From Methanosarcina barkeri MS (GTDB lineage Archaea; Halobacteriota; Methanosarcinia; Methanosarcinales; Methanosarcinaceae), in NCBI RefSeq assembly GCF_000970025.1, contig NZ_CP009528.1, forward strand, positions 1,103,168 through 1,167,167: 64,000 nucleotides of DNA, in the 5' to 3' direction. Positions 1-64,000 of the stretch are shown here, piece by piece. Position 1 is the first letter of the stretch. Every line of letters begins with the position of its first letter. The translations under genes and the position numbers were made by a program. Below the pieces are notes generated by a model. It did not search any database, had not been told where the DNA came from, and saw only the letters and a list, made by a program, of their open reading frames with translations.

Positions 1-915
1 TGTACACAGCACAAAACACTTCTTTTCGTGGACGAAGCTTTTATCGAGCTTTCAGATCCTTCACAGAGTGTTGCAGATCTTGCAGTAAACAATAATTACG
101 TTTTTGTCATGCGTTCCCTTACAAAGGACTTTGCAATCCCGGGAATCCGGATGGGCTTCGGGATAGCTTCCCCTGAGGTAGCTGAAATTCTGGATACTGC
201 CAGACTTTCCTGGAACCTCGGAACCGTCGCAGACGCTGTAGCAACTTCCCTTCTTAATATTGAAGGCGGGATTGAAAACCCGTACCTGAAAAAAGCGAGG
301 GATATGATCAGGGAAGAAGGAGAGGTTTTTAAAGCTAAACTCGATAGGATAAGGGGTTTTAAAGCCGGAGAGGTGAATGTAAACTTTATCTTGGTTGATA
401 TCAGTAAATTCATGCTTGATTCAACGGAATTAACTGCACGTCTGGCAGCTCGCGGAGTCCTCATAAGGGACTGTTCTTCCCTTCACGGTCTTGGAAAGAA
501 TTACATAAGGCTTGCAGTCCGGACTTTCGAAGAAAACGACCGGCTAATTGCTGCAATAGGGGATATAATTACCGAGTGGGGTAGAGAACAGGCAAAACAA
601 GAACTGCAGAATGTGATTGAAAAGGCTTCTGAAGAAGGCATTGGAGGCAGGAAAACCTGTGAATACTATCCCTGCCACTTTGAAGGCCAGAACTGTACCT
701 TCTGCTTCTGTCCGTTCTATCCCTGTGAGGACGAGCGCACAGGAGGAAAATGGATCCAGAGCTCAAGAGGCGGAAAAATCTGGAGCTGTGTTGACTGCCA
801 TCTGGTTCACAAGACAGAAACTGCGCAGAAAATCCTTGACTGTCTTATGCAGGAAGGAGATACAGATGAACTCGTGAAAGTTGCCTGGAAGAAAGTGATG
901 GAGCCTATTCTATGA
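1..915 (+). CDS. cobD: L-threonine-O-3-phosphate decarboxylase CobD with Cys-rich C-terminal domain (5' end outside window)
   Basis: The frame is open from base 1, so the N-terminus lies outside the window; about 304 residues are visible. The first ~200 residues are a fold-type I PLP aminotransferase domain, with the probable PLP lysine in SLTKDFAIPGIRMGFG. CobD decarboxylates L-threonine phosphate to aminopropanol phosphate for the cobamide side chain. After it comes a Cys-rich module containing CEYYPCHFEG, CTFCFCPFYPC and CVDCH. Methanogen CobD proteins carry such a metal-binding extension; from memory, the M. mazei homologue is reported to be a bifunctional threonine kinase/decarboxylase. 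The stop overlaps the cbiB start (ATGA), so the two genes are translationally coupled. Confidence 0.88.
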   Translation, partial: CTQHKTLLFVDEAFIELSDPSQSVADLAVNNNYVFVMRSLTKDFAIPGIRMGFGIASPEVAEILDTARLSWNLGTVADAVATSLLNIEGGIENPYLKKARDMIREEGEVFKAKLDRIRGFKAGEVNVNFILVDISKFMLDSTELTARLAARGVLIRDCSSLHGLGKNYIRLAVRTFEENDRLIAAIGDIITEWGREQAKQELQNVIEKASEEGIGGRKTCEYYPCHFEGQNCTFCFCPFYPCEDERTGGKWIQSSRGGKIWSCVDCHLVHKTETAQKILDCLMQEGDTDELVKVAWKKVMEPIL

Positions 916-1898
916 TTGTACCAGACAGCGGGCATCTTGCTCTGGTACTTTTGCTTGCAGCCGCCATAGACATACTTTTCGGGGAGCCGCCTGCTGCCGT
1001 ACACCCTGTCGTGTGGATAGGAAAACTAATCAATGTTTTAATAAATGCGGCTCCTCAGACTCACAGGAAAGCCTACGGAGTTGCAATGGCTCTCTGCTGT
1101 GTCTTTTTCGCAGCTCTGCTGGGTTACTCCGTGCTTTACATTTCATCCATTCCAGGAATTCCCAGGGTGCTTGCTCTTCTTATAGAGGCATATTTCCTGA
1201 AAGCTACCTTTGCTGTCAACTGCCTGCTCGGCCCTGCAAAGGAGATTTATGGGCATCTCGAAGCAAACAGGCTTGATAAAGTCCGGGAACTGCTCCCAAT
1301 ATATGTAAGCCGTAACACTTCAAAACTTACCAGAACCCAGATGTCTTCCGCAGTTATCGAATCCGTATCCGAAAACTATGTTGACGGCGTCTTGAGCCCC
1401 ATTTTTTATTATACCGTCTTTGGGAAACTCGGACTTGTGGCGGCATATGCATTTAAAGCCATAAGTACTCTGGACTCAATGGTTGGGTACAAAACCGAAC
1501 CTTACAGGGAACTTGGATACTTTTCAGCGAAATCCGATGACGTATTGAACTGGATCCCTGCCCGCATCTCTGTTCTATTCATTCTTGCGGCAGCCTTTAT
1601 ATTGAGTCTGCTCCCAAAAAAACAGGGAAAATTTTCCCCCATTAACAGTATCAAGAGTGCTCTTGAAGACGGAATGAAAACTCCGTCCCCCAATTCCGGC
1701 TATCCCATGGCAGCTACTGCAGGAGCGCTCGGAGTCAAACTTGAAAAACCCGATACTTATATACTTGGGGCTTTATATCCCCCAACCGAAGTAAAAGATA
1801 TAAAAAGGGTATCCCAATTAATAGCAGTTGCTTCAGGCTTCTTGCTTGTTGCCTGTGCGGCAGTAATTCATTTAGCAGGGATATACCTGTATCCGTGA
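912..1898 (+). CDS. cbiB: Adenosylcobinamide-phosphate synthase CbiB
   Basis: This 328-residue integral membrane protein matches the CbiB/CobD(Pseudomonas) family in length and pattern. It has an N-terminal hydrophobic segment followed by DILFGEPPAAVHPVVWIGK, the conserved ESVSENYVDGVLSPIFYY region near residue 155, and further hydrophobic stretches including one at the C-terminus. The family joins aminopropanol phosphate, the CobD product, to adenosylcobyrate. Its ATG overlaps the cobD stop, and the adjacent gene order matches the pathway order. After the stop there are 164 bp before cobZ, so a second promoter for cobZSY is possible. Confidence 0.93.
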   Translation: MIVPDSGHLALVLLLAAAIDILFGEPPAAVHPVVWIGKLINVLINAAPQTHRKAYGVAMALCCVFFAALLGYSVLYISSIPGIPRVLALLIEAYFLKATFAVNCLLGPAKEIYGHLEANRLDKVRELLPIYVSRNTSKLTRTQMSSAVIESVSENYVDGVLSPIFYYTVFGKLGLVAAYAFKAISTLDSMVGYKTEPYRELGYFSAKSDDVLNWIPARISVLFILAAAFILSLLPKKQGKFSPINSIKSALEDGMKTPSPNSGYPMAATAGALGVKLEKPDTYILGALYPPTEVKDIKRVSQLIAVASGFLLVACAAVIHLAGIYLYP

Positions 1899-2062
1899 TC
1901 CTTCCTTCGCTGATCCAATTGTATAAATGATTTGAATTTTAAGACAGCCTCTGAGATAATCTGAATCCTTTTTGAAACATGGGTTCTGAGAATAAACAGT
2001 GTATATCATTAAAGATTTTCAAAAGTAATAAAACCATTTTTTAATAACCCTGAAGTGATCAT

Positions 2063-2605
2063 ATGAAGTTATCCGATATTGAGGAAAGAGACCTGAAAAA
2101 AGGGCAGCCTGAGAACGTAGAAGAAAAAGCTACAGTCAACATCCTCGATGTCCTTGCTGAAGAAGGCATCAGTGTTCAGGACCTTGCTGATACGGCTCTG
2201 GAAATGTATGTTCCCCATCCAGGACTTGAGACCAGGGAGAAAGCCGACGCTTTATTTAAAAGGGAACTTAAGTATGCACTTTCGGACCCAAACCTCTGTC
2301 TTCTAATCTATTCCGGGATCTTGCTGGAGCGGGAAGGTAGGGCAGGAACCCTTCCGAACCTCAGCAAAAGTTCTTATGAAAAGGACCTTACTTTTATAAT
2401 TGCAGACGAAGTGCTCGGCACAAGTATTGCAACCTATATCAGCGGTTCCAAGGGCGCTTTTGAGTTTGTAAGGTTTGACAAACAGAAGCCTGGAATCCTT
2501 GCAAAGCTCGGGCCTTTTATGGATGACGTTATCGGGGGCCTTATAGGAGGCGTGTCTTCCAATATGTATTCAAGAGGTATGGCAGAATTTGTAGGGACGG
2601 ACTGA
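2063..2605 (+). CDS. cobZ: Alpha-ribazole phosphatase CobZ (PgpA-like family)
   Basis: The protein is 180 residues and resembles the phosphatidylglycerophosphatase A-like fold. Its middle holds an EREGRAGTLPNLSKSSYEKD stretch and its C-terminus a glycine-rich DDVIGGLIGGVSSNMYSRGM segment. In Methanosarcina this family supplies alpha-ribazole-5'-phosphate phosphatase, the archaeal non-orthologous replacement of bacterial CobC. Position supports this: it lies between cbiB and cobS, the enzyme that uses alpha-ribazole or its phosphate. The ATG follows GAAGTGATC, a reasonable ribosome site. Function is taken from known family biology plus context. Confidence 0.88.
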   Translation: MKLSDIEERDLKKGQPENVEEKATVNILDVLAEEGISVQDLADTALEMYVPHPGLETREKADALFKRELKYALSDPNLCLLIYSGILLEREGRAGTLPNLSKSSYEKDLTFIIADEVLGTSIATYISGSKGAFEFVRFDKQKPGILAKLGPFMDDVIGGLIGGVSSNMYSRGMAEFVGTD

Positions 2606-2656
2606 AAGACGGGACGGACTATAAGAAGGAAAGGATTGAAAAACAGGCGGTGCGCG

Positions 2657-3499
2657 ATGAATTCATATTTGCTTGCTTTTAAATCTGGGTTTGGTTTCCT
2701 GTCCACTATTCCTGTGGGAATCAGCATGGAAGGAATCGACGAACTCATGAAAAAAATCTACTTTTATCCCGTTGTGGGGGCTATACTTGGGCTTCTCATA
2801 GGGGCAGTTGCATTCATGGGGCAGGTAATATTTCCTGGGCCTGTGCTTGCAGCCCTTCTAATGGGATTCATATATTACATTACAGGCTTTAATCACCTCG
2901 ATGGAGTCACAGATATCGGGGACGGTTTTATGGCTCACGGGTCACTTGAGAAAAAAATCAAGGCCCTGAAAGACACGACCATCGGGACAGGAGGAGTGTC
3001 CTTCTGCATTCTCTTATTACTTACTCTGTACAGTTCGATAAGGGCAGTCCAGCAAGAAGGTTCCGCCGTTTTTGGGTCTAACCTTCCGGTTTTAATGTTT
3101 GAATCAATGTTTATTGCAGAGGTCAGTGCAAAACAGTCCATGTTAACTATTGCTGCCTTTGGAAAGCCCATACCTCCGCAGGAAAAACAGGCTTATCCTG
3201 GTCTGGGAGCCATGACTATAAAGGGAGCAACCAGAAATAATTTTCTGATTGGATTTGTGTTCGGGGCCATCGTTTGCCTTCTGCCTTTCGGGTGGATAGG
3301 ACTGTTGCCTTATCTGGGATCCTGCCTGGTGGCTCTGGTGATTCTTAACCGAAGCTATGCCCATTTTGGGGGATTAAATGGCGACGGAATTGGTACTGCT
3401 AACGAAATTGGTCGGGTAACTGCACTCATTATTATCGCAGTTCTCCTGCAACTTTCATTGAACGGATATATGGGAGGTTTTAAATGGACGCTATTGTAA
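2657..3499 (+). CDS. cobS: Adenosylcobinamide-GDP ribazoletransferase CobS (cobalamin synthase)
   Basis: A polytopic membrane protein of 280 residues. Diagnostic acidic motifs are visible: [16 protein letters not shown] near residue 75 and [15 protein letters not shown] near the C-terminus. It joins adenosylcobinamide-GDP, the CobY product, to alpha-ribazole. I place the start at ATG 2657 ([19 protein letters not shown]), where family similarity begins, with GGCGGTG upstream. A TTG at 2636 behind AAGGAAAGGA would add seven residues and cannot be excluded. The 3' end overlaps cobY by 16 bp, so the two are coupled. Confidence 0.93.
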
Positions 3500-4095
3500 T
3501 GGCAGGGGGGTTTGGACAGAGGCTTGGAATGGGTGAAAAGCCCTGTGTTGAATTACTTGGAAAACCACTTATAGCCTATGTGATAGATACCCTCAGGGCC
3601 GCAGAGAATATAAACAGGGTTTTCGTAGCGGTCTCACCTGTTACCCCAAAGACAGAAATTATGATTCAGGAGCGCTACAAAGGAAAAGTTCGTATAATCA
3701 GGACTTTTGGCGGAAACTATGTAGGGGATATGATCCACGCGGTCGAAACCGCAGAAACGGTTGGGCCTGTAATGATTATTATGTCAGACCTTCCCCTGAT
3801 AAGCCCTGATCTTATCGATTATGTAATCGAAAAATATAAGGAAGAAGGAAAACCTGCGCTCTCTGTATATGTTCCTCTCAATATCTGCAAAGGAGCCGGA
3901 ATCAGGCCAGATACGGTCTTTAACAAGGATGGAAAGTTGATAGTACCTGTCGGAATTAATATTCTGGACAGTTCTCAAATCCGAAACGAACAGGAAGACT
4001 TTAATCTGATACTTGATAATCCCAAACTAGCAATAAACGTAAATACTGTTAAGGATTTGCAGCACTGCAAGGATCTGCTGCAGGGCCAAGACTAA
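3484..4095 (+). CDS. cobY: Adenosylcobinamide-phosphate guanylyltransferase CobY
   Basis: A 203-residue nucleotidyltransferase-like protein. The N-terminal [20 protein letters not shown] is the glycine-rich nucleotide-binding loop, and [13 protein letters not shown] near residue 98 resembles the metal-binding aspartate motif. CobY is the archaeal non-orthologous replacement for the CobU guanylyltransferase and forms adenosylcobinamide-GDP for CobS. The start overlaps cobS, with GGAGGT just upstream inside cobS. It is the last cobamide gene here; sufC begins 12 bp after its stop, so read-through transcription is plausible. Confidence 0.93.
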
Positions 4096-4107
4096 AAACT
4101 TATAGAG

Positions 4108-4848
4108 GTGTCATATATTCTATCTGTAAAAAACTTGGTGCTGAGCCGTGATGGAAAGAAAATCCTTAGAGGGGTCAATCTTGAGGTCGGCGACCGGGAA
4201 ATTCACAGCATTATCGGTGCAAATGGTGCCGGAAAAAGTACCCTTGCCTATACCCTGATGGGACTCCAGGGTTATGAACACGAGGAAGGCAGCCTCATCT
4301 TTAATGGGGAAGACATTTCAAAACTTTCAATAACCGAACGTGCAAAAAAAGGCATTACCCTTGCCTGGCAGGAACCTGCTCGTTTTGAAGGGCTGAGAGT
4401 CAGGGACTATCTGGCAATCGGGGCAAAAGGCAACGGAGGCGTTACTGAAGAAGAGCTGAAAGAGGCCCTGAGGAAAGTCGATCTTAAACCTGAAAAATAC
4501 CTGGATAGGGAAGTCGGAGAGGCGCTCAGTGGAGGTGAAAGGAAACGCATAGAACTTGCGTCCATAATTACAATGAAACCAAAGCTTGCTATTCTCGACG
4601 AACCCGATTCCGGAATTGATGTCGTTTCCTTAAAGGAAATCGTAAACCTGATCCAAACTTTTAAGGAAAATGGCTCCTCGGTACTTGTAATTACACACAG
4701 GAAGGAAATTGCAGCCGCTTCCGATAAAGCATCCCTGATGTGTGAAGGGGTTATCCTCAGGAGCGGAGACCCTCTGGAAATCAGTGAATTTTTCAAAAAC
4801 AGGTGCATACCTTGCGACAGCAGGGTCTCACCACAAAAGGCGGCCTGA
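4108..4848 (+). CDS. sufC: Fe-S cluster assembly ATPase SufC (SmsC)
   Basis: A 246-residue ABC-type ATPase starting at GTG. The Walker A motif GANGAGKST is near residue 36, the signature ALSGGERKRIEL near 140, and Walker B KLAILDEPDSGID just after. The SufC-typical tail runs to residue 246. With the next gene it makes a two-gene SufC/SufB set lacking sufD, sufS and sufE, the minimal scaffold layout common in methanogenic archaea. SufC powers remodelling of the SufB scaffold. It is only 3 bp upstream of sufB. Confidence 0.92.
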   Translation: MSYILSVKNLVLSRDGKKILRGVNLEVGDREIHSIIGANGAGKSTLAYTLMGLQGYEHEEGSLIFNGEDISKLSITERAKKGITLAWQEPARFEGLRVRDYLAIGAKGNGGVTEEELKEALRKVDLKPEKYLDREVGEALSGGERKRIELASIITMKPKLAILDEPDSGIDVVSLKEIVNLIQTFKENGSSVLVITHRKEIAAASDKASLMCEGVILRSGDPLEISEFFKNRCIPCDSRVSPQKAA

Positions 4849-4851
4849 AAA

Positions 4852-5814
4852 ATGACTCAGATAACTCTTAATACACTTTCCAGTGAAATTAAAGATATGG
4901 ACGCAGCCTATTCGGCATCCGGTGGAGATGCTGCAGTCCTGCATAATCATGATCTTGCAAGCCTTGTGATAAGTGGAAATAAAGTGCTTAATGCAAATGG
5001 GATAGAAGGAATTGTGCTCGAACCCCAGGAGACTGAACATGGAGTGGACGTTAAACTGACCATTAGGAAAGGGTATAAAATTCCACATCCTGTCCACCTT
5101 TGCTTTGGGCTTATTCCTGAAGATGGGCTCCAGGAAATAAATATGAATTTTGTAGCCGAAGAAGACTCGGCTGTTGAACTCCTCGCTCACTGTACATTCC
5201 CTAATGCGGTAAAGATTATTCATAGAATGGAAGCTCAAATGCATGTCGGGAAGAATGCTTCATTAAAGTACACAGAAATTCACTTCCATGGGCCACATGG
5301 AGGAGCTCAGGTAATTCCGAAGGCTCATGTAAAGATAGAAGAAGGTGGCAGTTATTTCAATAATTTCTCCCTGATCTCGGGAAGAGTAGGAGTTCTCGAA
5401 TTCGACTATGATGTGGATGCCGAAAAAGACTCTGTCTGTGAAATGATTACCAAGGTTTACGGGAAAAAAGATGACAAAATAAAAATTATGGAAAAAGTAG
5501 CTCTTAATGGGGAAAATGCCAGAAGTGTGATCAAAAGTCGACTGGCTATTACCGAAGATGCGGAGTCGGAGTTCAAGGGAATTACTGAAGGTCATGCACC
5601 AAGGTCCAGAGGACACGTGGACTGTTTGGAGGTTCTCCAGGGCAATGCAAAAGCCGAAGCTGTACCGATTATACGTGTTGATAATCCTCTGGCCAAGGTA
5701 ACCCATGAGGCTGCAATTGGATGTGTGGATAAAAAAGAAGTCGAAACTCTCATGGCCCGCGGCCTTGAAGAAGACGATGCTATTGACACTATCGTAAAGG
5801 GAATGCTGGCCTGA
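4852..5814 (+). CDS. sufB: Fe-S cluster assembly scaffold SufB/SufD family (SmsB)
   Basis: A 320-residue protein, shorter than bacterial SufB (about 480). It carries the SufBD core: EIHFHGPHGGAQVIPKAHVK in the middle, and near the C-terminus KAEAVPIIRVDNPLAKVTHE, AAIGCVDKKEVETLMARGL and an acidic AIDTIVKGML end. This right-handed beta-helix core normally dimerises and docks SufC through the C-terminal helices. The short length fits a homodimeric archaeal scaffold. The conserved Cys in AAIGC is a possible cluster ligand. Cobamide enzymes and methanogen electron carriers need Fe-S clusters, but linkage to the cob genes may be only positional. Confidence 0.9.
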   Translation: MTQITLNTLSSEIKDMDAAYSASGGDAAVLHNHDLASLVISGNKVLNANGIEGIVLEPQETEHGVDVKLTIRKGYKIPHPVHLCFGLIPEDGLQEINMNFVAEEDSAVELLAHCTFPNAVKIIHRMEAQMHVGKNASLKYTEIHFHGPHGGAQVIPKAHVKIEEGGSYFNNFSLISGRVGVLEFDYDVDAEKDSVCEMITKVYGKKDDKIKIMEKVALNGENARSVIKSRLAITEDAESEFKGITEGHAPRSRGHVDCLEVLQGNAKAEAVPIIRVDNPLAKVTHEAAIGCVDKKEVETLMARGLEEDDAIDTIVKGMLA

Positions 5815-6116
5815 AGCCTCTTATTCCCTTTTACAGGACATCAATTAAGTGTATCAGTAAGTAAATATAGAAAGTTAATCCCGAAAATTGATAAAGCCCT
5901 AATTTGACAGATTTTATTAATTAATACAGTATTTATTTACACAAAACACATCGCATTGGCATGTTACATTTAGGTAAAATGAAAAATGTCAATAAATCAT
6001 AAGATGTGAGACAAAACATTGAATTGTATAAAGAAAACAGATGCATGAAGCCCATTTAGACATTATATAATATATGCTTCTGTCAAATTTGGGATAAAGG
6101 GGACCCGAAATTTAGT
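5815..6116. other. Intergenic region between sufB and a small hypothetical gene
   Basis: About 300 bp of AT-rich DNA. AAAGGGGAC at about 6095-6103 may be the ribosome site of the next gene, and a TATA-like ATTATATAATATATGC at about 6062-6077 may be its promoter. I see no RNA gene or array here. Confidence 0.4.
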
Positions 6117-6503
6117 TTGAGTAAGAGGTGGGAAAGTATTATTGGCGAAATTATTATCCTTGAAAAAAAATATTCAGAAAAAAACCTGCAACTTATTACC
6201 GGAAAAAAAGATATATCCTCACATTATCAGGATATTCCTGAAGAGATGCTGCTTTTAAGTGAAGTTATAGAAGACCCCCTCAAACTCCCTTACCTGCTGG
6301 AAGCTTTCTATACCGCGCCGATTAAGAATGAAAAAGCATTTCACTTCGCGCTCGTAAGAGTCCAGGTTGACTCTGACCTCAGGATGCATGAGGATCTCCA
6401 GAAATACCAGCAAAGGAAGTATGTAGCCGAAACTCTGGAAAAGCTGCTCTATGGAGAGCTTATGCTCTCTGTCGGAGAAAACTCAGGAACTGAAAATGAC
6501 TGA
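6117..6503 (+). CDS. Conserved-looking hypothetical protein, 128 aa
   Basis: I do not recognise this protein. It starts at TTG, with a purine-rich AAAGGGGAC about 13 bases upstream. The product is soluble, charged and predicted largely helical, with no cysteine motif, signal peptide or membrane segment. A segment DLRMHEDLQKYQQRKYVAET near residue 83 looks amphipathic. Codon use resembles neighbouring genes, and TATA-like sequence lies upstream, which supports a real gene. It stands alone between sufB and a convergent minus-strand gene. Confidence 0.6.
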   Translation: MSKRWESIIGEIIILEKKYSEKNLQLITGKKDISSHYQDIPEEMLLLSEVIEDPLKLPYLLEAFYTAPIKNEKAFHFALVRVQVDSDLRMHEDLQKYQQRKYVAETLEKLLYGELMLSVGENSGTEND

Positions 6504-6660
6504 TTGCATACATATTTTCTTATAATTCTTTAGTAAAAATCTTCTTTTTATATTTCCTGACTTTTATACTGAAATTTAAAAAATGTATGGAAGAGATGCA
6601 GCTTTTCAATAATGCTACAATGCAGCTTTCCAATAATGCTACGTGACATACCTTCAATAT

Positions 6661-7353
6661 TTACAGGACATACCAGTCAGCGTCATCAACCGATAGATCT
6701 TCTTTAAGTCCGACTTTTCTCTTTGGAAGCTTAAGAGCATCTGTAATCGCGTCTGATAAGTCCTGAAGGTATTCTCTGGTTGAGAGGCTGTTGTAAATAA
6801 AGGGCTTTTCAGGCTGGAGCATAGTCTGGATTGTAGACTCCTTCGGGACAATATCAACTTCTATGTCAACCCTTTCGACGGCTTTTTCCATTGCAGTTCG
6901 AAAATCACCAATACAGTAAGCTATTCTGTGTTTGTAATTATCCCGTGTTTTTTCAAGATAAGCAGCAAGTCTTTCACTTTCCATTTTTATGAAATCTCGC
7001 TTGATCTTTGCCACGTTACATTTACCCATCATAAAGCTGTAATGCATGAATGGGTATTGCGTATCAAGTTCCCTGGGGGTAATTCCACAGGTTCCGAAGG
7101 TTACTATATGTACATCCTCAGGTTTTGCAATCCCGAAGATTATTCGATCGAATTTTTTGTGAGAGGGACTTTCATGATAGGGTTTCCTTTTGGCACAGGG
7201 AACAAAAATACATAGTTCCCTATACGGAGCTTCATATTCGTTCAGGACCCATTCATTAGCCCTTATCATATCCGGGTGGTAAATTACCCTATCAGTGTCA
7301 AGAGGTTCTTTAGAACGCTCATCTTCAGGAATAATGGGTTTCATAAACGTCAA
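6661..7353 (-). CDS. DUF5591-like protein (domain related to archaeosine synthase ArcS)
   Basis: A 230-residue protein whose centre reads CIFVPCAKRKPYHESPSHKK near residue 48, followed by a FGTCGITPRELDTQYPF segment. This resembles the domain (DUF5591) found in ArcS/TgtA2 archaeosine biosynthesis proteins between the transglycosylase-like and PUA domains. Here it stands alone, without catalytic TGT or PUA parts. ArcS acts on tRNA position 15, so a tRNA-modification or Fe-S/RNA-related role is possible, but that is inference from the motif. It may start at the first ATG or at the second (MKPIIPEDERS), three codons later. Confidence 0.6.
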   Translation of the reverse strand: MTFMKPIIPEDERSKEPLDTDRVIYHPDMIRANEWVLNEYEAPYRELCIFVPCAKRKPYHESPSHKKFDRIIFGIAKPEDVHIVTFGTCGITPRELDTQYPFMHYSFMMGKCNVAKIKRDFIKMESERLAAYLEKTRDNYKHRIAYCIGDFRTAMEKAVERVDIEVDIVPKESTIQTMLQPEKPFIYNSLSTREYLQDLSDAITDALKLPKRKVGLKEDLSVDDADWYVL

Positions 7354-7739
7354 GCTAATTGAGCCTGGAAATTGTATATATAGTTAACTAACTTCGGAAT
7401 CTGCAGAGCTTTATGAGTTTGAGAAGTGTCCTCCAAAATTGAATTGGACGCGAATAAAGTAATCAAAAGTAATCAAAGGTAAGCAAAAATAAGCAAATAA
7501 TCGAATAAGCAAATAATCGAATAAGCAAATAATCGAATAAGCAAATAATCGAATAAGCAAATAATCGAATAAGCAAATAATCGAATAAGCAAATAAGACA
7601 AAAAGTTCCATCGAACTTTAAAAAATAAAGCAGATGATGAAAAACAGGTTGACAAAAAAACCCGAATAAAATAAGAAGAAACCCGAATAAAATAAGATTC
7701 GATGGAAAATTTGAAAAGTGATGGGAGCCCTTGCTGAGT
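7354..7739. other. Intergenic region with tandem array, upstream of a minus-strand gene
   Basis: The stretch carries a promoter-like ATATATAGTTAA (about 7374-7385) for the DUF5591-like gene, then a 16-bp tandem array (listed separately). After it come two copies of CCCGAATAAAATAAGA at about 7660-7696. No credible gene was seen. Confidence 0.5.
7491..7596. repeat. 16-bp tandem array, about 6.6 copies
   Basis: The unit is AAGCAAATAATCGAAT, repeated without change six times and followed by a partial unit. Degenerate AAGCAAAAAT and AATCAAAAGT relatives lie just upstream (7455-7490). The array is between two minus-strand genes. Confidence 0.95.
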
Positions 7740-8930
7740 TTACTGCTTCAAACCATCCACAAAGTCTTCCATTCTGTCTAACGCTTTTCTGATGTCATTT
7801 ATGGATGCTGCGTAGGCGCAGCGCAGGAAGCCCTCACCTGCCTCTCCAAAGGCATCTCCTGGGATTGCAACGACTTTCTTTTCATCCAGAAGGCGCTCTG
7901 CAAACTCAGAGGAAGAGAGTCCGGTATTTCCTATATAGGGGAAAGCGTAAAATGCTCCTTTAGGGTTGCAGCATTCAAGCCCTATCCTGTTAAAGCCTCT
8001 GACAATAAAGTGCCTGCGTCGGTCATATTCCCGGATCATCCGCTCCATTTCATCTTTACCGTGACGGAGTGCTTCAATTGCTCCGATTTGAGCCGTTATA
8101 GGAGCACAGAGCATGGAGTACTGATGGATCATCATCATTGAATGTATAATCTCAGGAGAACCCATTGCAAAACCGAGCCTTAGCCCTGTCATTGCATAAG
8201 CCTTGGAAAACCCGTTAAGCATAACAGTCCGCTCTTTCATGCCATCAAGGGAAGATATCGGAACATGCTTGCCTTCATAGGTAAGGCACTCGTAAACTTC
8301 GTCCGAGATAACAAACAGATCATTCTCCACAACCAGGTCGGCAATATCCTCGAGGCCTTCCTGTTTCATGATCGCTCCTGTAGGGTTACTTGGGAAGTTG
8401 AGAATTATTGCTTTTGTCTTGTCCGTGATTGCAGGTTTGAGGGCTTCTGCAGTCAGGCTAAACTCATCATCCCTGTGGGTGGCAACGATAACTGGCTTGC
8501 CTCCTGCAAGAATAACAGAAGGTACATATGCCACATAGGAGGGCTGGACGATAATAACCTCATCGCCAGGGTTGACCACTGTCCTTACTGCTATGTCCAG
8601 AGCTTCACTCACACCTGTTGTGATGAGTATCTCGGATGAAGGGTCATAATCCAGGCCATAACGCCTGTAATAAGTTCTGGCAAGTTCGTTCCTGAGGTCC
8701 GGAAGACCATAATTTGAGGTATATGAGGTTTGCCCTTTTTCCAGAGAATGAATACACATCTCACGGATATGCCACGGAGTAATGAAGTCAGGCTCTCCTA
8801 CACCAAGGGAGATTACATCTTCAAGTCCGGAAACCAGATCAAAAAAACGGCGTATTCCCGAAGGAGGAATTTCTTTCACAACGTCGGCAACAAACTTAGA
8901 AGGATCACATGAAGGTCTCAAGCAAAACAC
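7740..8930 (-). CDS. Class I/II pyridoxal-phosphate aminotransferase
   Basis: A 396-residue fold-type I aminotransferase of the aspartate aminotransferase superfamily. Visible motifs are GVGEPDF near residue 42, ILNFPSNPTGAIM near 170, ISDEVYECL near 200 and the PLP lysine in LNGFSKAYAMTGLRLGF near 240. The exact substrate (Asp, Ala, aromatic or branched-chain) cannot be read from sequence. It lies 71 bp downstream of an Lrp/AsnC regulator on the same strand, an arrangement typical of amino-acid metabolism control. The start is unsure: GTG at 8930 as given, or TTG at 8921 with CAGGGTG as its ribosome site. Confidence 0.9.
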   Translation of the reverse strand: MFCLRPSCDPSKFVADVVKEIPPSGIRRFFDLVSGLEDVISLGVGEPDFITPWHIREMCIHSLEKGQTSYTSNYGLPDLRNELARTYYRRYGLDYDPSSEILITTGVSEALDIAVRTVVNPGDEVIIVQPSYVAYVPSVILAGGKPVIVATHRDDEFSLTAEALKPAITDKTKAIILNFPSNPTGAIMKQEGLEDIADLVVENDLFVISDEVYECLTYEGKHVPISSLDGMKERTVMLNGFSKAYAMTGLRLGFAMGSPEIIHSMMMIHQYSMLCAPITAQIGAIEALRHGKDEMERMIREYDRRRHFIVRGFNRIGLECCNPKGAFYAFPYIGNTGLSSSEFAERLLDEKKVVAIPGDAFGEAGEGFLRCAYAASINDIRKALDRMEDFVDGLKQ

Positions 8931-9001
8931 CCTGTAAAAAGTATATAAGTATTATGAAATATAAAATCGGATAGGGATTTCAGGTTCTGAACCGGCTAGT
9001 A

Positions 9002-9493
9002 TCAAGATGATACTGGTAGCCTTTGAATCGTTTCAGGTTCATGAAGGATGACCCCATCTTCTTTATAAGTTTTCAGTACAAAGTGGGTTGAAGTGCTCTG
9101 TACCTGATCAAGGGTTGCAATTTTCTCTGCTACGAAAAAAGCCACGTCCTTCATCGATTTTCCCCGGACAGTAAGGGATATGTCATAATTTCCAGATAGG
9201 AGCCTGACTGACCTGACTTCCGGAAACTTGTAGATTCTTTCTGCAATTGCCTGATAGCCCTGATTGCGCTCGAGAGTAACCTTCAGCTCAATAACGGCAT
9301 AAACATAGTTCTCCCCGACCAGATCCCAATCAACTATGGTTTTGTAGTGCCGGATAACTCCGGTGTCTTTAAGTTTTGTAATTGCCTGGGAAACCTCCTC
9401 TGCAGACATATCTGTAAGGGATGCTATTTCCTCTGGACTCGTTCGTGCATCATTCTCAAGAATTTCCAGTATATGTCGAATCTTTTCATTCAT
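9002..9493 (-). CDS. Lrp/AsnC family transcriptional regulator
   Basis: A 163-residue Lrp-type protein. The N-terminal winged helix (MNEKIRHILEILENDARTS, then TSPEEIASLTDMSAEEVSQA) is followed by the ligand-binding RAM/ACT-like domain with YAVIELKV and VRSVRLLSGNYDISLTVRG. I chose ATG 9493 over the upstream start at 9529 because it follows GGTGACC and begins exactly where Lrp homology begins. It is upstream of an aminotransferase that it may control. A dyad and TATA element upstream suggest autoregulation. Confidence 0.9.
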   Translation of the reverse strand: MNEKIRHILEILENDARTSPEEIASLTDMSAEEVSQAITKLKDTGVIRHYKTIVDWDLVGENYVYAVIELKVTLERNQGYQAIAERIYKFPEVRSVRLLSGNYDISLTVRGKSMKDVAFFVAEKIATLDQVQSTSTHFVLKTYKEDGVILHEPETIQRLPVSS

Positions 9494-9524
9494 GTTGGTC
9501 ACCGGCACAAAGTTAAGGGAACTT

Positions 9525-9541
9525 GACAAACAATTTTTGTC
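9525..9541. promoter_or_regulatory. Dyad GACAAA-N5-TTTGTC in the Lrp gene promoter
   Basis: A perfect 6-bp inverted repeat lies 31 bp upstream of the chosen regulator start. On the minus strand an AT-rich TATA-like AAAATATAATTTA lies just upstream (about 9550-9562), so the dyad falls near the transcription start, a usual position for an autoregulatory operator. Function is inferred. Confidence 0.45.
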
Positions 9542-9563
9542 TCGGGGATAAATTATATTTTAT

Positions 9564-9941
9564 TTATTCAATTAATACAGCATTTACAACTCCGTCTTGC
9601 CCTGGTCTGCTTGTAACTTTAGCGGTTCCAAGAGGAGTCCTTATTACTGAGCCTTTCGTCAGAATGTTACGCCTGATGTAGTGCTTGTTTGCAGCGTTGT
9701 CGAGAACTGTTTCAATGGGAGCAGAAGTGGTTTTTCCATCTTTAGGATTGGTTATGTTTGCAATATCACACTGAAGAAGTCTTACCTTCCTGTTGCCTCC
9801 CATAGTGTGAACGTTTTTCCTCTTTATTTCACTTATACGGGTTTCTGCAGACTCGCGGCCCATTTCAAACTTGCGCTTTCCGCGGGCAGCAATAACTTTC
9901 CCACCGGTCACTTTTCTTCTGGAGCTACCTTGCCATCTCAT
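9564..9941 (-). CDS. rps8e: Small ribosomal subunit protein S8e
   Basis: At 125 residues this is the archaeal S8e length. The N-terminus [15 protein letters not shown], the central [20 protein letters not shown] and the C-terminal [20 protein letters not shown] are characteristic of the S8e family. It is a structural protein of the archaeal and eukaryotic 30S/40S subunit. The gene stands alone on the minus strand, with the Lrp promoter just past its 3' end. Confidence 0.97.
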
Positions 9942-10085
9942 ATTAAAACCTCATCGTGTATTGAAATTATAATCAATGCTTATCTTTAATGATTATTTAT
10001 GTATTTTACTATTGTAATTCTGTACTTTCCGATTGTAAATATACTGTAATCCTGATTATCCTGGCCTGGTGATCGTGTCAGGGTA

Positions 10086-10106
10086 AGCATAATTATCGCT
10101 TATGCT
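10086..10106. promoter_or_regulatory. Perfect 7-bp-arm dyad AGCATAA-N7-TTATGCT
   Basis: An inverted repeat about 145 bp upstream of the S8e start in otherwise featureless AT-rich DNA. It could be an operator or a small hairpin; no function can be assigned. Confidence 0.3.
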
Positions 10107-10342
10107 CTGATTATATATTAATTTATTAGCAGGAGTGCCTAATTAGCATATTTGCTATGGACTAATCAATACAAATAGAATCGTATAAGAACTTTACGAT
10201 CAGGCAGCTGGAATAAAACTCAATTTTACATTCTGCCTGTATCTGTAAAAGGAGATTAGATTAAAGAGAGTTGTAAATAAAAATCTGACAGTAAGTTCAC
10301 AAGTGGAGGTGAAGAAAAAAGGCATATGCTAAAAATTATATA

Positions 10343-10452
10343 AATCTAAAGTGAATGAATCTAAAGTGAATGAATCTAAAGTGAATGAATCTAAAGTGAA
10401 TGAATCTAAAGTGAATGAATCTAAAGTGAATGAATCTAAAGTGAATGAATCT
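10343..10452. repeat. 15-bp tandem array, 7 perfect copies plus a partial
   Basis: The unit is AATCTAAAGTGAATG. It lies about 100 bp upstream of the small gene at 10547, close to where its promoter would be expected, so copy-number change could alter promoter spacing. Confidence 0.95.
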
Positions 10453-10546
10453 GTTACAGTTAAAGTTGAAATATTAATTTCCAATTTAAATTCTTAACTG
10501 AAAAAAGGATCCGACGTTTCAGGAGAAATAACGAGGAGAGATAACA

Positions 10547-10873
10547 ATGGTTACAGAGATTTCATTGAATACAATATGTGGACATAAGACAAAGATAATT
10601 GCCACTAAAGAGGGAAAGAGCACACATATACATATTAAGTCCACATGCAAAAAACTTCGAAAGTGGGGTACACATTTTGATATGGAACTGAAAGACCTTA
10701 TGGGAGGTCCCGAAAACATTCTTAGCCAGAAATCGGCTGAAGCGCCCCTTACACCTACCTGTCTTGTCCCGGCAGCAGTAATGAACGCTTGCTGGCTCGA
10801 AAATGGCATGATTTCGAAGAATCTCGCTCGAGACATGGGAAAGATGGAGATTATTTTTGATAAATTGGAATGA
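10547..10873 (+). CDS. Small cysteine-containing hypothetical protein, 108 aa
   Basis: I do not recognise it firmly. It begins at ATG 10547 with a strong AGGAGAG ribosome site. The protein is soluble, with cysteines at about residues 11, 33, 72 and 82 (ICGHKTKI, KSTCKKL, PTCLVP, NACWLE). The PTCLVPAAVMNACWLENGMI segment recalls a compact metal- or cluster-binding protein, but the spacing matches no motif I can name. Proper ribosome site and codon use support a real gene. Confidence 0.7.
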   Translation: MVTEISLNTICGHKTKIIATKEGKSTHIHIKSTCKKLRKWGTHFDMELKDLMGGPENILSQKSAEAPLTPTCLVPAAVMNACWLENGMISKNLARDMGKMEIIFDKLE

Positions 10874-11220
10874 ATTTTCAGTACTCTATACAACCCCTAT
10901 AGTTCTTTTGGGAAGATCTTCAGTACTGGAAAAAAACTACCGAAAAAGGTAGTACTGTGAGATGTCACCTGTATACATATAAACTCGGGAATACTTATAT
11001 CGAATCTTATCATGTACTATTTGTCTGTAACTGACAAGAATTTGCCCGTAACTGATAAGATAACTCTTAAACTTTTAGGAATCTTTTGATCAAAACTTGT
11101 CATGTCTTATTTGCCCAGAACTAGGCAACTAGACAAACAACTTTTGAATATACTTATGAAATACTAAAACAGTATTACTATCTTAGGAGTAACAAAAGTT
11201 TCAAAACCCGAGTTGAGAAC
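10874..11220. other. Long leader region of the DUF169 gene
   Basis: It holds three related dyads (listed separately), then a TATA-like AATATACTTATG (about 11147-11158) and AGGAG near 11187. The AGGAG is about 30 bases before the ATG, too far to serve as its ribosome site, so translation initiation may use TTGAG just before the start. Confidence 0.45.
11021..11128. promoter_or_regulatory. Three related inverted-repeat sites upstream of the DUF169 gene
   Basis: The sites are TTGTCTGTAACTGACAA (11021-11037), TTGCCCGTAACTGATAA (11042-11058) and TTGCCCAGAACTAGGCAA (11111-11128). All share TTGYCYRKAACT followed by a complementary arm. The first two start 21 bp apart, two helical turns, as expected for cooperative dimers. 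They lie upstream of the likely TATA box. The regulator is unknown. Confidence 0.5.
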
Positions 11221-11910
11221 ATGGATGTAAAAGAGATCAATAAATATGGACAAGAACTTGTAGACTGTCTGAAACTGAAGACTTCTCCTGTTGCAGTAAA
11301 GCTGATCCCGAAAGGAGGAGAAATTCCTGAAGGAATGAAAGAAGTAGATGAAGCTATGAGGCACTGTCAGCTGGTTGACAGAGTGAGAAGAACAGGTGAG
11401 GAGTTCTATACCCTTATCGATGACCAGATGTGTAAAGGTGGCGCTGGTGCAATGGGCCTTGGCGAAATGCCTCCAAAGGTCGCAAGTGGAGAATTTTATT
11501 TTAATAAACTCAAACAGTTCAGCACCCAGGGCGCTGCAAGGCGTACCCTTGAAAGAGTTCCCAAGCTTCCGCCGCACTCAACTGAGGCTATCCTGTACTC
11601 TCCTCTGGAAAAAGCCACATTTATTCCAGATGTTGTTGTTGTTATCGGTAATCCTAAACAAATAATGCTACTTACACAGGCTGCAATGTACAAAACAGGA
11701 GGCAGGGTTGAAGCGAGTTTTGCAGGAAAGCAGAGCCTGTGCTCCGACGGGGTTGTGAATGTATACAAAGAAGGCAAAATCGGAGTCACAGTCGGTTGCA
11801 GTGGCAGCAGGACATATACCAAAATCTCAGAGGAAGAAATGATTATGGGAATTCCTGTCGAACTTCTGGCTGATGTAGCCACTGGTCTCAAGGAAATTTG
11901 CCCTAAGTAA
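11221..11910 (+). CDS. DUF169 family protein
   Basis: A 229-residue protein matching the DUF169 family. The N-terminus resembles the family's LKTSPVAVKLIP motif (Lxxx PVAVKxxx), then a Cys-containing MRHCQLVDRVRR, DQMCKGGAGAMGLGEMP near residue 63, PDVVVVIGNPKQIMLL near 138 and CSGSRTYTKISEEEM near 187. DUF169 proteins are common in methanogens and anaerobes with no settled function; several conserved cysteines suggest metal or cofactor binding. The three dyads upstream imply specific regulation. Confidence 0.85.
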   Translation: MDVKEINKYGQELVDCLKLKTSPVAVKLIPKGGEIPEGMKEVDEAMRHCQLVDRVRRTGEEFYTLIDDQMCKGGAGAMGLGEMPPKVASGEFYFNKLKQFSTQGAARRTLERVPKLPPHSTEAILYSPLEKATFIPDVVVVIGNPKQIMLLTQAAMYKTGGRVEASFAGKQSLCSDGVVNVYKEGKIGVTVGCSGSRTYTKISEEEMIMGIPVELLADVATGLKEICPK

Positions 11911-12167
11911 ATCCGGAAAACGAATCTGTTTTAAATAAAAATTTCTTCATTTTCAAGCCCTTTCAAGATGTTTCCAAAAAAATCATTTCCAACAAAATCA
12001 TGAAAGGGTTTGTCGATGAAAGGGTTTATCAAATACGCAGGTAAAAACTTTTGGATATGTCTCACCCAAAAATTAGTTCTCTTGAGTGAAGCGTAGCGAA
12101 AAGGATAACGGACACCTGAAACTCTATTAGGTTAGCGAAACTCGGGTTGTGGAAAAGGATAAGTTCT

Positions 12168-12719
12168 TTAAATGCTAGTGCCAAAAGCTTGCGCTTTATC
12201 TAGCCAATCTCCTTGTAAAATATCTCCTTTTGCTGATACGCTGGTGGCTATTAAGATACCCCTGTCTTCCCATTTCATATAATCTGCCGTATATTTGTAA
12301 GTGTCTATGGCACCGCTGAAAAATCGTTCGTCATCGCACGCTCCACACATAATTAAAGCAGATTCTTTTACTATGAGGGATTTTTTACGGCTATCCACAC
12401 AGTAGGCACAGAACCTGTCAATTACAGCCTTTAACTGTGCAGAAATCCCAAAGAAATATAACGGGGAAACCAGTACAAGCATATCTGCACTCTCAATTAG
12501 TGGTTCAATTTCTTTCATATCATCACATTGAACGCAGGTTCCATCTTTTGTCCAACACATAATACAGGCCTTACATCCACTAACATTGAGTTTTGCCGTT
12601 TTGATTTTATTTACGGTATGCCCCTTTTCCTGTGCTCCTTTCATAAAGGCATCTGCCAGCATGTCACTATTTCCGTTATTCCGTGGACTACCAGTAAGTA
12701 TCAGTATATTTTTATTCAT
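12168..12719 (-). CDS. Iron-sulfur flavoprotein / NADPH-dependent FMN reductase family
   Basis: A 183-residue flavodoxin-like protein. The N-terminal ILTGSPRNNGNSDML is the FMN phosphate loop. CKACIMCWTKDGTC near residue 50 gives a CX2CX2CX6C pattern, the compact Fe-S ligand motif of Methanosarcina iron-sulfur flavoprotein (Isf). VSPLYFFGISAQLKAVIDR near 85 is the flavin-binding region. Isf-type proteins transfer electrons from ferredoxin or reduce oxygen or peroxide; the specific role here is not visible. The gene is monocistronic. Confidence 0.85.
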   Translation of the reverse strand: MNKNILILTGSPRNNGNSDMLADAFMKGAQEKGHTVNKIKTAKLNVSGCKACIMCWTKDGTCVQCDDMKEIEPLIESADMLVLVSPLYFFGISAQLKAVIDRFCAYCVDSRKKSLIVKESALIMCGACDDERFFSGAIDTYKYTADYMKWEDRGILIATSVSAKGDILQGDWLDKAQAFGTSI

Positions 12720-13192
12720 AATGCAACATCTCTCTAAAATTATTTTTATATCTCTTCTAACTTTTATCTATTTCTATAATCTTACATTTCACCCTACATG
12801 GATTGCCAACAGCTATTTCATTGGCCACCTTTGATACTGTAATTGTTATCTATTCAATCAGTCGAAGATAACACTTCAGGCTTTCTAATCATAACGGAAA
12901 GTAGCCGTTCCTTATGATCTTCATATTTCCGATTCAATTATATTCAATAATTATAAGCAAATATTGCTAAAAATATAGAAGAGTTTTGAAACTTCCCTGA
13001 AACTACCCTCTTGAGCGTAACTGTTGTGCCGCAATCGTTACGCTGGTTGATCATGACGTTACGTGACCTTAGAATAACTTTGAGTAACTCAAGCCCGCTT
13101 GAGCAAAAGACGTTAGCATAACGGGCACCGTCCTCCATATACGGGACCCAGACGGGAATCAATTATATACTAAAAGAGAAAAGAGAAGAAAA
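12720..13192. other. Divergent intergenic region between the flavoprotein and nob1
   Basis: This is AT-rich DNA at the left, and at 13000-13150 a more GC-balanced patch with several GTTACG words (GTTACGCTGG, GACGTTACGTGAC). A short minus-strand frame here looks non-coding. CTCTTGAGCG near 13010 also recurs at about 12081 and 36000. Nothing assignable was found. Confidence 0.35.
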
Positions 13193-13693
13193 ATGACCTA
13201 TTACATAGCAGACTCAGCTGTTTTTATAATGGGAAACTGTGACTTGGACAGTTCCCTTATAATTACCGTTCCTTCGGTTGCGGAAGAATTGAAAAGTAGG
13301 GACTCCGCACTTCGTTTTGATCTTGCAAAAGAAGGAGGGTTACGTGTGGAATGGCCAGAGCCTGAAATGGTAACAGAAGTTCGAAAAATGGCTGAGCACA
13401 CGCGGGACTCCGAAGAGCTCTCAAAAACGGACCTTGAAATCCTCGCAAAAGCTCTTGAATATAAAGATAGGGGCATATTGCTTACGGATGATTATGCAGT
13501 CCAGAACGTTGCTGTGCAGCTTGGAATTCAGGTTAAACCCATTGCCCAGAAAAAAATAAAGGATATTATTATCTGGCAAAAGCAGTGTATAGGCTGTAAA
13601 AAAACTTTTGACAAAGGGGATGTCTGCCCTATCTGTGGTTCCCCCCTTAAGAAAAAAAGGAAAAAAAGTAGAAAAGAAAAGAGTTACTCTTAA
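13193..13693 (+). CDS. nob1: rRNA maturation endonuclease Nob1 (PIN domain plus zinc ribbon)
   Basis: A 166-residue protein with an N-terminal PIN domain: the first acidic residue is in YYIADSAVF, an acidic pair in SKTDLEILAKAL near residue 83, and LLTDDYAVQNVA near 100. A zinc ribbon CIGCKKTF...CPICGSPL follows near residues 127-147, then a Lys/Arg-rich tail. This order is that of archaeal Nob1, which cleaves the 3' end of 16S rRNA. GAGAAGA precedes the ATG. It acts on pre-30S subunits in the cytoplasm. Confidence 0.92.
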   Translation: MTYYIADSAVFIMGNCDLDSSLIITVPSVAEELKSRDSALRFDLAKEGGLRVEWPEPEMVTEVRKMAEHTRDSEELSKTDLEILAKALEYKDRGILLTDDYAVQNVAVQLGIQVKPIAQKKIKDIIIWQKQCIGCKKTFDKGDVCPICGSPLKKKRKKSRKEKSYS

Positions 13694-13880
13694 GCTAAAG
13701 AAAAAGATATAATGCTTGATAATGTAATAATGTCTTTAATTGAGAGAATGTACATTTGAATATAGTTTTCCAGGCAGTATTCGAGGCAAACGTTGTTAAT
13801 AAGTTGTAAAATGTGCCGAAAAAGTGCCGATAAAGTGCCAAAAAATACAGCCAGATAAAAATTCAGGTGGGAATGGAGGC

Positions 13881-14495
13881 ATGAAGAACATAGAAGATTT
13901 AATCCAGAAAGCTGTGGAATTGCAAAGTAACGGGCTTGTAACCGGCCAGATTGCCGACGAACTCAATGTTTCAAGGGAAACGGTTACCTGGCTTTTAACC
14001 CGTTCGAAAAAAGAAGTAGCAGCCCCTGCTCCGAAGGATATTTCCGTAAACTGGAGCAATATCGGAAAAAGTGCTACACGGCTCCACTACATCTCACTTG
14101 CGCTTTGCGACATGGTGCTTGAGACTCTGGAAAAAACAAACGCCGAAGTCGACGTTGTTGTCGGTGTCGCTGCAAGCGGCATTCCCCTAGCAAGCATGAT
14201 GGCAAATGAACTGGGAGCTGATTTTGCCCTGTATCATTCCCGTAAAGGACAAGATGTAGTCCAGCCAGGTCAGAAAGGAACAATAAGTAGAAACTTCGGA
14301 GGCGTTGCCGGCAAGAACTGTGTGATCGTAGACGATGTTATTACCACAGGTTCCACAACTATGGAAGTCATTGAGCAGCTTCGGGAAATGGGCGCAAAAC
14401 CAAGAGCTGTAGCAGTTCTCGTAGATAAAAAAGGCGCAGATATGATTGCTAATGTCCCAATCCGGTCTCTTGTAAGGATTGTACGCCTGGACTAA
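13881..14495 (+). CDS. gfcR: PyrE-like / GfcR-type transcriptional regulator (HTH plus phosphoribosyltransferase domain)
   Basis: A 204-residue protein from ATG 13881, chosen over 13824 because GGTGGG and GGAGG precede it and homology begins there. The N-terminal helix-turn-helix is [20 protein letters not shown] (about residues 20-40). It is fused to a phosphoribosyltransferase domain with the PRPP loop [14 protein letters not shown] near residue 150. Archaeal proteins of this layout were named orotate phosphoribosyltransferase-like; in haloarchaea GfcR regulates sugar catabolism. The ligand here is unknown, probably a phosphoribosyl or nucleotide metabolite. Confidence 0.85.
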
Positions 14496-14813
14496 AACAA
14501 AGCAAGGATAAACTGTTAATAACTCTTTTGTATGGGAGCCTTTCCAAGTGAAAGGTTTCCCAGAACTTGCAGTATTTTTTATAATTAGTGTTTAATTAAG
14601 ATTGTCTTTATTATTTTATGAAAAATAGTCTGCGGAGTAATTTTTAAATATATTTTGTATAAAAATTAAAACTCTTGTGAAGACATGTTTTAAGATTATA
14701 ACTTTTTGAGAACTCAATATCTTAAAAACTTTATATCTTAAATAGACTATTAAAAAATAGAATCTTTCTATCCAGAATAGAAGCAAAGGAAGGAAAGAGG
14801 CTATTTAAGCCCT
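14496..14813. other. Convergent intergenic region
   Basis: AT-rich DNA between converging genes. GGGAGCCTTTCCAAGTGAAAGGTTTCCC at 14534-14561 forms a GGGA(g)CCTTTC / GAAAGG(t)TTCCC hairpin followed by AT-rich sequence. It is a candidate terminator for the gfcR-like gene. No gene is seen. Confidence 0.5.
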
Positions 14814-16946
14814 TTAATATTCGACCTCTGCAGATCCGATTTTCTCGGCAAGCCTTGATAGTACTTCGGTCCTCATCCCTTCTACAAACTTAATGCTGCC
14901 AACGACAAGATGTCCTCCTCCGCTGACGCCTGCACCTTTTATTTCTTCCCGCAGTTCTCTGACGATTTTCGGAATATTCATGAGCACACCCTTTGAGCGG
15001 ATAACCGCAAAATCAGGGCCGTATCCAATGGTTACCACGGGTTTATCCGGATATTTTTTGGTAAGCACGTCATGAACTTCTCCTGAGGTCTTTCCTGGTG
15101 GCGGGAAGGTGAATTTATGGGCGTAGTTTTCAACGTCTATCACGTTCATGATGGTTCCATTTGCCAGGTTTTGAGACTTGACATTAAAGAGGCAGGTCTC
15201 AAGCTGGTCCTGGATCATGGTATTTGCCTGTTCGCACAGCAGGGAAACAAGGTTTTTATGGGTTTCATGATCCCCAAGGTCCAGAATATCGTCGATAAGG
15301 CCTTTTCCACTGCTGAATTTCAGCCAGAACTGCTCATAATCCAGAGCTAGAGCCATTTCCTTCAACTCTTCAAGGGTGTAACGGTCCGAGACAAGAGAAA
15401 TATATCTTTCAGCTTCCGGAGCTTCTGAACGGTCTCCTACTGCTGAAACCGCTGGGAGATGTTTTATTGTATCGCTAATATTGGGATTGATCATACGAGC
15501 GACTTCAGCACAGAGCATTCCGGCAGTAACTCCGAAATCCCCTCCTACATGCGCAGGATTTACATGCCCTATCAGGTACTGGTCAACAATATCATCCGGA
15601 TGGTGATGGTCAATAACAAGCATGTCGATTCCATATACTTTGGCCTGCCGCATTGAAGGTACGTCTTCTTCGGTTGATCCGTTGTCTACGAGAATTATAA
15701 GCGGCATTTTCTGCCCGTGCCTGGAAAGGTCTTCAAGCGCATACGAAATGTCCCTCGTAACATCGGCAAGTTCATAAAAAGGAGCTTTAGACGGGGCACG
15801 CTTGTAGAAGTAATATTCCGCATCCATTCCCCCGATTTCCGTAATCAAGGGCAGGATAGCCCTTTCAATTGCAATTGCCGAGGTAATACCATCAGCATCG
15901 GCATGATGCCTTAGAATAATCGGGGTTGAATGGAGAATAGCTTTTTTGATTTCTTTTGCAACATGGAGCATCCTGGGTTTAAGTTTCTCCATAATTTCGC
16001 TTTTGACAAGGAAAGGAATATCCGCAGGAGTTGCTTTTTCGTCAATTACTCTCTCAACTCTGCCCTTGACAACTGCTTCCTTCTCTCCTGTCAGCAATTT
16101 CATGCTCATGACCTCGATCTGGATCTGGTCATCTCGCAGAGTCACTTCTCCGGTAATGGAAACAATCATTCCTACATCAATATGCGGATAGGACCTTTTT
16201 CCTGCACTCTCAAAGGCTGCACAGGGCACAAAGCCTCCCTCATCACTAATTGTGAAAATCGTGGGACCACTGGTCTGCTTTACCTGAATTACTTCTCCTT
16301 CTATTCTTAGGAGCCTGCCCTTCATACTTGGGTCGATTTCGGCTGAATTCTTGAGTGGAAGCTCCTTTTCAACCTCGACGGTTTCGTATTTTTTAATGGT
16401 TTTTGGTATCAGATCCAGCTTTCCTCCGGCTTTGATGCTTTTTACCAGAACAATCACGGAATCCCCGACTTCAGGAGGAACAACGATATTGCTAGAGTGC
16501 ATAAGTCCTCTTACATGAGGGTTAAGGTCGACAAAGGCCCCAAAAGAAGCTTTACTGCTCACTACTCCGTGGTAAAGTTTTCCTGCTTCCACGTCTTTAA
16601 GGTCGCAGGACTCATCAAGGGCATAAACATACTGAGAATTGGCACAGGATTCGCATACTTCTTGATTGGGGTCCTGGGGTTTCTCAATACGTGCTCCACA
16701 AATCTTGCATGTGTATATCTTCCCAAGACCATTACAGGTTTTACAGGGAGTTGTTACTTCAATACTTCCAGTACCTTTACATTTCCCACATTCAGCACCA
16801 TTTTTTAAAATGCTGTCAAGATTTTTTTCTGACATTTTCATGAAATCAATTGATTTTGATTTACCTTTGCCCTTACACTGAGGGCAGATTTCAGTTGAAA
16901 CAACTTTATAGCCACGCCCGTGGCAGTCTGGACATTCTTTAATCAT
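14814..16946 (-). CDS. DHH-family RecJ-like phosphoesterase with DnaJ-type zinc finger, S1 and OB domains
   Basis: A 710-residue protein starting at ATG 16946 (an upstream TTG at 16961 is less likely). The first ~105 residues hold CxxCxGxG repeats like the DnaJ zinc-finger (CPDCHGRG, CPQCKGKG, CGKCKGTG, CKTCNGLG) plus further CxxC pairs. An S1 RNA-binding domain follows (GVVSSKASFGAFVDLNPHV), then an OB-fold region. The C-terminal half is a DHH nuclease: HHADADGITSAIAIE, LVDNGSTEED, VIDHHHPDDI and GGGHLVVGSI. Archaeal RecJ-like proteins of this architecture are exonucleases, some binding GINS. Substrate preference is not visible. Confidence 0.87.
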   Translation of the reverse strand: MIKECPDCHGRGYKVVSTEICPQCKGKGKSKSIDFMKMSEKNLDSILKNGAECGKCKGTGSIEVTTPCKTCNGLGKIYTCKICGARIEKPQDPNQEVCESCANSQYVYALDESCDLKDVEAGKLYHGVVSSKASFGAFVDLNPHVRGLMHSSNIVVPPEVGDSVIVLVKSIKAGGKLDLIPKTIKKYETVEVEKELPLKNSAEIDPSMKGRLLRIEGEVIQVKQTSGPTIFTISDEGGFVPCAAFESAGKRSYPHIDVGMIVSITGEVTLRDDQIQIEVMSMKLLTGEKEAVVKGRVERVIDEKATPADIPFLVKSEIMEKLKPRMLHVAKEIKKAILHSTPIILRHHADADGITSAIAIERAILPLITEIGGMDAEYYFYKRAPSKAPFYELADVTRDISYALEDLSRHGQKMPLIILVDNGSTEEDVPSMRQAKVYGIDMLVIDHHHPDDIVDQYLIGHVNPAHVGGDFGVTAGMLCAEVARMINPNISDTIKHLPAVSAVGDRSEAPEAERYISLVSDRYTLEELKEMALALDYEQFWLKFSSGKGLIDDILDLGDHETHKNLVSLLCEQANTMIQDQLETCLFNVKSQNLANGTIMNVIDVENYAHKFTFPPPGKTSGEVHDVLTKKYPDKPVVTIGYGPDFAVIRSKGVLMNIPKIVRELREEIKGAGVSGGGHLVVGSIKFVEGMRTEVLSRLAEKIGSAEVEY

Positions 16947-17513
16947 TAATATCAACACCAATGGTTCTTCCGAACCTGCGTTTTCTTGACCTACTGTTTG
17001 TGGCTCAGAATACGTTTCTAAACCTGACAGTGTTTCTCGTTCTTATTGTCAGCTTTTAAGTACACTGATCAAACTTTGTGGCCGTATCAGGGCCAAAAAT
17101 CAATATCATTCTGTTTCTTTTTCTCTGTTTACTCACTTTTCCATGTTTTATATTTTCGATGTTCCAAATATAAGTGTTTTCAGAGACAACTATTTATCAG
17201 AATGAGTCTCTCGCAGTTTCTTCATAGTTTCATCCAATCAGGCATCTGCATTTTTGACATTTATTTCCTTCTCCGATATCGTCAAAATCTGAAAAGTGAA
17301 TTCAATTGAGAATCTGGAGAAGGAAGTAATAATAAATAATAATACAATAATAATAATATAACTTTTCAGATGGTTGTAGAATGCAGGGTGCAAAATTTTT
17401 GAATGATTAATACTTATTTTATAGAAAGTTTATTATTGATTCTCTGTATAAAGAATACTTAGTTATTATTATGTCTAATCTAAATATTAATGGAATGAGA
17501 GGTCACAAAAATT
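16947..17513. other. Divergent promoter region, recJ-like and stomatin genes
   Basis: About 570 bp of AT-rich DNA separating divergent genes. A short AATAATAAT run lies at 17330-17360. Promoter elements for both directions are expected; GAGAGGTCAC precedes the stomatin ATG. No further gene is supported. Confidence 0.4.
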
Positions 17514-18308
17514 ATGAGCATCTTTACCAGTCAAATCTACATTCCTGTATTATTAGTTGTAATATTAATACTCTCACAATCAATAAAAATGGTTAACGAA
17601 TATGAGAGAGTAGTTATTTTCAGGTTGGGACGCCTCAGTGGTGTAAAAGGTCCAGGAATTTTTCTGATTATCCCAATTGTCGATAGAGCTTTAAAAATAG
17701 ATCTAAGAGTTGTTGCGATCGATGTACCCAAGCAGGCCGTAATTACTAGGGATAATGTCACGGTTGAAGTGGATGCGGTTGTTTATTACAAGGTCATAGA
17801 ACCTGGAGCTGCCATAACTCAGGTTGAAAATTACATGTTTGCAACTTCTACCCTTTCACAGACTACTCTAAGAGACGTTATGGGCCAGATGGAACTTGAT
17901 GAGCTGCTTTCGGAAAGAGAAAATATTAATAAGCAAATTCAAGAGCTTCTGGACAAGTATACCGATCCCTGGGGTATCAAGGTTACAGGAGTCACAATTA
18001 GAGACGTCTCCCTGCCTGATACAATGAAGAGAGCAATTGCCAAACAGGCTGAAGCCGAAAGAGAAAAGCGTGCCAGGATTATCCTTGCGGAAGGAGAATC
18101 TCAGGCTGCGCAGAAAATGAGAGAAGCTGCAACTTCCTATGAAGGAGTACCGGCAGCAATTAAATTGAGAGAACTGCAAACTTTAGCCGAGATTTCCAGG
18201 GAAAAGAACCTCATAGTAGTTACTCAGTCCCAGGCTTTTGAAACCGGAAATATAGCGGCTTTATCTACATCTATTGCGGAAAGAAAAGAGCAGCAAAGGC
18301 AAGAATAA
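17514..18308 (+). CDS. Stomatin/prohibitin (SPFH) family membrane protein
   Basis: A 264-residue slipin. One N-terminal membrane segment (residues 8-25) precedes an SPFH domain with VNEYERVVIFRLGRLSGVKG and VPKQAVITRDNVTVEVDAVV. A long helical region AIAKQAEAEREKRARIILAE then supports oligomer rings. Its partner NfeD protease follows 43 bp downstream, the conserved archaeal p-stomatin/STOPP operon. In Pyrococcus the protease cleaves the stomatin C-terminus. Role: membrane-domain organisation or quality control. Confidence 0.93.
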   Translation: MSIFTSQIYIPVLLVVILILSQSIKMVNEYERVVIFRLGRLSGVKGPGIFLIIPIVDRALKIDLRVVAIDVPKQAVITRDNVTVEVDAVVYYKVIEPGAAITQVENYMFATSTLSQTTLRDVMGQMELDELLSERENINKQIQELLDKYTDPWGIKVTGVTIRDVSLPDTMKRAIAKQAEAEREKRARIILAEGESQAAQKMREAATSYEGVPAAIKLRELQTLAEISREKNLIVVTQSQAFETGNIAALSTSIAERKEQQRQE

Positions 18309-18351
18309 GCATAAAAAGGATTACAACAGCAAAAAGAACTGAAGGAAATGG

Positions 18352-19680
18352 ATGAGCAAGAAAAGGCCGATAACCATGTCTGTAAAAAGAGGTCCGCATT
18401 TCTTCTTTATTTTATTCCTGTGTTTCATCCTCATAGCCGTTTCTATACCCTCTGGGGATGCAGGACCTCAACAGAAAGTACTTGTGCTTGAAATATCCGG
18501 GGCTATTACACCGGCTTCAGATGATATTATAGCAGATGCGATAGAAAAAGCTGAAAATGAAAATTTTGAGGCTCTTGTAATTAGCTTGAATACCCCAGGT
18601 GGAGGTCTGGATGAAACTCAAACAATCATAAGCGCAATTGAGAATGCGAGCGTGCCTGTTATCGGGTATGTACCCGAAAGTGGTAGAGCCTGGTCAGCCG
18701 GGACTCTCATCCTCATGGGAACAGATATTGCTGCAATGGCGCCTTTCACGGTTATAGGATCAGCTCAGCCCGTTCAGATGTCTGTGGAAGGAACAAAACC
18801 CATAACAGAGGAGAAAATAATAAATGCCCTTGTCAAGTTTTCGGTTGCAACAGCCAGTAAACACGGGAGAAACGAGACCTTTGCAGAAGAAGTCATAACG
18901 AAAAATAAAAATCTCGACGCGCAAGAAGCCCTGCAGGCTGGCGTAATAGAATATGTAGCTCCTTCTATTCCAAATTTGCTGACACAGATTGACGGGCAGG
19001 AGGTAAAAGGAAAAGTCCTGCAAACCGAAAATGCAGGAATAGAAAACTATGAACCTCCATTTTCTCTCTCCCTTTTAGGGCTGATTTCAAACCCGATTAT
19101 CTCCTCCCTTCTTTTGACCCTGGGAATTTATGGGCTAATTTTTGGGATCTCAAGTCCGGGAGCCGGAGCAGAAGTTTTTGGACTCATCTCAATTGCACTC
19201 GGGTTGATAGGAACAGGTTTTGATATCAATATAGGGGCAATTTTCCTCATTCTTTTAGGAATAGGACTTCTGATCATTGAGATTAAAGTACCCGGATTTG
19301 GGATATTCGGGTTTGCGGGTCTCATCAGCCTCATAATAGGAAGTATACTCCTTGTACCCATGGGAAGCGAAAATATTTACACCCCCGAGTTTCGAAAGGT
19401 TCTCACCCTGACGGTTGTTGCCCCTACGGTTGTTTTCGGATTGTTCCTGGTTTTTGCAATCTATAAAGTAACAGAGATCAGAAAGAAAAAACCGGTTATT
19501 GGAGAGTTTATAGGAGAAACTGCCGAAACCATAGATCCTTTAGGGCCTCAAAAGACAGGTTTTGTCCGCTATAAAGGAGAATACTGGAAAGCTCATTCAG
19601 AAGAGGAAATTGAACCGAATGTAGAGGTCGAAATCACTGGAAAAATAAGGGAAACCCTTTTAGTAAAGAAAAAAATGTAA
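18352..19680 (+). CDS. NfeD family membrane-bound serine protease (ClpP class)
   Basis: A 442-residue full-length NfeD. A signal anchor at about residues 15-35 is followed by a ClpP/SppA-like protease domain with LNTPGGGLDETQTII and GRAWSAGTLILMG, whose Ser is the probable nucleophile. A Lys in the TEEKIINALVKF region may be the general base. Four to six membrane segments occupy residues ~235-370, and a C-terminal OB-type NfeD domain (AETIDPLGPQKTGFVRYKGE) ends the protein. It is co-transcribed with the stomatin gene. Confidence 0.92.
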   Translation: MSKKRPITMSVKRGPHFFFILFLCFILIAVSIPSGDAGPQQKVLVLEISGAITPASDDIIADAIEKAENENFEALVISLNTPGGGLDETQTIISAIENASVPVIGYVPESGRAWSAGTLILMGTDIAAMAPFTVIGSAQPVQMSVEGTKPITEEKIINALVKFSVATASKHGRNETFAEEVITKNKNLDAQEALQAGVIEYVAPSIPNLLTQIDGQEVKGKVLQTENAGIENYEPPFSLSLLGLISNPIISSLLLTLGIYGLIFGISSPGAGAEVFGLISIALGLIGTGFDINIGAIFLILLGIGLLIIEIKVPGFGIFGFAGLISLIIGSILLVPMGSENIYTPEFRKVLTLTVVAPTVVFGLFLVFAIYKVTEIRKKKPVIGEFIGETAETIDPLGPQKTGFVRYKGEYWKAHSEEEIEPNVEVEITGKIRETLLVKKKM

Positions 19681-19728
19681 TTATTCCCTCTTCTCCGGTT
19701 CAATTTCTTTTTTCTTTTACTTTTCATT

Positions 19729-19755
19729 AAAGCCTTTTTTTAAAAGGCTTTTTTA
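19729..19755. terminator. Hairpin AAAGCCTTTT / AAAAGGCTTT with T-run
   Basis: A perfect 10-bp stem with a 3-base loop followed by T's lies between convergent nfeD and the PurM-like gene. It may end transcription from both directions. Confidence 0.6.
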
Positions 19756-19823
19756 AAGGTTTTTGATTTTACCTTCGATTACGCAATTTTCCTCATTTTC
19801 GCTAAATCTTTTTTCAAAAGGCT

Positions 19824-21158
19824 TTATTTACTTCTTATTTTTTCGAGTACTTTTTGTTTCTTTTCAATAGCTTCAAGCGCAGCCTTATCAATTGCTGCTC
19901 TCATTTCTTCGAAATCTCTGGGATTCCCTTCTCCATGAACTTTTTTAACTGGTGTGTATGCAGACTCTCTAAATCTTGGTGTGAAGTCTCTGCATTCGCC
20001 ATTTAAGAAGATTTCAGCTCCGTTTCCTTCCTCAACATGCCCTATGACATCAATTTTAATACCTGAAGCTCTGACGGTATTAAGGATTTCATCAGCATAT
20101 GCAGGGGGAACAATTATGAGCAGGGCATCGAGAGAAACTCCAAGGTAGTCGATTTTCAGGCTTTCAAGCATTGAAAGCACCTTTGGGTTCACAAGAGCCC
20201 TTAGCTTTTCTTCTTCAAAGACCAGTTTTACCCTTGCGGTCTTTGAGATTTCCTTGGCATCGCCCCGAATTCCTCCATTCGTAACATCGGTCATCGAATG
20301 TACTTTTTTATGTAGTCCGGATTGCAACAGGACCTCGCAGGCTTCTAGGAAACGGATATTAATGGTTTCCTCCACAACCTCATGCATCCCATAGTAAAGC
20401 GCGGTTGTGGAAATCGTACCCCCACCTGCGCCTTCAGTCATGAGGATAAGGTCTCCTACTTCAGTCCGGTTCCGCGAGGTAAGAGAAGAGGTTATGCCTA
20501 CAGCTCCAACCCCGCCTGTCATGCGTTCACCTATGACCATGTCCCCGCCGATTCGAAGCGTGCTTCCTGTAATAAGAGGTATTCCGGTAAGTTCAGAGAC
20601 CGTGGTTATTCCTGCAATATGGTCAAAGATCTTTGCTACATCCCCGTCGTCTGCTACATGAATGTCGGAGAGCATTGCCAGGGGTCGAGCTCCCATAGCA
20701 TATATGTCACGTAGAGCTGCCCGAGCTACGTGAAAGCCCGAGAGAAAAGGAAAGTCACTTAGGCGAGAATGAAGCCCGTCAATTGTAACCACAAGGTAGT
20801 CTTCACCGATTTTGACAACTCCAGAGTCGTCTAGCTGGGAGCTATCTACAACAGCACCTGTCTTGCCTATAACTTCTCCAAGCTTAGAATGAACGTAAAA
20901 GTCCCCTGTACCTCTGGAACCTACCCCGAATTCTCCCATTGAAACTCCTGAGACAGTGGGGCTTAACACGTCTCCTTTCACATCAAGTGTTGCTTTTGCC
21001 TCACAAACGACCGCAGCCGCGATCTCATGAGCTTTTTCCAAACTTATATGCTTAATTTCAAGAATTCTTGAAGCCAGTTTTGCTTCAAGCCCTGCTTCGT
21101 TTGAGGGGTCCTCCCTGAGAGCCCGTTTTGCGTAGCCTTCTATATCCATAGTAACCAT
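19824..21158 (-). CDS. AIR synthase (PurM/HypE)-related protein
   Basis: A 444-residue protein of the PurM superfamily, with an extra ~60-residue helical N-terminus. Motifs are GRVGSR-like GEFGVGSRGTGDF near residue 75, GDLILMTEGAGGGTIS near 235, TDVTNGGIRGDAKEIS near 290 and a C-terminal half like HypE. PurM-type proteins bind ATP and activate amides or carbamoyl groups; methanogens hold several uncharacterised members. The substrate is unknown. The start may be this ATG or the one three codons later (MDIEGYAKR). Confidence 0.8.
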   Translation of the reverse strand: MVTMDIEGYAKRALREDPSNEAGLEAKLASRILEIKHISLEKAHEIAAAVVCEAKATLDVKGDVLSPTVSGVSMGEFGVGSRGTGDFYVHSKLGEVIGKTGAVVDSSQLDDSGVVKIGEDYLVVTIDGLHSRLSDFPFLSGFHVARAALRDIYAMGARPLAMLSDIHVADDGDVAKIFDHIAGITTVSELTGIPLITGSTLRIGGDMVIGERMTGGVGAVGITSSLTSRNRTEVGDLILMTEGAGGGTISTTALYYGMHEVVEETINIRFLEACEVLLQSGLHKKVHSMTDVTNGGIRGDAKEISKTARVKLVFEEEKLRALVNPKVLSMLESLKIDYLGVSLDALLIIVPPAYADEILNTVRASGIKIDVIGHVEEGNGAEIFLNGECRDFTPRFRESAYTPVKKVHGEGNPRDFEEMRAAIDKAALEAIEKKQKVLEKIRSK

Positions 21159-21242
21159 CTCTTGCGGATCTTTCTGCCCTGAAATATAGCAGGGCAGGAA
21201 TAGTTTGGCATTAAAGTATCAGTCTATTTTTATAATCTGTTA

Positions 21243-21330
21243 TTTTGAGGTAGTCCATTAATTTGAGGTAGTTCATTAATTTGAAGTAGTTCATTAATTT
21301 GAAGTAGTTCATTAATTTGAAGTAGTCCTA
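21243..21330. repeat. 18-bp degenerate tandem array, about 5 copies
   Basis: The unit is ATTTGAAGTAGTTCATTA with small changes. It lies in the 230-bp gap downstream of hisH and upstream of the PurM-like gene, both on the minus strand. Confidence 0.9.
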
Positions 21331-21451
21331 ATTTGGGATAGCCTGTTGATTTCAGATGCTCATCGCAAAGTGTGTAGGAATCAGAACTAATAATCCGGAA
21401 AAAATGAAAAAATGATTTGGGCACAAGGGATAACTTTTTAGAGAAATCCTT

Positions 21452-22060
21452 TCAGCACATGTCTATAAAGTTTTTCAGAATCTTCAACCCGATAGCTCCA
21501 CTTTTTTCAGGGTGGAATTGGGTACCCATAACATTACCTTTAGAATTTACGACAGAAGCTGAAAAGTCCAGCCCATAATTGCAGGATGCAAGGGTGTTTT
21601 CAGATGCTGTGTCCACATAGTAAGAGTGGACGAAGTATACGAAAGAGTTGTCAGGAATCCCTTCAAATAGAGGGTGGTCCTGCTTGATTTTAATATTGTT
21701 CCAGCCAACATGAGGCACCTTTAGTTCGGATTTTGGAAAGCGCAGCACCTTTCCGGGAATAAGGTTCAGCCCATCAGTAAGCTTTCCTTCCTCCGAAGAA
21801 CTCATGAGAACCTGTTGTCCAAGACAGATCCCGAGCATCGGCTTGCCTGACCGTGCGTATTCTTCTATAGTCCCTTTGATGGGGTCAAGGCACTTCATCG
21901 CGTCCACAAAAGCGCCAACGCCCGGGAGAATTAAACCGTCTGCGGCAAGAATTTCCCCAGGATCCCCTGAGATTGCGGGACTTGATCCGACGTGTTCAAG
22001 CCCTTTTTGAACACTGCGGAGGTTTCCAAGCCCGTAATCGAGAATCACAATTCTTTTCAT
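21452..22060 (-). CDS. hisH: Imidazole glycerol phosphate synthase glutaminase subunit HisH
   Basis: A 202-residue class I glutamine amidotransferase. The N-terminus IVILDYGLGNLRSVQKGLEH, the nucleophile cysteine in GICLGQQVL near residue 80, and the His/Glu of TQFHPEKSGAIG near 182 make a complete triad. HisH supplies ammonia to HisF to form imidazole glycerol phosphate and AICAR in histidine synthesis. No hisF is next to it; hisI lies 18 kb away, so histidine genes are dispersed as usual in Methanosarcina. Confidence 0.96.
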   Translation of the reverse strand: MKRIVILDYGLGNLRSVQKGLEHVGSSPAISGDPGEILAADGLILPGVGAFVDAMKCLDPIKGTIEEYARSGKPMLGICLGQQVLMSSSEEGKLTDGLNLIPGKVLRFPKSELKVPHVGWNNIKIKQDHPLFEGIPDNSFVYFVHSYYVDTASENTLASCNYGLDFSASVVNSKGNVMGTQFHPEKSGAIGLKILKNFIDMC

Positions 22061-22226
22061 AGCTTTAACAAACTAAGTTAAGATAGATTAACTTTACGCA
22101 TAACGAAAAGTACAGCACGAAGATCATTGAAGGACAGAAGGAAACCAATTAAAAGAAAGATAAAATATGAAAATATGAAAAGAAAAAATTAGACAAAATA
22201 TAAAGGGATTGTAAAATCTTTTGCAG

Positions 22227-22442
22227 TTAAGACCTCCCCGCAGGAAGACTGTAAGAGCTATTCTCCCTTTCAAAAGTCACCTTGTATTTGCCACAATGTA
22301 CACATTCATAGCGTTTTTCGAGCACTGTTGGCAAAAAGAACAATGCCCCGCTTTTCCGCTTCCATTCATGCAGTCCTAAAAAACACAAGAAACTACGGTT
22401 ACGATCTGATTCGTCTGAGTCGTCAGAGCATTCTTGAGCCAA
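22227..22442 (-). CDS. Small CxxC zinc-ribbon-like protein, 71 aa
   Basis: A small protein starting at TTG behind a good GAGGAG ribosome site. A first cysteine and histidine lie in FLCFLGLHEWKRK near residue 20, and RYECVHCGKYKV near 45 gives a CxxC. This pattern (C-x4-H ... CxxC) is that of small zinc-binding proteins such as DUF1660-like ones. The N-terminus is acidic (DDSDESDRN). Function is unknown. Confidence 0.6.
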   Translation of the reverse strand: MAQECSDDSDESDRNRSFLCFLGLHEWKRKSGALFFLPTVLEKRYECVHCGKYKVTFERENSSYSLPAGRS

Positions 22443-22967
22443 AAAACTGTTTCTCCTCGTTTCTGATTGTTAAGTTTATTCTACAATAATAAGTAAATTA
22501 TGGTTAAAGAACTATATAAATATACAGTTTTTAAGGAACACATCAAGAAGTTCTGCTATCGAGAGCGGCACCTGGCTATAAATAGGCGATTGAATACATG
22601 TTGATTATACATGACGAGATCATGATTCAATGTACAAATTTACATAAATAAATTTTATCCAATTGTCGGTGATTGATACCGTTTTTCGTCGTTCATCAGG
22701 CAGTTATTTAACTCCTTGTTTTCGTCAAAATCAATATCTATCAATTTTTTTTGGTAGGCGGGATAGTTACATCCCATCTTTCTTTTTAAACTCAGAGATA
22801 TATTCAGGTCCAGGCTTTCAAGGATCCGAGTTATAACATCGAATTTTCTACTAGGCTTCCATTCTTCGCTTATTCTAAATCTTTAAGATATACCAAAAGA
22901 TCTGTAACAAAATATTAATAATGTCTTGTGCTAATTACTTAGTGAAATTATTGAGAGTGGTGAGATT
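22443..22967. other. Divergent intergenic region before the pilin-like genes
   Basis: A TATA-like CTATATAAATATACAG (about 22510-22526) could drive the minus-strand zinc protein, and AATATTAATAATG near 22911-22923 the plus-strand genes. An imperfect dyad ATTGAATACATG ... CATGATTCAAT lies at about 22589-22631. GGGATAGTTACATCCC at 22760-22775 forms a small hairpin. No gene is seen. Confidence 0.35.
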
Positions 22968-23453
22968 ATGAAGAAATTTAAATTTATCAAACATGATGAG
23001 AAAGCCATGGAACTCCCGATTAATATCGTTGTAATGCTCGTTGTCGGGATGGTTGCCCTTGCAACACTCATTTCGATCATGCCGACCCCGACAAAGGACA
23101 TGTCGGTATTTGTGGAATCTGCAGGGCTTAGTGCAAGCACCCTTGAGAACGGAAACTCAATAATAGTTGATGCCAGTACTGCAGAAAATCCTTTTACAAT
23201 AACCGTAGTTGTAAAGACAACTGACAGCGATGGAAATCCTGTAAGAAACGCAAACGTTATTCTGAGAGGGCTTGGTGGAGCAGCATCAAATACTACGGAT
23301 GCTAATGGTTTCACTTACCTGACAACTCCGCAAGGTGCAGAGGTTAGGCTTGACCCTAACCAGAACGAAGGGACAATGGACCTGAATATTGTGGCCGATG
23401 GTTTTTATGACTACGAGAAAAAAGATGCTGTAATGATAATCAAGACCAGGTAA
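22968..23453 (+). CDS. Pilin-like single-pass protein with Ig/CarboxypepD_reg-like domain (copy 1)
   Basis: A 161-residue protein. A basic N-terminus (MKKFKFIKHDEKAMELPIN) precedes a 20-residue hydrophobic helix, resembling an archaeal type IV pilin or type III signal. The external part has a carboxypeptidase-regulatory/Ig-like fold pattern: KTTDSDGNPVRNANVILRG, NTTDANGFTYLTTPQ and a DYEKKDAVMII end. A near-homologous gene follows 42 bp downstream, so the two are likely an operon of surface or secreted-fibre components. The peptidase site is not obvious. Confidence 0.65.
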   Translation: MKKFKFIKHDEKAMELPINIVVMLVVGMVALATLISIMPTPTKDMSVFVESAGLSASTLENGNSIIVDASTAENPFTITVVVKTTDSDGNPVRNANVILRGLGGAASNTTDANGFTYLTTPQGAEVRLDPNQNEGTMDLNIVADGFYDYEKKDAVMIIKTR

Positions 23454-23495
23454 TTGTGCATCTTCCAAAAGTAAAATTGAAAGGAGGAGCCGTAC

Positions 23496-23957
23496 ATGCT
23501 GCGTGAAAAATTCAAACACAACGAAGCAGGAACTCTGGGGCTTCCAATAAGGATTGTCGTGCTTACTGTTGTGGGTCTTATAGGATTTTGCACGATTCTT
23601 ACGGCCCTTAGCAATGCCCCTACTCCTCCAAAACCTATGTATGCTACAGCAAATATGAGTGTACTTTTCTTACCTTCTACTGAAGGAGGCAGTAATACGG
23701 AAACAAACCTCAGCTTGCCTGTAAAAGTGTTTGACAGCGAAAATCGCGGTATAAGGGGCGCAAATGTAATTGCCTGGAGTCCGGATAGGAAGAAAGCCTA
23801 TTCAGGCGTTACCGACCTCGAAGGAAATGTAATATTGAAAATTTCAAATCCCGAACTGCCTCCGGGAAAAGCTGAAGGATACATTAAGATAAAGGTAATG
23901 AGAGAAGGATACAGAGATTTCACCAGCGATTATTTTCTGAAGGTGATTCGGAGCTAA
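23496..23957 (+). CDS. Pilin-like single-pass protein with Ig/CarboxypepD_reg-like domain (copy 2)
   Basis: A 153-residue paralogue of the preceding gene. The N-terminus (REKFKHNEAGTLGLPIRIVV) and hydrophobic helix align with those of copy 1, and the domain repeats the pattern KVFDSENRGIRGANVIAWS then SGVTDLEGNVILKIS. GGAGGAG precedes the ATG. The conserved charged-Gly/Glu-Leu-Pro-Ile transition before the helix may be a prepilin peptidase or assembly signal. The exact structure they build is unknown. Confidence 0.65.
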   Translation: MLREKFKHNEAGTLGLPIRIVVLTVVGLIGFCTILTALSNAPTPPKPMYATANMSVLFLPSTEGGSNTETNLSLPVKVFDSENRGIRGANVIAWSPDRKKAYSGVTDLEGNVILKISNPELPPGKAEGYIKIKVMREGYRDFTSDYFLKVIRS

Positions 23958-23968
23958 ATTGCTCTGGA

Positions 23969-24386
23969 TATTAGCCCCCTTGAAAAATGATTAGTTTTTT
24001 AAGGAATATTAAACCTTATTTGCCAAATGTAATGTAGTGTCAGCCCTCCCCCAGTTAAGGTACATTCATTAAATGATCTATTTGCTGTTTAAATGATTTA
24101 AGTACTTTAATTGGTAAATTAAACGTTGATTTTTCCTTACTTTTAACATTGAATTTTGTATGGATAAAAATGACATCAGATGCCTTATTTATAAATAAAT
24201 ATAAATTGTAAACGAATAAAGTATTTATCTCAATTTTTTCTTGATTTAAAAGAGTATTATAGATTGTTTATCTAAAAAATTGATTTTTAGAGTGTACCTT
24301 AATTGGGGAAACTCTAAATGCATACCTATCATCTAAAATAAGCATTGTATGCCCTTAGATTTAGTACTGATTTGGAAGGACCCTAT
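23969..24386. mobile_element. 418-bp repeated element, copy 1, with nested inverted-repeat core
   Basis: This is identical to 54624-55041 except for two substitutions and has no indel. TCTGGA is found immediately left (23963-23968) and at the right edge (24386-24391), a likely target duplication. Inside, CCCCAGTTAAGGTACATTC (24049-24067) is matched in reverse by GAGTGTACCTTAATTGGGG (24290-24308), defining a 260-bp MITE-like core. No transposase is encoded. Confidence 0.85.
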
Positions 24387-24546
24387 CTGGACAGATTTAT
24401 GCTGGAAGAGCCTGAGGCAAGAAGGATACTGGATCTTGCTTCTGCATTATTTCTCCGTACTTCATGTTCTCCGTATTTTCTGTTCTCCGTATTCTCTTTT
24501 TATTTATGCTTATTACAGCAATAATCCTTATCCAGTATGCCAAAAA
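24387..24546. other. Short 3' region between the 418-bp element and the MFS gene
   Basis: It contains three tandem variants of TTCTCCGTATTxTC near 24451-24500. A frame starting in the repeat and crossing this stretch seems non-coding because it runs antisense into the MFS gene. Confidence 0.4.
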
Positions 24547-26355
24547 TTAGGAATGTGTTTCCTCTACTGTTGCAAGATCACCTTTGTTAACATTACTAAC
24601 CGAGCTGTGAGCTTCGTACACATACCTTTGTCCCCTCATTGCCGACAGCACGGCAGCTATACCACAGAGTACAGCTCCGATTATGAACGAAATCCGCAAC
24701 GCTGGCATGAATGCCTGCTGTAATGTCTGCGGGAACCAGTAGTTACTTGTCAGTGTGGTCACGATTTGTTGCGGTATTGAGCCAACAATACTCGAATTCA
24801 TAGAGCTCAGAACTGAATCCATAGGGTTGTAGCCCAGGAAAGCAGAGAACAAAGCGTTGGTCGGTGACATACTGGCTAGATAACTGGCGAGCTGCTGCAC
24901 AGCAGGGATAACCTGTTCAGACCCAAAGCTGGATAACGAAGCCTTAACTGCACCTGGGAAAGCTTTTTGAATTCCCACAATCACAACGGTGAAGAATACG
25001 GACATGCTCAGGGTATTGGCTGAGTTCGCCAATGTGGACAACATGCCCGACGCGACACCTCTGTTCTGAGGTGGCACAGAATTCATTATCGATGAGCTGT
25101 TAGGAGAGGCAAACATACCATTCCCAATACCCATGAAGAAAATCAGTATTCCTAGCTCCCAGTAATCAAAGTTATAGGGAAGCAGCGAGAGTCCGATGAA
25201 GGCAAATGTAACGATAGTCATCCCTATAGTGGCGATCCATCGAGGCCCATACTTGTCCGAGAGCATACCGGAAATCGGTCCCATGATCATAAAGCCGAGA
25301 GTCATAGGTAACATATAAATTCCTGCCCATAACGGCGTTTCCTCAAAGCGGTAACCATGAAGTGGCAGCCAGATACCCTGTAGCAGAAGAATAAGCATGA
25401 ACATGGCACCACCTCGTGCAATAGCTGCAGTAAAACTGGCGAGACATCCATAGGCAAAAGCTCTAATCTTGAAAAACTCAAGCTTGAACATTGGGTTCTT
25501 CACCTTGCTCTCGACAAACGGGAAAGCAATCAGCAATGCGATTCCGATACCTAGAACTGTCATTACCCAGGGGTTGTTCCAGCCCATTGCATCGGTGATA
25601 CCATTATGCTCGTAAGGCATCAGGGCATAAGTGACACCGATCAGAAGCGAGGTCAGCCCGCCGACAAAAAGTAAGTTTCCTACAATATCGAGACTGGTCC
25701 TGGATGCCCGGAACGAAATATCCTTCATCTTCCAGTAGGACCACACTGTTCCAAGAACAGCAAAGGGAATGTTAACCAAGAACACATAGCGCCAGTTGTA
25801 TGTAGCCAGTACACCACCGAGCAGCAAGCCAATGAACTGACCTGACATAAATGCGACCATATTTATGCCGAGTGCCTTTCCCCTCTCGCTTACCGGAAAA
25901 GCATCTGTAATAATAGCTGAGCCGTTTGCTATAGTGAATGCACTGCCTACAGCCTGTATGAGCCTGAAAAGAACTAGTTCCAAAGCACCAGCATTGCCTG
26001 TGCCAGGCGTTAGATAGAGCAGGGTTGAACCGATGGCGAATATTAGGAATCCAAGCCGGAACAATTTTACCCGGCCATACATGTCCGCCAGCCGACCAAT
26101 AGTGAGGAGCAGTGTAGCCGTTACCAGACCAAAGCCCATCAGGAGCCACAGCAAGTACTGGAATGCCCCCGGAGCCATTGGGTTCATCTTGATTCCCTTG
26201 AATATTGCGGGAAGAGAGATCAGGATAATACTGCCGTTAATGGAGCCCATCAGTGATGCGAGGGTCACATTAAACAGTGCAACCCATTTGTATGCAATAC
26301 TCTTCCCCTTGTGATTTTCACTCAATTTATTACCTTCCGTTTTTGTTGTTTTCAT
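24547..26355 (-). CDS. MFS drug efflux transporter, DHA2 (EmrB/QacA) type
   Basis: A 602-residue polytopic protein with about 14 hydrophobic segments. Motifs include [20 protein letters not shown] (motif A) near residue 80, [20 protein letters not shown] near 125 and [11 protein letters not shown] in the second half. DHA2 proteins export drugs or other compounds by proton antiport. I chose ATG 26355 over a start at 26460, because the upstream residues are only the antisense-free end of padR and homology begins later. The gene overlaps padR by 26 bp: a regulator-efflux operon. Confidence 0.9.
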
Positions 26356-26794
26356 CTTCTTGATTCTGGAAATCACAGTCTTGTGCCGCTTTAGACTGCT
26401 GCATAACATCCTGGGTATCGTCCACCTTTCCTTTAGCATCACTGTTATCGTCGCCTTCAATCACATTGTTGACGATCCTGGACATCTCGTTCAGGAGTTC
26501 CAGTTTTTCCTGTGTCATGCGGTTCAGTCCTTTTACTCCCCTGGGGGTGATCGTGTATACTTTCCTGCGTTCGATCCCCTCGCTCTGGATGAAACCTTTT
26601 GACTCAAGTTTCTCCAGGATTGGGTAGATCGAGCCTGCACTCGGAGTCCATCGCCCGTTTGAGCGGCGCTCGACCGTCTTGATGATATCATAACCATGAG
26701 TAGGTTTCTCTTTAATAATTTTCAGCACGATATATTTGAGAAAAGCCCGCCTGATTTCTGTACACATCTTATTATTATCGATGCTTTCTTCCAT
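26330..26794 (-). CDS. PadR family transcriptional regulator
   Basis: A 154-residue protein. The winged-helix domain has the PadR signature: [20 protein letters not shown], then [20 protein letters not shown] and [14 protein letters not shown] helical dimerisation end and an acidic/polar tail ([17 protein letters not shown]) follow. PadR members repress adjacent efflux genes and are released by small molecules. It overlaps the MFS gene at its 3' end, and a perfect palindrome lies just upstream of its start. Confidence 0.92.
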
Positions 26795-26804
26795 GTTTCG
26801 TACC

Positions 26805-26816
26805 CCGATATATCGG
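26805..26816. promoter_or_regulatory. Perfect palindrome CCGATATATCGG upstream of padR
   Basis: A 12-bp perfect palindrome lies 11-22 bases before the padR ATG. On the minus strand a TATA-like GATATAAATATTATATTA lies about 25 bases further upstream, so the palindrome sits near the transcription start, a classic repressor position. A half-related TGATATAGCGGT is adjacent (26821-26832). Confidence 0.55.
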
Positions 26817-27374
26817 CAAGTGATATAGCGGTAGATAATATAATATTTATATCTTTTTGGTAACTATTAATCATCAAAATTAGTTAGACCGTATTGGTTT
26901 TGAAGTAATAGATATGCCAGGCAACTAATGATGAAAAAAGAAAAAGTAGAATCATTTGATACTTATTAGAGATGATCAATTCGTTGAAATTTACCAATTG
27001 AATCTGAATAAAGGAAGTTATTGATGCGGTCTTACCAAGACTGAATAGTTACATTATTTTTTGGTTCACGGGGTTAACATGTTTAACTTCACAGAAACGG
27101 GATAATAAGCTGGGAACAGCATAAGGTCCTCTGGACATACAATCAACCAAATAATTGGGAACGATACATTTCTGGGTTTTCTCTCTGGGTCTTCTTCCGT
27201 TTTCTCTCAAAAATGAAGTAAATATTGAAGTAAATATTGAAGTAAATATTGAAGTAAATATTGAAGTAAATATTGAAGTAAATATTGAAGTAAATATTGA
27301 AGTAAATATTGAAGTAAATATTGAAGTGAATTTTTACGGTAGAGCCTATATTTTCATAACTTGTCTGTTTTTCA
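26817..27374. other. Intergenic region between padR promoter and coiled-coil gene
   Basis: It contains the padR promoter on the left and a 12-bp tandem array on the right (listed separately). The 90-residue plus-strand frame across the array (EVNI repeats) shows no coding sign other than being open. Confidence 0.45.
27215..27334. repeat. 12-bp tandem array, 9 perfect copies plus one variant
   Basis: The unit is GAAGTAAATATT; the tenth copy reads GAAGTGAATTTT. Because 12 is a multiple of 3, all copies stay in frame (EVNI), but there is no sign of expression. Confidence 0.95.
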
Positions 27375-28229
27375 TTATTTATCTGTCAGTACTTTCTTCC
27401 TGCGGTTGGCCATGTAAAACTTCATGAAAACGGCTCCTGCCATCAGTACGGCAAGCCCGGCAGAGAAATAAGGAGATTTTATGACATCCCATCTACCTGA
27501 CCAGACAAGGAATCCGGTAAGAAAAAGCACTGAAGACCCGGCAATTCCTGATATCTCAAAAGGAATTTTCATAGAGCCGAGGGTAAGCCTATTCTGGTTT
27601 TCGAGGATTTCTACACGGGACTCAAGTTCCATTATATACTTACTTTTTGCATCTTGCTGAACCTTGAGGTTACGGAACTCCATATCCAGTTTTTCGATTT
27701 CGGATTTGAGGTTGTTATGAGTAAAATTCGAAAGCTCGGATAGAGAAGCATGAAGGGAACGGAGACTTTCGGATAGGCTTGAAAAAACCTCATTTATGTT
27801 CTTGATTTTATAATTGGCTCCGGACATCTCGGAGGAATTTTCCCCGGAAAATGTAGAAAAATTCGAAGGCTCGCTCGAAGGAAGTACTGCACTGAATTCA
27901 AAATTTGAAATATTTCCTTCCGAAACTGAAGGAACTAAATCCGAAAAAAAAGAATTTCCGCGAATAGAAGCTTCAGGAGAAACCGATGGAACCTGAGGTA
28001 AAATTGGGGAGTGTGAAGCGATGCTTCCTGCATTTTCCACCGGAAAAAGTCCTGAAAAATTTCCTGAGAAAAATCTGTCAGTTTGCAGTTCAGTAGAAGC
28101 TTCTATAGAAAGGCGCCTCTCGACTGCCCTGAGTCGTTTTTCAAAACTTCTTATACTCTGATCGAAAACCTCAATTCTTCCTTGCAAATCCTCCCGAACT
28201 TCTGGATCTGCCTTACGTAACTTATTCAA
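27375..28229 (-). CDS. Coiled-coil protein with two C-terminal membrane segments, 284 aa
   Basis: I do not recognise this protein. It starts at TTG with GGGGGT as ribosome site. Residues 1-45 form a charged coiled coil (RIEVFDQSIRSFEKRLRAVE). Residues ~50-140 are Ser/Phe-rich and low in complexity, residues ~140-215 a second coiled coil (KSEIEKLDMEFRNLKVQQD), then two hydrophobic segments (ISGIAGSSVLFLTGFLVW and FSAGLAVLMAGAVFMKFYM) and a basic tail. A membrane-anchored scaffold is plausible but inferred. Confidence 0.7.
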   Translation of the reverse strand: MNKLRKADPEVREDLQGRIEVFDQSIRSFEKRLRAVERRLSIEASTELQTDRFFSGNFSGLFPVENAGSIASHSPILPQVPSVSPEASIRGNSFFSDLVPSVSEGNISNFEFSAVLPSSEPSNFSTFSGENSSEMSGANYKIKNINEVFSSLSESLRSLHASLSELSNFTHNNLKSEIEKLDMEFRNLKVQQDAKSKYIMELESRVEILENQNRLTLGSMKIPFEISGIAGSSVLFLTGFLVWSGRWDVIKSPYFSAGLAVLMAGAVFMKFYMANRRKKVLTDK

Positions 28230-28809
28230 TTAACCATTACCCCCGTATTTTGTACTACAAAATGAGGCCCGAGACTATATAAAATTTTTGAAGTTCATAT
28301 GGTGTTAAGATTAATAACACAAAAAGTCAGAACCCGAAAAGAAGAATGACAAAAGGATAGAACGAAAAAGGAACGAAAATAGAAGAATAACAGAAAAGAG
28401 GAAAAATAAAACATAATATAGGAAAACTGAATGTGAAAAAAGAAGAATAACAAAAAAGGAAAATAAAACATAATTATAAAAACTTGGAAGTGAAACTAGA
28501 AAAATAACGTAAAAAAGAGAAAAGTAGCTTGAAAGGAATAAAGCAGAGAGATTCAAAAGTACGGTAGTCCTTCAATAATCAGCTGATATTTTCCAGAGTA
28601 CTCACACATTCGCTTTTCGCTCTAATTTTCTGCTTTGTGTATGCTCAGTTTTCTGTAAGCAGGTAAGCTTAGAAAACAGATGTGGATGAGCAAAAATACT
28701 CAAACACAAAATATCAACCATCTACTAATTCACGAATAGGATTTGAAATACGCCCAAAATTTATAATTTATATTTACTTATACTATATACCTATTATTTG
28801 AGGAGTAGA
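28230..28809. other. Intergenic region with imperfect ~60-bp repeats
   Basis: At about 28375-28525 a purine-rich block repeats imperfectly with a period near 60 bp: AGAAGAATAACAGAAAAGAGG, AGAAGAATAACAAAAAAGG and AGAAAAATAACGTAAAAAAG (variants at 28381, 28441 and 28497). The frames across it are low-complexity and not credible genes. A promoter-like TTTATAATTTATATTTACTTATAC lies at about 28759-28782 before the acetyltransferase. Confidence 0.5.
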
Positions 28810-29232
28810 ATGGACCTGAAAACTCAATATGATTGCTTAAATATTGACTGGAATCGTGTATCTGAAATATTAAAAGAAGTTAATATGGCATCTTTTGAAG
28901 GAGATGTGCATAAGAGATGCTTTGAAAATAGCCATACTGTTATATTTGTTTTTGATAACGAGGAACTAATTGGTTTTGGGCGTGCAATTTCAGATGGAAT
29001 ATATCAAGCCGCAATTTATGATGTAGCAGTACTGCTTGAGTATCAGGGTAAAAAGATAGGCAGTCTAATTGTTGAACATATTTTAAACTCACTTCCGCAA
29101 TGTAATTTTATATTATATGCTTCGCCTGGAAAAGAACCGTTTTATGAAAAATTGAACTTTCGAAAAATGAAAACAGGAATGGCTTTATTTCGATATCCAG
29201 AAATGATGCAGAAGATCGGTTTTACTGAATAA
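28810..29232 (+). CDS. GNAT family N-acetyltransferase
   Basis: A 140-residue protein from ATG 28810 with GAGGAG five bases upstream. The GNAT fold shows in ELIGFGRAISDGIYQAAIYD, VAVLLEYQGKKIGSLIVEHI (acetyl-CoA pyrophosphate loop, QGKKIG) and ASPGKEPFYEKLNFRKMKTG. It resembles small bacterial-type acetyltransferases; the substrate is unknown. Its low GC content relative to nearby genes could mean transfer. Confidence 0.85.
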   Translation: MDLKTQYDCLNIDWNRVSEILKEVNMASFEGDVHKRCFENSHTVIFVFDNEELIGFGRAISDGIYQAAIYDVAVLLEYQGKKIGSLIVEHILNSLPQCNFILYASPGKEPFYEKLNFRKMKTGMALFRYPEMMQKIGFTE

Positions 29233-29644
29233 ATCAAAGTAAATCTAACTGACATCTTAAATGCTCTATCAAGCCTGTAATTTGGCATGAAGGTGCTTGA
29301 AATAACTTTCCTAATTTTGTGCATGTTATTCAATGAATTTTATGCTCGTTTAGCATGAAAATGCATGAGGGTATCTCTCATGTTCTCATTTCCTTCTTTT
29401 TTCACAAAAGTGCAATTATTCTACTAATTATTTTGATACGTTCAAAAAAGTAAAAAATAAATCAAAGTAAAAATAAATCAAAGTAAAAATAAATCAAAGT
29501 AAAAATAAATCAAAGTAAAAATAAATCAAAGTAAAAATAAATCAAAGTAAAAATAAATCAAAGTAAAAATAAATCAAAGTAAAAACAAATCAAAGTAAAA
29601 ACAAATAAAAGTAAAAATAAATAAAAGTAAAAAGTAAAGGAAGT
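29233..29644. other. Convergent intergenic region carrying a 16-bp array
   Basis: Left part: non-coding AT-rich DNA with AGCATGAAAATGCATGAGG. Right part: the tandem array (listed separately), ending at the stop of the PIN-ATPase gene. Confidence 0.5.
29442..29640. repeat. 16-bp tandem array, about 12 copies
   Basis: The unit is CAAAGTAAAAATAAAT. Later copies show AAAAACAAAT and AAATAAAAGT variants, so decay increases toward the 3' end of the adjacent minus-strand gene, whose stop is within a few bases. Confidence 0.93.
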
Positions 29645-31567
29645 TTAGATCATTCTGATCTCAATTGTTTCTCCTTTATCCTGAGCTTCCAGAATCTCAG
29701 ATGCGAGATCCGAGTTCGCCCTGAGTTTCACATCTCCATGCCGGCTTACAGTTGCACTGAAAAGATACTGGTCTTCAAGATAAATTTCCACATCCTTTCC
29801 TGCAAGCTCCGGTGCTCCAAGAATAAGGTGCTTTTTATCTCTTTCTATGAAAGGATGAACAGAAGAAACACTGGGCTCTTCCTCAAAGCTGTTTTTCCTT
29901 CGTTTCCCTCGGGGAGCTCTGCTTTCAGCTCCATACTTCCGGCCTTTTGTAGCTCCTGGGGCTCCGATCTCCAGTTCTCTTACATCAATATGCAGGCCAA
30001 GAACATTTTCGATTCGGTCAATGACATTTCCACCTTTGCCAATAACTTTTCGTACTTCATCTTCCCGGACCTTTACGATTGCGCTGTCGTCTGAAGTCAC
30101 TTCAACTTCAACCGGGCCGGAGGCATACCTGCCAATAACATTTCTTATTTCCTCTTCCGCAAGTTTCCAGGCAGGTTTCCTTAGCTCGGTAGGAAGTCCT
30201 ACTGGCATAACAACAACCTGTTCTCCATAGGTATAGATTTCATATTCGATTTTTCGGGTCTCAAAATCGGCAATGACGATTACCGGTCTTGCAAGATCCT
30301 GCTCGGTCATCCCATGAGGAACCTTGACGGTAAACTCAAGCACCAGAACCTTTGCCACTTCTCCTTTATCAATGAAAATAACGGTATCCACTACCTGGGG
30401 AATTACTCCCAGTTCAACCCTTCCGATCAGGCGTTGAATTGCGTCCACTGCCCTGGTTGCATGTACTACCCCGATCATTCCCACGCCCGCAAGCCGCATA
30501 TCCGCAAAAATCAGGAAATCGCTGGTTTTCCGTACCTCATCATAGATTGTATAATCCGGCCTGACCAGAAGCAAAAGGTCTGCAGTATTTTCCATCCTGC
30601 CGTTCAAAGGTGAGTACTGGGTGATTTCAGGAGGCACCTGGAGGTCTCTTGGTGACTCCATAGTTTTAACTACCTGCCCGCGGTCATTAAGGTATCGGGC
30701 AACCCCAGCGGCAAAAGTAGACTTTCCGGCTCCGGGCGGGCCGGCAATAAGAATACCACGCTGACTTACAATCCGCTCTTTGAGTTTATCGCTCAGCCTG
30801 TAGTGTTCAAGATCCACAACCACAGTTGGCCTTACAACCGTAATTTCCATATCATCGGAAAAAGGTGGGTGAGCAATTGCAATTCGCATATTCCGGATTT
30901 GCAGAACCGTAGCTCCACTTGAAGACATCTCGATAAAGGATTCGGGGTCCAGCCTGGCCCTTTCAATAAGTTCTCTCGAGATACTGGAAAGTTCCGCAGA
31001 AGTAACAGGTTCATCTCGAATCTTTACGTAATGTATATCCCCTACAGGCCCCTTTTTGGCCATAGGAGATACTTCATTTTTAAGATGAACGGACATCGTA
31101 TCGTCAGTAAAAAAATGTTCTACTTTAAGAGGCGAAAGTTCGGATGGTTCCAGGACTTTAGGATGCATGTACTCGATATCAAGCCCTTTTGCTTTAGCTA
31201 TAAGAGACTGTACCCTGTCTTCGCTTAAAAACAGCCCTCCTACTTCAATAGCCGTACTTCGGATAAGGGCATCTATCCTGCCTTCTTTAGAGAGCTTAAT
31301 CTCCTCAAGAGTGGGCTGAACCCCGCTGAACTGAAGGAGAATTTCATTCTTCTCTGCCAGCTTGCGGAGTTCCAGAAGTTCTTCAAGCCCTTTAAATCCT
31401 ATTTCTCTGCCTTTATTTGCCTGGGCTTCAAGTTCCGAGACCACAGCTTCGGGGATAATAACTTCAGCACCCCTGAAATCCCCGCTTCTAATGCGGGATG
31501 AAAGCCTCCCGTCAATAATTACGCTTGTGTCCGGAACGATTCTCCATATCCGCTTCTCATCAGCCAT
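29645..31567 (-). CDS. PIN domain - ATPase - KH protein (PINc/VapC-type ATPase)
   Basis: A 640-residue archaeal protein in three parts. An N-terminal PIN nuclease domain begins RIVPDTSVIIDGRL with LFLSEDRVQSLIAKAKGLD near residue 120. A VirB11/PilT-like ATPase follows with Walker A AGPPGAGKSTFAAGVARYL near residue 280 and VGMIGVVHATRAVDAIQRL near 370. A KH RNA-binding domain has VRKVIGKGGNVIDRIENVLG near 510, then a basic linker and a small C-terminal domain. It lacks an obvious ribosome site, and a TATA-like TTATATTATATA lies about 30 bases upstream, so the mRNA may be leaderless. RNA processing is likely. Confidence 0.88.
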   Translation of the reverse strand: MADEKRIWRIVPDTSVIIDGRLSSRIRSGDFRGAEVIIPEAVVSELEAQANKGREIGFKGLEELLELRKLAEKNEILLQFSGVQPTLEEIKLSKEGRIDALIRSTAIEVGGLFLSEDRVQSLIAKAKGLDIEYMHPKVLEPSELSPLKVEHFFTDDTMSVHLKNEVSPMAKKGPVGDIHYVKIRDEPVTSAELSSISRELIERARLDPESFIEMSSSGATVLQIRNMRIAIAHPPFSDDMEITVVRPTVVVDLEHYRLSDKLKERIVSQRGILIAGPPGAGKSTFAAGVARYLNDRGQVVKTMESPRDLQVPPEITQYSPLNGRMENTADLLLLVRPDYTIYDEVRKTSDFLIFADMRLAGVGMIGVVHATRAVDAIQRLIGRVELGVIPQVVDTVIFIDKGEVAKVLVLEFTVKVPHGMTEQDLARPVIVIADFETRKIEYEIYTYGEQVVVMPVGLPTELRKPAWKLAEEEIRNVIGRYASGPVEVEVTSDDSAIVKVREDEVRKVIGKGGNVIDRIENVLGLHIDVRELEIGAPGATKGRKYGAESRAPRGKRRKNSFEEEPSVSSVHPFIERDKKHLILGAPELAGKDVEIYLEDQYLFSATVSRHGDVKLRANSDLASEILEAQDKGETIEIRMI

Positions 31568-32219
31568 ATAAATGGATATAGAGCCGGGAAGTATATAATA
31601 TAACTCTTTAATTCTCTAATATAATATATATACACAATTATATGTCTCAACACGGGTAATTGGAACTGGATATAAATACATTACCTTTGACTGTAAAAAT
31701 TATTATTGAATATTTTTATAATGAAATGATTCTACGGAAATATTACGAAGCTAAGAGGAAACTCGCATAAAAAATAGTAAACCGGATTTTAAAAGTAACT
31801 ATAAGCCAGAAAATGAGCTTATATCTAAATTTATTGCAAAAAGCCAAATTATTATGTTACAAATAAGCTTTAAGATAAATTATCATTTTATAAATAAGTT
31901 TTATATATAAATTATAATAATATCTTTTTTATTTAATACAATCTCGAATAAAAAAAATCAAATTTTCGTTAATATTGGTTTCTAATTTATATTTCTCTAA
32001 TTATTATATCCACTGGATAATAATTAACTAGCGATACAATAAAAAATCACTTTTATCGGCAAATAATAAAGCAGTATAGTTTACTAATTGGATAGTCTTC
32101 CAGAAACGTATATGGATTATTGATTCTTAAATTAAGTATATTTGCCTATAAACAGTGAATTGAAGAACCAGTCAAGGTGAAATTGTATCGAATCCAGCAT
32201 AATGATGGAGATGATATAG
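31568..32219. other. Very AT-rich intergenic region
   Basis: About 650 bp at very low GC with the PIN-ATPase promoter on its left. TTATAAATAAG / TTATATATAAAT type words repeat at 31888-31916. No gene or clear RNA was found. Confidence 0.4.
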
Positions 32220-32621
32220 ATGAGAGACCAAAAATTTAACAAAATAAAGAAGGCAGTCTTTATTTTGTTTGCAGTCTTTTTTGTAGTAGCTGTAACTGCT
32301 GCATCAGCAAGTGCGTGTACCTCAAAAGTCAGCGACAACAAATGTAAAAGCAACCTTAAAGAAGAGGTAACTAAAGAAAAAGTTAAAGACATAGCAAAGC
32401 CGATTCAAAGGGCAGCTAAAGAAAAAGTGGTTGATAAAAAAGTAGCTCAAGAAGAGCTGGGCAACAAATTCTTAGACTTCGTAGAGAATAACTGGTTCGG
32501 AAGTTTCAAGGGCGGCGATTGTGACAACGAATGGGGAGGCGATTGTGACAACGGATGTTTTGGAGGCGATTGTGACAACGGATTGTTCGGAGACGATTGG
32601 GACGATTGTTGGGACTATTAA
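32220..32621 (+). CDS. Secreted small acidic protein with GGDCDN repeats, 133 aa
   Basis: A signal peptide (basic start MRDQKFNKIKK, then hydrophobic AVFILFAVFFVVAVTAASAS) ends near an ASA-C site at about residue 32. The mature middle is Lys/Glu-rich and helical. The C-terminus holds three GGDCDN repeats, each followed by 2-4 residues, then an Asp/Trp-rich end (GDDWDDCWDY). GGAGATGATATAG precedes the ATG. The Cys/Asp spacing suggests metal binding or disulfides. I know no named family. Confidence 0.75.
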   Translation: MRDQKFNKIKKAVFILFAVFFVVAVTAASASACTSKVSDNKCKSNLKEEVTKEKVKDIAKPIQRAAKEKVVDKKVAQEELGNKFLDFVENNWFGSFKGGDCDNEWGGDCDNGCFGGDCDNGLFGDDWDDCWDY

Positions 32622-33147
32622 CTGTTGACAAGTCTGACCATGGACTAAGCTGTAGATATATTATACTAATAAGGACCCATTTGTATACTCCGCATCGGAT
32701 TGCAGAAACAATGAGACTCTAAAAGTTATTGGAGTTTTTCTTGATAGGACTTAAGCAGTAAACGAGCTAAATAAAGTTCGAGCAGTTCTGTAACAAGCAT
32801 TGTAGATTGTATGATTTAAGGTTCCATACCGCTGTTTTTCGATTTAACCGCTTAAGTCCTATCATAAAAATATAAAAATGATCAAAAATTCATTGATTAT
32901 TCTTAATTCCATATTCGGAGAAGCAGTTGTGAATTCTGGAATAGGCTCATATGGTAATTTCCTGACAATTACTGTATTTTGCGATTAGGTTAGAATGTAT
33001 TTGGTTGTTTTGTGGAAAAATTACTGCGTTTTTTACTTGAAAATAGCTGAAGGTTCCGGCAAGTTCACCGGAACCTTATGCTGAAATTAAGACAGCCTCT
33101 TAAAAATATAATGTTTTTACAATAAAGTGTCAACCAAACCTAAAATT
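32622..33147. other. Intergenic region with an inverted-repeat element
   Basis: It contains the 121-bp element at 32743-32863 (listed separately). TTAAGACAGCCTCT near 33085 is shared with 1937-1950. GTTCCGGCAAGTTCACCGGAAC (33052-33073) forms a hairpin with 9-bp arms GTTCCGG(C) / (A)CCGGAAC, a possible terminator or dyad. Confidence 0.5.
32743..32863. mobile_element. 121-bp inverted-repeat element (GATAGGACTTAAGC ends)
   Basis: GATAGGACTTAAGC (32743-32756) and its exact reverse complement GCTTAAGTCCTATC (32850-32863) bound the element, and weaker matching continues inward (AGTAAACGA against GGTTAAATCGA). The right end resembles the sequence at 48864-48899. It is a likely non-autonomous transposon remnant. 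Confidence 0.6.
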
Positions 33148-34311
33148 TCATAGGACCTCACTGGAACAGGTATTCAAAACCTGCTTTTGTTTACCAGGCA
33201 GTATTTCCGGATTCTCAGATCCGTAGTGGCAGCACTCCCCTGAGGCTGTGAGAGGGTCCACATGGATAGTGGTGCCGGAAAGATAAGAGAAGTTTTCAAG
33301 AAGTTTCTCTCTTATGGCGTTGGCGATTTCATGTCCTTCTCCAACCGAAAGAGAAGGAGAAACTGAAGCATTGATTTCTGCATGGAGCCGGTGTCCTATC
33401 CAGCGGACTCTAAGGTCCGTGACTTCACAGACCCCATCTACACTTTCAGTAATGTTTTTTACTTTATCTATGATTTCAGGCTCAACGCCGTCAAGAAGGC
33501 GGGTAAACACAAGCTTGCTCGAATCAAGGACTATTTTGAGGATACTGATTGTGATTAACATTCCAATGAGAGGGTCAATGATAGGATATCCAAGCCAGAT
33601 GCCGATGGCTCCGATAAGGACTGCAAGGCTGGTAATACCATCTATTCGGGCATGGTATCCATCTGCAATAAGGGCTGCACTCCCTATTTCCTTTCCAACT
33701 TTCATCCTGAACTGGGCTACAATCTCATTTCCGATACAGCCTATAATTGCAGCAATAACTACAGCCTGCAAATGTTCTACTGGCTGAGGGTTTAAAAAAC
33801 GGTTCACAGACTCATAACCCGCAACAGCAGCACTGAAAAAAATAAGGAGAACAACTATTATGCCTGCAAGGTCCTCTACCCTGCCATATCCGTAGGAAAA
33901 TCGTTTGCTTGGTTTTCTTCTGGCCAGGGAAAAAGCTATTGCAAGAGGAATTGCAGTTGAAGCATCTCCGAAGTTGTGGATGGTATCGGCAAGAAGGGAA
34001 ACACTTCCCGAGATAAAAACAATGAAAATCTGCAGAACGGCTGTGATCATCAACCCGATAAATGACCATTTTACTGCCCAGAGCCCTTTGTTAGTAGCAA
34101 GTATGGAAGGGTCAACAGTCCCATGAGTGTGGCTGTGCCCGTGAGGGTGTTCATGAGAATGGGCCTGTGAATGGGTACAGGAGTGACCATGATAATGAGC
34201 GTGAAGACGACGGAGAAAATTGAAAAGTCCATTTTTTTGAGTATTCTCATGCGGCTGCTCAGAACCGCCTTCCTTTTCTAGAGGACAAGAATTGGAATTC
34301 CTTTCGGACAT
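33148..34311 (-). CDS. Cation diffusion facilitator (CDF) metal exporter
   Basis: A 387-residue protein. A His-rich cytoplasmic N-terminus (about residues 33-66, many HxH and HSH pairs) precedes six membrane segments. The transport-site motifs are LLADTIHNFGDAST (segment 2) and IADGYHARIDGITSLAVLIG (segment 5). A cytoplasmic C-terminal CDF domain (SVDGVCEVTDLRVRWIGHR) and a Cys/His-containing tail (ASGECCHYGSE) follow. These features fit Zn2+ or related divalent export; the extra His-rich segment suggests metal sensing or buffering. AGGTG precedes the ATG. Confidence 0.93.
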   Translation of the reverse strand: MSERNSNSCPLEKEGGSEQPHENTQKNGLFNFLRRLHAHYHGHSCTHSQAHSHEHPHGHSHTHGTVDPSILATNKGLWAVKWSFIGLMITAVLQIFIVFISGSVSLLADTIHNFGDASTAIPLAIAFSLARRKPSKRFSYGYGRVEDLAGIIVVLLIFFSAAVAGYESVNRFLNPQPVEHLQAVVIAAIIGCIGNEIVAQFRMKVGKEIGSAALIADGYHARIDGITSLAVLIGAIGIWLGYPIIDPLIGMLITISILKIVLDSSKLVFTRLLDGVEPEIIDKVKNITESVDGVCEVTDLRVRWIGHRLHAEINASVSPSLSVGEGHEIANAIREKLLENFSYLSGTTIHVDPLTASGECCHYGSENPEILPGKQKQVLNTCSSEVL

Positions 34312-35067
34312 ACTGACACCTTGATTAGTATTCTATTTCGAGTCTACCCTAAACCCCATTTAATTCCTGACAATCAAAGATTTTCAGTTTTGATCTTTCA
34401 TGATAAGAAGCTCAATTGGCTATTTAGAGACTAAGTTCAAAGATCGTATTTTGATTTAAGGGATAAAACTCATCAAGCAAACTTGGAGGCCCTTTTATAA
34501 ATAGGTATTTATCTTTAGAAAATATTTTTTTATGCAGGGCCTCATACGTTTTTCTGGATAAATGCCATAGAAAGGGACTTTTCATCCAGAGCAACTTATA
34601 CCTTATTTTTCTGTAAAAAACAAAAAATTGGAGATTTATTACTAAAAGTTAGGGTTGAAACAGTTTTCTTGATTGATGACCGACTGTGATATGGTTTTTT
34701 CGTACGAATTGATAAACTCATAAAATACTTCCATTTTTAGTGTCAGAGTAAAATAGAATTTTTTAATAAGTTTTAAAACCTTATTATTACAAACACTTAC
34801 AATGTGATCTAAACCTATGAGGAATTTAGAAAAATAATCTAAGAAATGAAAATAAAAATAGATGAATTTACCTCGATATATGAATAAATATGAAAAATAG
34901 ATGCCTGATAAGATGAAAAATAGAAGGGAAAACCGAGAACACAACTCAAGTTATGTCCATACCTCAGTTTTCACGAAATTCGGATTTCTCCTCCCTGAGA
35001 CAGGAACCTTTATATTTGTTCATTTCTGCCGAAATCGGCAAAACTTAGCAGGTCTCTGACAGTTTTC

Positions 35068-35194
35068 TAATGAATTCTATCTAATAAATTTTATCTAATA
35101 ATTTCTATCTAATAAATTCTATCTAATAAATTCTATCTAATAAATTTTATCTAATAATTTCTATCTAATAATTTCTATCTAATAAATTCTATCT
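35068..35194. repeat. 14-15-bp tandem array, about 9 copies
   Basis: The unit is AAATTCTATCTAATA, with TTTTAT and TTTCTAT variants in several copies. It is free of coding potential. Confidence 0.9.
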
Positions 35195-35335
35195 GATGCG
35201 TATTCCCTTATTTTTATATTTACATTATCTCTGAAGCTAAGATCCATTACCCAAATCCATATCCTTACTTAGTTTTCGAGTTTAGTTATAGATGGGAAAT
35301 TCAATCCTCTATAGCAAACAGACATGCAATAAGCT

Positions 35336-35377
35336 GGTGTTCGTCCCGGGAATGAACACTCCCGGGAGACGTGCACC
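35336..35377. other. GC-rich hairpin, candidate structured RNA or element end
   Basis: Arms: GGTG with CACC, CGT with ACG, and CCCGGGA with TCCCGGG around an 8-base loop. The stem has about 14 pairs with small bulges, in AT-rich DNA, so folding should be strong. No T-run follows, so a plain terminator is less likely. Confidence 0.5.
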
Positions 35378-35636
35378 AAAATTGACAAAGATCAAATTCT
35401 AAAATGAAACTGAGGTCGGAGGAATTAGACGATTCAAACAAAATCAATAGCAAGAACACCAGAACTAATATGGACTCTTGATATTAATAAAGATGGGAAA
35501 TCTTATCAGGAAAATTATATGCTCCTGTTTCCTAGGTACGTCAGTGCAATTGACGAAGAATGAGAATTGGCAGCCTTAAAAATAAAATTTAAAATTTAAA
35601 AAACACAACCCGGTTTTCAATATCTATCAAATATAG

Positions 35637-35812
35637 CTCGAGGGCAGATACTCTCGAGCAAACCTCCAAAAACATGTCATGGATAAACCTCTATAAATCA
35701 TGTAAAAAATCATGTAAAAAACCATGTAAAAACCATGTAAAAAACCACGTAAAAAACCATGTAATACCTTACCAAACGTCGCTCGAGGGTAAAAACTCTC
35801 GAGCAAACCTCC
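35637..35812. repeat. Duplicated hairpin-containing repeat flanking a 12-13-bp array
   Basis: Left copy (from about 35637) and right copy (from about 35780) both read GCTCGAGGG, about 7 bases, ACTCTCGAGC, then CAAACCTCCAAAA. Each makes a GCTCGAG/CTCGAGC stem. Between them CATGTAAAAAAC-like units repeat about six times (35698-35765). Confidence 0.85.
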
Positions 35813-36211
35813 AAAACTGTTTTGCCGTTTGATCACGCTAACCACGTCGTTTTTCATCAAACCTTTTTTGAAAATATTTGTGGGCAAGTTTTTTAAAAAA
35901 ATTATGACTACTATTGCTGAGAGATCTAAAACGAAATTTGGGTAAATAGACCATGAACAAATTGAAAATCAATTTCTATAGCCCATAATTCAGCCCTCTT
36001 GAGCGAACATGGAAGTGAGCGAAAAGGGCACGGTGCTGTTGCTATTACATCGAAACTCCCAGAATCTACTATTTTCTGTGATCCCGAAGCGGAACTTGGG
36101 TGACGGAATTCTGGTGAGCAATATATACATAAAAATTTATAAAAAATCAGCAATAAGCTTAAAAATTCTGGAATAGTTAATTCCAATTCTAAAAATCCAC
36201 AAAAAAATAAG

Positions 36212-36574
36212 TCAGGCAGAAGAAAGTGCCACAATGGCTTCTGCCAGATCTCCGTTTGAATCTTTCAGGGCTTTCCGGGCTTCATCTTCAGAAACACCAG
36301 TCTGCTCCATTACGAGTTTTATGTCTTCAGCGGGAATTTCCAGTTCTTTCGGGACTTCTTTTACGTCACCTACGATCTGGTATGTTTCCGAACCCTGGAC
36401 TTTCATGATAGTGACATTTGCATTCTCTATAATGATATTAGAGTCTGCAGTCTTTATGACTACTTCCTGAACATCCTTTAGCTCTTTAACATCAATCCCC
36501 ATCTGTTTCATCATCTGTTTCATTTTAGCCGGGTTCATCCCCCGGCCTCCCATACCTCCCATTCCTGGGAACAT
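36212..36574 (-). CDS. nac: Nascent polypeptide-associated complex protein (archaeal NAC)
   Basis: A 120-residue archaeal NAC. The N-terminal MFPGMGGMGGRGMNPAKMKQ, the NAC domain with IIIENANVTIMKVQGSETYQ and the C-terminal UBA domain (EQTGVSEDEARKALKDSNGD) are all present. The complex forms homodimers and binds ribosomes and emerging chains. Its end is 73 bp downstream from the Fe-S protein gene's neighbour on the same strand. Confidence 0.96.
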   Translation of the reverse strand: MFPGMGGMGGRGMNPAKMKQMMKQMGIDVKELKDVQEVVIKTADSNIIIENANVTIMKVQGSETYQIVGDVKEVPKELEIPAEDIKLVMEQTGVSEDEARKALKDSNGDLAEAIVALSSA

Positions 36575-36646
36575 AGGCTTGCTTCTCCTTTATTTTCGTT
36601 TATTTTTCAGGTTTGGGTTCGATATCAGCGCGATTTTACTTTTTAC

Positions 36647-36967
36647 TTAATGGCATCCGCCGCAGGTGCCGCATCCACCGCCGGCATTTGGATTGCGGAT
36701 GAGGAATCCCTTCCCGTTTTCGTCCTCAATAAAGTCAATACTGCCCTCGGAGAAGTTCCTCTCGATATCTTTTGCCATAACGAGTTTAATCCCGTTACTT
36801 TCCATAGTCACATCATCTTCCTTTGTTTCATCATCAAAGGCTAAGCCATACTGAATTCCACTGCAGGCAACCCCGGCAACAAAAATTCTGAGAGCAAGCT
36901 CAGGTTTCTCTTCCTGTTCAATCAGTGTCTTCAATTCTGCAGCAGCTCTATCTGTTACTTCTATCAT
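36647..36967 (-). CDS. A-type (HesB/IscA) iron-sulfur carrier protein
   Basis: A 106-residue A-type carrier. The first cysteine is in FVAGVACSGIQYGLAFDDE near residue 35, and the C-terminal Cys cluster reads GGGCGTCGGCH, a CxxCxxC pattern instead of the usual CGCG. The family receives Fe-S clusters from scaffolds such as SufB and passes them on. It is upstream of nac on the same strand. A ribosome-site-like GAGGTGC precedes its ATG. Confidence 0.92.
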   Translation of the reverse strand: MIEVTDRAAAELKTLIEQEEKPELALRIFVAGVACSGIQYGLAFDDETKEDDVTMESNGIKLVMAKDIERNFSEGSIDFIEDENGKGFLIRNPNAGGGCGTCGGCH

Positions 36968-37260
36968 TTACGCACCTCTTTTTTATTTTTATACTTATAA
37001 AATATTTGTAGGTTTTATTTCCTATAAGATGCCATCCGTTACAGCTCAAAGATAATTTCCAAACATTATATAATCTTGCATCGGGCAAATATAATGTTTA
37101 TCGTAAAATTGCGCTTTTTCCTGAAAAAGACTTTTTCACAGGAGTCTGGGAGGATAGGGTCTGGATTCTTTTTCAAGAAATCCTGCTATTCTGCCAGTAT
37201 ATGAAAATATATCTTCTATTTTATATATTTTTCTTCCAATACTTCTTTCAGGTTCTCTAT

Positions 37261-38415
37261 TCACAGAAATTCGGCATCTTCATCAACAGGCTCCTCAAGA
37301 ACCTTTGCATTATAAGCATTGATCTCCAGAGAGTTACGTTTCCCCTTCACTTCCCAGACAGGGATATACACAAGCTCCATATCGAGCTGTATTTCATCAG
37401 ACCTGGGGCCGATACTCCTGTGTTCATATATAACAGCCTGGCCTTCCGTATTGTTAAAACGTATTTCGCGTGTATTCTCCTCTTTAATAAAGTCCAGAAG
37501 AATCTTTTCTGCCTGTTTTTTATCCACAATCGGTCTTTTTAACTCATACTGCACGGCAGGAACCCTTGTAGGTATGCCAAGTCCTTCTACCTCCATCCCT
37601 TCCTTTGACTTATTTAGAGCATTAAGAAAACCCTTCCCTTTTCCGGCAATGGTTAGGACTTTTGACCTGAAGCGTTTTTCAGCTTCAACATTATATATAT
37701 ATTTCCAGAAAGGTACAAACTTTAAAACTGCATCCTTAGGGTTGTATATATAGGGTTTTGCAATAATAATAGCCTGATTTTTAGAAATCCTTGGTTCTAC
37801 AGACCGTATATTCAGCATTTCGTACGTTTCAGTTTCCGGAACTTCAACCTGTTCTGGCTTCCTTAATATTTTTTTATTCTCAATACTCCTTGTTAGAGAT
37901 TGAGTACCAAACGAAATTTTTTCGGCCTCTAATCGCTGATTCTGAAGAGGCAAGAGTTCTTCTTTAAAGTGAGACTTCTCTCTGTAGTCTTTTTTTAATT
38001 TCCAGTTTTCGGCAGGTAATTCGAAAATTGTTTGTCCGTACTGGTCTCCTGTATCATTTGATGTTTGCTTTTCCGGTTCAGAATCCGAAATATTTGATTT
38101 CTGTTCCATATTTACAAGAACCGATCTTCCAATTTGAAGAGCCAGTTCATCCCTGTTCCAAACATGGATCCCAAATTCAGCTGCATAATCGATTAATTCT
38201 TCAGGCCCTTTCTGGGTCATTACATAGATTCCTGTACAGTTCCCGATCTTTTCTGAAAAGGCTTTTATTTCCTCACGACCCGGCTGCAAGGCACATTTGA
38301 CATAAGCTTTATGCCTGCTTTTCTCCACAAAAATGTCATACTGGCTGGATATTGTGGCATTGTATCCAGAGGATTTGAAAATATCAACAAGGATTTCTAA
38401 AAGGTCTTGCTTCAT
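37261..38415 (-). CDS. Nuclease-fold (restriction-endonuclease-like) hypothetical protein, 384 aa
   Basis: ATG 38415 (MKQDLLEILVDIFK) is preferred over 38463 because AAAGTGAGAATC precedes it. The first ~95 residues resemble a restriction-endonuclase-like core: GYNATISSQYDIFVEKSRHK, then AYVKCALQPGREEIKAFSEK and YVMTQKGPEELIDYAAEFGI. A Glu/Lys-rich linker (~100-185) leads to a C-terminal region with FVPFWKYIYNVEAEKRF and VYIPVWEVKGKRNSLEINAY. The catalytic residues are uncertain. I do not know its family name; it may process nucleic acid. Confidence 0.55.
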   Translation of the reverse strand: MKQDLLEILVDIFKSSGYNATISSQYDIFVEKSRHKAYVKCALQPGREEIKAFSEKIGNCTGIYVMTQKGPEELIDYAAEFGIHVWNRDELALQIGRSVLVNMEQKSNISDSEPEKQTSNDTGDQYGQTIFELPAENWKLKKDYREKSHFKEELLPLQNQRLEAEKISFGTQSLTRSIENKKILRKPEQVEVPETETYEMLNIRSVEPRISKNQAIIIAKPYIYNPKDAVLKFVPFWKYIYNVEAEKRFRSKVLTIAGKGKGFLNALNKSKEGMEVEGLGIPTRVPAVQYELKRPIVDKKQAEKILLDFIKEENTREIRFNNTEGQAVIYEHRSIGPRSDEIQLDMELVYIPVWEVKGKRNSLEINAYNAKVLEEPVDEDAEFL

Positions 38416-38603
38416 GATTCTCACTTTCTTATATCCTGCACAGCTAAAATAGTTTATGATCACATCTAAAATTTTCTAACTTACTACTTTTTATTATATA
38501 CTGGTTTTTTACTCTCTTTGCTTCTTTTACTTTCTTAAATTTTCTCACTTCTTAGTTCCGGAGATACAAATATTTAAGAAATCAAGTCCTAACCAGATAT
38601 ATT

Positions 38604-40583
38604 ATGAGTGGAATCAGGTTTGGAGTAGATTCCTTTTCCACATACGAGGAAGGAATAAAGAAAGAGTGGATCGTAGGAAACGGACTTGGGGGATATGCCT
38701 CATCTACAGTAATAGGAGCAGGCACAAGGACTTATCATGGATTGCTTGTGGCAGTTCCAGAAAATTCTCAAGGAAGATTTGTATTGCTTTCTTCCCTTGA
38801 TGAGGAAATTTCGATTAACAAGGAAGTTTATCGGCTTTCAACCCATAAGTACCCTGATACTGTTTTTCCTTCAGGCTTCAGTTACCTCTCCAAATTCATC
38901 CTTGTTCCTTTTCCTCTCTGGGTTTACCAGCCCGGTGATTTTACCATAAAGAAAAAGGTCTTCATGATTCACAACAGCAACACAACCTGCATTCTCTATG
39001 ACATCAGATCTAGGAGAGAAGGAGCTCTGCTAAGAATCTCTCCGCTGGTAAATTCCAGAAATTTCCATCATACTGTTCGCTCAGGAGAACTTTCCTTTAC
39101 TCAGAAAGCCAATCCTTCAGGAGTAAAATTAGAAAGCTCCAATGGTTTTACTTTCTTGCTTTCATCCAATCTTCAGTATCATTCCGATCCCAAATGGTAC
39201 TATAATTTTGAGTATGATACTGAGAAGCAAAGGGGACTCAACTTCCAGGAAGATAATTTCAATCCGGGCTACTTTGAAAGCAAACTCAAACTGGGTACCT
39301 CCCATTTTTTCATTGCCGCTTCAACCGAAGATATTTCTTCTCTGACGCTCGAACAGGTCGAGGAATTCTATACAAGGGAAACCTACCGACAAAATCTTCT
39401 CGCCTTCAATTCAAGACTTACCGAACCCTTTGCTCTTAAGCTTCTCAGGGCAACGGATCCTTTTATAGTGAAGAATCCTTCTTCAGGTGAAAGTACAGTA
39501 ATTGCAGGATATCACTGGTTTTCTGACTGGGGGCGGGACACTATGATCTCTATGCCTGGCCTGCTTTTAATTCCCCGTCGTTTTGAGGAAGCAAAATTCA
39601 TTCTCAAAAACTTTTCTAAAAATTGTAATAAAGGCCTGATCCCGAACGCTTTCCTGGCACTTGGTGGAGAACCAATTTATAACACTGTGGACGCTTCTCT
39701 CTGGTTTATTCACACTGTGGGCCGATATTTCGCATATACGAAAGACTTTCTTTTCCTCTCGGATGTCTGGGACACAGTGGAGAGTATCATAGAGAATTAC
39801 CGTAAAGGTACGGACTTTGGGATCGGCATGGACTCCGATTATCTTATCCGACAGGGTCCTCAGTTAACCTGGATGGACGCTAAAATCGGGGAAAAAGCAG
39901 TGACCCCAAGAGCAGGTAAAGCCTGTGAAATTAATGCTCTTTGGTATAATGCCCTTAAAACAGCCTCCAATCTGGGCACTCAGTTAGGAAAAAACATTTC
40001 TTCATATGAAACTCTTGCAGCTGGAGTGGCTTCAAATTTTGAGAGTGTTTTCTGGAATCCGGAGACAAATTGCCTATTTGACCTTGTGTCTAAGGACAAA
40101 GCAGGAAATGAGGTTAAAGACCCTGCAATCCGTCCCAATCAAATCTTCGCAGTAGCCCTGCCTTATACTAGTCTTTCACCAAAAAAAGAAAAAGCAATAG
40201 TTGACAGAGTTGAAAAAGATCTCCTGACCCCCTTTGGGCTTAGAACTCTTTCAAGTGACCATCCTGTTTATAAAGGACGATATCAAGGTGATGCGGCAGC
40301 CAGAGATGCCGCCTATCATAACGGGACAGTCTGGCCCTGGCTCCTTGGCGCGTATGTGAAAGCTTACCGGAAGGTTCACAACTATTCTAAAGAGAGTCTT
40401 GAGGATATGCGGGCTCTTCTGATGGGTTTTGATACGCACCTTGAAACTGCAGGCATAGGCACAATTTCCGAAGTATTTGATGGGGATTATCCTTACACTC
40501 CAGGAGGCTGCATTGCTCAGGCCTGGAGCGTTGCGGAAATTCTCAGAGCGTACGTTGAGGATGTACTCGGAATCAAACCCTGA
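38604..40583 (+). CDS. Glycogen debranching enzyme (amylo-alpha-1,6-glucosidase, archaeal type)
   Basis: A 659-residue enzyme. The N-terminal domain begins WIVGNGLGGYASSTVIGAGT and RTYHGLLVA, typical of archaeal/bacterial GDE. The C-terminal (alpha/alpha)6 catalytic domain has HWFSDWGRDTMISMPGLLL near residue 305, EPIYNTVDASLWFIHTVGRY near 355 and PNQIFAVALPY and YHNGTVWPWLLGAY near 510-575. It cleaves alpha-1,6 branches of glycogen. It probably has a leaderless mRNA: AATATTTAA lies about 30 bases upstream and no ribosome site is seen. Confidence 0.93.
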   Translation: MSGIRFGVDSFSTYEEGIKKEWIVGNGLGGYASSTVIGAGTRTYHGLLVAVPENSQGRFVLLSSLDEEISINKEVYRLSTHKYPDTVFPSGFSYLSKFILVPFPLWVYQPGDFTIKKKVFMIHNSNTTCILYDIRSRREGALLRISPLVNSRNFHHTVRSGELSFTQKANPSGVKLESSNGFTFLLSSNLQYHSDPKWYYNFEYDTEKQRGLNFQEDNFNPGYFESKLKLGTSHFFIAASTEDISSLTLEQVEEFYTRETYRQNLLAFNSRLTEPFALKLLRATDPFIVKNPSSGESTVIAGYHWFSDWGRDTMISMPGLLLIPRRFEEAKFILKNFSKNCNKGLIPNAFLALGGEPIYNTVDASLWFIHTVGRYFAYTKDFLFLSDVWDTVESIIENYRKGTDFGIGMDSDYLIRQGPQLTWMDAKIGEKAVTPRAGKACEINALWYNALKTASNLGTQLGKNISSYETLAAGVASNFESVFWNPETNCLFDLVSKDKAGNEVKDPAIRPNQIFAVALPYTSLSPKKEKAIVDRVEKDLLTPFGLRTLSSDHPVYKGRYQGDAAARDAAYHNGTVWPWLLGAYVKAYRKVHNYSKESLEDMRALLMGFDTHLETAGIGTISEVFDGDYPYTPGGCIAQAWSVAEILRAYVEDVLGIKP

Positions 40584-40672
40584 AAAAAGATCCATGTTCA
40601 ATTTCGTCTCTATTGTGCTTCCCTTAAGTTAAGGCCCTCTCTTTTTTATACTTGTTTTGTAATTTATCCCTC

Positions 40673-41041
40673 ATGATTGATTTTGATGCTTTGAAATCCG
40701 AAAAGGGTCTTATCCTTGCCGTAGTTCAGGACCAGCTTAGCAGGGAGGTGCTGATGTGCGCCTATATGAATCGGGAAGCCCTTGAGAAGACTGTAGAGAC
40801 CGGAATTACACACTTCTGGAGTCGGAGCAGGCAGCAGTTATGGAAAAAAGGAGAGACTTCGGGGCATATACAGAAAGTGAAAGAAATAAGGGTCGACTGT
40901 GATATGGACTCTCTTCTCCTGCTCGTGGAACAGGTTGGTGGAGCCTGCCATATGGGATACAGATCCTGTTTTTATCGAAACCTTGAAGGAGAGGTTGTGG
41001 GAGAAAAGGTCTTTGAGCCTGATGAGGTATATAAATCGTGA
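40673..41041 (+). CDS. hisI: Phosphoribosyl-AMP cyclohydrolase HisI
   Basis: A 122-residue enzyme from ATG 40673, where homology starts (an upstream start at 40652 would add seven residues). Motifs: [60 protein letters not shown] and GYRSCFYR, which include the Mg-binding DxDxD-like and Zn-binding Cys residues. It opens the purine ring in histidine synthesis. It converges on a regulator gene across a 25-bp tandem array. Confidence 0.95.
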
Positions 41042-41079
41042 ACTATTCCTCTCTGAATCCTTTTGCCTCATTATGCGGT

Positions 41080-41345
41080 AAGTGTAATTGTCTATATTAT
41101 GCGTAAGTGTAATTGTCTATATTATGCGTAAGTGTAATTGTCTATATTATGCGTAAGTGTAATTGTCTATATTATGCGTAAGTGTAATTGTCTATATTAT
41201 GCGTAAGTGTAATTGTCTATATTATGCGTAAGTGTAATTGTCTATATTATGCGTAAGTGTAATTGTCTATATTATGCGTAAGTGTAATTGTCTATATTAT
41301 GCGTAAGTGTAATTGTCTATATTATGCGTAAGTGTAATTGTCTAT
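41080..41345. repeat. 25-bp tandem array, 11 copies, entering the 3' end of the next gene
   Basis: The unit is GCGTAAGTGTAATTGTCTATATTAT. Eleven copies of GTAATTGTCTAT are counted; the last changes to TCTATGTTC as it merges with coding DNA. The copies are nearly perfect, so the array is young or kept uniform. Confidence 0.97.
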
Positions 41346-42134
41346 GTTCTTAATCTGTTTGGAGCGCTGTTCATAATAATCATAGAGTTCTTTTCCCCAG
41401 ACCAGAGCTCCTGGCTCAAAGCAGATCACATATTTTCGGTCAAAGACCGTGCTTTTCGGGAAAAGGGCCATTGCCATGAAATTATCCGCTGCTACGACAG
41501 CAGGTATCTTTTCGCAGTCCGTACAGACAAAAAGCTTAGCATTTTCTTTTTTAAGGTATTGTTCGGTCTGTTCCCTGTAATCTTCGACCCATCTTTTCAG
41601 GACGGACTCGGGGAATACAAGCGATATCATGATTCCTTTTTCGGCAATCTCTAGGAAAAATGAGGGGAAAAGAGGGTGGAAATATGAAATCGTAGCTTTC
41701 AGCTCTTTTGCCATCCGGGCGTTTTTGACGTACTCCGGAATTAGCTCAAACATATAATCTATCTGAGGCTCAATTATAGCGCAGTGCCCAAGTTCACTAA
41801 TTCTTCGCAGGAGAAAAGGTGGAACCTCGTTTACTTCCCTTTCTGCCCAGTAATTCGCATTTTCTTCGAGAACGGTAATTGTGTCCACAAGAGGCTTCAT
41901 TTTCTCAACCACAACTCTGCCTATCTCGCTCAGTTTATAGAAGTTTTTTTCCTGGACTACCAGGTGCTGCTCTTTGAGCTTTTTTACCTGGGGCTGGACT
42001 GCGGTTGCACTGGCATTAAGGGTTTTTTTAATTGTTTCAATATCCTTTGGCCCTTCAAGCAGAAGAAGCAGCACATTCTTCCTTTTTTCAGAGAGAAATA
42101 TCAGATTGAGTAGATTGTTTTCCATATTATGCAC
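41322..42134 (-). CDS. FilR1-type (DUF1724) winged-helix transcriptional regulator
   Basis: A 270-residue regulator of a type common in Methanosarcina. The ArsR-like winged helix is at the N-terminus (SEKRKNVLLLLLEGPKDIET, then SATAVQPQVKKLKEQHLV) and the FilR1/DUF1724 domain at residues ~130-260 (FPSFFLEIAEKGIMISLVFP, KLFVCTDCEKIPAVVAADNF, CFEPGALVWGKELYDYYEQ). Related proteins regulate methanogenesis or methyltransferase genes. The last ~9 residues (KNIDNYTYA) and stop codon are made of tandem-array DNA. Confidence 0.88.
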   Translation of the reverse strand: MHNMENNLLNLIFLSEKRKNVLLLLLEGPKDIETIKKTLNASATAVQPQVKKLKEQHLVVQEKNFYKLSEIGRVVVEKMKPLVDTITVLEENANYWAEREVNEVPPFLLRRISELGHCAIIEPQIDYMFELIPEYVKNARMAKELKATISYFHPLFPSFFLEIAEKGIMISLVFPESVLKRWVEDYREQTEQYLKKENAKLFVCTDCEKIPAVVAADNFMAMALFPKSTVFDRKYVICFEPGALVWGKELYDYYEQRSKQIKNIDNYTYA

Positions 42135-42918
42135 CTTGACCGGCTGCCTGCAGGCTTGTAAATGTATAGAGGTTTCGTAAATTGGGAGGCAATTTGCAAT
42201 AAAGGAAGTCTCACTCTAAAAACTGGAGTATACTAATGTTTTCTATAAAACTTGAAAATTAATCGTTAATATATTTTTCTCTTCTATATATAAGTGCCAT
42301 GCATTTTCATCGATTTCTTTTTTCTGGTAAGTGCATTTTCCTGAAAAAACCTCAACTCAGAAACTCAATTTCAAAATGCATATTTGTTTAACGAATTGTA
42401 TATACACCATTGTACACAGTTAACTCTAATATTTTAGTAAATTTTCTGGGATTGCATTCCGTGACAGTTTCTATAAAAAGCAGTTGTTACTCTCATTACA
42501 TAATATCATTCTCATTACACAATAACACATAAGCTGCAAAGATTTCAGTTTCTTCTGTTTTTTTTAGTAGCTATACTAAGCAGGATAGCACTTGAGCTTT
42601 GGGTTAATTCTCAACTAAGGGTCTTCAAATCGCCGAAAACGGACATCTCAAAAGCCTTGAAAAACACTAATTTCTTGAAGGCTGAATGAAAGTATGCCTA
42701 TTTTTTCCTCACATTTTGAAATTTTGCTTCTTAGTATTTTACCTGTTATATCGTCGAATTTGCAACGGGATTCGCTAGAGCAACTTTGATTTTTATAAGG
42801 CAGTATTCTTAAAAAAGTGAAATTAATTGAGCTAGAGCAACATTATTAGCCGTCTTAATCCGAATTTGTCACGCTCGACGCAGGAGAGCGGCCTTTCAGA
42901 AAAGAAGTCGAAAGAATG

Positions 42919-43093
42919 TATCCTCTTCAAATTCAATGGAGAATTTTCCAACTTGATAAATGCACAACAATCTTATTAAATATTTGCAAAGTTGTGTGCA
43001 TCGCTTGAAGTTGTTTCTCATACTTGGTTAAATTCTTAAATTTTCAGCAAATACATGAAATTTACTTTTACCCATACAATTTGAAGAGGATAC
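42919..43093. mobile_element. 175-bp MITE-like element (GTATCCTCTTCAAATT ends)
   Basis: GTATCCTCTTCAAATT (42919-42934) and its exact reverse complement (43078-43093) form the ends, and similarity extends inward through ATGG and AA, 22 of 26 positions. No coding capacity. A shorter relative is at 52012-52090. Confidence 0.75.
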
Positions 43094-43124
43094 CTTTTTT
43101 GCTTTTTTACTTTTTTGGGCTGTT

Positions 43125-43140
43125 CCGAGCGTTCGCTCGG
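43125..43140. terminator. Palindrome CCGAGCGTTCGCTCGG, possible terminator hairpin
   Basis: A 16-bp perfect palindrome in AT-rich DNA, with T-rich runs on the left (TTTTTTACTTTTTT) and, 35 bases right, TTTTTTTT. It may end transcription coming from either side. Confidence 0.4.
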
Positions 43141-43294
43141 TGAAAGAAAGACTCTGGGCGATGAATATGTTTTTTTTGGGACTTTTTACTACATTATTTT
43201 TAGGTGGCAGTTCCTCTAGATTAGTGAATTATATTAGCCGAAGAAACATTATTAACCGTCTTAAACCAAATGATACTTCCTTTACTTAGATGCT

Positions 43295-43860
43295 TTAGAT
43301 GCTTATACTTGCACCGAGCAGTTCTACAAAAGCTCTTAACCAAGCTGGGTAATTGGGCCAGGCTTGAGCTGTTACCAGATTTTTGTCTATAATTACCGAT
43401 TCGGACTGCCAATCAGCGCCAGCCAATCGGCATTCTGGAGCACATGCCGGGTATGATGTTACCTTATAGCCTTCCAGGACTTTAGCCGCTGCCAAAAGCT
43501 GCAGTCCATGGCAGATAACTGCTACAGGCTTGCCAGCCGCAAAGAAATCCTGTACGAGTTTAATAGTTTCATCATACAGACGGATATATTCAGGGGCTCT
43601 ACCACCCGGAACTACCAGACCTGCATAATCCTTCGCTTTTACATCAGACATGGAAACATCTACCGGAATGCGATGCCCTGGAAGCTCAATATAGGTATTG
43701 AGCGTGGTGAAGTCGTGTACGACCAGTTGCAGCATATTCCCAGTTTTTTTGTTGGGTGCCGTTATTATCCACCTGGTAGCCCAGCATCTGGAGCGACTGT
43801 TGTGGTACCTTCACCTCATAATCCTCAGCGCAATCGCCTGTCAAGATCAGAATTTTCTTG
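43295..43860 (-). pseudogene. DJ-1/PfpI family protein, frameshifted
   Basis: The distal frame (43295-43735) encodes the main part of a DJ-1/PfpI protein: DYAGLVVPGGRAPEYIRL, the nucleophile elbow PVAVICHGLQLLAAAKV, and YPACAPECRLAGADW. The expected N-terminus KKILILTGDCAEDYEV followed by LQMLGYQV is present at about 43770-43860 but in another frame, and no good ATG precedes it. The shift lies between about 43735 and 43770. The conserved Cys, Glu and His-region residues remain, so the damage appears recent. A shorter protein from 43735 is possible. Confidence 0.75.
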
Positions 43861-44412
43861 GAAATGTATCTTCTTCCCTGCGGTTATAGCAATTTTCAAG
43901 TCATCTAATTTATGTTTTCAGGATAGCTGACTTAGTTCAAAATCGAGTTACGGAAGTAGTTGTAACATCATTAATCTAAACTGTAACTGATATCAGGTAA
44001 TATATCAGGTAACATATCAGGTAACGATGTTACGAAACAAAAACACTAACGATAAATTGTTACCTTATTAATTTTATAACTTTAATAATTTTTCCGAGCT
44101 GCCAATTCTTCTGAAGATTTCAAGCAGTTGTGACAACGTTTATCAATATTTCATAATTTCATAAAAAGACATAATTCTTAAACATAAAACCAGCTAATTA
44201 TCAGGATAGCACCAGATAATCATGTAAGGAGAATACCAGATAATCATGTAAGGAGAATACCAGATAATCATGTAAAGAGAATACCAGATAATCATGTAAG
44301 GAGAATATCAGATAATCATGTAAGGAGAATATCAGATAATCATGTAAGGAGAATATCAGATAATCATGTAAGGAGAATATCAGATAATCATGTAAGGTGA
44401 GGTATCGGATAA
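43861..44412. other. Intergenic region ending in a 24-bp array
   Basis: AT-rich DNA with a short threefold ATATCAGGTAAC repeat at 43989-44023 (promoter-side of the pseudogene). The 24-bp array fills 44213-44416. No gene is supported outside it. Confidence 0.5.
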
Positions 44413-44416
44413 TCAT
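44213..44416. repeat. 24-bp tandem array, 8 copies plus a partial, abutting the UPF0280 stop
   Basis: The unit is CAGATAATCATGTAAGGAGAATAC with ATATCA variants in later copies. On the minus strand it reads in frame as repeated HDYLIFSL, opening with an ATG overlapping the UPF0280 stop. Confidence 0.95.
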
Positions 44417-45174
44417 GCTTTAGTTATATACTCATACCTGACATCTGCCCTCGTAATCCTTGGCACCTGTCCCCACATACCAATATATACTCCCTGGATT
44501 ACAAGTGCCCCTTTTATTTTTGGAATTTCCTTTACGGTTTTGAAAGAAGCTTCCACAGATTCCTTTCCTATGTCTACCTCATTTCCAAGAGCCGTTGCAG
44601 CTGCATCTGCCAGGGAAACGTCGTCCGAGAATACTACTGCTGCATCCGCCATCCCAAAACTGATTGAAGGGCCAACTGTCCCTGCTGAAGTACATATGCC
44701 TGTAATCGAGTCTCTAGGTTCGAACACCAGCCCCAGGTTTTTGATAGGAGACTGTCCTGCATAGATTCCAACCACAACAGGCCTGTCATTGATGAGTGCA
44801 ATATCTCCGCCGTTGTCGACAATAGCATATTTTGCTCCTGCTTTAACCATTGCTTCCACCGCAAGAGCCGAAATTGTGCCTGCAACCGCACTCATTGGCC
44901 CTATACCCATAGTATTTCCTGCTTTTACCATCCTTCTTACAACCTCAGGGGCATTTTCAGGGCATTCGTAGGGTTCGAGAGTAAGCTGAAAATAAGGATC
45001 GGAAAGAATATAAGTCTCAAGGGCTGCCCTGTGGATGCGAATTGCTTCTTTTGCAACTTCGATATGAGCCTGGTTATCGGCTGCAATAGTAACTATGGTT
45101 TCCTTGAGCTGGAAATGCTCTTTAATTGGAGTACTCGCAGGTTCTTTAATAGGTTCTGTTACAGGATCTGACAT
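44413..45174 (-). CDS. UPF0280 family protein (ApbE-like)
   Basis: A 253-residue protein of the archaeal UPF0280 family, distantly related to ApbE flavin transferases. Visible: [20 protein letters not shown] near residue 90, [20 protein letters not shown] near 115, [20 protein letters not shown] near 160 and [13 protein letters not shown] near 195, the last two like ApbE's H/D-containing motifs. A repeated acidic/proline N-terminus ([14 protein letters not shown]) is variable. Function is unknown. Its stop overlaps an ATG (ATGA) at the start of the array frame. Confidence 0.9.
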
Positions 45175-45294
45175 GTTGATTCAGATTGAATTTATTGCTT
45201 AAAAAAGAGGTGCTTCCCAAGCTCCGTCTAGGGAGAGGCAAGTTTTACGGAAGCAAGATAGAGGCAGACACAAAATTGTTAAAATGAACTCTTC

Positions 45295-47277
45295 TTAAAC
45301 CAGACCTCTGCGCCTTTCACTCCTATATTCTTCAAAGAGGCTCTGCAATTCGTCCTGTTTGGCTTTGTGGCGTCTTGCATCGGCTTCTGTTTCCCAGTCT
45401 GCGATTGCGGCTTTAAGGGTTTCTGGTTCGGCCATTGCAAAGTCTTCAGCCCTCTCAAGCGGAATATTCTTTAAGACCGGCACATCGCCCTTAAAGAAGG
45501 TTTCCTCGGCTGCGTGCGAAATATCCTCAGGGATGATTACGGCACGAATTCCGGCTTCTACAAGGATCTGAGCGGTTGCAGTTCCGCCTCCGCTTGGGTT
45601 TTCAAGGAAAACTACATCACCTATCTTAAGCCCGTATTTTTCCTTTGCTTCGGAAATGGATTCCTTCGTAAACGCAGCAATAACTTTGACAGCTGTACCT
45701 TCGCCGCGGACCTCCATCTTCTGGATTTTACGCAGCTTGTTGCTTCTACGCCGCAGTTCCTTTACGGTTTTGCTTTTATGACTGACCTCTTTCTTCAGGT
45801 TTGCAATGGTTTCGTCCCTGATCTTGATTTCTTTTGATTTCCGAATTTCGCTGTAAGCTTCCTTTTTGAAGCTGTTTAACCTTGATTCAAGCTTTGAGAT
45901 TTTCCGATCTTTTGCAATCAGTTCTTTTTTTAATTCCTCAAGATATTCCTGAAGGTTCTGAATCTGCTCGCTCTGCCGCTGGACAGTTTCCCTCATTTTC
46001 AGGAGAGATTCATCAACTGCCCTGCCCTCCGGCTTTTCGGCATGTTCTTTTGGCTTTGGTTTTTCAGGCTCACCTGATGCTCGGGCTTTTTCAATTGCTG
46101 CTTCTATCGAAGCTCCACGGATAACATAGAACTTTATCAGCTCAAGATCTGCATTTTGAGGAGCTTTCTTTTCAATCCTGGAAAATATGTTTTTATAACT
46201 CCTGTAGGTGAGAAGGGCAGCAGTCAGTGCATCCCTTTCGTGGTCATTAGAGTAACCAAAAGTCCTTCCAAGCGCTATTTTTTCCTCAGCAGAAACCTCA
46301 ATACCAGGACTTGCAGGTACGGCATTGAAACTTCTTCGGATTTTCTCAACTGAACCCGGCATTGGAGTTACATCACTGGCAACAACCGCAGGTTTTCCGT
46401 ATTCGGCAATGAGTTTAACAACTTCATCAGGAGCCATTCCCCTGGAACTTTTCAAGTAAAGAAGCTCTCCGTCAAGAGAGAGAATCGCTATTCCAACGGT
46501 TGTTCCTGGATCGATTCCCACGATTGTAAACTTACGTCTCTGGTGCTTCGTTTTGAGGGGGACGTATCGGATTCTATCGCGTTCAACACTTCTTACGCTT
46601 ACCTGAGCATCGTTACTTGCCATTGGATGTATCGGTATCTCTCCACGTTTTGCATAGACAGTGAATTCAGATCTGACATAGCCTCCGAAACCTTTTACGT
46701 TTACGGTTTCGAACCTAATGCCTTTTTCTTGAGAAAGGTCTTTCAGGGCACTCTCAATCTCCCTGCTCCTTTGCAGCACAGCTCCATGTACCTTCCTACG
46801 GTATCGGTTCTGGCTCCAGCCTCCCCTTCCCAGGGAACGGGCTCTACTAACTTTAATTTTCGTAATATCTTCAAAAAGGGAAACCTCGTGCCCAACTCCC
46901 ATATCTGCAAGACGAGCACATGTTTCGGCTTCATCACTCGGGTTTTCGGGATTAAAAGAGAAACCGTGTTTCCGTGCAAGCCTTACAAGTGGTTCAGGAT
47001 GCAGCCCACCTGTAACCTGAACAAGTTTAACGCCCTCAGGCAGCTTTTCCATAAAAGAAAGGAGCTCGCGTCTGTCGGCTGCAAGCTCAAAAATATTGTC
47101 AACAGCTATTATCTCCGGCTTTTCCCTCTGAATCATATTAAAAATTTTCTGGCGACGGAGCATACTTTGATGGAAAATTTCCCCATCCTTAAGGATAGCA
47201 AGTGCATACCTGGGAAGTTCTCTTGCCCTTGGAGAGCCCCGGGCAATATCAATTCCATATATAATCCTTTTTTGCAT
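45295..47277 (-). CDS. DUF460 (COG2433) family protein with RNase H-like domain and coiled coil
   Basis: A 660-residue archaeal protein. Residues 1-230 form a first globular part (YGIDIARGSPRARELPRYAL). A RuvC/RNase H-like domain follows with FTIVGIDPGTTVGIAILSLD near residue 252 and SNDHERDALTAALLTYRSYK near 355. A long coiled coil (about 420-530) then precedes a C-terminal domain with KYGLKIGDVVFLENPSGGGT. The Asp-containing first strand suggests nucleic-acid cleavage or junction binding. It is monocistronic, and the next upstream gene is 715 bp away. Confidence 0.88.
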   Translation of the reverse strand: MQKRIIYGIDIARGSPRARELPRYALAILKDGEIFHQSMLRRQKIFNMIQREKPEIIAVDNIFELAADRRELLSFMEKLPEGVKLVQVTGGLHPEPLVRLARKHGFSFNPENPSDEAETCARLADMGVGHEVSLFEDITKIKVSRARSLGRGGWSQNRYRRKVHGAVLQRSREIESALKDLSQEKGIRFETVNVKGFGGYVRSEFTVYAKRGEIPIHPMASNDAQVSVRSVERDRIRYVPLKTKHQRRKFTIVGIDPGTTVGIAILSLDGELLYLKSSRGMAPDEVVKLIAEYGKPAVVASDVTPMPGSVEKIRRSFNAVPASPGIEVSAEEKIALGRTFGYSNDHERDALTAALLTYRSYKNIFSRIEKKAPQNADLELIKFYVIRGASIEAAIEKARASGEPEKPKPKEHAEKPEGRAVDESLLKMRETVQRQSEQIQNLQEYLEELKKELIAKDRKISKLESRLNSFKKEAYSEIRKSKEIKIRDETIANLKKEVSHKSKTVKELRRRSNKLRKIQKMEVRGEGTAVKVIAAFTKESISEAKEKYGLKIGDVVFLENPSGGGTATAQILVEAGIRAVIIPEDISHAAEETFFKGDVPVLKNIPLERAEDFAMAEPETLKAAIADWETEADARRHKAKQDELQSLFEEYRSERRRGLV

Positions 47278-47992
47278 GAGCGTCTATATTTTATTTCTTA
47301 TTCAATATATATTTAACTGCACTCGTTTTACTATTTAATACTATTTATTTATGTGGTATCTAGAGTTATTTTTGTGGTATCTAGAGTTATTTACAGACAC
47401 TTCAGGAAAGGCAGAACATTCTGGATAGCCCTTTCAGCTGTGTCCGAATAGTACGCGAAAAATCTATGATTTTATTTTTTATTTTACTGTGTAGTCCACG
47501 TAAAACTTCAGTTTACTGGTCGCAGTACACTTTACTACTTGGACTTTTTTTTCAGGACATTCTCCTATTTTTATATATTTTTAACTGTTTTGATCCTGTT
47601 TACAGTAATAGAGTCCCCTGATGATACTAATCCTGTTGATACGTCGACTTTATGTGAAATATACTTGCCTAAAATATTACCGAATATGAAATATACAGTT
47701 AAATTATAAAAACAGAAGTGGAAGAATTGAGCTATCTGAAATTGTCAGTTTTAATAAACTCTCATATACTTGATACTAACACGCGCCCGCATAAATTTGG
47801 GAACACTATCAAAAGTATCATATATGTGGACTATAAATATAACATTGGTATGTATTGAAAATACTTTACATATTTCTCGGGGTTTATTTTTAAAATCTTT
47901 TTTGATACGTGCACATTCTCGAGAAAAAATATGCATTTTAGCAAGATGTGTGTGAAAAACAACAAAATATTAAATAGTTTGAGGTGTAAAAG
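47278..47992. other. Intergenic region between divergent DUF460 and a secreted-protein gene
   Basis: A 21-bp tandem duplication TGTGGTATCTAGAGTTATTT lies at 47352-47393. The rest is AT-rich promoter DNA; CATATATGTGGACTATAAATATA near 47820-47842 is TATA-like. No other gene is credible. Confidence 0.4.
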
Positions 47993-48391
47993 ATGTTAAA
48001 AAATAGGCTTATAATAGCAGGTTTAGCGATGTGTTTAATCCTTGCAGCGGTTCCAGCAGTCTTGAGTGCTGCATCTTCTCAAGATATGGGAATAAGTCTG
48101 AGCTCAGGCAGTCAGCAGACAACAGCCCCAGCCTTATCGCAAAAATCAGTATCTACAACAGCTGTAAAGAATGGCATAGCAACAGAATACTGGCTTGAAC
48201 TGAAGCCCTATCCTTCCTCCAATACAAGAGCTCTTTGGCTCTATGCAGGTGGTGACTGGAGGTACTTATACAAACCAACCAGCAATATTGAAACCTCTGT
48301 ACAAAATGCATTCGCTAATCCTGACACCTTCCAGGTTAAAGTCTGGTATTCTGGAAACAAGATTGTTGGATTAGTAGTAATGACTAAGTAA
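47993..48391 (+). CDS. Small secreted protein, 132 aa
   Basis: A typical signal peptide (MLKNRLIIAGLAMCLILAAV, ending near ASSQD) precedes a Ser/Thr-rich stretch (residues 30-58) and a compact domain with aromatic residues: EYWLELKPYPSSNTRALWLY, AGGDWRYLYKPTSN and FQVKVWYSGNKIVGLVVMTK. GAGGTGTAAAAG precedes the ATG. I recognise no family; a small beta-rich extracellular domain is likely. Confidence 0.8.
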   Translation: MLKNRLIIAGLAMCLILAAVPAVLSAASSQDMGISLSSGSQQTTAPALSQKSVSTTAVKNGIATEYWLELKPYPSSNTRALWLYAGGDWRYLYKPTSNIETSVQNAFANPDTFQVKVWYSGNKIVGLVVMTK

Positions 48392-48916
48392 TTGTAAGCA
48401 AAGACGAATTTTTAAATTACATCAAAAAAAGAACCGTAAAGTCTGTTTACAGATTATGGCCCTGTATACTTATTAGGGCTTAAGCAGTTGCAGGCTTTTA
48501 GGTAACTTTTAATTTTTTAAAAAGCTTCATACAAAGAATTTTAGGTTTTATACGGGTTTTAATAAATAGGTAACAGAGTTTCTTGCATTCACTTTTTCTT
48601 GCAATCGCTTTTGGCAGATAATTTGTTTTTAATACTTTTTTATTGCATTTTTGCTGAAGAATACATTCGGATCAGTTTCAAGTATTTAGTATTTGAATAC
48701 CGTATCAAACAAAAAGACCTGAACTAAAAATATGTTTTAACTTAATCAGAACTTTTATAAAGTAGCCATTTTTCATTTTAGGACTTACTCTCTTGAGGAA
48801 CAAAATCAATTACATTAGAGACTGTGGATTAAAGTCACGTTCTAGACAGTTAACGGTTTAATGCTGTTGATTCTTCAGTTCAACTACGTAAGTTCTATAC
48901 TTAAAGGAGTTTTATC
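48392..48916. other. Intergenic region with an IS-like remnant
   Basis: It contains TTAGGGCTTAAGCAGTTGC at 48473 and, in reverse, CAACTACGTAAGTTCTATA ending at 48899 (listed separately), plus TTAGGACTTAC at 48778-48788. Remaining DNA is AT-rich and without genes. Confidence 0.45.
48473..48899. mobile_element. IS-like remnant with TAGGRCTTAMG ends
   Basis: Left TTAGGGCTTAAGCAGTTG and right (reverse complement) TATAGAACTTACGTAGTTG match at most positions, and an internal TTAGGACTTAC (48778) may be another nested end. The right end resembles the right end of the element at 32743-32863. Degenerate and without coding capacity. Confidence 0.45.
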
Positions 48917-51589
48917 TTAAACTCCCTTAAAATAATGCCCTGTAGTATACTCAACCCCTCTTGCAGGTTTCAGCCTGTTTTCTTTTCCTGCAAGGGCTTC
49001 CTTGTATGCCTTTATTATCTCTTTTATCTCAGCCTGAGTATTGAATGAAAGATCAAGCCGAAGCACATCCACACCGTAATCTTTCAGGTTTTTGACATAC
49101 TTCAGCATATCAAGCAATTTTGAGTTATAAATCAGGGTCCTGGTCCCCAGGCGCTTGACCGGAAATTCTGAACCTTCTTGGTCAACGAGAAGCACTTTGC
49201 TGCTTGTTCTTACAATTCTTCTGTCAACAAGAGGCTTTAAAAGATCATTTTCCGTAATAAGCATAAGTTCTCTGCCATAAACAAAAATTTCTGTCTGTCC
49301 TGAGACCTTGCAGGTTTGAAGGACCTCACAGATATTTTTTATCTCACTCAGGTTCAGTTCGCTTGAAAGAGTTGATCTGTACGCTCCTGCCTTGTAGAGA
49401 GTACTGGCCGTAAAAGCATTGAAAATATTGAACTCTTTTCCTGCAGTAAAAGGTATGGAAAGCTCTTTTGCAAGCTGTAAAGTCCCAAACTCAGAACAGG
49501 CTATCCCGAAGCCTGCATCTTTAATTTTTTCCAGCAGGGGTTTGAGTTTATCCAGTTCATAATCATGATTTATAAGAGGAACCCGAAAAACAATTTCGAC
49601 CCTTTCGGCTTTCAAATCTTCAAGTTTTTCTGCATTTTCGGGTGCAGAAAGCTCTTCAAACTTCGAAACCGGAACATATATAATATCTGCACCGGCGAAT
49701 GCAGCCTCAAAGAGAGAGGAACTTTCATTTACTTCAACACTAAGAAGGAGTCGCTTTGAAGCTGAATTTCTGCCCTGGGTTCTACTGAGAGTTTCACTGA
49801 GGGTTTCACTGAGGGTTTCACTGAGGGTTTCACTTAAGGTTTTGTTGAAGGTCTCATTGACAGCTGGAGTAAGTTCATCTTGATCACTCGCTTCACTGCT
49901 ATGGATTTCAGAGTCACACAGGTAACTGTAATCCTCAAGACTCGGATGCTTTTGTTCTTTCTTATCTACACTGAGGATTTTTTCCAGCAGGAGGTCTGCT
50001 GCCGTTCTCCTTGCGTTTTTCAGCACTCCAACCGGAATAAAAATATTTTCATCAGCATCGATTTCAACCGAAGCAGCCTCAAAAGAAGTATCCCCAAGGC
50101 TTTCCATTGCTTTTCGTATCTTCTCTACTGTAGTTGGGGATTTTTCAGCTTCCTGGACGACGTAATCATCCGTGAATTCCACAAATGGAGCCTCATCTGT
50201 GGTCTTCCGGATCTCTCTGGGCTTTTCATTTTCTTCTCCAATCATAACCGTAAATCGCTCTCCTTTCATGGCTCTTACTTTCAGGCTTACAGGAAGCGTT
50301 TTCAGTTTTGTTCTTTGAAGGGTATCGAGGAGCCGTGTGTCTGTTGTGAGGTAGAGTTCATCACCTCTCTGGACTGCTCTTCCGGTCTTCGAGCTTATTT
50401 CAAGCCCTAATTTTTCACCTTTTTTCGCGCTTTTTATATGCTCGCCTGAAATCGTGACTATACCTATAACTGCCGAGCCGAGCATCCGCTCTCGCGTGAA
50501 AATACTTATACCGTCTTTTACCTGGATGTCCTGATTCAGCCGAACTGTAAGTTTCGTATTCCCTTTTGAGCGGGAAATATCAAGGACTTTTCCAAGGAAC
50601 ACCCCGTAGTTTGAACTGTATTTAGGGTGGGATACGCCTTTTTCTCCAAGTATGAAGCCTCTTGTAAAACCCCGGTAAAAGAGTTTTGCAAGTTCGGTTT
50701 CTCTTGCTTCAAGTTCCTCTTTTGTCGGATTATCTCCTGGACCGCAGATTCCTTGGACTGCAGCTTTATAGGCAGCGGCACTCGCAGTAACATACTCGGG
50801 CTTTTTCATCCGCCCTTCGATTTTAAGGCTTACAACTCCGGTTTTTACGATATCCTCAAGCCCTGTTATTGTGGAGAGTTCGGCACAGCTTATGGGATAA
50901 CTGCCTCCGATATGCCTTTCGTCAACTTCCCTGCCATTTACCACGAATCTGTACTTGCGTCGGCAGGGCTGGGCACAGGCTCCTCGATTTGCACTCTTAC
51001 CATGCAGGAAACTGCTGAAAAGACATTTGCCCGAATAGGAGTAGCAAAGAGCTCCGTGAACAAAAACCTCAATTTCCGCTTTTGAGTGATCCACTATGTC
51101 CTTTACCTCAGCCGCAGTAAGTTCCCTTGAGACTATAACTCTTTTTACTCCCATTCCTGCTACAAAATTAACTCCTCTTTTATTATGGATGGTCATCTGG
51201 GTACTTGCATGAATATCGAGGTCCGGATAGATTTCATTTAAAAGCCTGAGAAGCCCCAGATCCTGAAGAATAAGTGCATCGACTCCGGCTGCATATGCAC
51301 AGTCTGCTATATCAAGCGCGTGCTGCAACTCTTTTTGCTTGATCGGTATATTGAGAGCCAGGTAAACAAGAACTCCGTGTGAGTGTGCCAGTTTCACAGC
51401 TTCGTCAAGATTCTCAAGAGTGAAATTCTTTGCACCCTGACGGGCGTTGAATTCGCCAACCCCGAGATAGACCGCGTCAGTTCCTCCTCGAATTGCGGCA
51501 AGAAGGGTTTCTTCGTCGCCTACGGGAGCCAGGACTTCAGGAGGAGTACAGGTATAATTAGGAGTACAGGTATAATTTTCAGTAGACAT
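48917..51589 (-). CDS. Large U32 family peptidase
   Basis: An 890-residue U32 peptidase. The N-terminal barrel has PPEVLAPVGDEETLLAAIRG and NARQGAKNFTLENLDEAVKL. The family signature EVFVHGALCYSYSGKCLFSS is near residue 172, followed by RGACAQPCRRKYRF with further cysteines. A C-terminal region after residue ~600 resembles a second barrel-like domain. Between them a four-fold TLSE repeat (FNKTLSETLSE..., about residue 598) is encoded by 12-bp DNA repeats. U32 members modify 23S rRNA or tRNA; this one may be an RNA hydroxylase or peptidase. The extreme N-terminus has a duplicated YTCTPN. Confidence 0.88.
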   Translation of the reverse strand: MSTENYTCTPNYTCTPPEVLAPVGDEETLLAAIRGGTDAVYLGVGEFNARQGAKNFTLENLDEAVKLAHSHGVLVYLALNIPIKQKELQHALDIADCAYAAGVDALILQDLGLLRLLNEIYPDLDIHASTQMTIHNKRGVNFVAGMGVKRVIVSRELTAAEVKDIVDHSKAEIEVFVHGALCYSYSGKCLFSSFLHGKSANRGACAQPCRRKYRFVVNGREVDERHIGGSYPISCAELSTITGLEDIVKTGVVSLKIEGRMKKPEYVTASAAAYKAAVQGICGPGDNPTKEELEARETELAKLFYRGFTRGFILGEKGVSHPKYSSNYGVFLGKVLDISRSKGNTKLTVRLNQDIQVKDGISIFTRERMLGSAVIGIVTISGEHIKSAKKGEKLGLEISSKTGRAVQRGDELYLTTDTRLLDTLQRTKLKTLPVSLKVRAMKGERFTVMIGEENEKPREIRKTTDEAPFVEFTDDYVVQEAEKSPTTVEKIRKAMESLGDTSFEAASVEIDADENIFIPVGVLKNARRTAADLLLEKILSVDKKEQKHPSLEDYSYLCDSEIHSSEASDQDELTPAVNETFNKTLSETLSETLSETLSETLSRTQGRNSASKRLLLSVEVNESSSLFEAAFAGADIIYVPVSKFEELSAPENAEKLEDLKAERVEIVFRVPLINHDYELDKLKPLLEKIKDAGFGIACSEFGTLQLAKELSIPFTAGKEFNIFNAFTASTLYKAGAYRSTLSSELNLSEIKNICEVLQTCKVSGQTEIFVYGRELMLITENDLLKPLVDRRIVRTSSKVLLVDQEGSEFPVKRLGTRTLIYNSKLLDMLKYVKNLKDYGVDVLRLDLSFNTQAEIKEIIKAYKEALAGKENRLKPARGVEYTTGHYFKGV
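49788..49835. repeat. In-frame 12-bp repeat inside the U32 gene
   Basis: GAGGGTTTCACT repeats four times, with further partly matching units on both sides, encoding TLSE on the minus strand. It lies in the linker between the two domains, so length change should be tolerated. Confidence 0.9.
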
Positions 51590-51803
51590 TTTTGATCAGT
51601 TTGTTCTTTCCAGCTGGAAGGTTTTGTAACTATGAAGAGAAAGCTATACAAACGGCTTACATGAAAAGCTTAGCAGAATGCAGGTAAATGAATAACGACG
51701 AATGAAGGTGAGTAACGGTGAGTAAAGGAATAAAGTTCAGTTTAAGACGTAAAGGTGCTTCTTGCATAAAAAATGGATGGGTAAGCCCTTGACTTTTATT
51801 GTA

Positions 51804-51933
51804 GAGCTGATCCCAAAACTCAAAATTGCTTCTCTGAATCCTGTATTCCGAACAATCAATCAAGTTTCTGATCATGAAAACAGTCCTGAAAATTCTTGAT
51901 GATTCAGAACGAAATGGCTTTTGGGATAGGCTC
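51804..51933. mobile_element. 130-bp MITE-like element (GAGCTGATCCCAAAAC ends), copy A
   Basis: Left GAGCTGATCCCAAAAC and right TTTTGGGATAGGCTC are near-inverted. GTA is present on both sides (51801-51803 and 51934-51936), consistent with a 3-bp target duplication. Internal sequence is similar to copy B at 55277-55405. Confidence 0.75.
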
Positions 51934-52011
51934 GTAGAGAAAACTTATTGAAAAACTGAAAACCATAAACTTACCGTTGTCGTAAATCTGATCTTATTGT
52001 TATCGTAAATC

Positions 52012-52090
52012 GTATTTTCTTCAAATTATATGAATAAAAGCAGTAATATTCTTTCTGTGGTTGAAGATCCATTAAATTTGAAGAGGATAC
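52012..52090. mobile_element. 79-bp MITE-like element (GTATCCTCTTCAAATT family)
   Basis: Left end GTATTTTCTTCAAATT (two changes from the family end) and right end AATTTGAAGAGGATAC. CGTAAATC on the left (52004-52011) and TGTAAATC on the right (52091-52098) form an 8-bp near-perfect target duplication. Confidence 0.7.
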
Positions 52091-52650
52091 TGTAAATCAT
52101 ATTTATTTTGGATCTGTAGCTGTTCATTTCAGGCTTATTTTCGTTTATTTGCAAAGTTAATAGCTCTTGAGTAAATCTAATGTTTTTCCAGAGTTTTTAG
52201 TCAGAGCTGAACCGTTTTATTCATGCTTTTACCTTTAGACATATTAATGAGTGCTGTTGCCTAAAACGGAAATAGTTTATCTATTTAAATGCTTTTAAGA
52301 CTTCAAATAAAATAACCTGTTAAAATAAAAAAGAATGCAAATCTATTTATAAATATAAATAATTTTTAATATATAAAATTTGCTTAAAATTAGCTGTGAT
52401 CAGATAACTATCTGAAGCTGGTTTTACTTGCTTTGTTGCATGATTGCACAGGATTTTGGTTCGTTTGAATCCCCTTTTACTCTTTAAACGGTGAAGCTTC
52501 GTAAAACGAATGTGTGCTGCAGGAATGCGCACAAATTAAACCACAGATTATATGCAGTTACCAGTTCGACATAGACAGACTAATTAATTCTGCAACAGGG
52601 CAGCTATACTTGAATCTGCGTATTTTCAGAAGCTTCGTCCAGGATGAGTT

Positions 52651-52908
52651 ATGACCTCATGCAAACTATTTGAGAGGACCGAATCTTATTATCTCGATCC
52701 TTCAAGAATAGGTAAAACTTTAAAAAGATATCAATCTCTAAAGAAACACAATACAACCTACTTCTCTTTGAACAGGTTCTTCCACCTGACAACGACAAAA
52801 AGAATCCCGGGATCTCAAAACCAGGCCTCTAAAAAGAAAGCACCAGAGTTTCAAAACCAGGCTTCTGAAAAGCTGGCTTTAATATTTAAGGAGGACCTGG
52901 AATGGTAA
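52651..52908 (+). CDS. Possible 85-aa leader ORF overlapping the MATE start
   Basis: AGGATGAG precedes its ATG, and its TAA stop lies within the MATE start (ATGGTAA), which would couple translation. The product is basic (MTSCKLFERTESYYLDPSRI, then a duplicated QNQAS stretch with Lys-rich linkers) and resembles no family I know. The ATGGTAA overlap and the ribosome site are the only support. Confidence 0.25.
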   Translation: MTSCKLFERTESYYLDPSRIGKTLKRYQSLKKHNTTYFSLNRFFHLTTTKRIPGSQNQASKKKAPEFQNQASEKLALIFKEDLEW

Positions 52909-54410
52909 GTGGCGAAGAAACGATAAGTAACGAAGAAATGAAATCCGGGAACATAGTGAATCTATTCTTGAAATTTGCATTCCCGACCGTCGTTGGAGTT
53001 GTCATTGCCGGAATCCAGGAAATAATTGACGGCTTTTTTATAGGAAATGCTATAGGAAGCTAGGGACTTGCAGCAATTACTCTAGCCTATCCCGCTTATA
53101 TGGTTATAATCGCTATTGGAGTAATTATCGGGATCGGTGCATCAAGTCTTGCGGCCTTCCAACTTGGAAAGGAGAACCTCAGCCGAGCTCTGGATATAGT
53201 ACACAATGCTTTTTCCTTGTGTCTTCTTACAGGAGCAGTTTTTACTGTAATCGGGATGATCTTCTGTGAAACCTCAATCAGCATCCTTGGAGCCAGCGGG
53301 CCTGCTCTAGCTTTTGCTCGCGATTACCTAAGGATTATCTTCGCTGGTTCAGTCTTTATGATTCTTTCAGTTGCCCTTGAACCACTGGTCAGAAACGACG
53401 GAAACCCCAGACTCTGTATGAATATCATGATTGCAGGAGTAATTGTAAATTTCGTGCTTGATTACTTTTTTATCATGCGTATGGGCATGGGAATGACGGG
53501 TGCCGCTTTTGCCACAATAGTTTCCTTTGCTCTCCCGGCATTGCTGTTCATGAATTACCTTTTTGGCAGGGAGGCAAAACTGAAACTCCGGCTTAAAGCC
53601 ATGAAGTTCAAACTCAGGATCCAGCTCCAGATTCTTAGAGCCGGCCTTCCGTCTTTCGTGATGCAGTTTTCACTAGCTCTCGTGCTCTTTGCATACAATT
53701 ACATGCTGCTCAGTTACGGATCCGAGCTTGCGGTCTCAGCCTATGGCATTATAGGATATGTCCTTTCAATATTTTCTATGCTTTTTGAGGGAATAGCCCT
53801 GGGAGTGCAACCGATTATAGGTTTCAACTATGAAGCTGGCTATTATGAAAGAGTTTCGAAAACCCTGAAACTGACAATTCTTTCATGCATCCTTACAGGA
53901 GTTTTCGGATTTCTATTAATCTCCCTTTTTCCCGAAAAAGTTGTGCAGATCTTCAGCCAGGGAGACTCCGAACTTCTGGAAGTTACCCTTCGAGGAATGA
54001 ATATTTTCATATTCTCTTTGCTCGTTGAAGGTACCGTGCTCCTCACTGCTATCTATTACCAGTCAATAAACCAAATCAGAGCAGCACTCTTTATATACCT
54101 TGGAAAGATTTTTGTTGTTCTTTTCCCTCTACTTTTTATCCTGCCGATCTTCTTCGGCCTGGATGGAGTCTGGGCTGCATCTCCGGCTACGGAATATATC
54201 ATGATGCTGGTAGTTGTGGGAATGCTGTCGAAGGAATTCAAGTTTCTAAGGCATTATGCAAAAGAAGCAGAGCCCAGACAATCAGCAAGTACAAAAAAAG
54301 CACTGCAGTTAGTCAGAAACAGTGGAATAGCTGATGTTGAGGAAAATCCCAAATTTGCTACTTTCAGGCCTGCCGAAAAAAGAGATATGTCGCGAGAGCC
54401 TCTTCCCTGA
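52902..54410 (+). CDS. MATE family efflux transporter with one in-frame TAG codon
   Basis: Reading from ATG 52902 (ribosome site AAGGAGGACC) gives a 502-codon gene with about 12 membrane segments, the usual MATE size. Segment 1 reads FPTVVGVVIAGIQEIIDGFF and is followed by IGNAIGS, TAG (53061-53063, codon 54), then GLAAITLAYPAYMV. The rest (to 54410) is intact, with paired ANFALDY-like NFVLDYFFIMRMGMGMTGAA and AIALGVQPIIGFNYEAGYYE motifs. A Gln or other residue is expected at codon 54. TAG is read as pyrrolysine in this genus, so either read-through or a recent nonsense mutation is possible. Confidence 0.8.
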
Positions 54411-54413
54411 AAT

Positions 54414-54550
54414 CCAGAGTTTCTGAAATTTAACTTTTATGAAATTCAGATTTTATGAAATTCAGATTTTATGAAATTCAGATTTTATGAAATTCAGATT
54501 TTATGAAATTCAGAGTTTCTGAAATTTAACTTTTATGAAATTTAACTTTT
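54414..54550. repeat. 16-bp tandem array flanked by a 33-bp direct repeat
   Basis: Four to five copies of TTTATGAAATTCAGAT lie between two copies of a ~32-base stretch (CAGAGTTTCTGAAATTTAAC + TTTTATGAAATT), at 54414-54445 and 54511-54542. Confidence 0.85.
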
Positions 54551-54623
54551 AAGGCTGTGAACTACCTCTCTCTGAATTTTTCGCCTAAAGGTTTAGATTT
54601 GAGAGAAAAGTGGTTCGCTTTAC

Positions 54624-55041
54624 TATTAGCCCCCTTGAAAAATGATTAGTTTTTTAAGGAATATTAAACCTTATTTGCCAAATATAATGTAGTGTCAGCC
54701 CTCCCCCAGTTAAGTTACATTCATTAAATGATCTATTTGCTGTTTAAATGATTTAAGTACTTTAATTGGTAAATTAAACGTTGATTTTTCCTTACTTTTA
54801 ACATTGAATTTTGTATGGATAAAAATGACATCAGATGCCTTATTTATAAATAAATATAAATTGTAAACGAATAAAGTATTTATCTCAATTTTTTCTTGAT
54901 TTAAAAGAGTATTATAGATTGTTTATCTAAAAAATTGATTTTTAGAGTGTACCTTAATTGGGGAAACTCTAAATGCATACCTATCATCTAAAATAAGCAT
55001 TGTATGCCCTTAGATTTAGTACTGATTTGGAAGGACCCTAT
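54624..55041. mobile_element. 418-bp repeated element, copy 2
   Basis: It is 99.5% identical to 23969-24386 (2 substitutions, no indel). TTTACTATT occurs at 54619-54627 and again at 55041-55049, a candidate target duplication at its edges. One substitution spoils the inner terminal repeat (AAGTTACA for AAGGTACA), so copy 1 is closer to the presumed ancestor. Confidence 0.85.
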
Positions 55042-55276
55042 TTACTATTTAAGGAAAATCCATAATGCATGCGTGCTATGTGCATGGCAAGCTATGTGCA
55101 TGACAATAAAGCATCTAAGCAAAGGAAGCATCTAAGTAAAGGATTTTAAAGATTTATTACAGGATGGACTCTGGATGAATCCATCCTAAAATTGGATTTG
55201 CTCTTCATTTTATTTATATTATAAAAATAGTATTTGTTATAAAATATGGAACATTGGAGTTTAGGATATTGTTATA

Positions 55277-55405
55277 GAGCTGATCCCAAAACTCAAAATG
55301 ATTTTTCTGAATCCCAGATCTACAATAAGTAATAGATTTTCTGATCACGAAAATAATTTTGAAATTTTACTAATTTGAGGATAAAATTAGTTTTGGGATG
55401 GACTT
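55277..55405. mobile_element. 129-bp MITE-like element (GAGCTGATCCCAAAAC ends), copy B
   Basis: Left GAGCTGATCCCAAAAC, right GTTTTGGGATGGACTT, with ATA on each side (55274-55276 and 55406-55408) as 3-bp target duplication. Same design as copy A. Confidence 0.75.
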
Positions 55406-55805
55406 ATAAAATATAGGAACATTGGAGTTTAGGATATATCTGGATACATTCTTTAAAAACGTTTAAATATAAAATGTTTAAATTTAGAAATTTTAAATTT
55501 CAGGAATTCGGATTTGACTTTGATATTAGTACTTTATTTTTGGAGAGGGTGACTATCGGGAAATCGAGACATTATTAAGAATCGGGGCAAATGTCTCAAG
55601 TTACCCGTAAATAAGAGAAATAAATTGAATTCTTGGCCTTACTTTTTAAAAATTGAAAATTCTCGTACATATATTTTTCCAGCAAAACTGGAAAAAATTT
55701 GGTTGAAATTCACCACAAAAAAAATAATTTTAGCTTAAATATACAGGAATTGTGAAAGAAAATATCTCTTCACCATAAACTATTTATAGAATAGCTGGAA
55801 TTAGA

Positions 55806-55862
55806 GGGTTGCACTGGTGTGATAGGTGCTCCCTGAAGCAGCGGGGCAGCAGTGGTAGCATG
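55806..55862 (+). ncRNA. GC-rich patch upstream of tRNA-Lys, candidate small RNA
   Basis: About 57 bases of unusually GC-rich DNA (GGGTTGCACTGGTGTGATAG, GGTGCTCCCTGAAGCAGC, GGGGCAGCAGTGGTAGC) in AT-rich surroundings. Short stems such as GCAC/GTGC and CUCCC/GGGG can form. TATTTATAGAATAG just upstream (55788-55801) could be a promoter. The identity is unknown. Confidence 0.3.
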
Positions 55863-55910
55863 AAAAAATATCCAGGTGCAAAAAAGTAAAGTGGAATTAT
55901 ATACGCAAAT

Positions 55911-55987
55911 GGGCCCGTAGCTCAGTCAGGCAGAGCGTCTGGCTTTTAACCAGACGGCCTAGGGTTCAAATCCCTACGGGCCCGCCA
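55911..55987 (+). tRNA. tRNA-Lys (anticodon UUU), CCA encoded
   Basis: A complete cloverleaf: acceptor GGGCCCG / CGGGCCC, D arm with GCTCAGTCAGGCAGAGC, anticodon stem TCTGG / CCAGA around CTTTTAA (anticodon TTT), and T arm GGGTTCAAATCCC. Discriminator G at 55984; CCA is encoded at 55985-55987. No intron. The rpoH frame begins shortly downstream. Confidence 0.96.
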
Positions 55988-56076
55988 TGTTCTTTATTAT
56001 ACCCGGTGGAAAGGCCATCCACGGGAAAAATCGGTCTGACAAATTTTTTGAATACTTTATTTTTGGAGGAAAGGAT

Positions 56077-56313
56077 TTGACAAAATTCAGCCTGCTCGAC
56101 CATGAGTCGGTCCCTAAACATGAAATCATGCCTGAAGGCGAGTTAAAGTCTGTTTTAAGCAAGTATTCTATTGAAAAGGAGCAACTTCCGAAAATCAAAG
56201 TGAACGATCCTGTTTGTAAAGAAATAGGTGCTGTTGTCGGAGACGTAGTGAAAATCACAAGAAAAAGTCAAACTGCAGGGGAGGCAGATTACTATAGACT
56301 TGTGATCGATTAA
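56077..56313 (+). CDS. rpoH: DNA-directed RNA polymerase subunit H (Rpo5)
   Basis: A 78-residue subunit from TTG 56077 with GGAGGAAAGGA as ribosome site; the longer frame from ATG 55987 begins in the tRNA 3' end and its first 30 residues are not RpoH-like. The family motif SLLDHESVPKHEIMPEGELK and the C-terminal DPVCKEIGAVVGDVVKITRK are clear. RpoH binds the polymerase jaw (related to eukaryotic RPB5's C-terminus). It starts the rpo operon. Confidence 0.95.
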   Translation: MTKFSLLDHESVPKHEIMPEGELKSVLSKYSIEKEQLPKIKVNDPVCKEIGAVVGDVVKITRKSQTAGEADYYRLVID

Positions 56314-56470
56314 GCGGAGGGGAGTAAACCGCTTGTATGATCAAATTTTCTTTACGGAATGCCTTTTTGAATCCCATGCACCATCGTATGGCAAAACTCA
56401 ACAGTTGCACACCGATCCAAGGATCAGAATCTCTTGATTTTCATTTTAATAAAGCAAAGAGGGTGCTATC

Positions 56471-58120
56471 ATCGCGTTAGAAACAAGTATACTGTCGCAG
56501 GCTTATTTTACACGGGACAAGATAGTGCAGCACCATATAGACTCGTTTAACAAGTTTATAGATTACGGGCTGCAAAAAATCATAGATGAACAGAGAACAA
56601 TAGAAACCGATATCGAGGATACCTACCTTAAACTTGGAAAAATCAGGGTAGAACATCCTGTGGTAAAGGAAGCCGACGGGGCAATCGAAAAACTTTATCC
56701 CAACGAGGCAAGGCTCAGAAACCTTTCATACTCAGGTCCTCTCTACCTCGAAATGAGCGTGGTAAAAGAAGGAGTTGAGTCTGAAGTAATGGAAGCAAAA
56801 ATAGGACAGCTTCCTATCATGGTCAAATCCAAGATCTGTAACCTTCCAGGACTTAGTGAATCCGAAAAAGTCCGCTATGGTGAAGATCCCCTTGACCCTG
56901 GGGGATATTTCATTATTGGCGGTACCGAAAGGGTGGTTATGACCCTGGAAGACCTCGCCCCTAACAAGATTCTCGTAGAGTATGGGGAGAGGTATGGCGA
57001 TACTATAGAGGTTGCAAAGGTTTTCTCACAGAAGCGCGGATACAGAGCCCTTGTAATCGTAGAAAGAGGAAGAAAATCCTTGCTCGAGGTTTCTTTTCCT
57101 TCTATCTCCGGAAGAGTATACTTCATTACTTTGATGAGAGCTCTTGGAATTGTAACTGATGAAGATATCGTAAATGCAGTTTCAAGTGATCCCGAAATTA
57201 TCAAATTCATGCTGGAAAACCTCGAAGAAGCCGAAGTTGAAACCCAGGAAGAAGCAATCGAGAAAATCGGGGCCCGGGTCGCTGCAGGTCAGGCCAAGGA
57301 ATACCAGATAAAAAGAGCAAACTATGTTATTGACAGGTACCTGTTCCCCCATCTTGGAAACGACATGAAAGACAGGCTTTCCAAGGCTCACTTCCTGGCA
57401 AGAATGGCTGAGTCCTGTTTCGAGCTGGCCCTTGGAAAGCGTTCGGAAGACGATAAAGACCACTATGCGAACAAAAGGCTGAAACTAGCTGGAGACCTGA
57501 TGGAAGACCTCTTCAGGGTATCTTTCAACAGGCTTGCAAGAGACATAAAATACCAGCTCGAACGCGCAAACATGAGAAACAGGGAGTTGAATGTCGCAAC
57601 AATAGTTAGAGCCGATGTGTTGACTGACCGGCTGCAGCATCCGCTGGCAACCGGAAACTGGGTTGGAGGAAGAACAGGTGTGTCTCAGCTCCTTGACAGA
57701 AATGACTATATTTCCACGCTTTCCCACCTGCGCCGGGTAATTTCGCCCCTTTCACGAGCCCAGCCTCACTTTGAGGCTCGAGACCTGCATGCAACCCAGT
57801 GGGGAAGGCTCTGTCCTTCGGAAACTCCTGAAGGTCCAAACTGTAGTCTGGTGAAAAACTTTGCCGAGATGGTCGAACTTTCAACAGGTATAGAAGACAT
57901 CGACGGGATAAAGAAAATTCTCCACGACCTGAATGTTGAGCGTGCGGTTGTAAAGGTACCGGAACTCCCGGCCAAAATGAAAGAAACCTTACTTGATGAG
58001 TTCGGAGAAGAGATTGTTGAAGAATATGAAGAGCCTTCGGAAGGCGAAAGCAAATACAAAGATGATGAGTTTTACGATTACTCAGATTCGGATGATGGCG
58101 GATCAATGTTCGGTGATTAA
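56471..58120 (+). CDS. rpoB2: DNA-directed RNA polymerase subunit B'' (Rpo2N)
   Basis: Split archaeal B'' subunit of about 549 residues. Recognisable: [20 protein letters not shown] near the start, [20 protein letters not shown], the [20 protein letters not shown] fork region and the [20 protein letters not shown] motif (residue ~440). An acidic C-terminus follows. The conserved N-terminus [20 protein letters not shown] lies upstream of the first possible GTG (56525), but the in-frame codons before it contain no ATG, GTG or TTG. A GAGGGTG ribosome site is followed by ATC ATC GCG, so AUC at 56471 (or 56468) is my proposed start. Confidence 0.88.
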
Positions 58121-58134
58121 GGGGTCGATGTCAG

Positions 58135-59949
58135 ATGACTAAAGCAAAAGTATTCATAAACGGGGAGCTTGTCGGGACCCACGATAACCCTACGGAGCTT
58201 GTAGACGAGCTCAGAAAGATGAGGCGGCAGGGTTTCATATCCAGGCAGGTTAATGTCGCTCTTAACAGCAACACAAGAGAAGTAATTATAAACTCCGATA
58301 TGGGCAGAGCAAGAAGGCCACTTATAGTTGTGGAGAACGGAGTTCCTAAGGTAACTGAAGAGCACATAGAGAAAATTAAAAATAAGGAAATCAATTTTGA
58401 TGAACTGGTAAAAGAAGGCTGTATAGAGTATCTCGATGCCGAAGAAGAGGAAAATGCCTACATCGCACTTTACGAGGCTGATCTTACTCCAAAGCACACT
58501 CACATGGAGATTGATCCTGAACTTATTCTTGGAATCTCTACGGGAATGGTGCCTTATCCTGAACATAATGCATCTCCGCGTAATACCATGGGTGCAGCCA
58601 TGATAAAACAGTGTATTGGGGTTGCAACCGCAAACCAGAAGCTCAGACCTGATACCCGGGCCCATGTCCTTCACTACCCTCAGAGAGCAATGACCAGAAC
58701 TAGGACCTCGGAAGCAATAGGTTTTGATGATAGACCTGCAGGCCAAAACTTCGTGGTCGCAATCCTGTCCTATGAAGGGTATAACATTGAAGACGCCCTG
58801 ATTTTCAATAGGGGTTCAATTGAAAGAGGTCTCGGGAGAAGTCACTTTCTCAGAACTTTCGAAGGAGAAGAACGAAGGTATCCGGGTGGACAGGAAGACA
58901 AGTTTGAGATTCCTGACTCCGAATACCGCGGAGCGCGCAGTGCAGAAGCCTATGCAAACCTGGATACAGACGGGCTTGTAAATCCCGAAACCCCGGTTGG
59001 TCCCAATGATGTACTTATCGGAAAAACCAGTCCACCAAGGTTCCTTGAAGAACCGTCAGACTTCGGGATTGCAATGGAGCAGAGAAGAGAAAGCTCGATC
59101 ACAATGCGGTCAAATGAAACCGGAATTGTTGACACGGTCATCCTGACCGAATCCATTAACGGAACCAGGCTTGCTAAAGTAAAGGTAAGAGACGAAAGGA
59201 TTCCTGACATAGGGGACAAATTCGCTTCAAGGCACGGGCAAAAAGGAGTTATTGGCCTGAAAGTCCCTATTGCAGATATGCCGTTTACGGAATCCGGCAT
59301 GACTCCTGACCTGATGATTAACCCACATGCAATTCCTTCCCGTATGACTGTAGGCCACGTCCTGGAAATGATTGGTGGAAAGGTAGGTTCCATGGAAGGC
59401 AGACGAGTTGATGCAACAGCTTTCTCAGGAGAGAAAGAAGAAGACCTCAGAGAAGCCCTGAAAAAGCACGGGTTTGCTCACACCGGAAAAGAGGTTTTCT
59501 ACGACGGAGCTACCGGCAAGATGATCCCTGCAGATGTCTTTGTTGGGGTTATTCTCTACCAGAAACTGCACCACATGGTCACTTCGAAGATGCACGCACG
59601 GTCTCGTGGGCCTGTACAGGTGCTTACCCGCCAGCCAACCGAAGGTCGAGCCAGAGAAGGTGGTCTCAGATTCGGAGAAATGGAACGTGATGTGCTGGTA
59701 GGCCACGGGGCTGCCATGTCGCTAAAAGAGAGGCTGCTCGACGAGTCAGATAAGGTTGTTGAACTTGTCTGCTCTCACTGTGGAATGATTGCAACGTATG
59801 ACAAGCAGCGAAATGTCGCTTTCTGCTCAACCTGTGGGGCTGACACGGATATATATCCTGTGGAGATGAGCTATGCATTCAAGCTGCTGCTGGACGAAAT
59901 CAAATCTCTGGGAGTTGCGCCCAGGCTTAAACTTGAAGACGCGGTATGA
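58135..59949 (+). CDS. rpoB1: DNA-directed RNA polymerase subunit B' (Rpo2C)
   Basis: A 604-residue B' subunit, the C-terminal half of bacterial beta. It has EPHARSR-like segments, the catalytic-region lysine motif [40 protein letters not shown], the switch-proximal [20 protein letters not shown] and a zinc-binding C-terminus [20 protein letters not shown] plus CG. It follows B'' by 14 bp and precedes A' by 12 bp, the standard methanogen order with split B. Confidence 0.96.
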
Positions 59950-59961
59950 GGTGAGACAGAT

Positions 59962-62604
59962 ATGGCAAATGTACCTCCAATTCCGAAAAGAATTTCTTCT
60001 ATTAAATTCGGCTTACTGTCTCCAAAAGAGATCCGTAAAATGAGTTCAACCCCGATCATCACAGCCGACACTTACGACGATGACGGATTTCCAATTGACA
60101 TGGGGCTTATGGACACAAGACTCGGAGTTATTGACCCTGGGCTTCGCTGCAAAACCTGTTCAGGGCGAGCAGGCGAATGCCCCGGACACTTCGGACATAT
60201 CGAACTTGTCGCCCCGGTAGTCCATGTTGGCTTCAATAAAGTAATCCGAAAACTTCTCAGGGCAACCTGCAGGAAATGCAGCAGGCTCCTGCTTGACCCT
60301 GCACAGAAACAGCATTATCTGGACCAGCTTGTCGGCATTGAGGAAATCGGACATATGCCTGATGACCTGATTAACGAGGCTTATAAGGAGGCCAGTAAAG
60401 TAAAGACCTGCCCTTACTGCAATGAGGAACAGCTGGAAATTAAATTCGAAAAACCCACTGAATATCTCGAAAACGGGGAGAAGCTGACCCCTACCGAGAT
60501 AAGGGACCGTTTTGAGAATATCCCTGATGAAGATATCCGGGTTATCGGGATGGACCCGAAGAATGCAAGGCCTGAATGGATGATCCTTACAGTCCTGCCT
60601 GTACCTCCTGTTACAGTTCGTCCTTCGATTACCCTTGAATCCGGGCAGCGCAGTGAAGATGACCTGACCCATAAACTCGTAGATATTATCAGAATTAACC
60701 AGCGCTTCCAGGAAAACAGGGAAGCTGGCGCCCCTCAGCTCATTATTGAGGACCTCTGGGAACTTCTTCAGTATCACGTTACAACCTTTTTTGACAATTC
60801 TGTCTCAGGGATACCTCCTGCAAGGCACAGGTCAGGCAGGCCCTTAAAGACTCTTTCCCAGCGTTTAAAAGGTAAGGAAGGTCGTTTCAGAGGAAGCTTA
60901 TCGGGTAAACGTGTTAACTTCTCGGCACGTACAGTAATTTCTCCTGACCCAAACCTGAGCATTAATGAGGTAGGGGTTCCTATGCCCATTGCACGGATCC
61001 TTACAATGCCCCTGGTGGTAACACAAAGGAATATAGAACAGCTCAAAATTTACGTGCGTAATGGGGAGGATATACACCCAGGAGCAAACTATGTACTCCG
61101 CCCTGACGGCAGGCGTATAAAAGTTACAAGTGTAAACAAAGACGACCTTGCCGAAAAGCTGGAGTTCGGATGGACAGTTGAACGCCAGTTAAAAGATGGA
61201 GACATTGTACTCTTTAACAGGCAGCCGTCTCTGCACAAGATGAGTATTATGGCTCATTCTGTGAAGGTGCTTCCGAATAAGACTTTCAGGCTGAATCCTG
61301 CTGTATGTCCTCCATATAACGCTGACTTTGATGGGGACGAGATGAACATGCACGCCCTTCAGACCGAAGAGTCCAGGGCTGAGGCAAAGATCCTGATGCA
61401 GGTTCAGGAGAACATTCTTTCCCCGCGTTTTGGCGGTCCTATTATAGGCGGGATTCATGACCACATTTCAGGGCTTTTCCTGCTGACACGTTTTGAGAAT
61501 CATATCCCTAAAAATGATGCTTACGATATGCTCCGGAAGAGCGATATCCGAGAGTTGCCTTCCCCTGCAGGTTACGATCCAGATGGAAAGCCCTACTGGA
61601 CAGGAAAACAGATCTTCAGCCAGATCCTGCCTAAAAACCTTAATACACAGTTTGCAGCCCAGGTCTGCTCACACTGTGACGTCTGCAAGAAAGAGGAGTG
61701 TCCGAACGATGCCTATGTGGTAATCCGGGACGGAGAACTCATTAAAGGAACGATAGACGAGGCAGCCATTGGAGCTTTCAAAGGAAAGATTCAGGACCGC
61801 ATTATCAAGGAAATAGGCCCTGAAGCCGGAGCTCGTTTCATAGATAATATGACCATGCTTGCAGTTAGGGCTATTATGCGGACAGGCTTGAGTTTCGGAA
61901 TCGCTGATGAAGATATTCCGAAAGAAGCCAGGATCCAGATCAATGAAGTCCTCGGCAAAGCTGAAGATGCTGTGCAGAACCTCATCAAGTCTTACCAGAA
62001 TAAGGAACTTGAACCTCTTCCTGGAAGGACCCTTGATGAGACAATTGAAATGAGCATCATGCAGAAGCTCGGAAAGGCCAGAGACGAGACCGGTAACATA
62101 GCAGACAGCCATATGGGACTTGAAAACCCGGCAGTTATTATGGCCCGTTCAGGGGCAAGAGGTTCCATCCTGAACCTTACTCAGATGGCGGCCTGTGTTG
62201 GTCAGCAGGCAGTGCGTGGTGAACGTATCCGCAGAGGGTATGCAGGCAGGACATTACCTCATTTCCAGAAGGGGGATCTTGGTTCGGACGCCCATGGTTT
62301 CGTAAAGGCAAGCTACAAAAGCGGGCTTAACCCGACTGAATATTTCTTCCATGCAATTGGTGGTAGGGAAGGTCTTGTGGACACTGCAGTCAGGACATCA
62401 CAATCAGGGTACCTGCAGAGAAGGCTTGTCAATGCGCTCCAGGACTTGGAGGTCCAGTATGACCTTACAGTCAGGGATACCAGAGGTGTGCTCGTGCAGT
62501 TTAAGTATGGAGAAGATGGGATTAACCCCACAAAAAGCGATTTCAGCAAACCCGATACAATCCACAGAATTGTCAATTCCGTAGTAAACCGGGAGGTGGC
62601 CTGA
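59962..62604 (+). CDS. rpoA1: DNA-directed RNA polymerase subunit A' (Rpo1N)
   Basis: An 880-residue subunit. The N-terminal zinc clamp reads [20 protein letters not shown] near residue 58, with further Cys pairs at CRKCSRLL and CPYCNEEQ. The catalytic motif [14 protein letters not shown] near residue 450 holds the Mg-binding aspartates. Trigger-loop and bridge-helix regions follow in the second half ([40 protein letters not shown]). Its stop overlaps the A'' start (TGATG), so the two are coupled. Confidence 0.97.
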
Positions 62605-63836
62605 TGAGTATCAGTGAAAGTACAATCGATAGTATGATAAAGGATCTGCCCCTCCCTTCGAATATCCTTAATACTCTAAGAGAGGATGTCATCAAAGCCG
62701 GAGTAAGTAAGAAGGAAATGGAAGAGATTGTAGAACAGGTAATGGAAGAGTATCATACCTCATGCATTGAGCCCTGTGACGCTGCCGGTGTGGTTGCAGC
62801 TCAGTCCATAGGGGAGCCGGGTACCCAGATGACAATGCGTACCTTCCACTACGCTGGTGTGGCCGAGATTAACGTTACTCTCGGTCTGCCCCGTCTTATA
62901 GAAATTGTGGATGCTCGAAAAATTCCGAGTACTCCTATGATGACAATTGCCCTTTCTAAAGAGAATCCTGAAGATTATGCTTACGACAGGGAAAAGACAA
63001 GAGCTCTTGCCTGGGAGATTGAAGCAACGAAAATTGACCATATCGCTGATGTGACCACTGATCTTTCCCAGATGAAATTGATAATTGACCTGCATGAGAA
63101 GGCGATGGAAGGCAGGAATATTACTATAGATCAGGTAAAAGAAAAGTTCAATGAAGAATTGAACGTAATGGTTACCATTTCCCCGGATATAGATAACCAG
63201 ATTATCATTGCTCCGGGAGAGCCTTCTTACAGGGAGCTTCTCCAGCTTGCAAAAAGTATCCACAATGTCACCCTTAAAGGGATAGAAGGAATCAAACGTG
63301 TGGTAGTCCGCAAGGAAGGAGAAGAATACACACTATATACCGAAGGTTCGGCCCTGCGTGAAGTGCTTCAGTTCGATGGTGTGGACAAGACAAGAACAAG
63401 TACAAATAATATTAACGAAATTTATGAAGTGCTTGGAGTCGAAGCTGCAAGGAATGCGATTATTAAAGAAGCGACAGACACCCTGCGCGAACAGGGTCTT
63501 ACTGTGGATATCCGGCATATTATGCTCGTGGCCGATCTCATGACCTGTGATGGGGAAGTAAAACAGATCGGAAGGCATGGAATTTCAGGTGAAAAGGCAA
63601 GTGTCTTTGCCCGTGCAGCTTTCGAAGTTACGGTAAATCATCTGCTGGATGCAGGGATGCGTGGGGATGTGGATCAGCTCCAGGGGGTCACGGAAAATAT
63701 TATCGTTGGCCAGCCTATCCGTATGGGTACGGGAGACGTGCATCTTATAACCAGAAGAAGAGAGGAAATCGAAGAAGCAGTAAAAGCTGCAGAAGCAGCA
63801 GAAGCAGTAAAAGCTGCAGAAGCAGCAGAAGAGTGA
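62604..63836 (+). CDS. rpoA2: DNA-directed RNA polymerase subunit A'' (Rpo1C)
   Basis: A 410-residue subunit, the C-terminal part of the beta'-like chain. Motifs: [20 protein letters not shown] and [20 protein letters not shown] near residue 55, and [39 protein letters not shown] near 320. The C-terminal tail repeats AVKAAEAAE twice (a 27-bp DNA duplication) and is absent from most relatives I recall. Its ATG overlaps the A' stop. Confidence 0.96.
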
Positions 63837-64000
63837 AAGGTTTCAGGGCAAAAAACTTGAAACTCAACCTATAATTATTTAAATTCGTAGCCTGATAGAA
63901 GACCACTTCAGATCAGGTATATATTACCTTTACGAAACTTGGAAAATCCTGATGCAGAAACTCGAGTCTGCTAGGCTCATAACCAGAAAATAAATATAAG
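63837..64000. other. 3' end of window after rpoA2
   Basis: AT-rich leader or spacer DNA. GGTATATATTACC at 63916-63928 is a palindrome, and TATA-like sequence lies there and near the end. In methanogens L30e, NusA and S12 genes usually follow; none begins before 64000. Confidence 0.4.

Follow-up and report, generated by a model that had tools for sequence, protein, structure and literature searches.

An amber codon within a MATE transporter gene

The analysed window is a 64,000-nucleotide stretch of the Methanosarcina barkeri MS genome, and it carries a MATE family transporter gene, of the drug-efflux type, on its forward strand (52902–54410). Counting TAG as sense, the gene comprises 502 codons and closes with a TGA at 54408–54410. 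Reading the sequence directly, we found TAG at 53061–53063 (+), as codon 54 counted from the ATG at 52902, where it is flanked by IGNAIGS and GLAA; a Shine-Dalgarno-like AAGGAGG (52888–52894, +) lies 7 nt 5′ of this ATG. The genome record shows the identical TAG in its MATE gene (G000:C2:1156069-1157574). An initial annotation had described a complete MATE frame with this TAG as its sole interruption and 448 intact codons beyond it, and both descriptions were borne out: the codons 3′ of the TAG (53064–54407, +) are free of stops up to the terminal TGA, conserved and under purifying selection. Termination at the UAG would leave a 53-residue product containing TM1 only (52902–53060, +). We considered reinitiation at the first ATG past the TAG (53100, codon 67), which we judged unlikely as no Shine-Dalgarno-like motif is found there; the product would be without TM1 and the start of TM2, and positions 1–38 of the MatE profile would be missing from it.

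To establish family identity we compared the 502-residue readthrough product with profiles and structures. It matched Pfam MatE (PF01554) at 115.7 bits (cut-off 24.9) and TIGR00797 at 168.9 bits (cut-off 147.4), and both matches span the TAG. An AlphaFold model built from 31 aligned sequences (pLDDT 85) has a 12-TM MATE fold, with TM-scores of about 0.8–0.9 against solved MATE structures. The protein resembles DinF-BH (BH2163, PDB 4LZ6/5C6N) and the MATE protein PF0708 (3VVN, 6GWH) over its whole length and in fold; by profile and predicted fold it is a DinF/PF0708-like MATE transporter, whereas both of these proteins are encoded by uninterrupted codon series. In the model, helices at residues 18–51 and 53–89 are separated by a one-residue break, and residue 54 follows just after it, where TM2 begins, in the TM1–TM2 turn. 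Homologues in the alignment vary at this position (Q, E, H, K or D), and DinF-BH has Glu there; from this range a lysine-like residue is probably tolerated in the modelled turn, and a lysine derivative would likely be accepted.

At the 3′ end of the gene, a 16-base unit, TGAAATTCAGATTTTA, is repeated in tandem in 8.4 copies (54408–54542), starting at the MATE gene TGA; the same array was also detected as a 48-base unit. Synteny with the nearest relative, genome G004, breaks in the same region (window positions ~54400–55480; G000:C2:1157.6-1158.6 kb), where the 5′ side aligns inverted and the 3′ side aligns directly.

In 2.4 Mb of the genome, 1,029 long frames are coding-like, and 38 of them (3.7%) end in TAG. 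Within the window, to the extent that it can be tested, the earlier statement that TAG terminates no confidently called gene is correct: of the 52 frames that are 120 codons or longer and coding-like in composition, three end in TAG. Two of these lie antisense to genes for RNA polymerase, and the other is a 122-codon frame overlapping a longer frame on the opposite strand.

Codon 54 and selection across Methanosarcina

Orthologues of the transporter are present in most of 31 Methanosarcina species, at about 67–92% identity. We read 24 of them base by base and determined the residue at codon 54, the comparison proposed at the outset: CAG (Gln) in 20, GAG (Glu) in one and CAC or CAT (His) in three. 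None of the 24 has an internal stop in this reading, at codon 54 or elsewhere inside the gene. Apparent TGA, TAA or TAG codons in several orthologues, which might have suggested a stop conserved across the genus, turned out to be the terminal stops of those genes or to lie 5′ of their starts. CAG also occupies the corresponding position in two paralogues and in the nearest relatives, G004 and G030. From the distribution of CAG among these two and the other orthologues, the TAG is a single C-to-T change (CAG to TAG) on the branch of the window genome, private to it and dating from after it diverged from the nearest sequenced species. On this comparison codon 54 is not a conserved recoding site.

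We next asked how the gene has evolved on that branch. Apart from the TAG, 27 synonymous and 9 nonsynonymous changes have accumulated in the transporter core since G004 split off, compared with synonymous to nonsynonymous counts of 17:10 for G004 and 24:18 for G030. Pairwise dN/dS is about 0.18–0.21, the same as between sister pairs, and a crude mixture estimate limits any wholly neutral phase to at most about 10–20% of the window branch. The 448 codons past the TAG show no second lesion. These values indicate a transporter lineage under normal purifying selection, a picture that very recent loss would reproduce identically; the TAG may be young, or constraint on the gene may have continued after it arose, and both would be expected to yield the same data. 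Six of 15 replacements on the window branch introduced residues absent from the 22 other orthologues, against 9 of 35 on the two sister branches, a difference that is not significant (Fisher p = 0.33), and two of the window-branch replacements, L86F and G311E, altered sites invariant in those 22 sequences. At most, such unusual replacements hint at relaxed constraint.

Pyrrolysine decoding and other in-frame amber codons

The genome encodes the means to read UAG as pyrrolysine (Pyl): a tRNA-Pyl gene adjoins pylS, and in-frame TAG codons occur in two mtmB genes, in mtbB genes and in an mttB-like gene, the last assigned by eye. The TAG codons of MtmB, MtbB and MttB share the cell with that of the MATE gene; they are conserved and tied to catalysis, whereas the MATE TAG is private and falls at a variable site. 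In M. acetivorans, the amber codon of a foreign reporter was read as Pyl at an apparent efficiency of 20–30%, and a PYLIS element is not essential for such readthrough (reviewed in PMC2933860). Examined for a PYLIS-like structure, the RNA 3′ of the MATE TAG was not exceptional (z = −1.5; 15 of 200 shuffled sequences were equally stable). The closest precedent is Thg1, the tRNA-His guanylyltransferase of M. acetivorans, in which Pyl is described as a product of neutral evolution (Heinemann et al. 2009, cited via PMC2933860 and PMC3639795). Like the MATE gene, it is a non-methylamine gene with an in-frame TAG in one species and a sense codon in relatives, and its Pyl is not essential. The two differ in that Pyl translation in Thg1 was studied experimentally, whereas the MATE gene encodes a membrane transporter known from sequence alone. 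Among the papers searched, no Methanosarcina MATE gene with a TAG came up.

To place the MATE TAG among other in-frame stops, we surveyed 2.4 Mb of the genome (53% of the 4,533,209-bp chromosome) for stops flanked on both sides by coding-like sequence, most of which were checked against Pfam. This approach replaced a synteny-based survey of nonsense changes against G004, which was dropped because long alignment blocks covered just 32% of 400 kb. The TAA and TGA cases were for the most part neighbouring genes sharing one frame. Sorting by hand, we counted otherwise whole genes, neither transposon nor methylamine related, in which a Pfam domain extends across a single stop. Four carry TAG (MATE, DUF169, a disulphide oxidoreductase and PCMT), one carries TAA (fasciclin) and none carries TGA. 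Measured against the 32–39% TAG that codon usage predicts, the excess is small and borderline (binomial p = 0.04–0.08) and thus suggestive only.

The DUF169 gene (TAG at G000:C2:2423402) and the pyridine nucleotide-disulphide oxidoreductase gene (TAG at G000:C2:2520350, where relatives have Tyr codons) are otherwise intact, and in both the TAG is apparently private. A glutamate dehydrogenase frame also contains an in-frame TAG (G000:C2:2356890) and is probably a pseudogene, because it also looks frameshifted near its 3′ end. An F420-hydrogenase/dehydrogenase beta-subunit-like gene (G000:C2:121706-121955) has one TGA and one TAA, which marks it as an ordinary pseudogene with several lesions, in contrast to the genes interrupted by a single TAG.

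Two families carry TAG codons that are repeated between genomes or gene copies. The gene for PCMT (protein-L-isoaspartate O-methyltransferase; G000:C2:550986-551735, L150:10986-11735, + strand) has TAG at C2:551502, codon 173 of the open frame and directly before an APYDR-type motif. Of 31 Methanosarcina species, 12 have TAG at this site and the others GAG or AAG, and there are no other stops in the PCMT segment of the TAG-bearing species. A PCMT homologue is among the Pyl predictions made for M. barkeri in 2005 (PMC1242214). By its distribution, codon 173 is a good candidate site for Pyl that has been retained, and a stronger one than the MATE codon. An IS66-type transposase is present in four identical copies with the same in-frame TAG (G000:C2:343780-344796, 1095051-1096067, 2197904-2198920 and 2654550-2655566), and we found no TAG-free full copy in the genome, which suggests that the element probably spread with the TAG already present. 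Given the private TAG genes, PCMT and the transposase together, this organism can probably read an in-frame TAG in genes other than the methylamine genes.

Interpretation of the MATE amber codon

We consider a recent, near-neutral change from glutamine to an amber codon read as Pyl, still giving some full-length transporter in the manner of Thg1, to be the probable explanation. A single C-to-T change made TAG of the glutamine CAG in what is otherwise an ordinary DinF-like MATE gene, in this lineage alone. Charged tRNA-Pyl (anticodon CUA), competing with the release factor, would then insert Pyl at a fraction of UAG codons, and the gene would yield both some full-length transporter with Pyl in place of Q54 and a stub of 53 residues that is presumably degraded. 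Since the TM1–TM2 turn is polar and tolerant, the substitution would be close to neutral and the full-length protein probably functional. We infer readthrough of the MATE mRNA, the presence of Pyl at position 54 and the activity of the product, all three, as probable. The initial annotation had left the choice between Pyl use or tolerance and inactivation by a CAG-to-TAG change. The mutational event it named is upheld by the orthologues; Pyl tolerance is plausible and has moderate support from the Pyl machinery, the tolerance of the site, the other in-frame TAGs and normal purifying selection.

Against tolerance stands the fact that one genome alone carries the MATE TAG, so there is no conservation showing that the interrupted gene is kept. 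The same privacy fits a young pseudogene, in which the TAG mostly terminates, the cell has in effect lost the transporter and recency alone explains why the remainder is intact. Such lesions do arise here, as the private TAGs in the DUF169 and disulphide oxidoreductase genes and the damaged glutamate dehydrogenase show, and an intact paralogue, 55% identical (G000:C2:2076798-2078144), could make the amber gene dispensable. However, 448 codons without a second lesion, normal dN/dS and the appreciable rate at which the host reads UAG as sense (PMC2933860) argue the other way, and we regard loss as a serious but less likely alternative. Programmed use, in which Pyl or regulated readthrough has a role in the transporter, would fit an intact frame in a genome with Pyl machinery. 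It is highly improbable: a special role is unsupported because no relative shares the TAG (0 of 24 orthologues), position 54 is variable and the downstream RNA structure is unexceptional. A sequencing or assembly error would need to alter just one base; with an assembly that is near complete (99.9%, two contigs) and other changes specific to the window branch that look ordinary, we think this very unlikely. It is also unlikely, if slightly less so, that the gene encodes a natural Pyl transporter, full-length with Pyl54, whose level is set by Pyl supply and whose dosage is coupled to growth on methylamines.

The amber codon of the MATE gene is real and, for Pyl-decoding archaea, ordinary: one more instance of a pattern already known. 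The near-neutral substitution that we favour would make it a clean case of a sense codon recently turned amber in such an organism, and with this one gene the absorption of TAG mutations by Pyl-decoding cells becomes directly testable.
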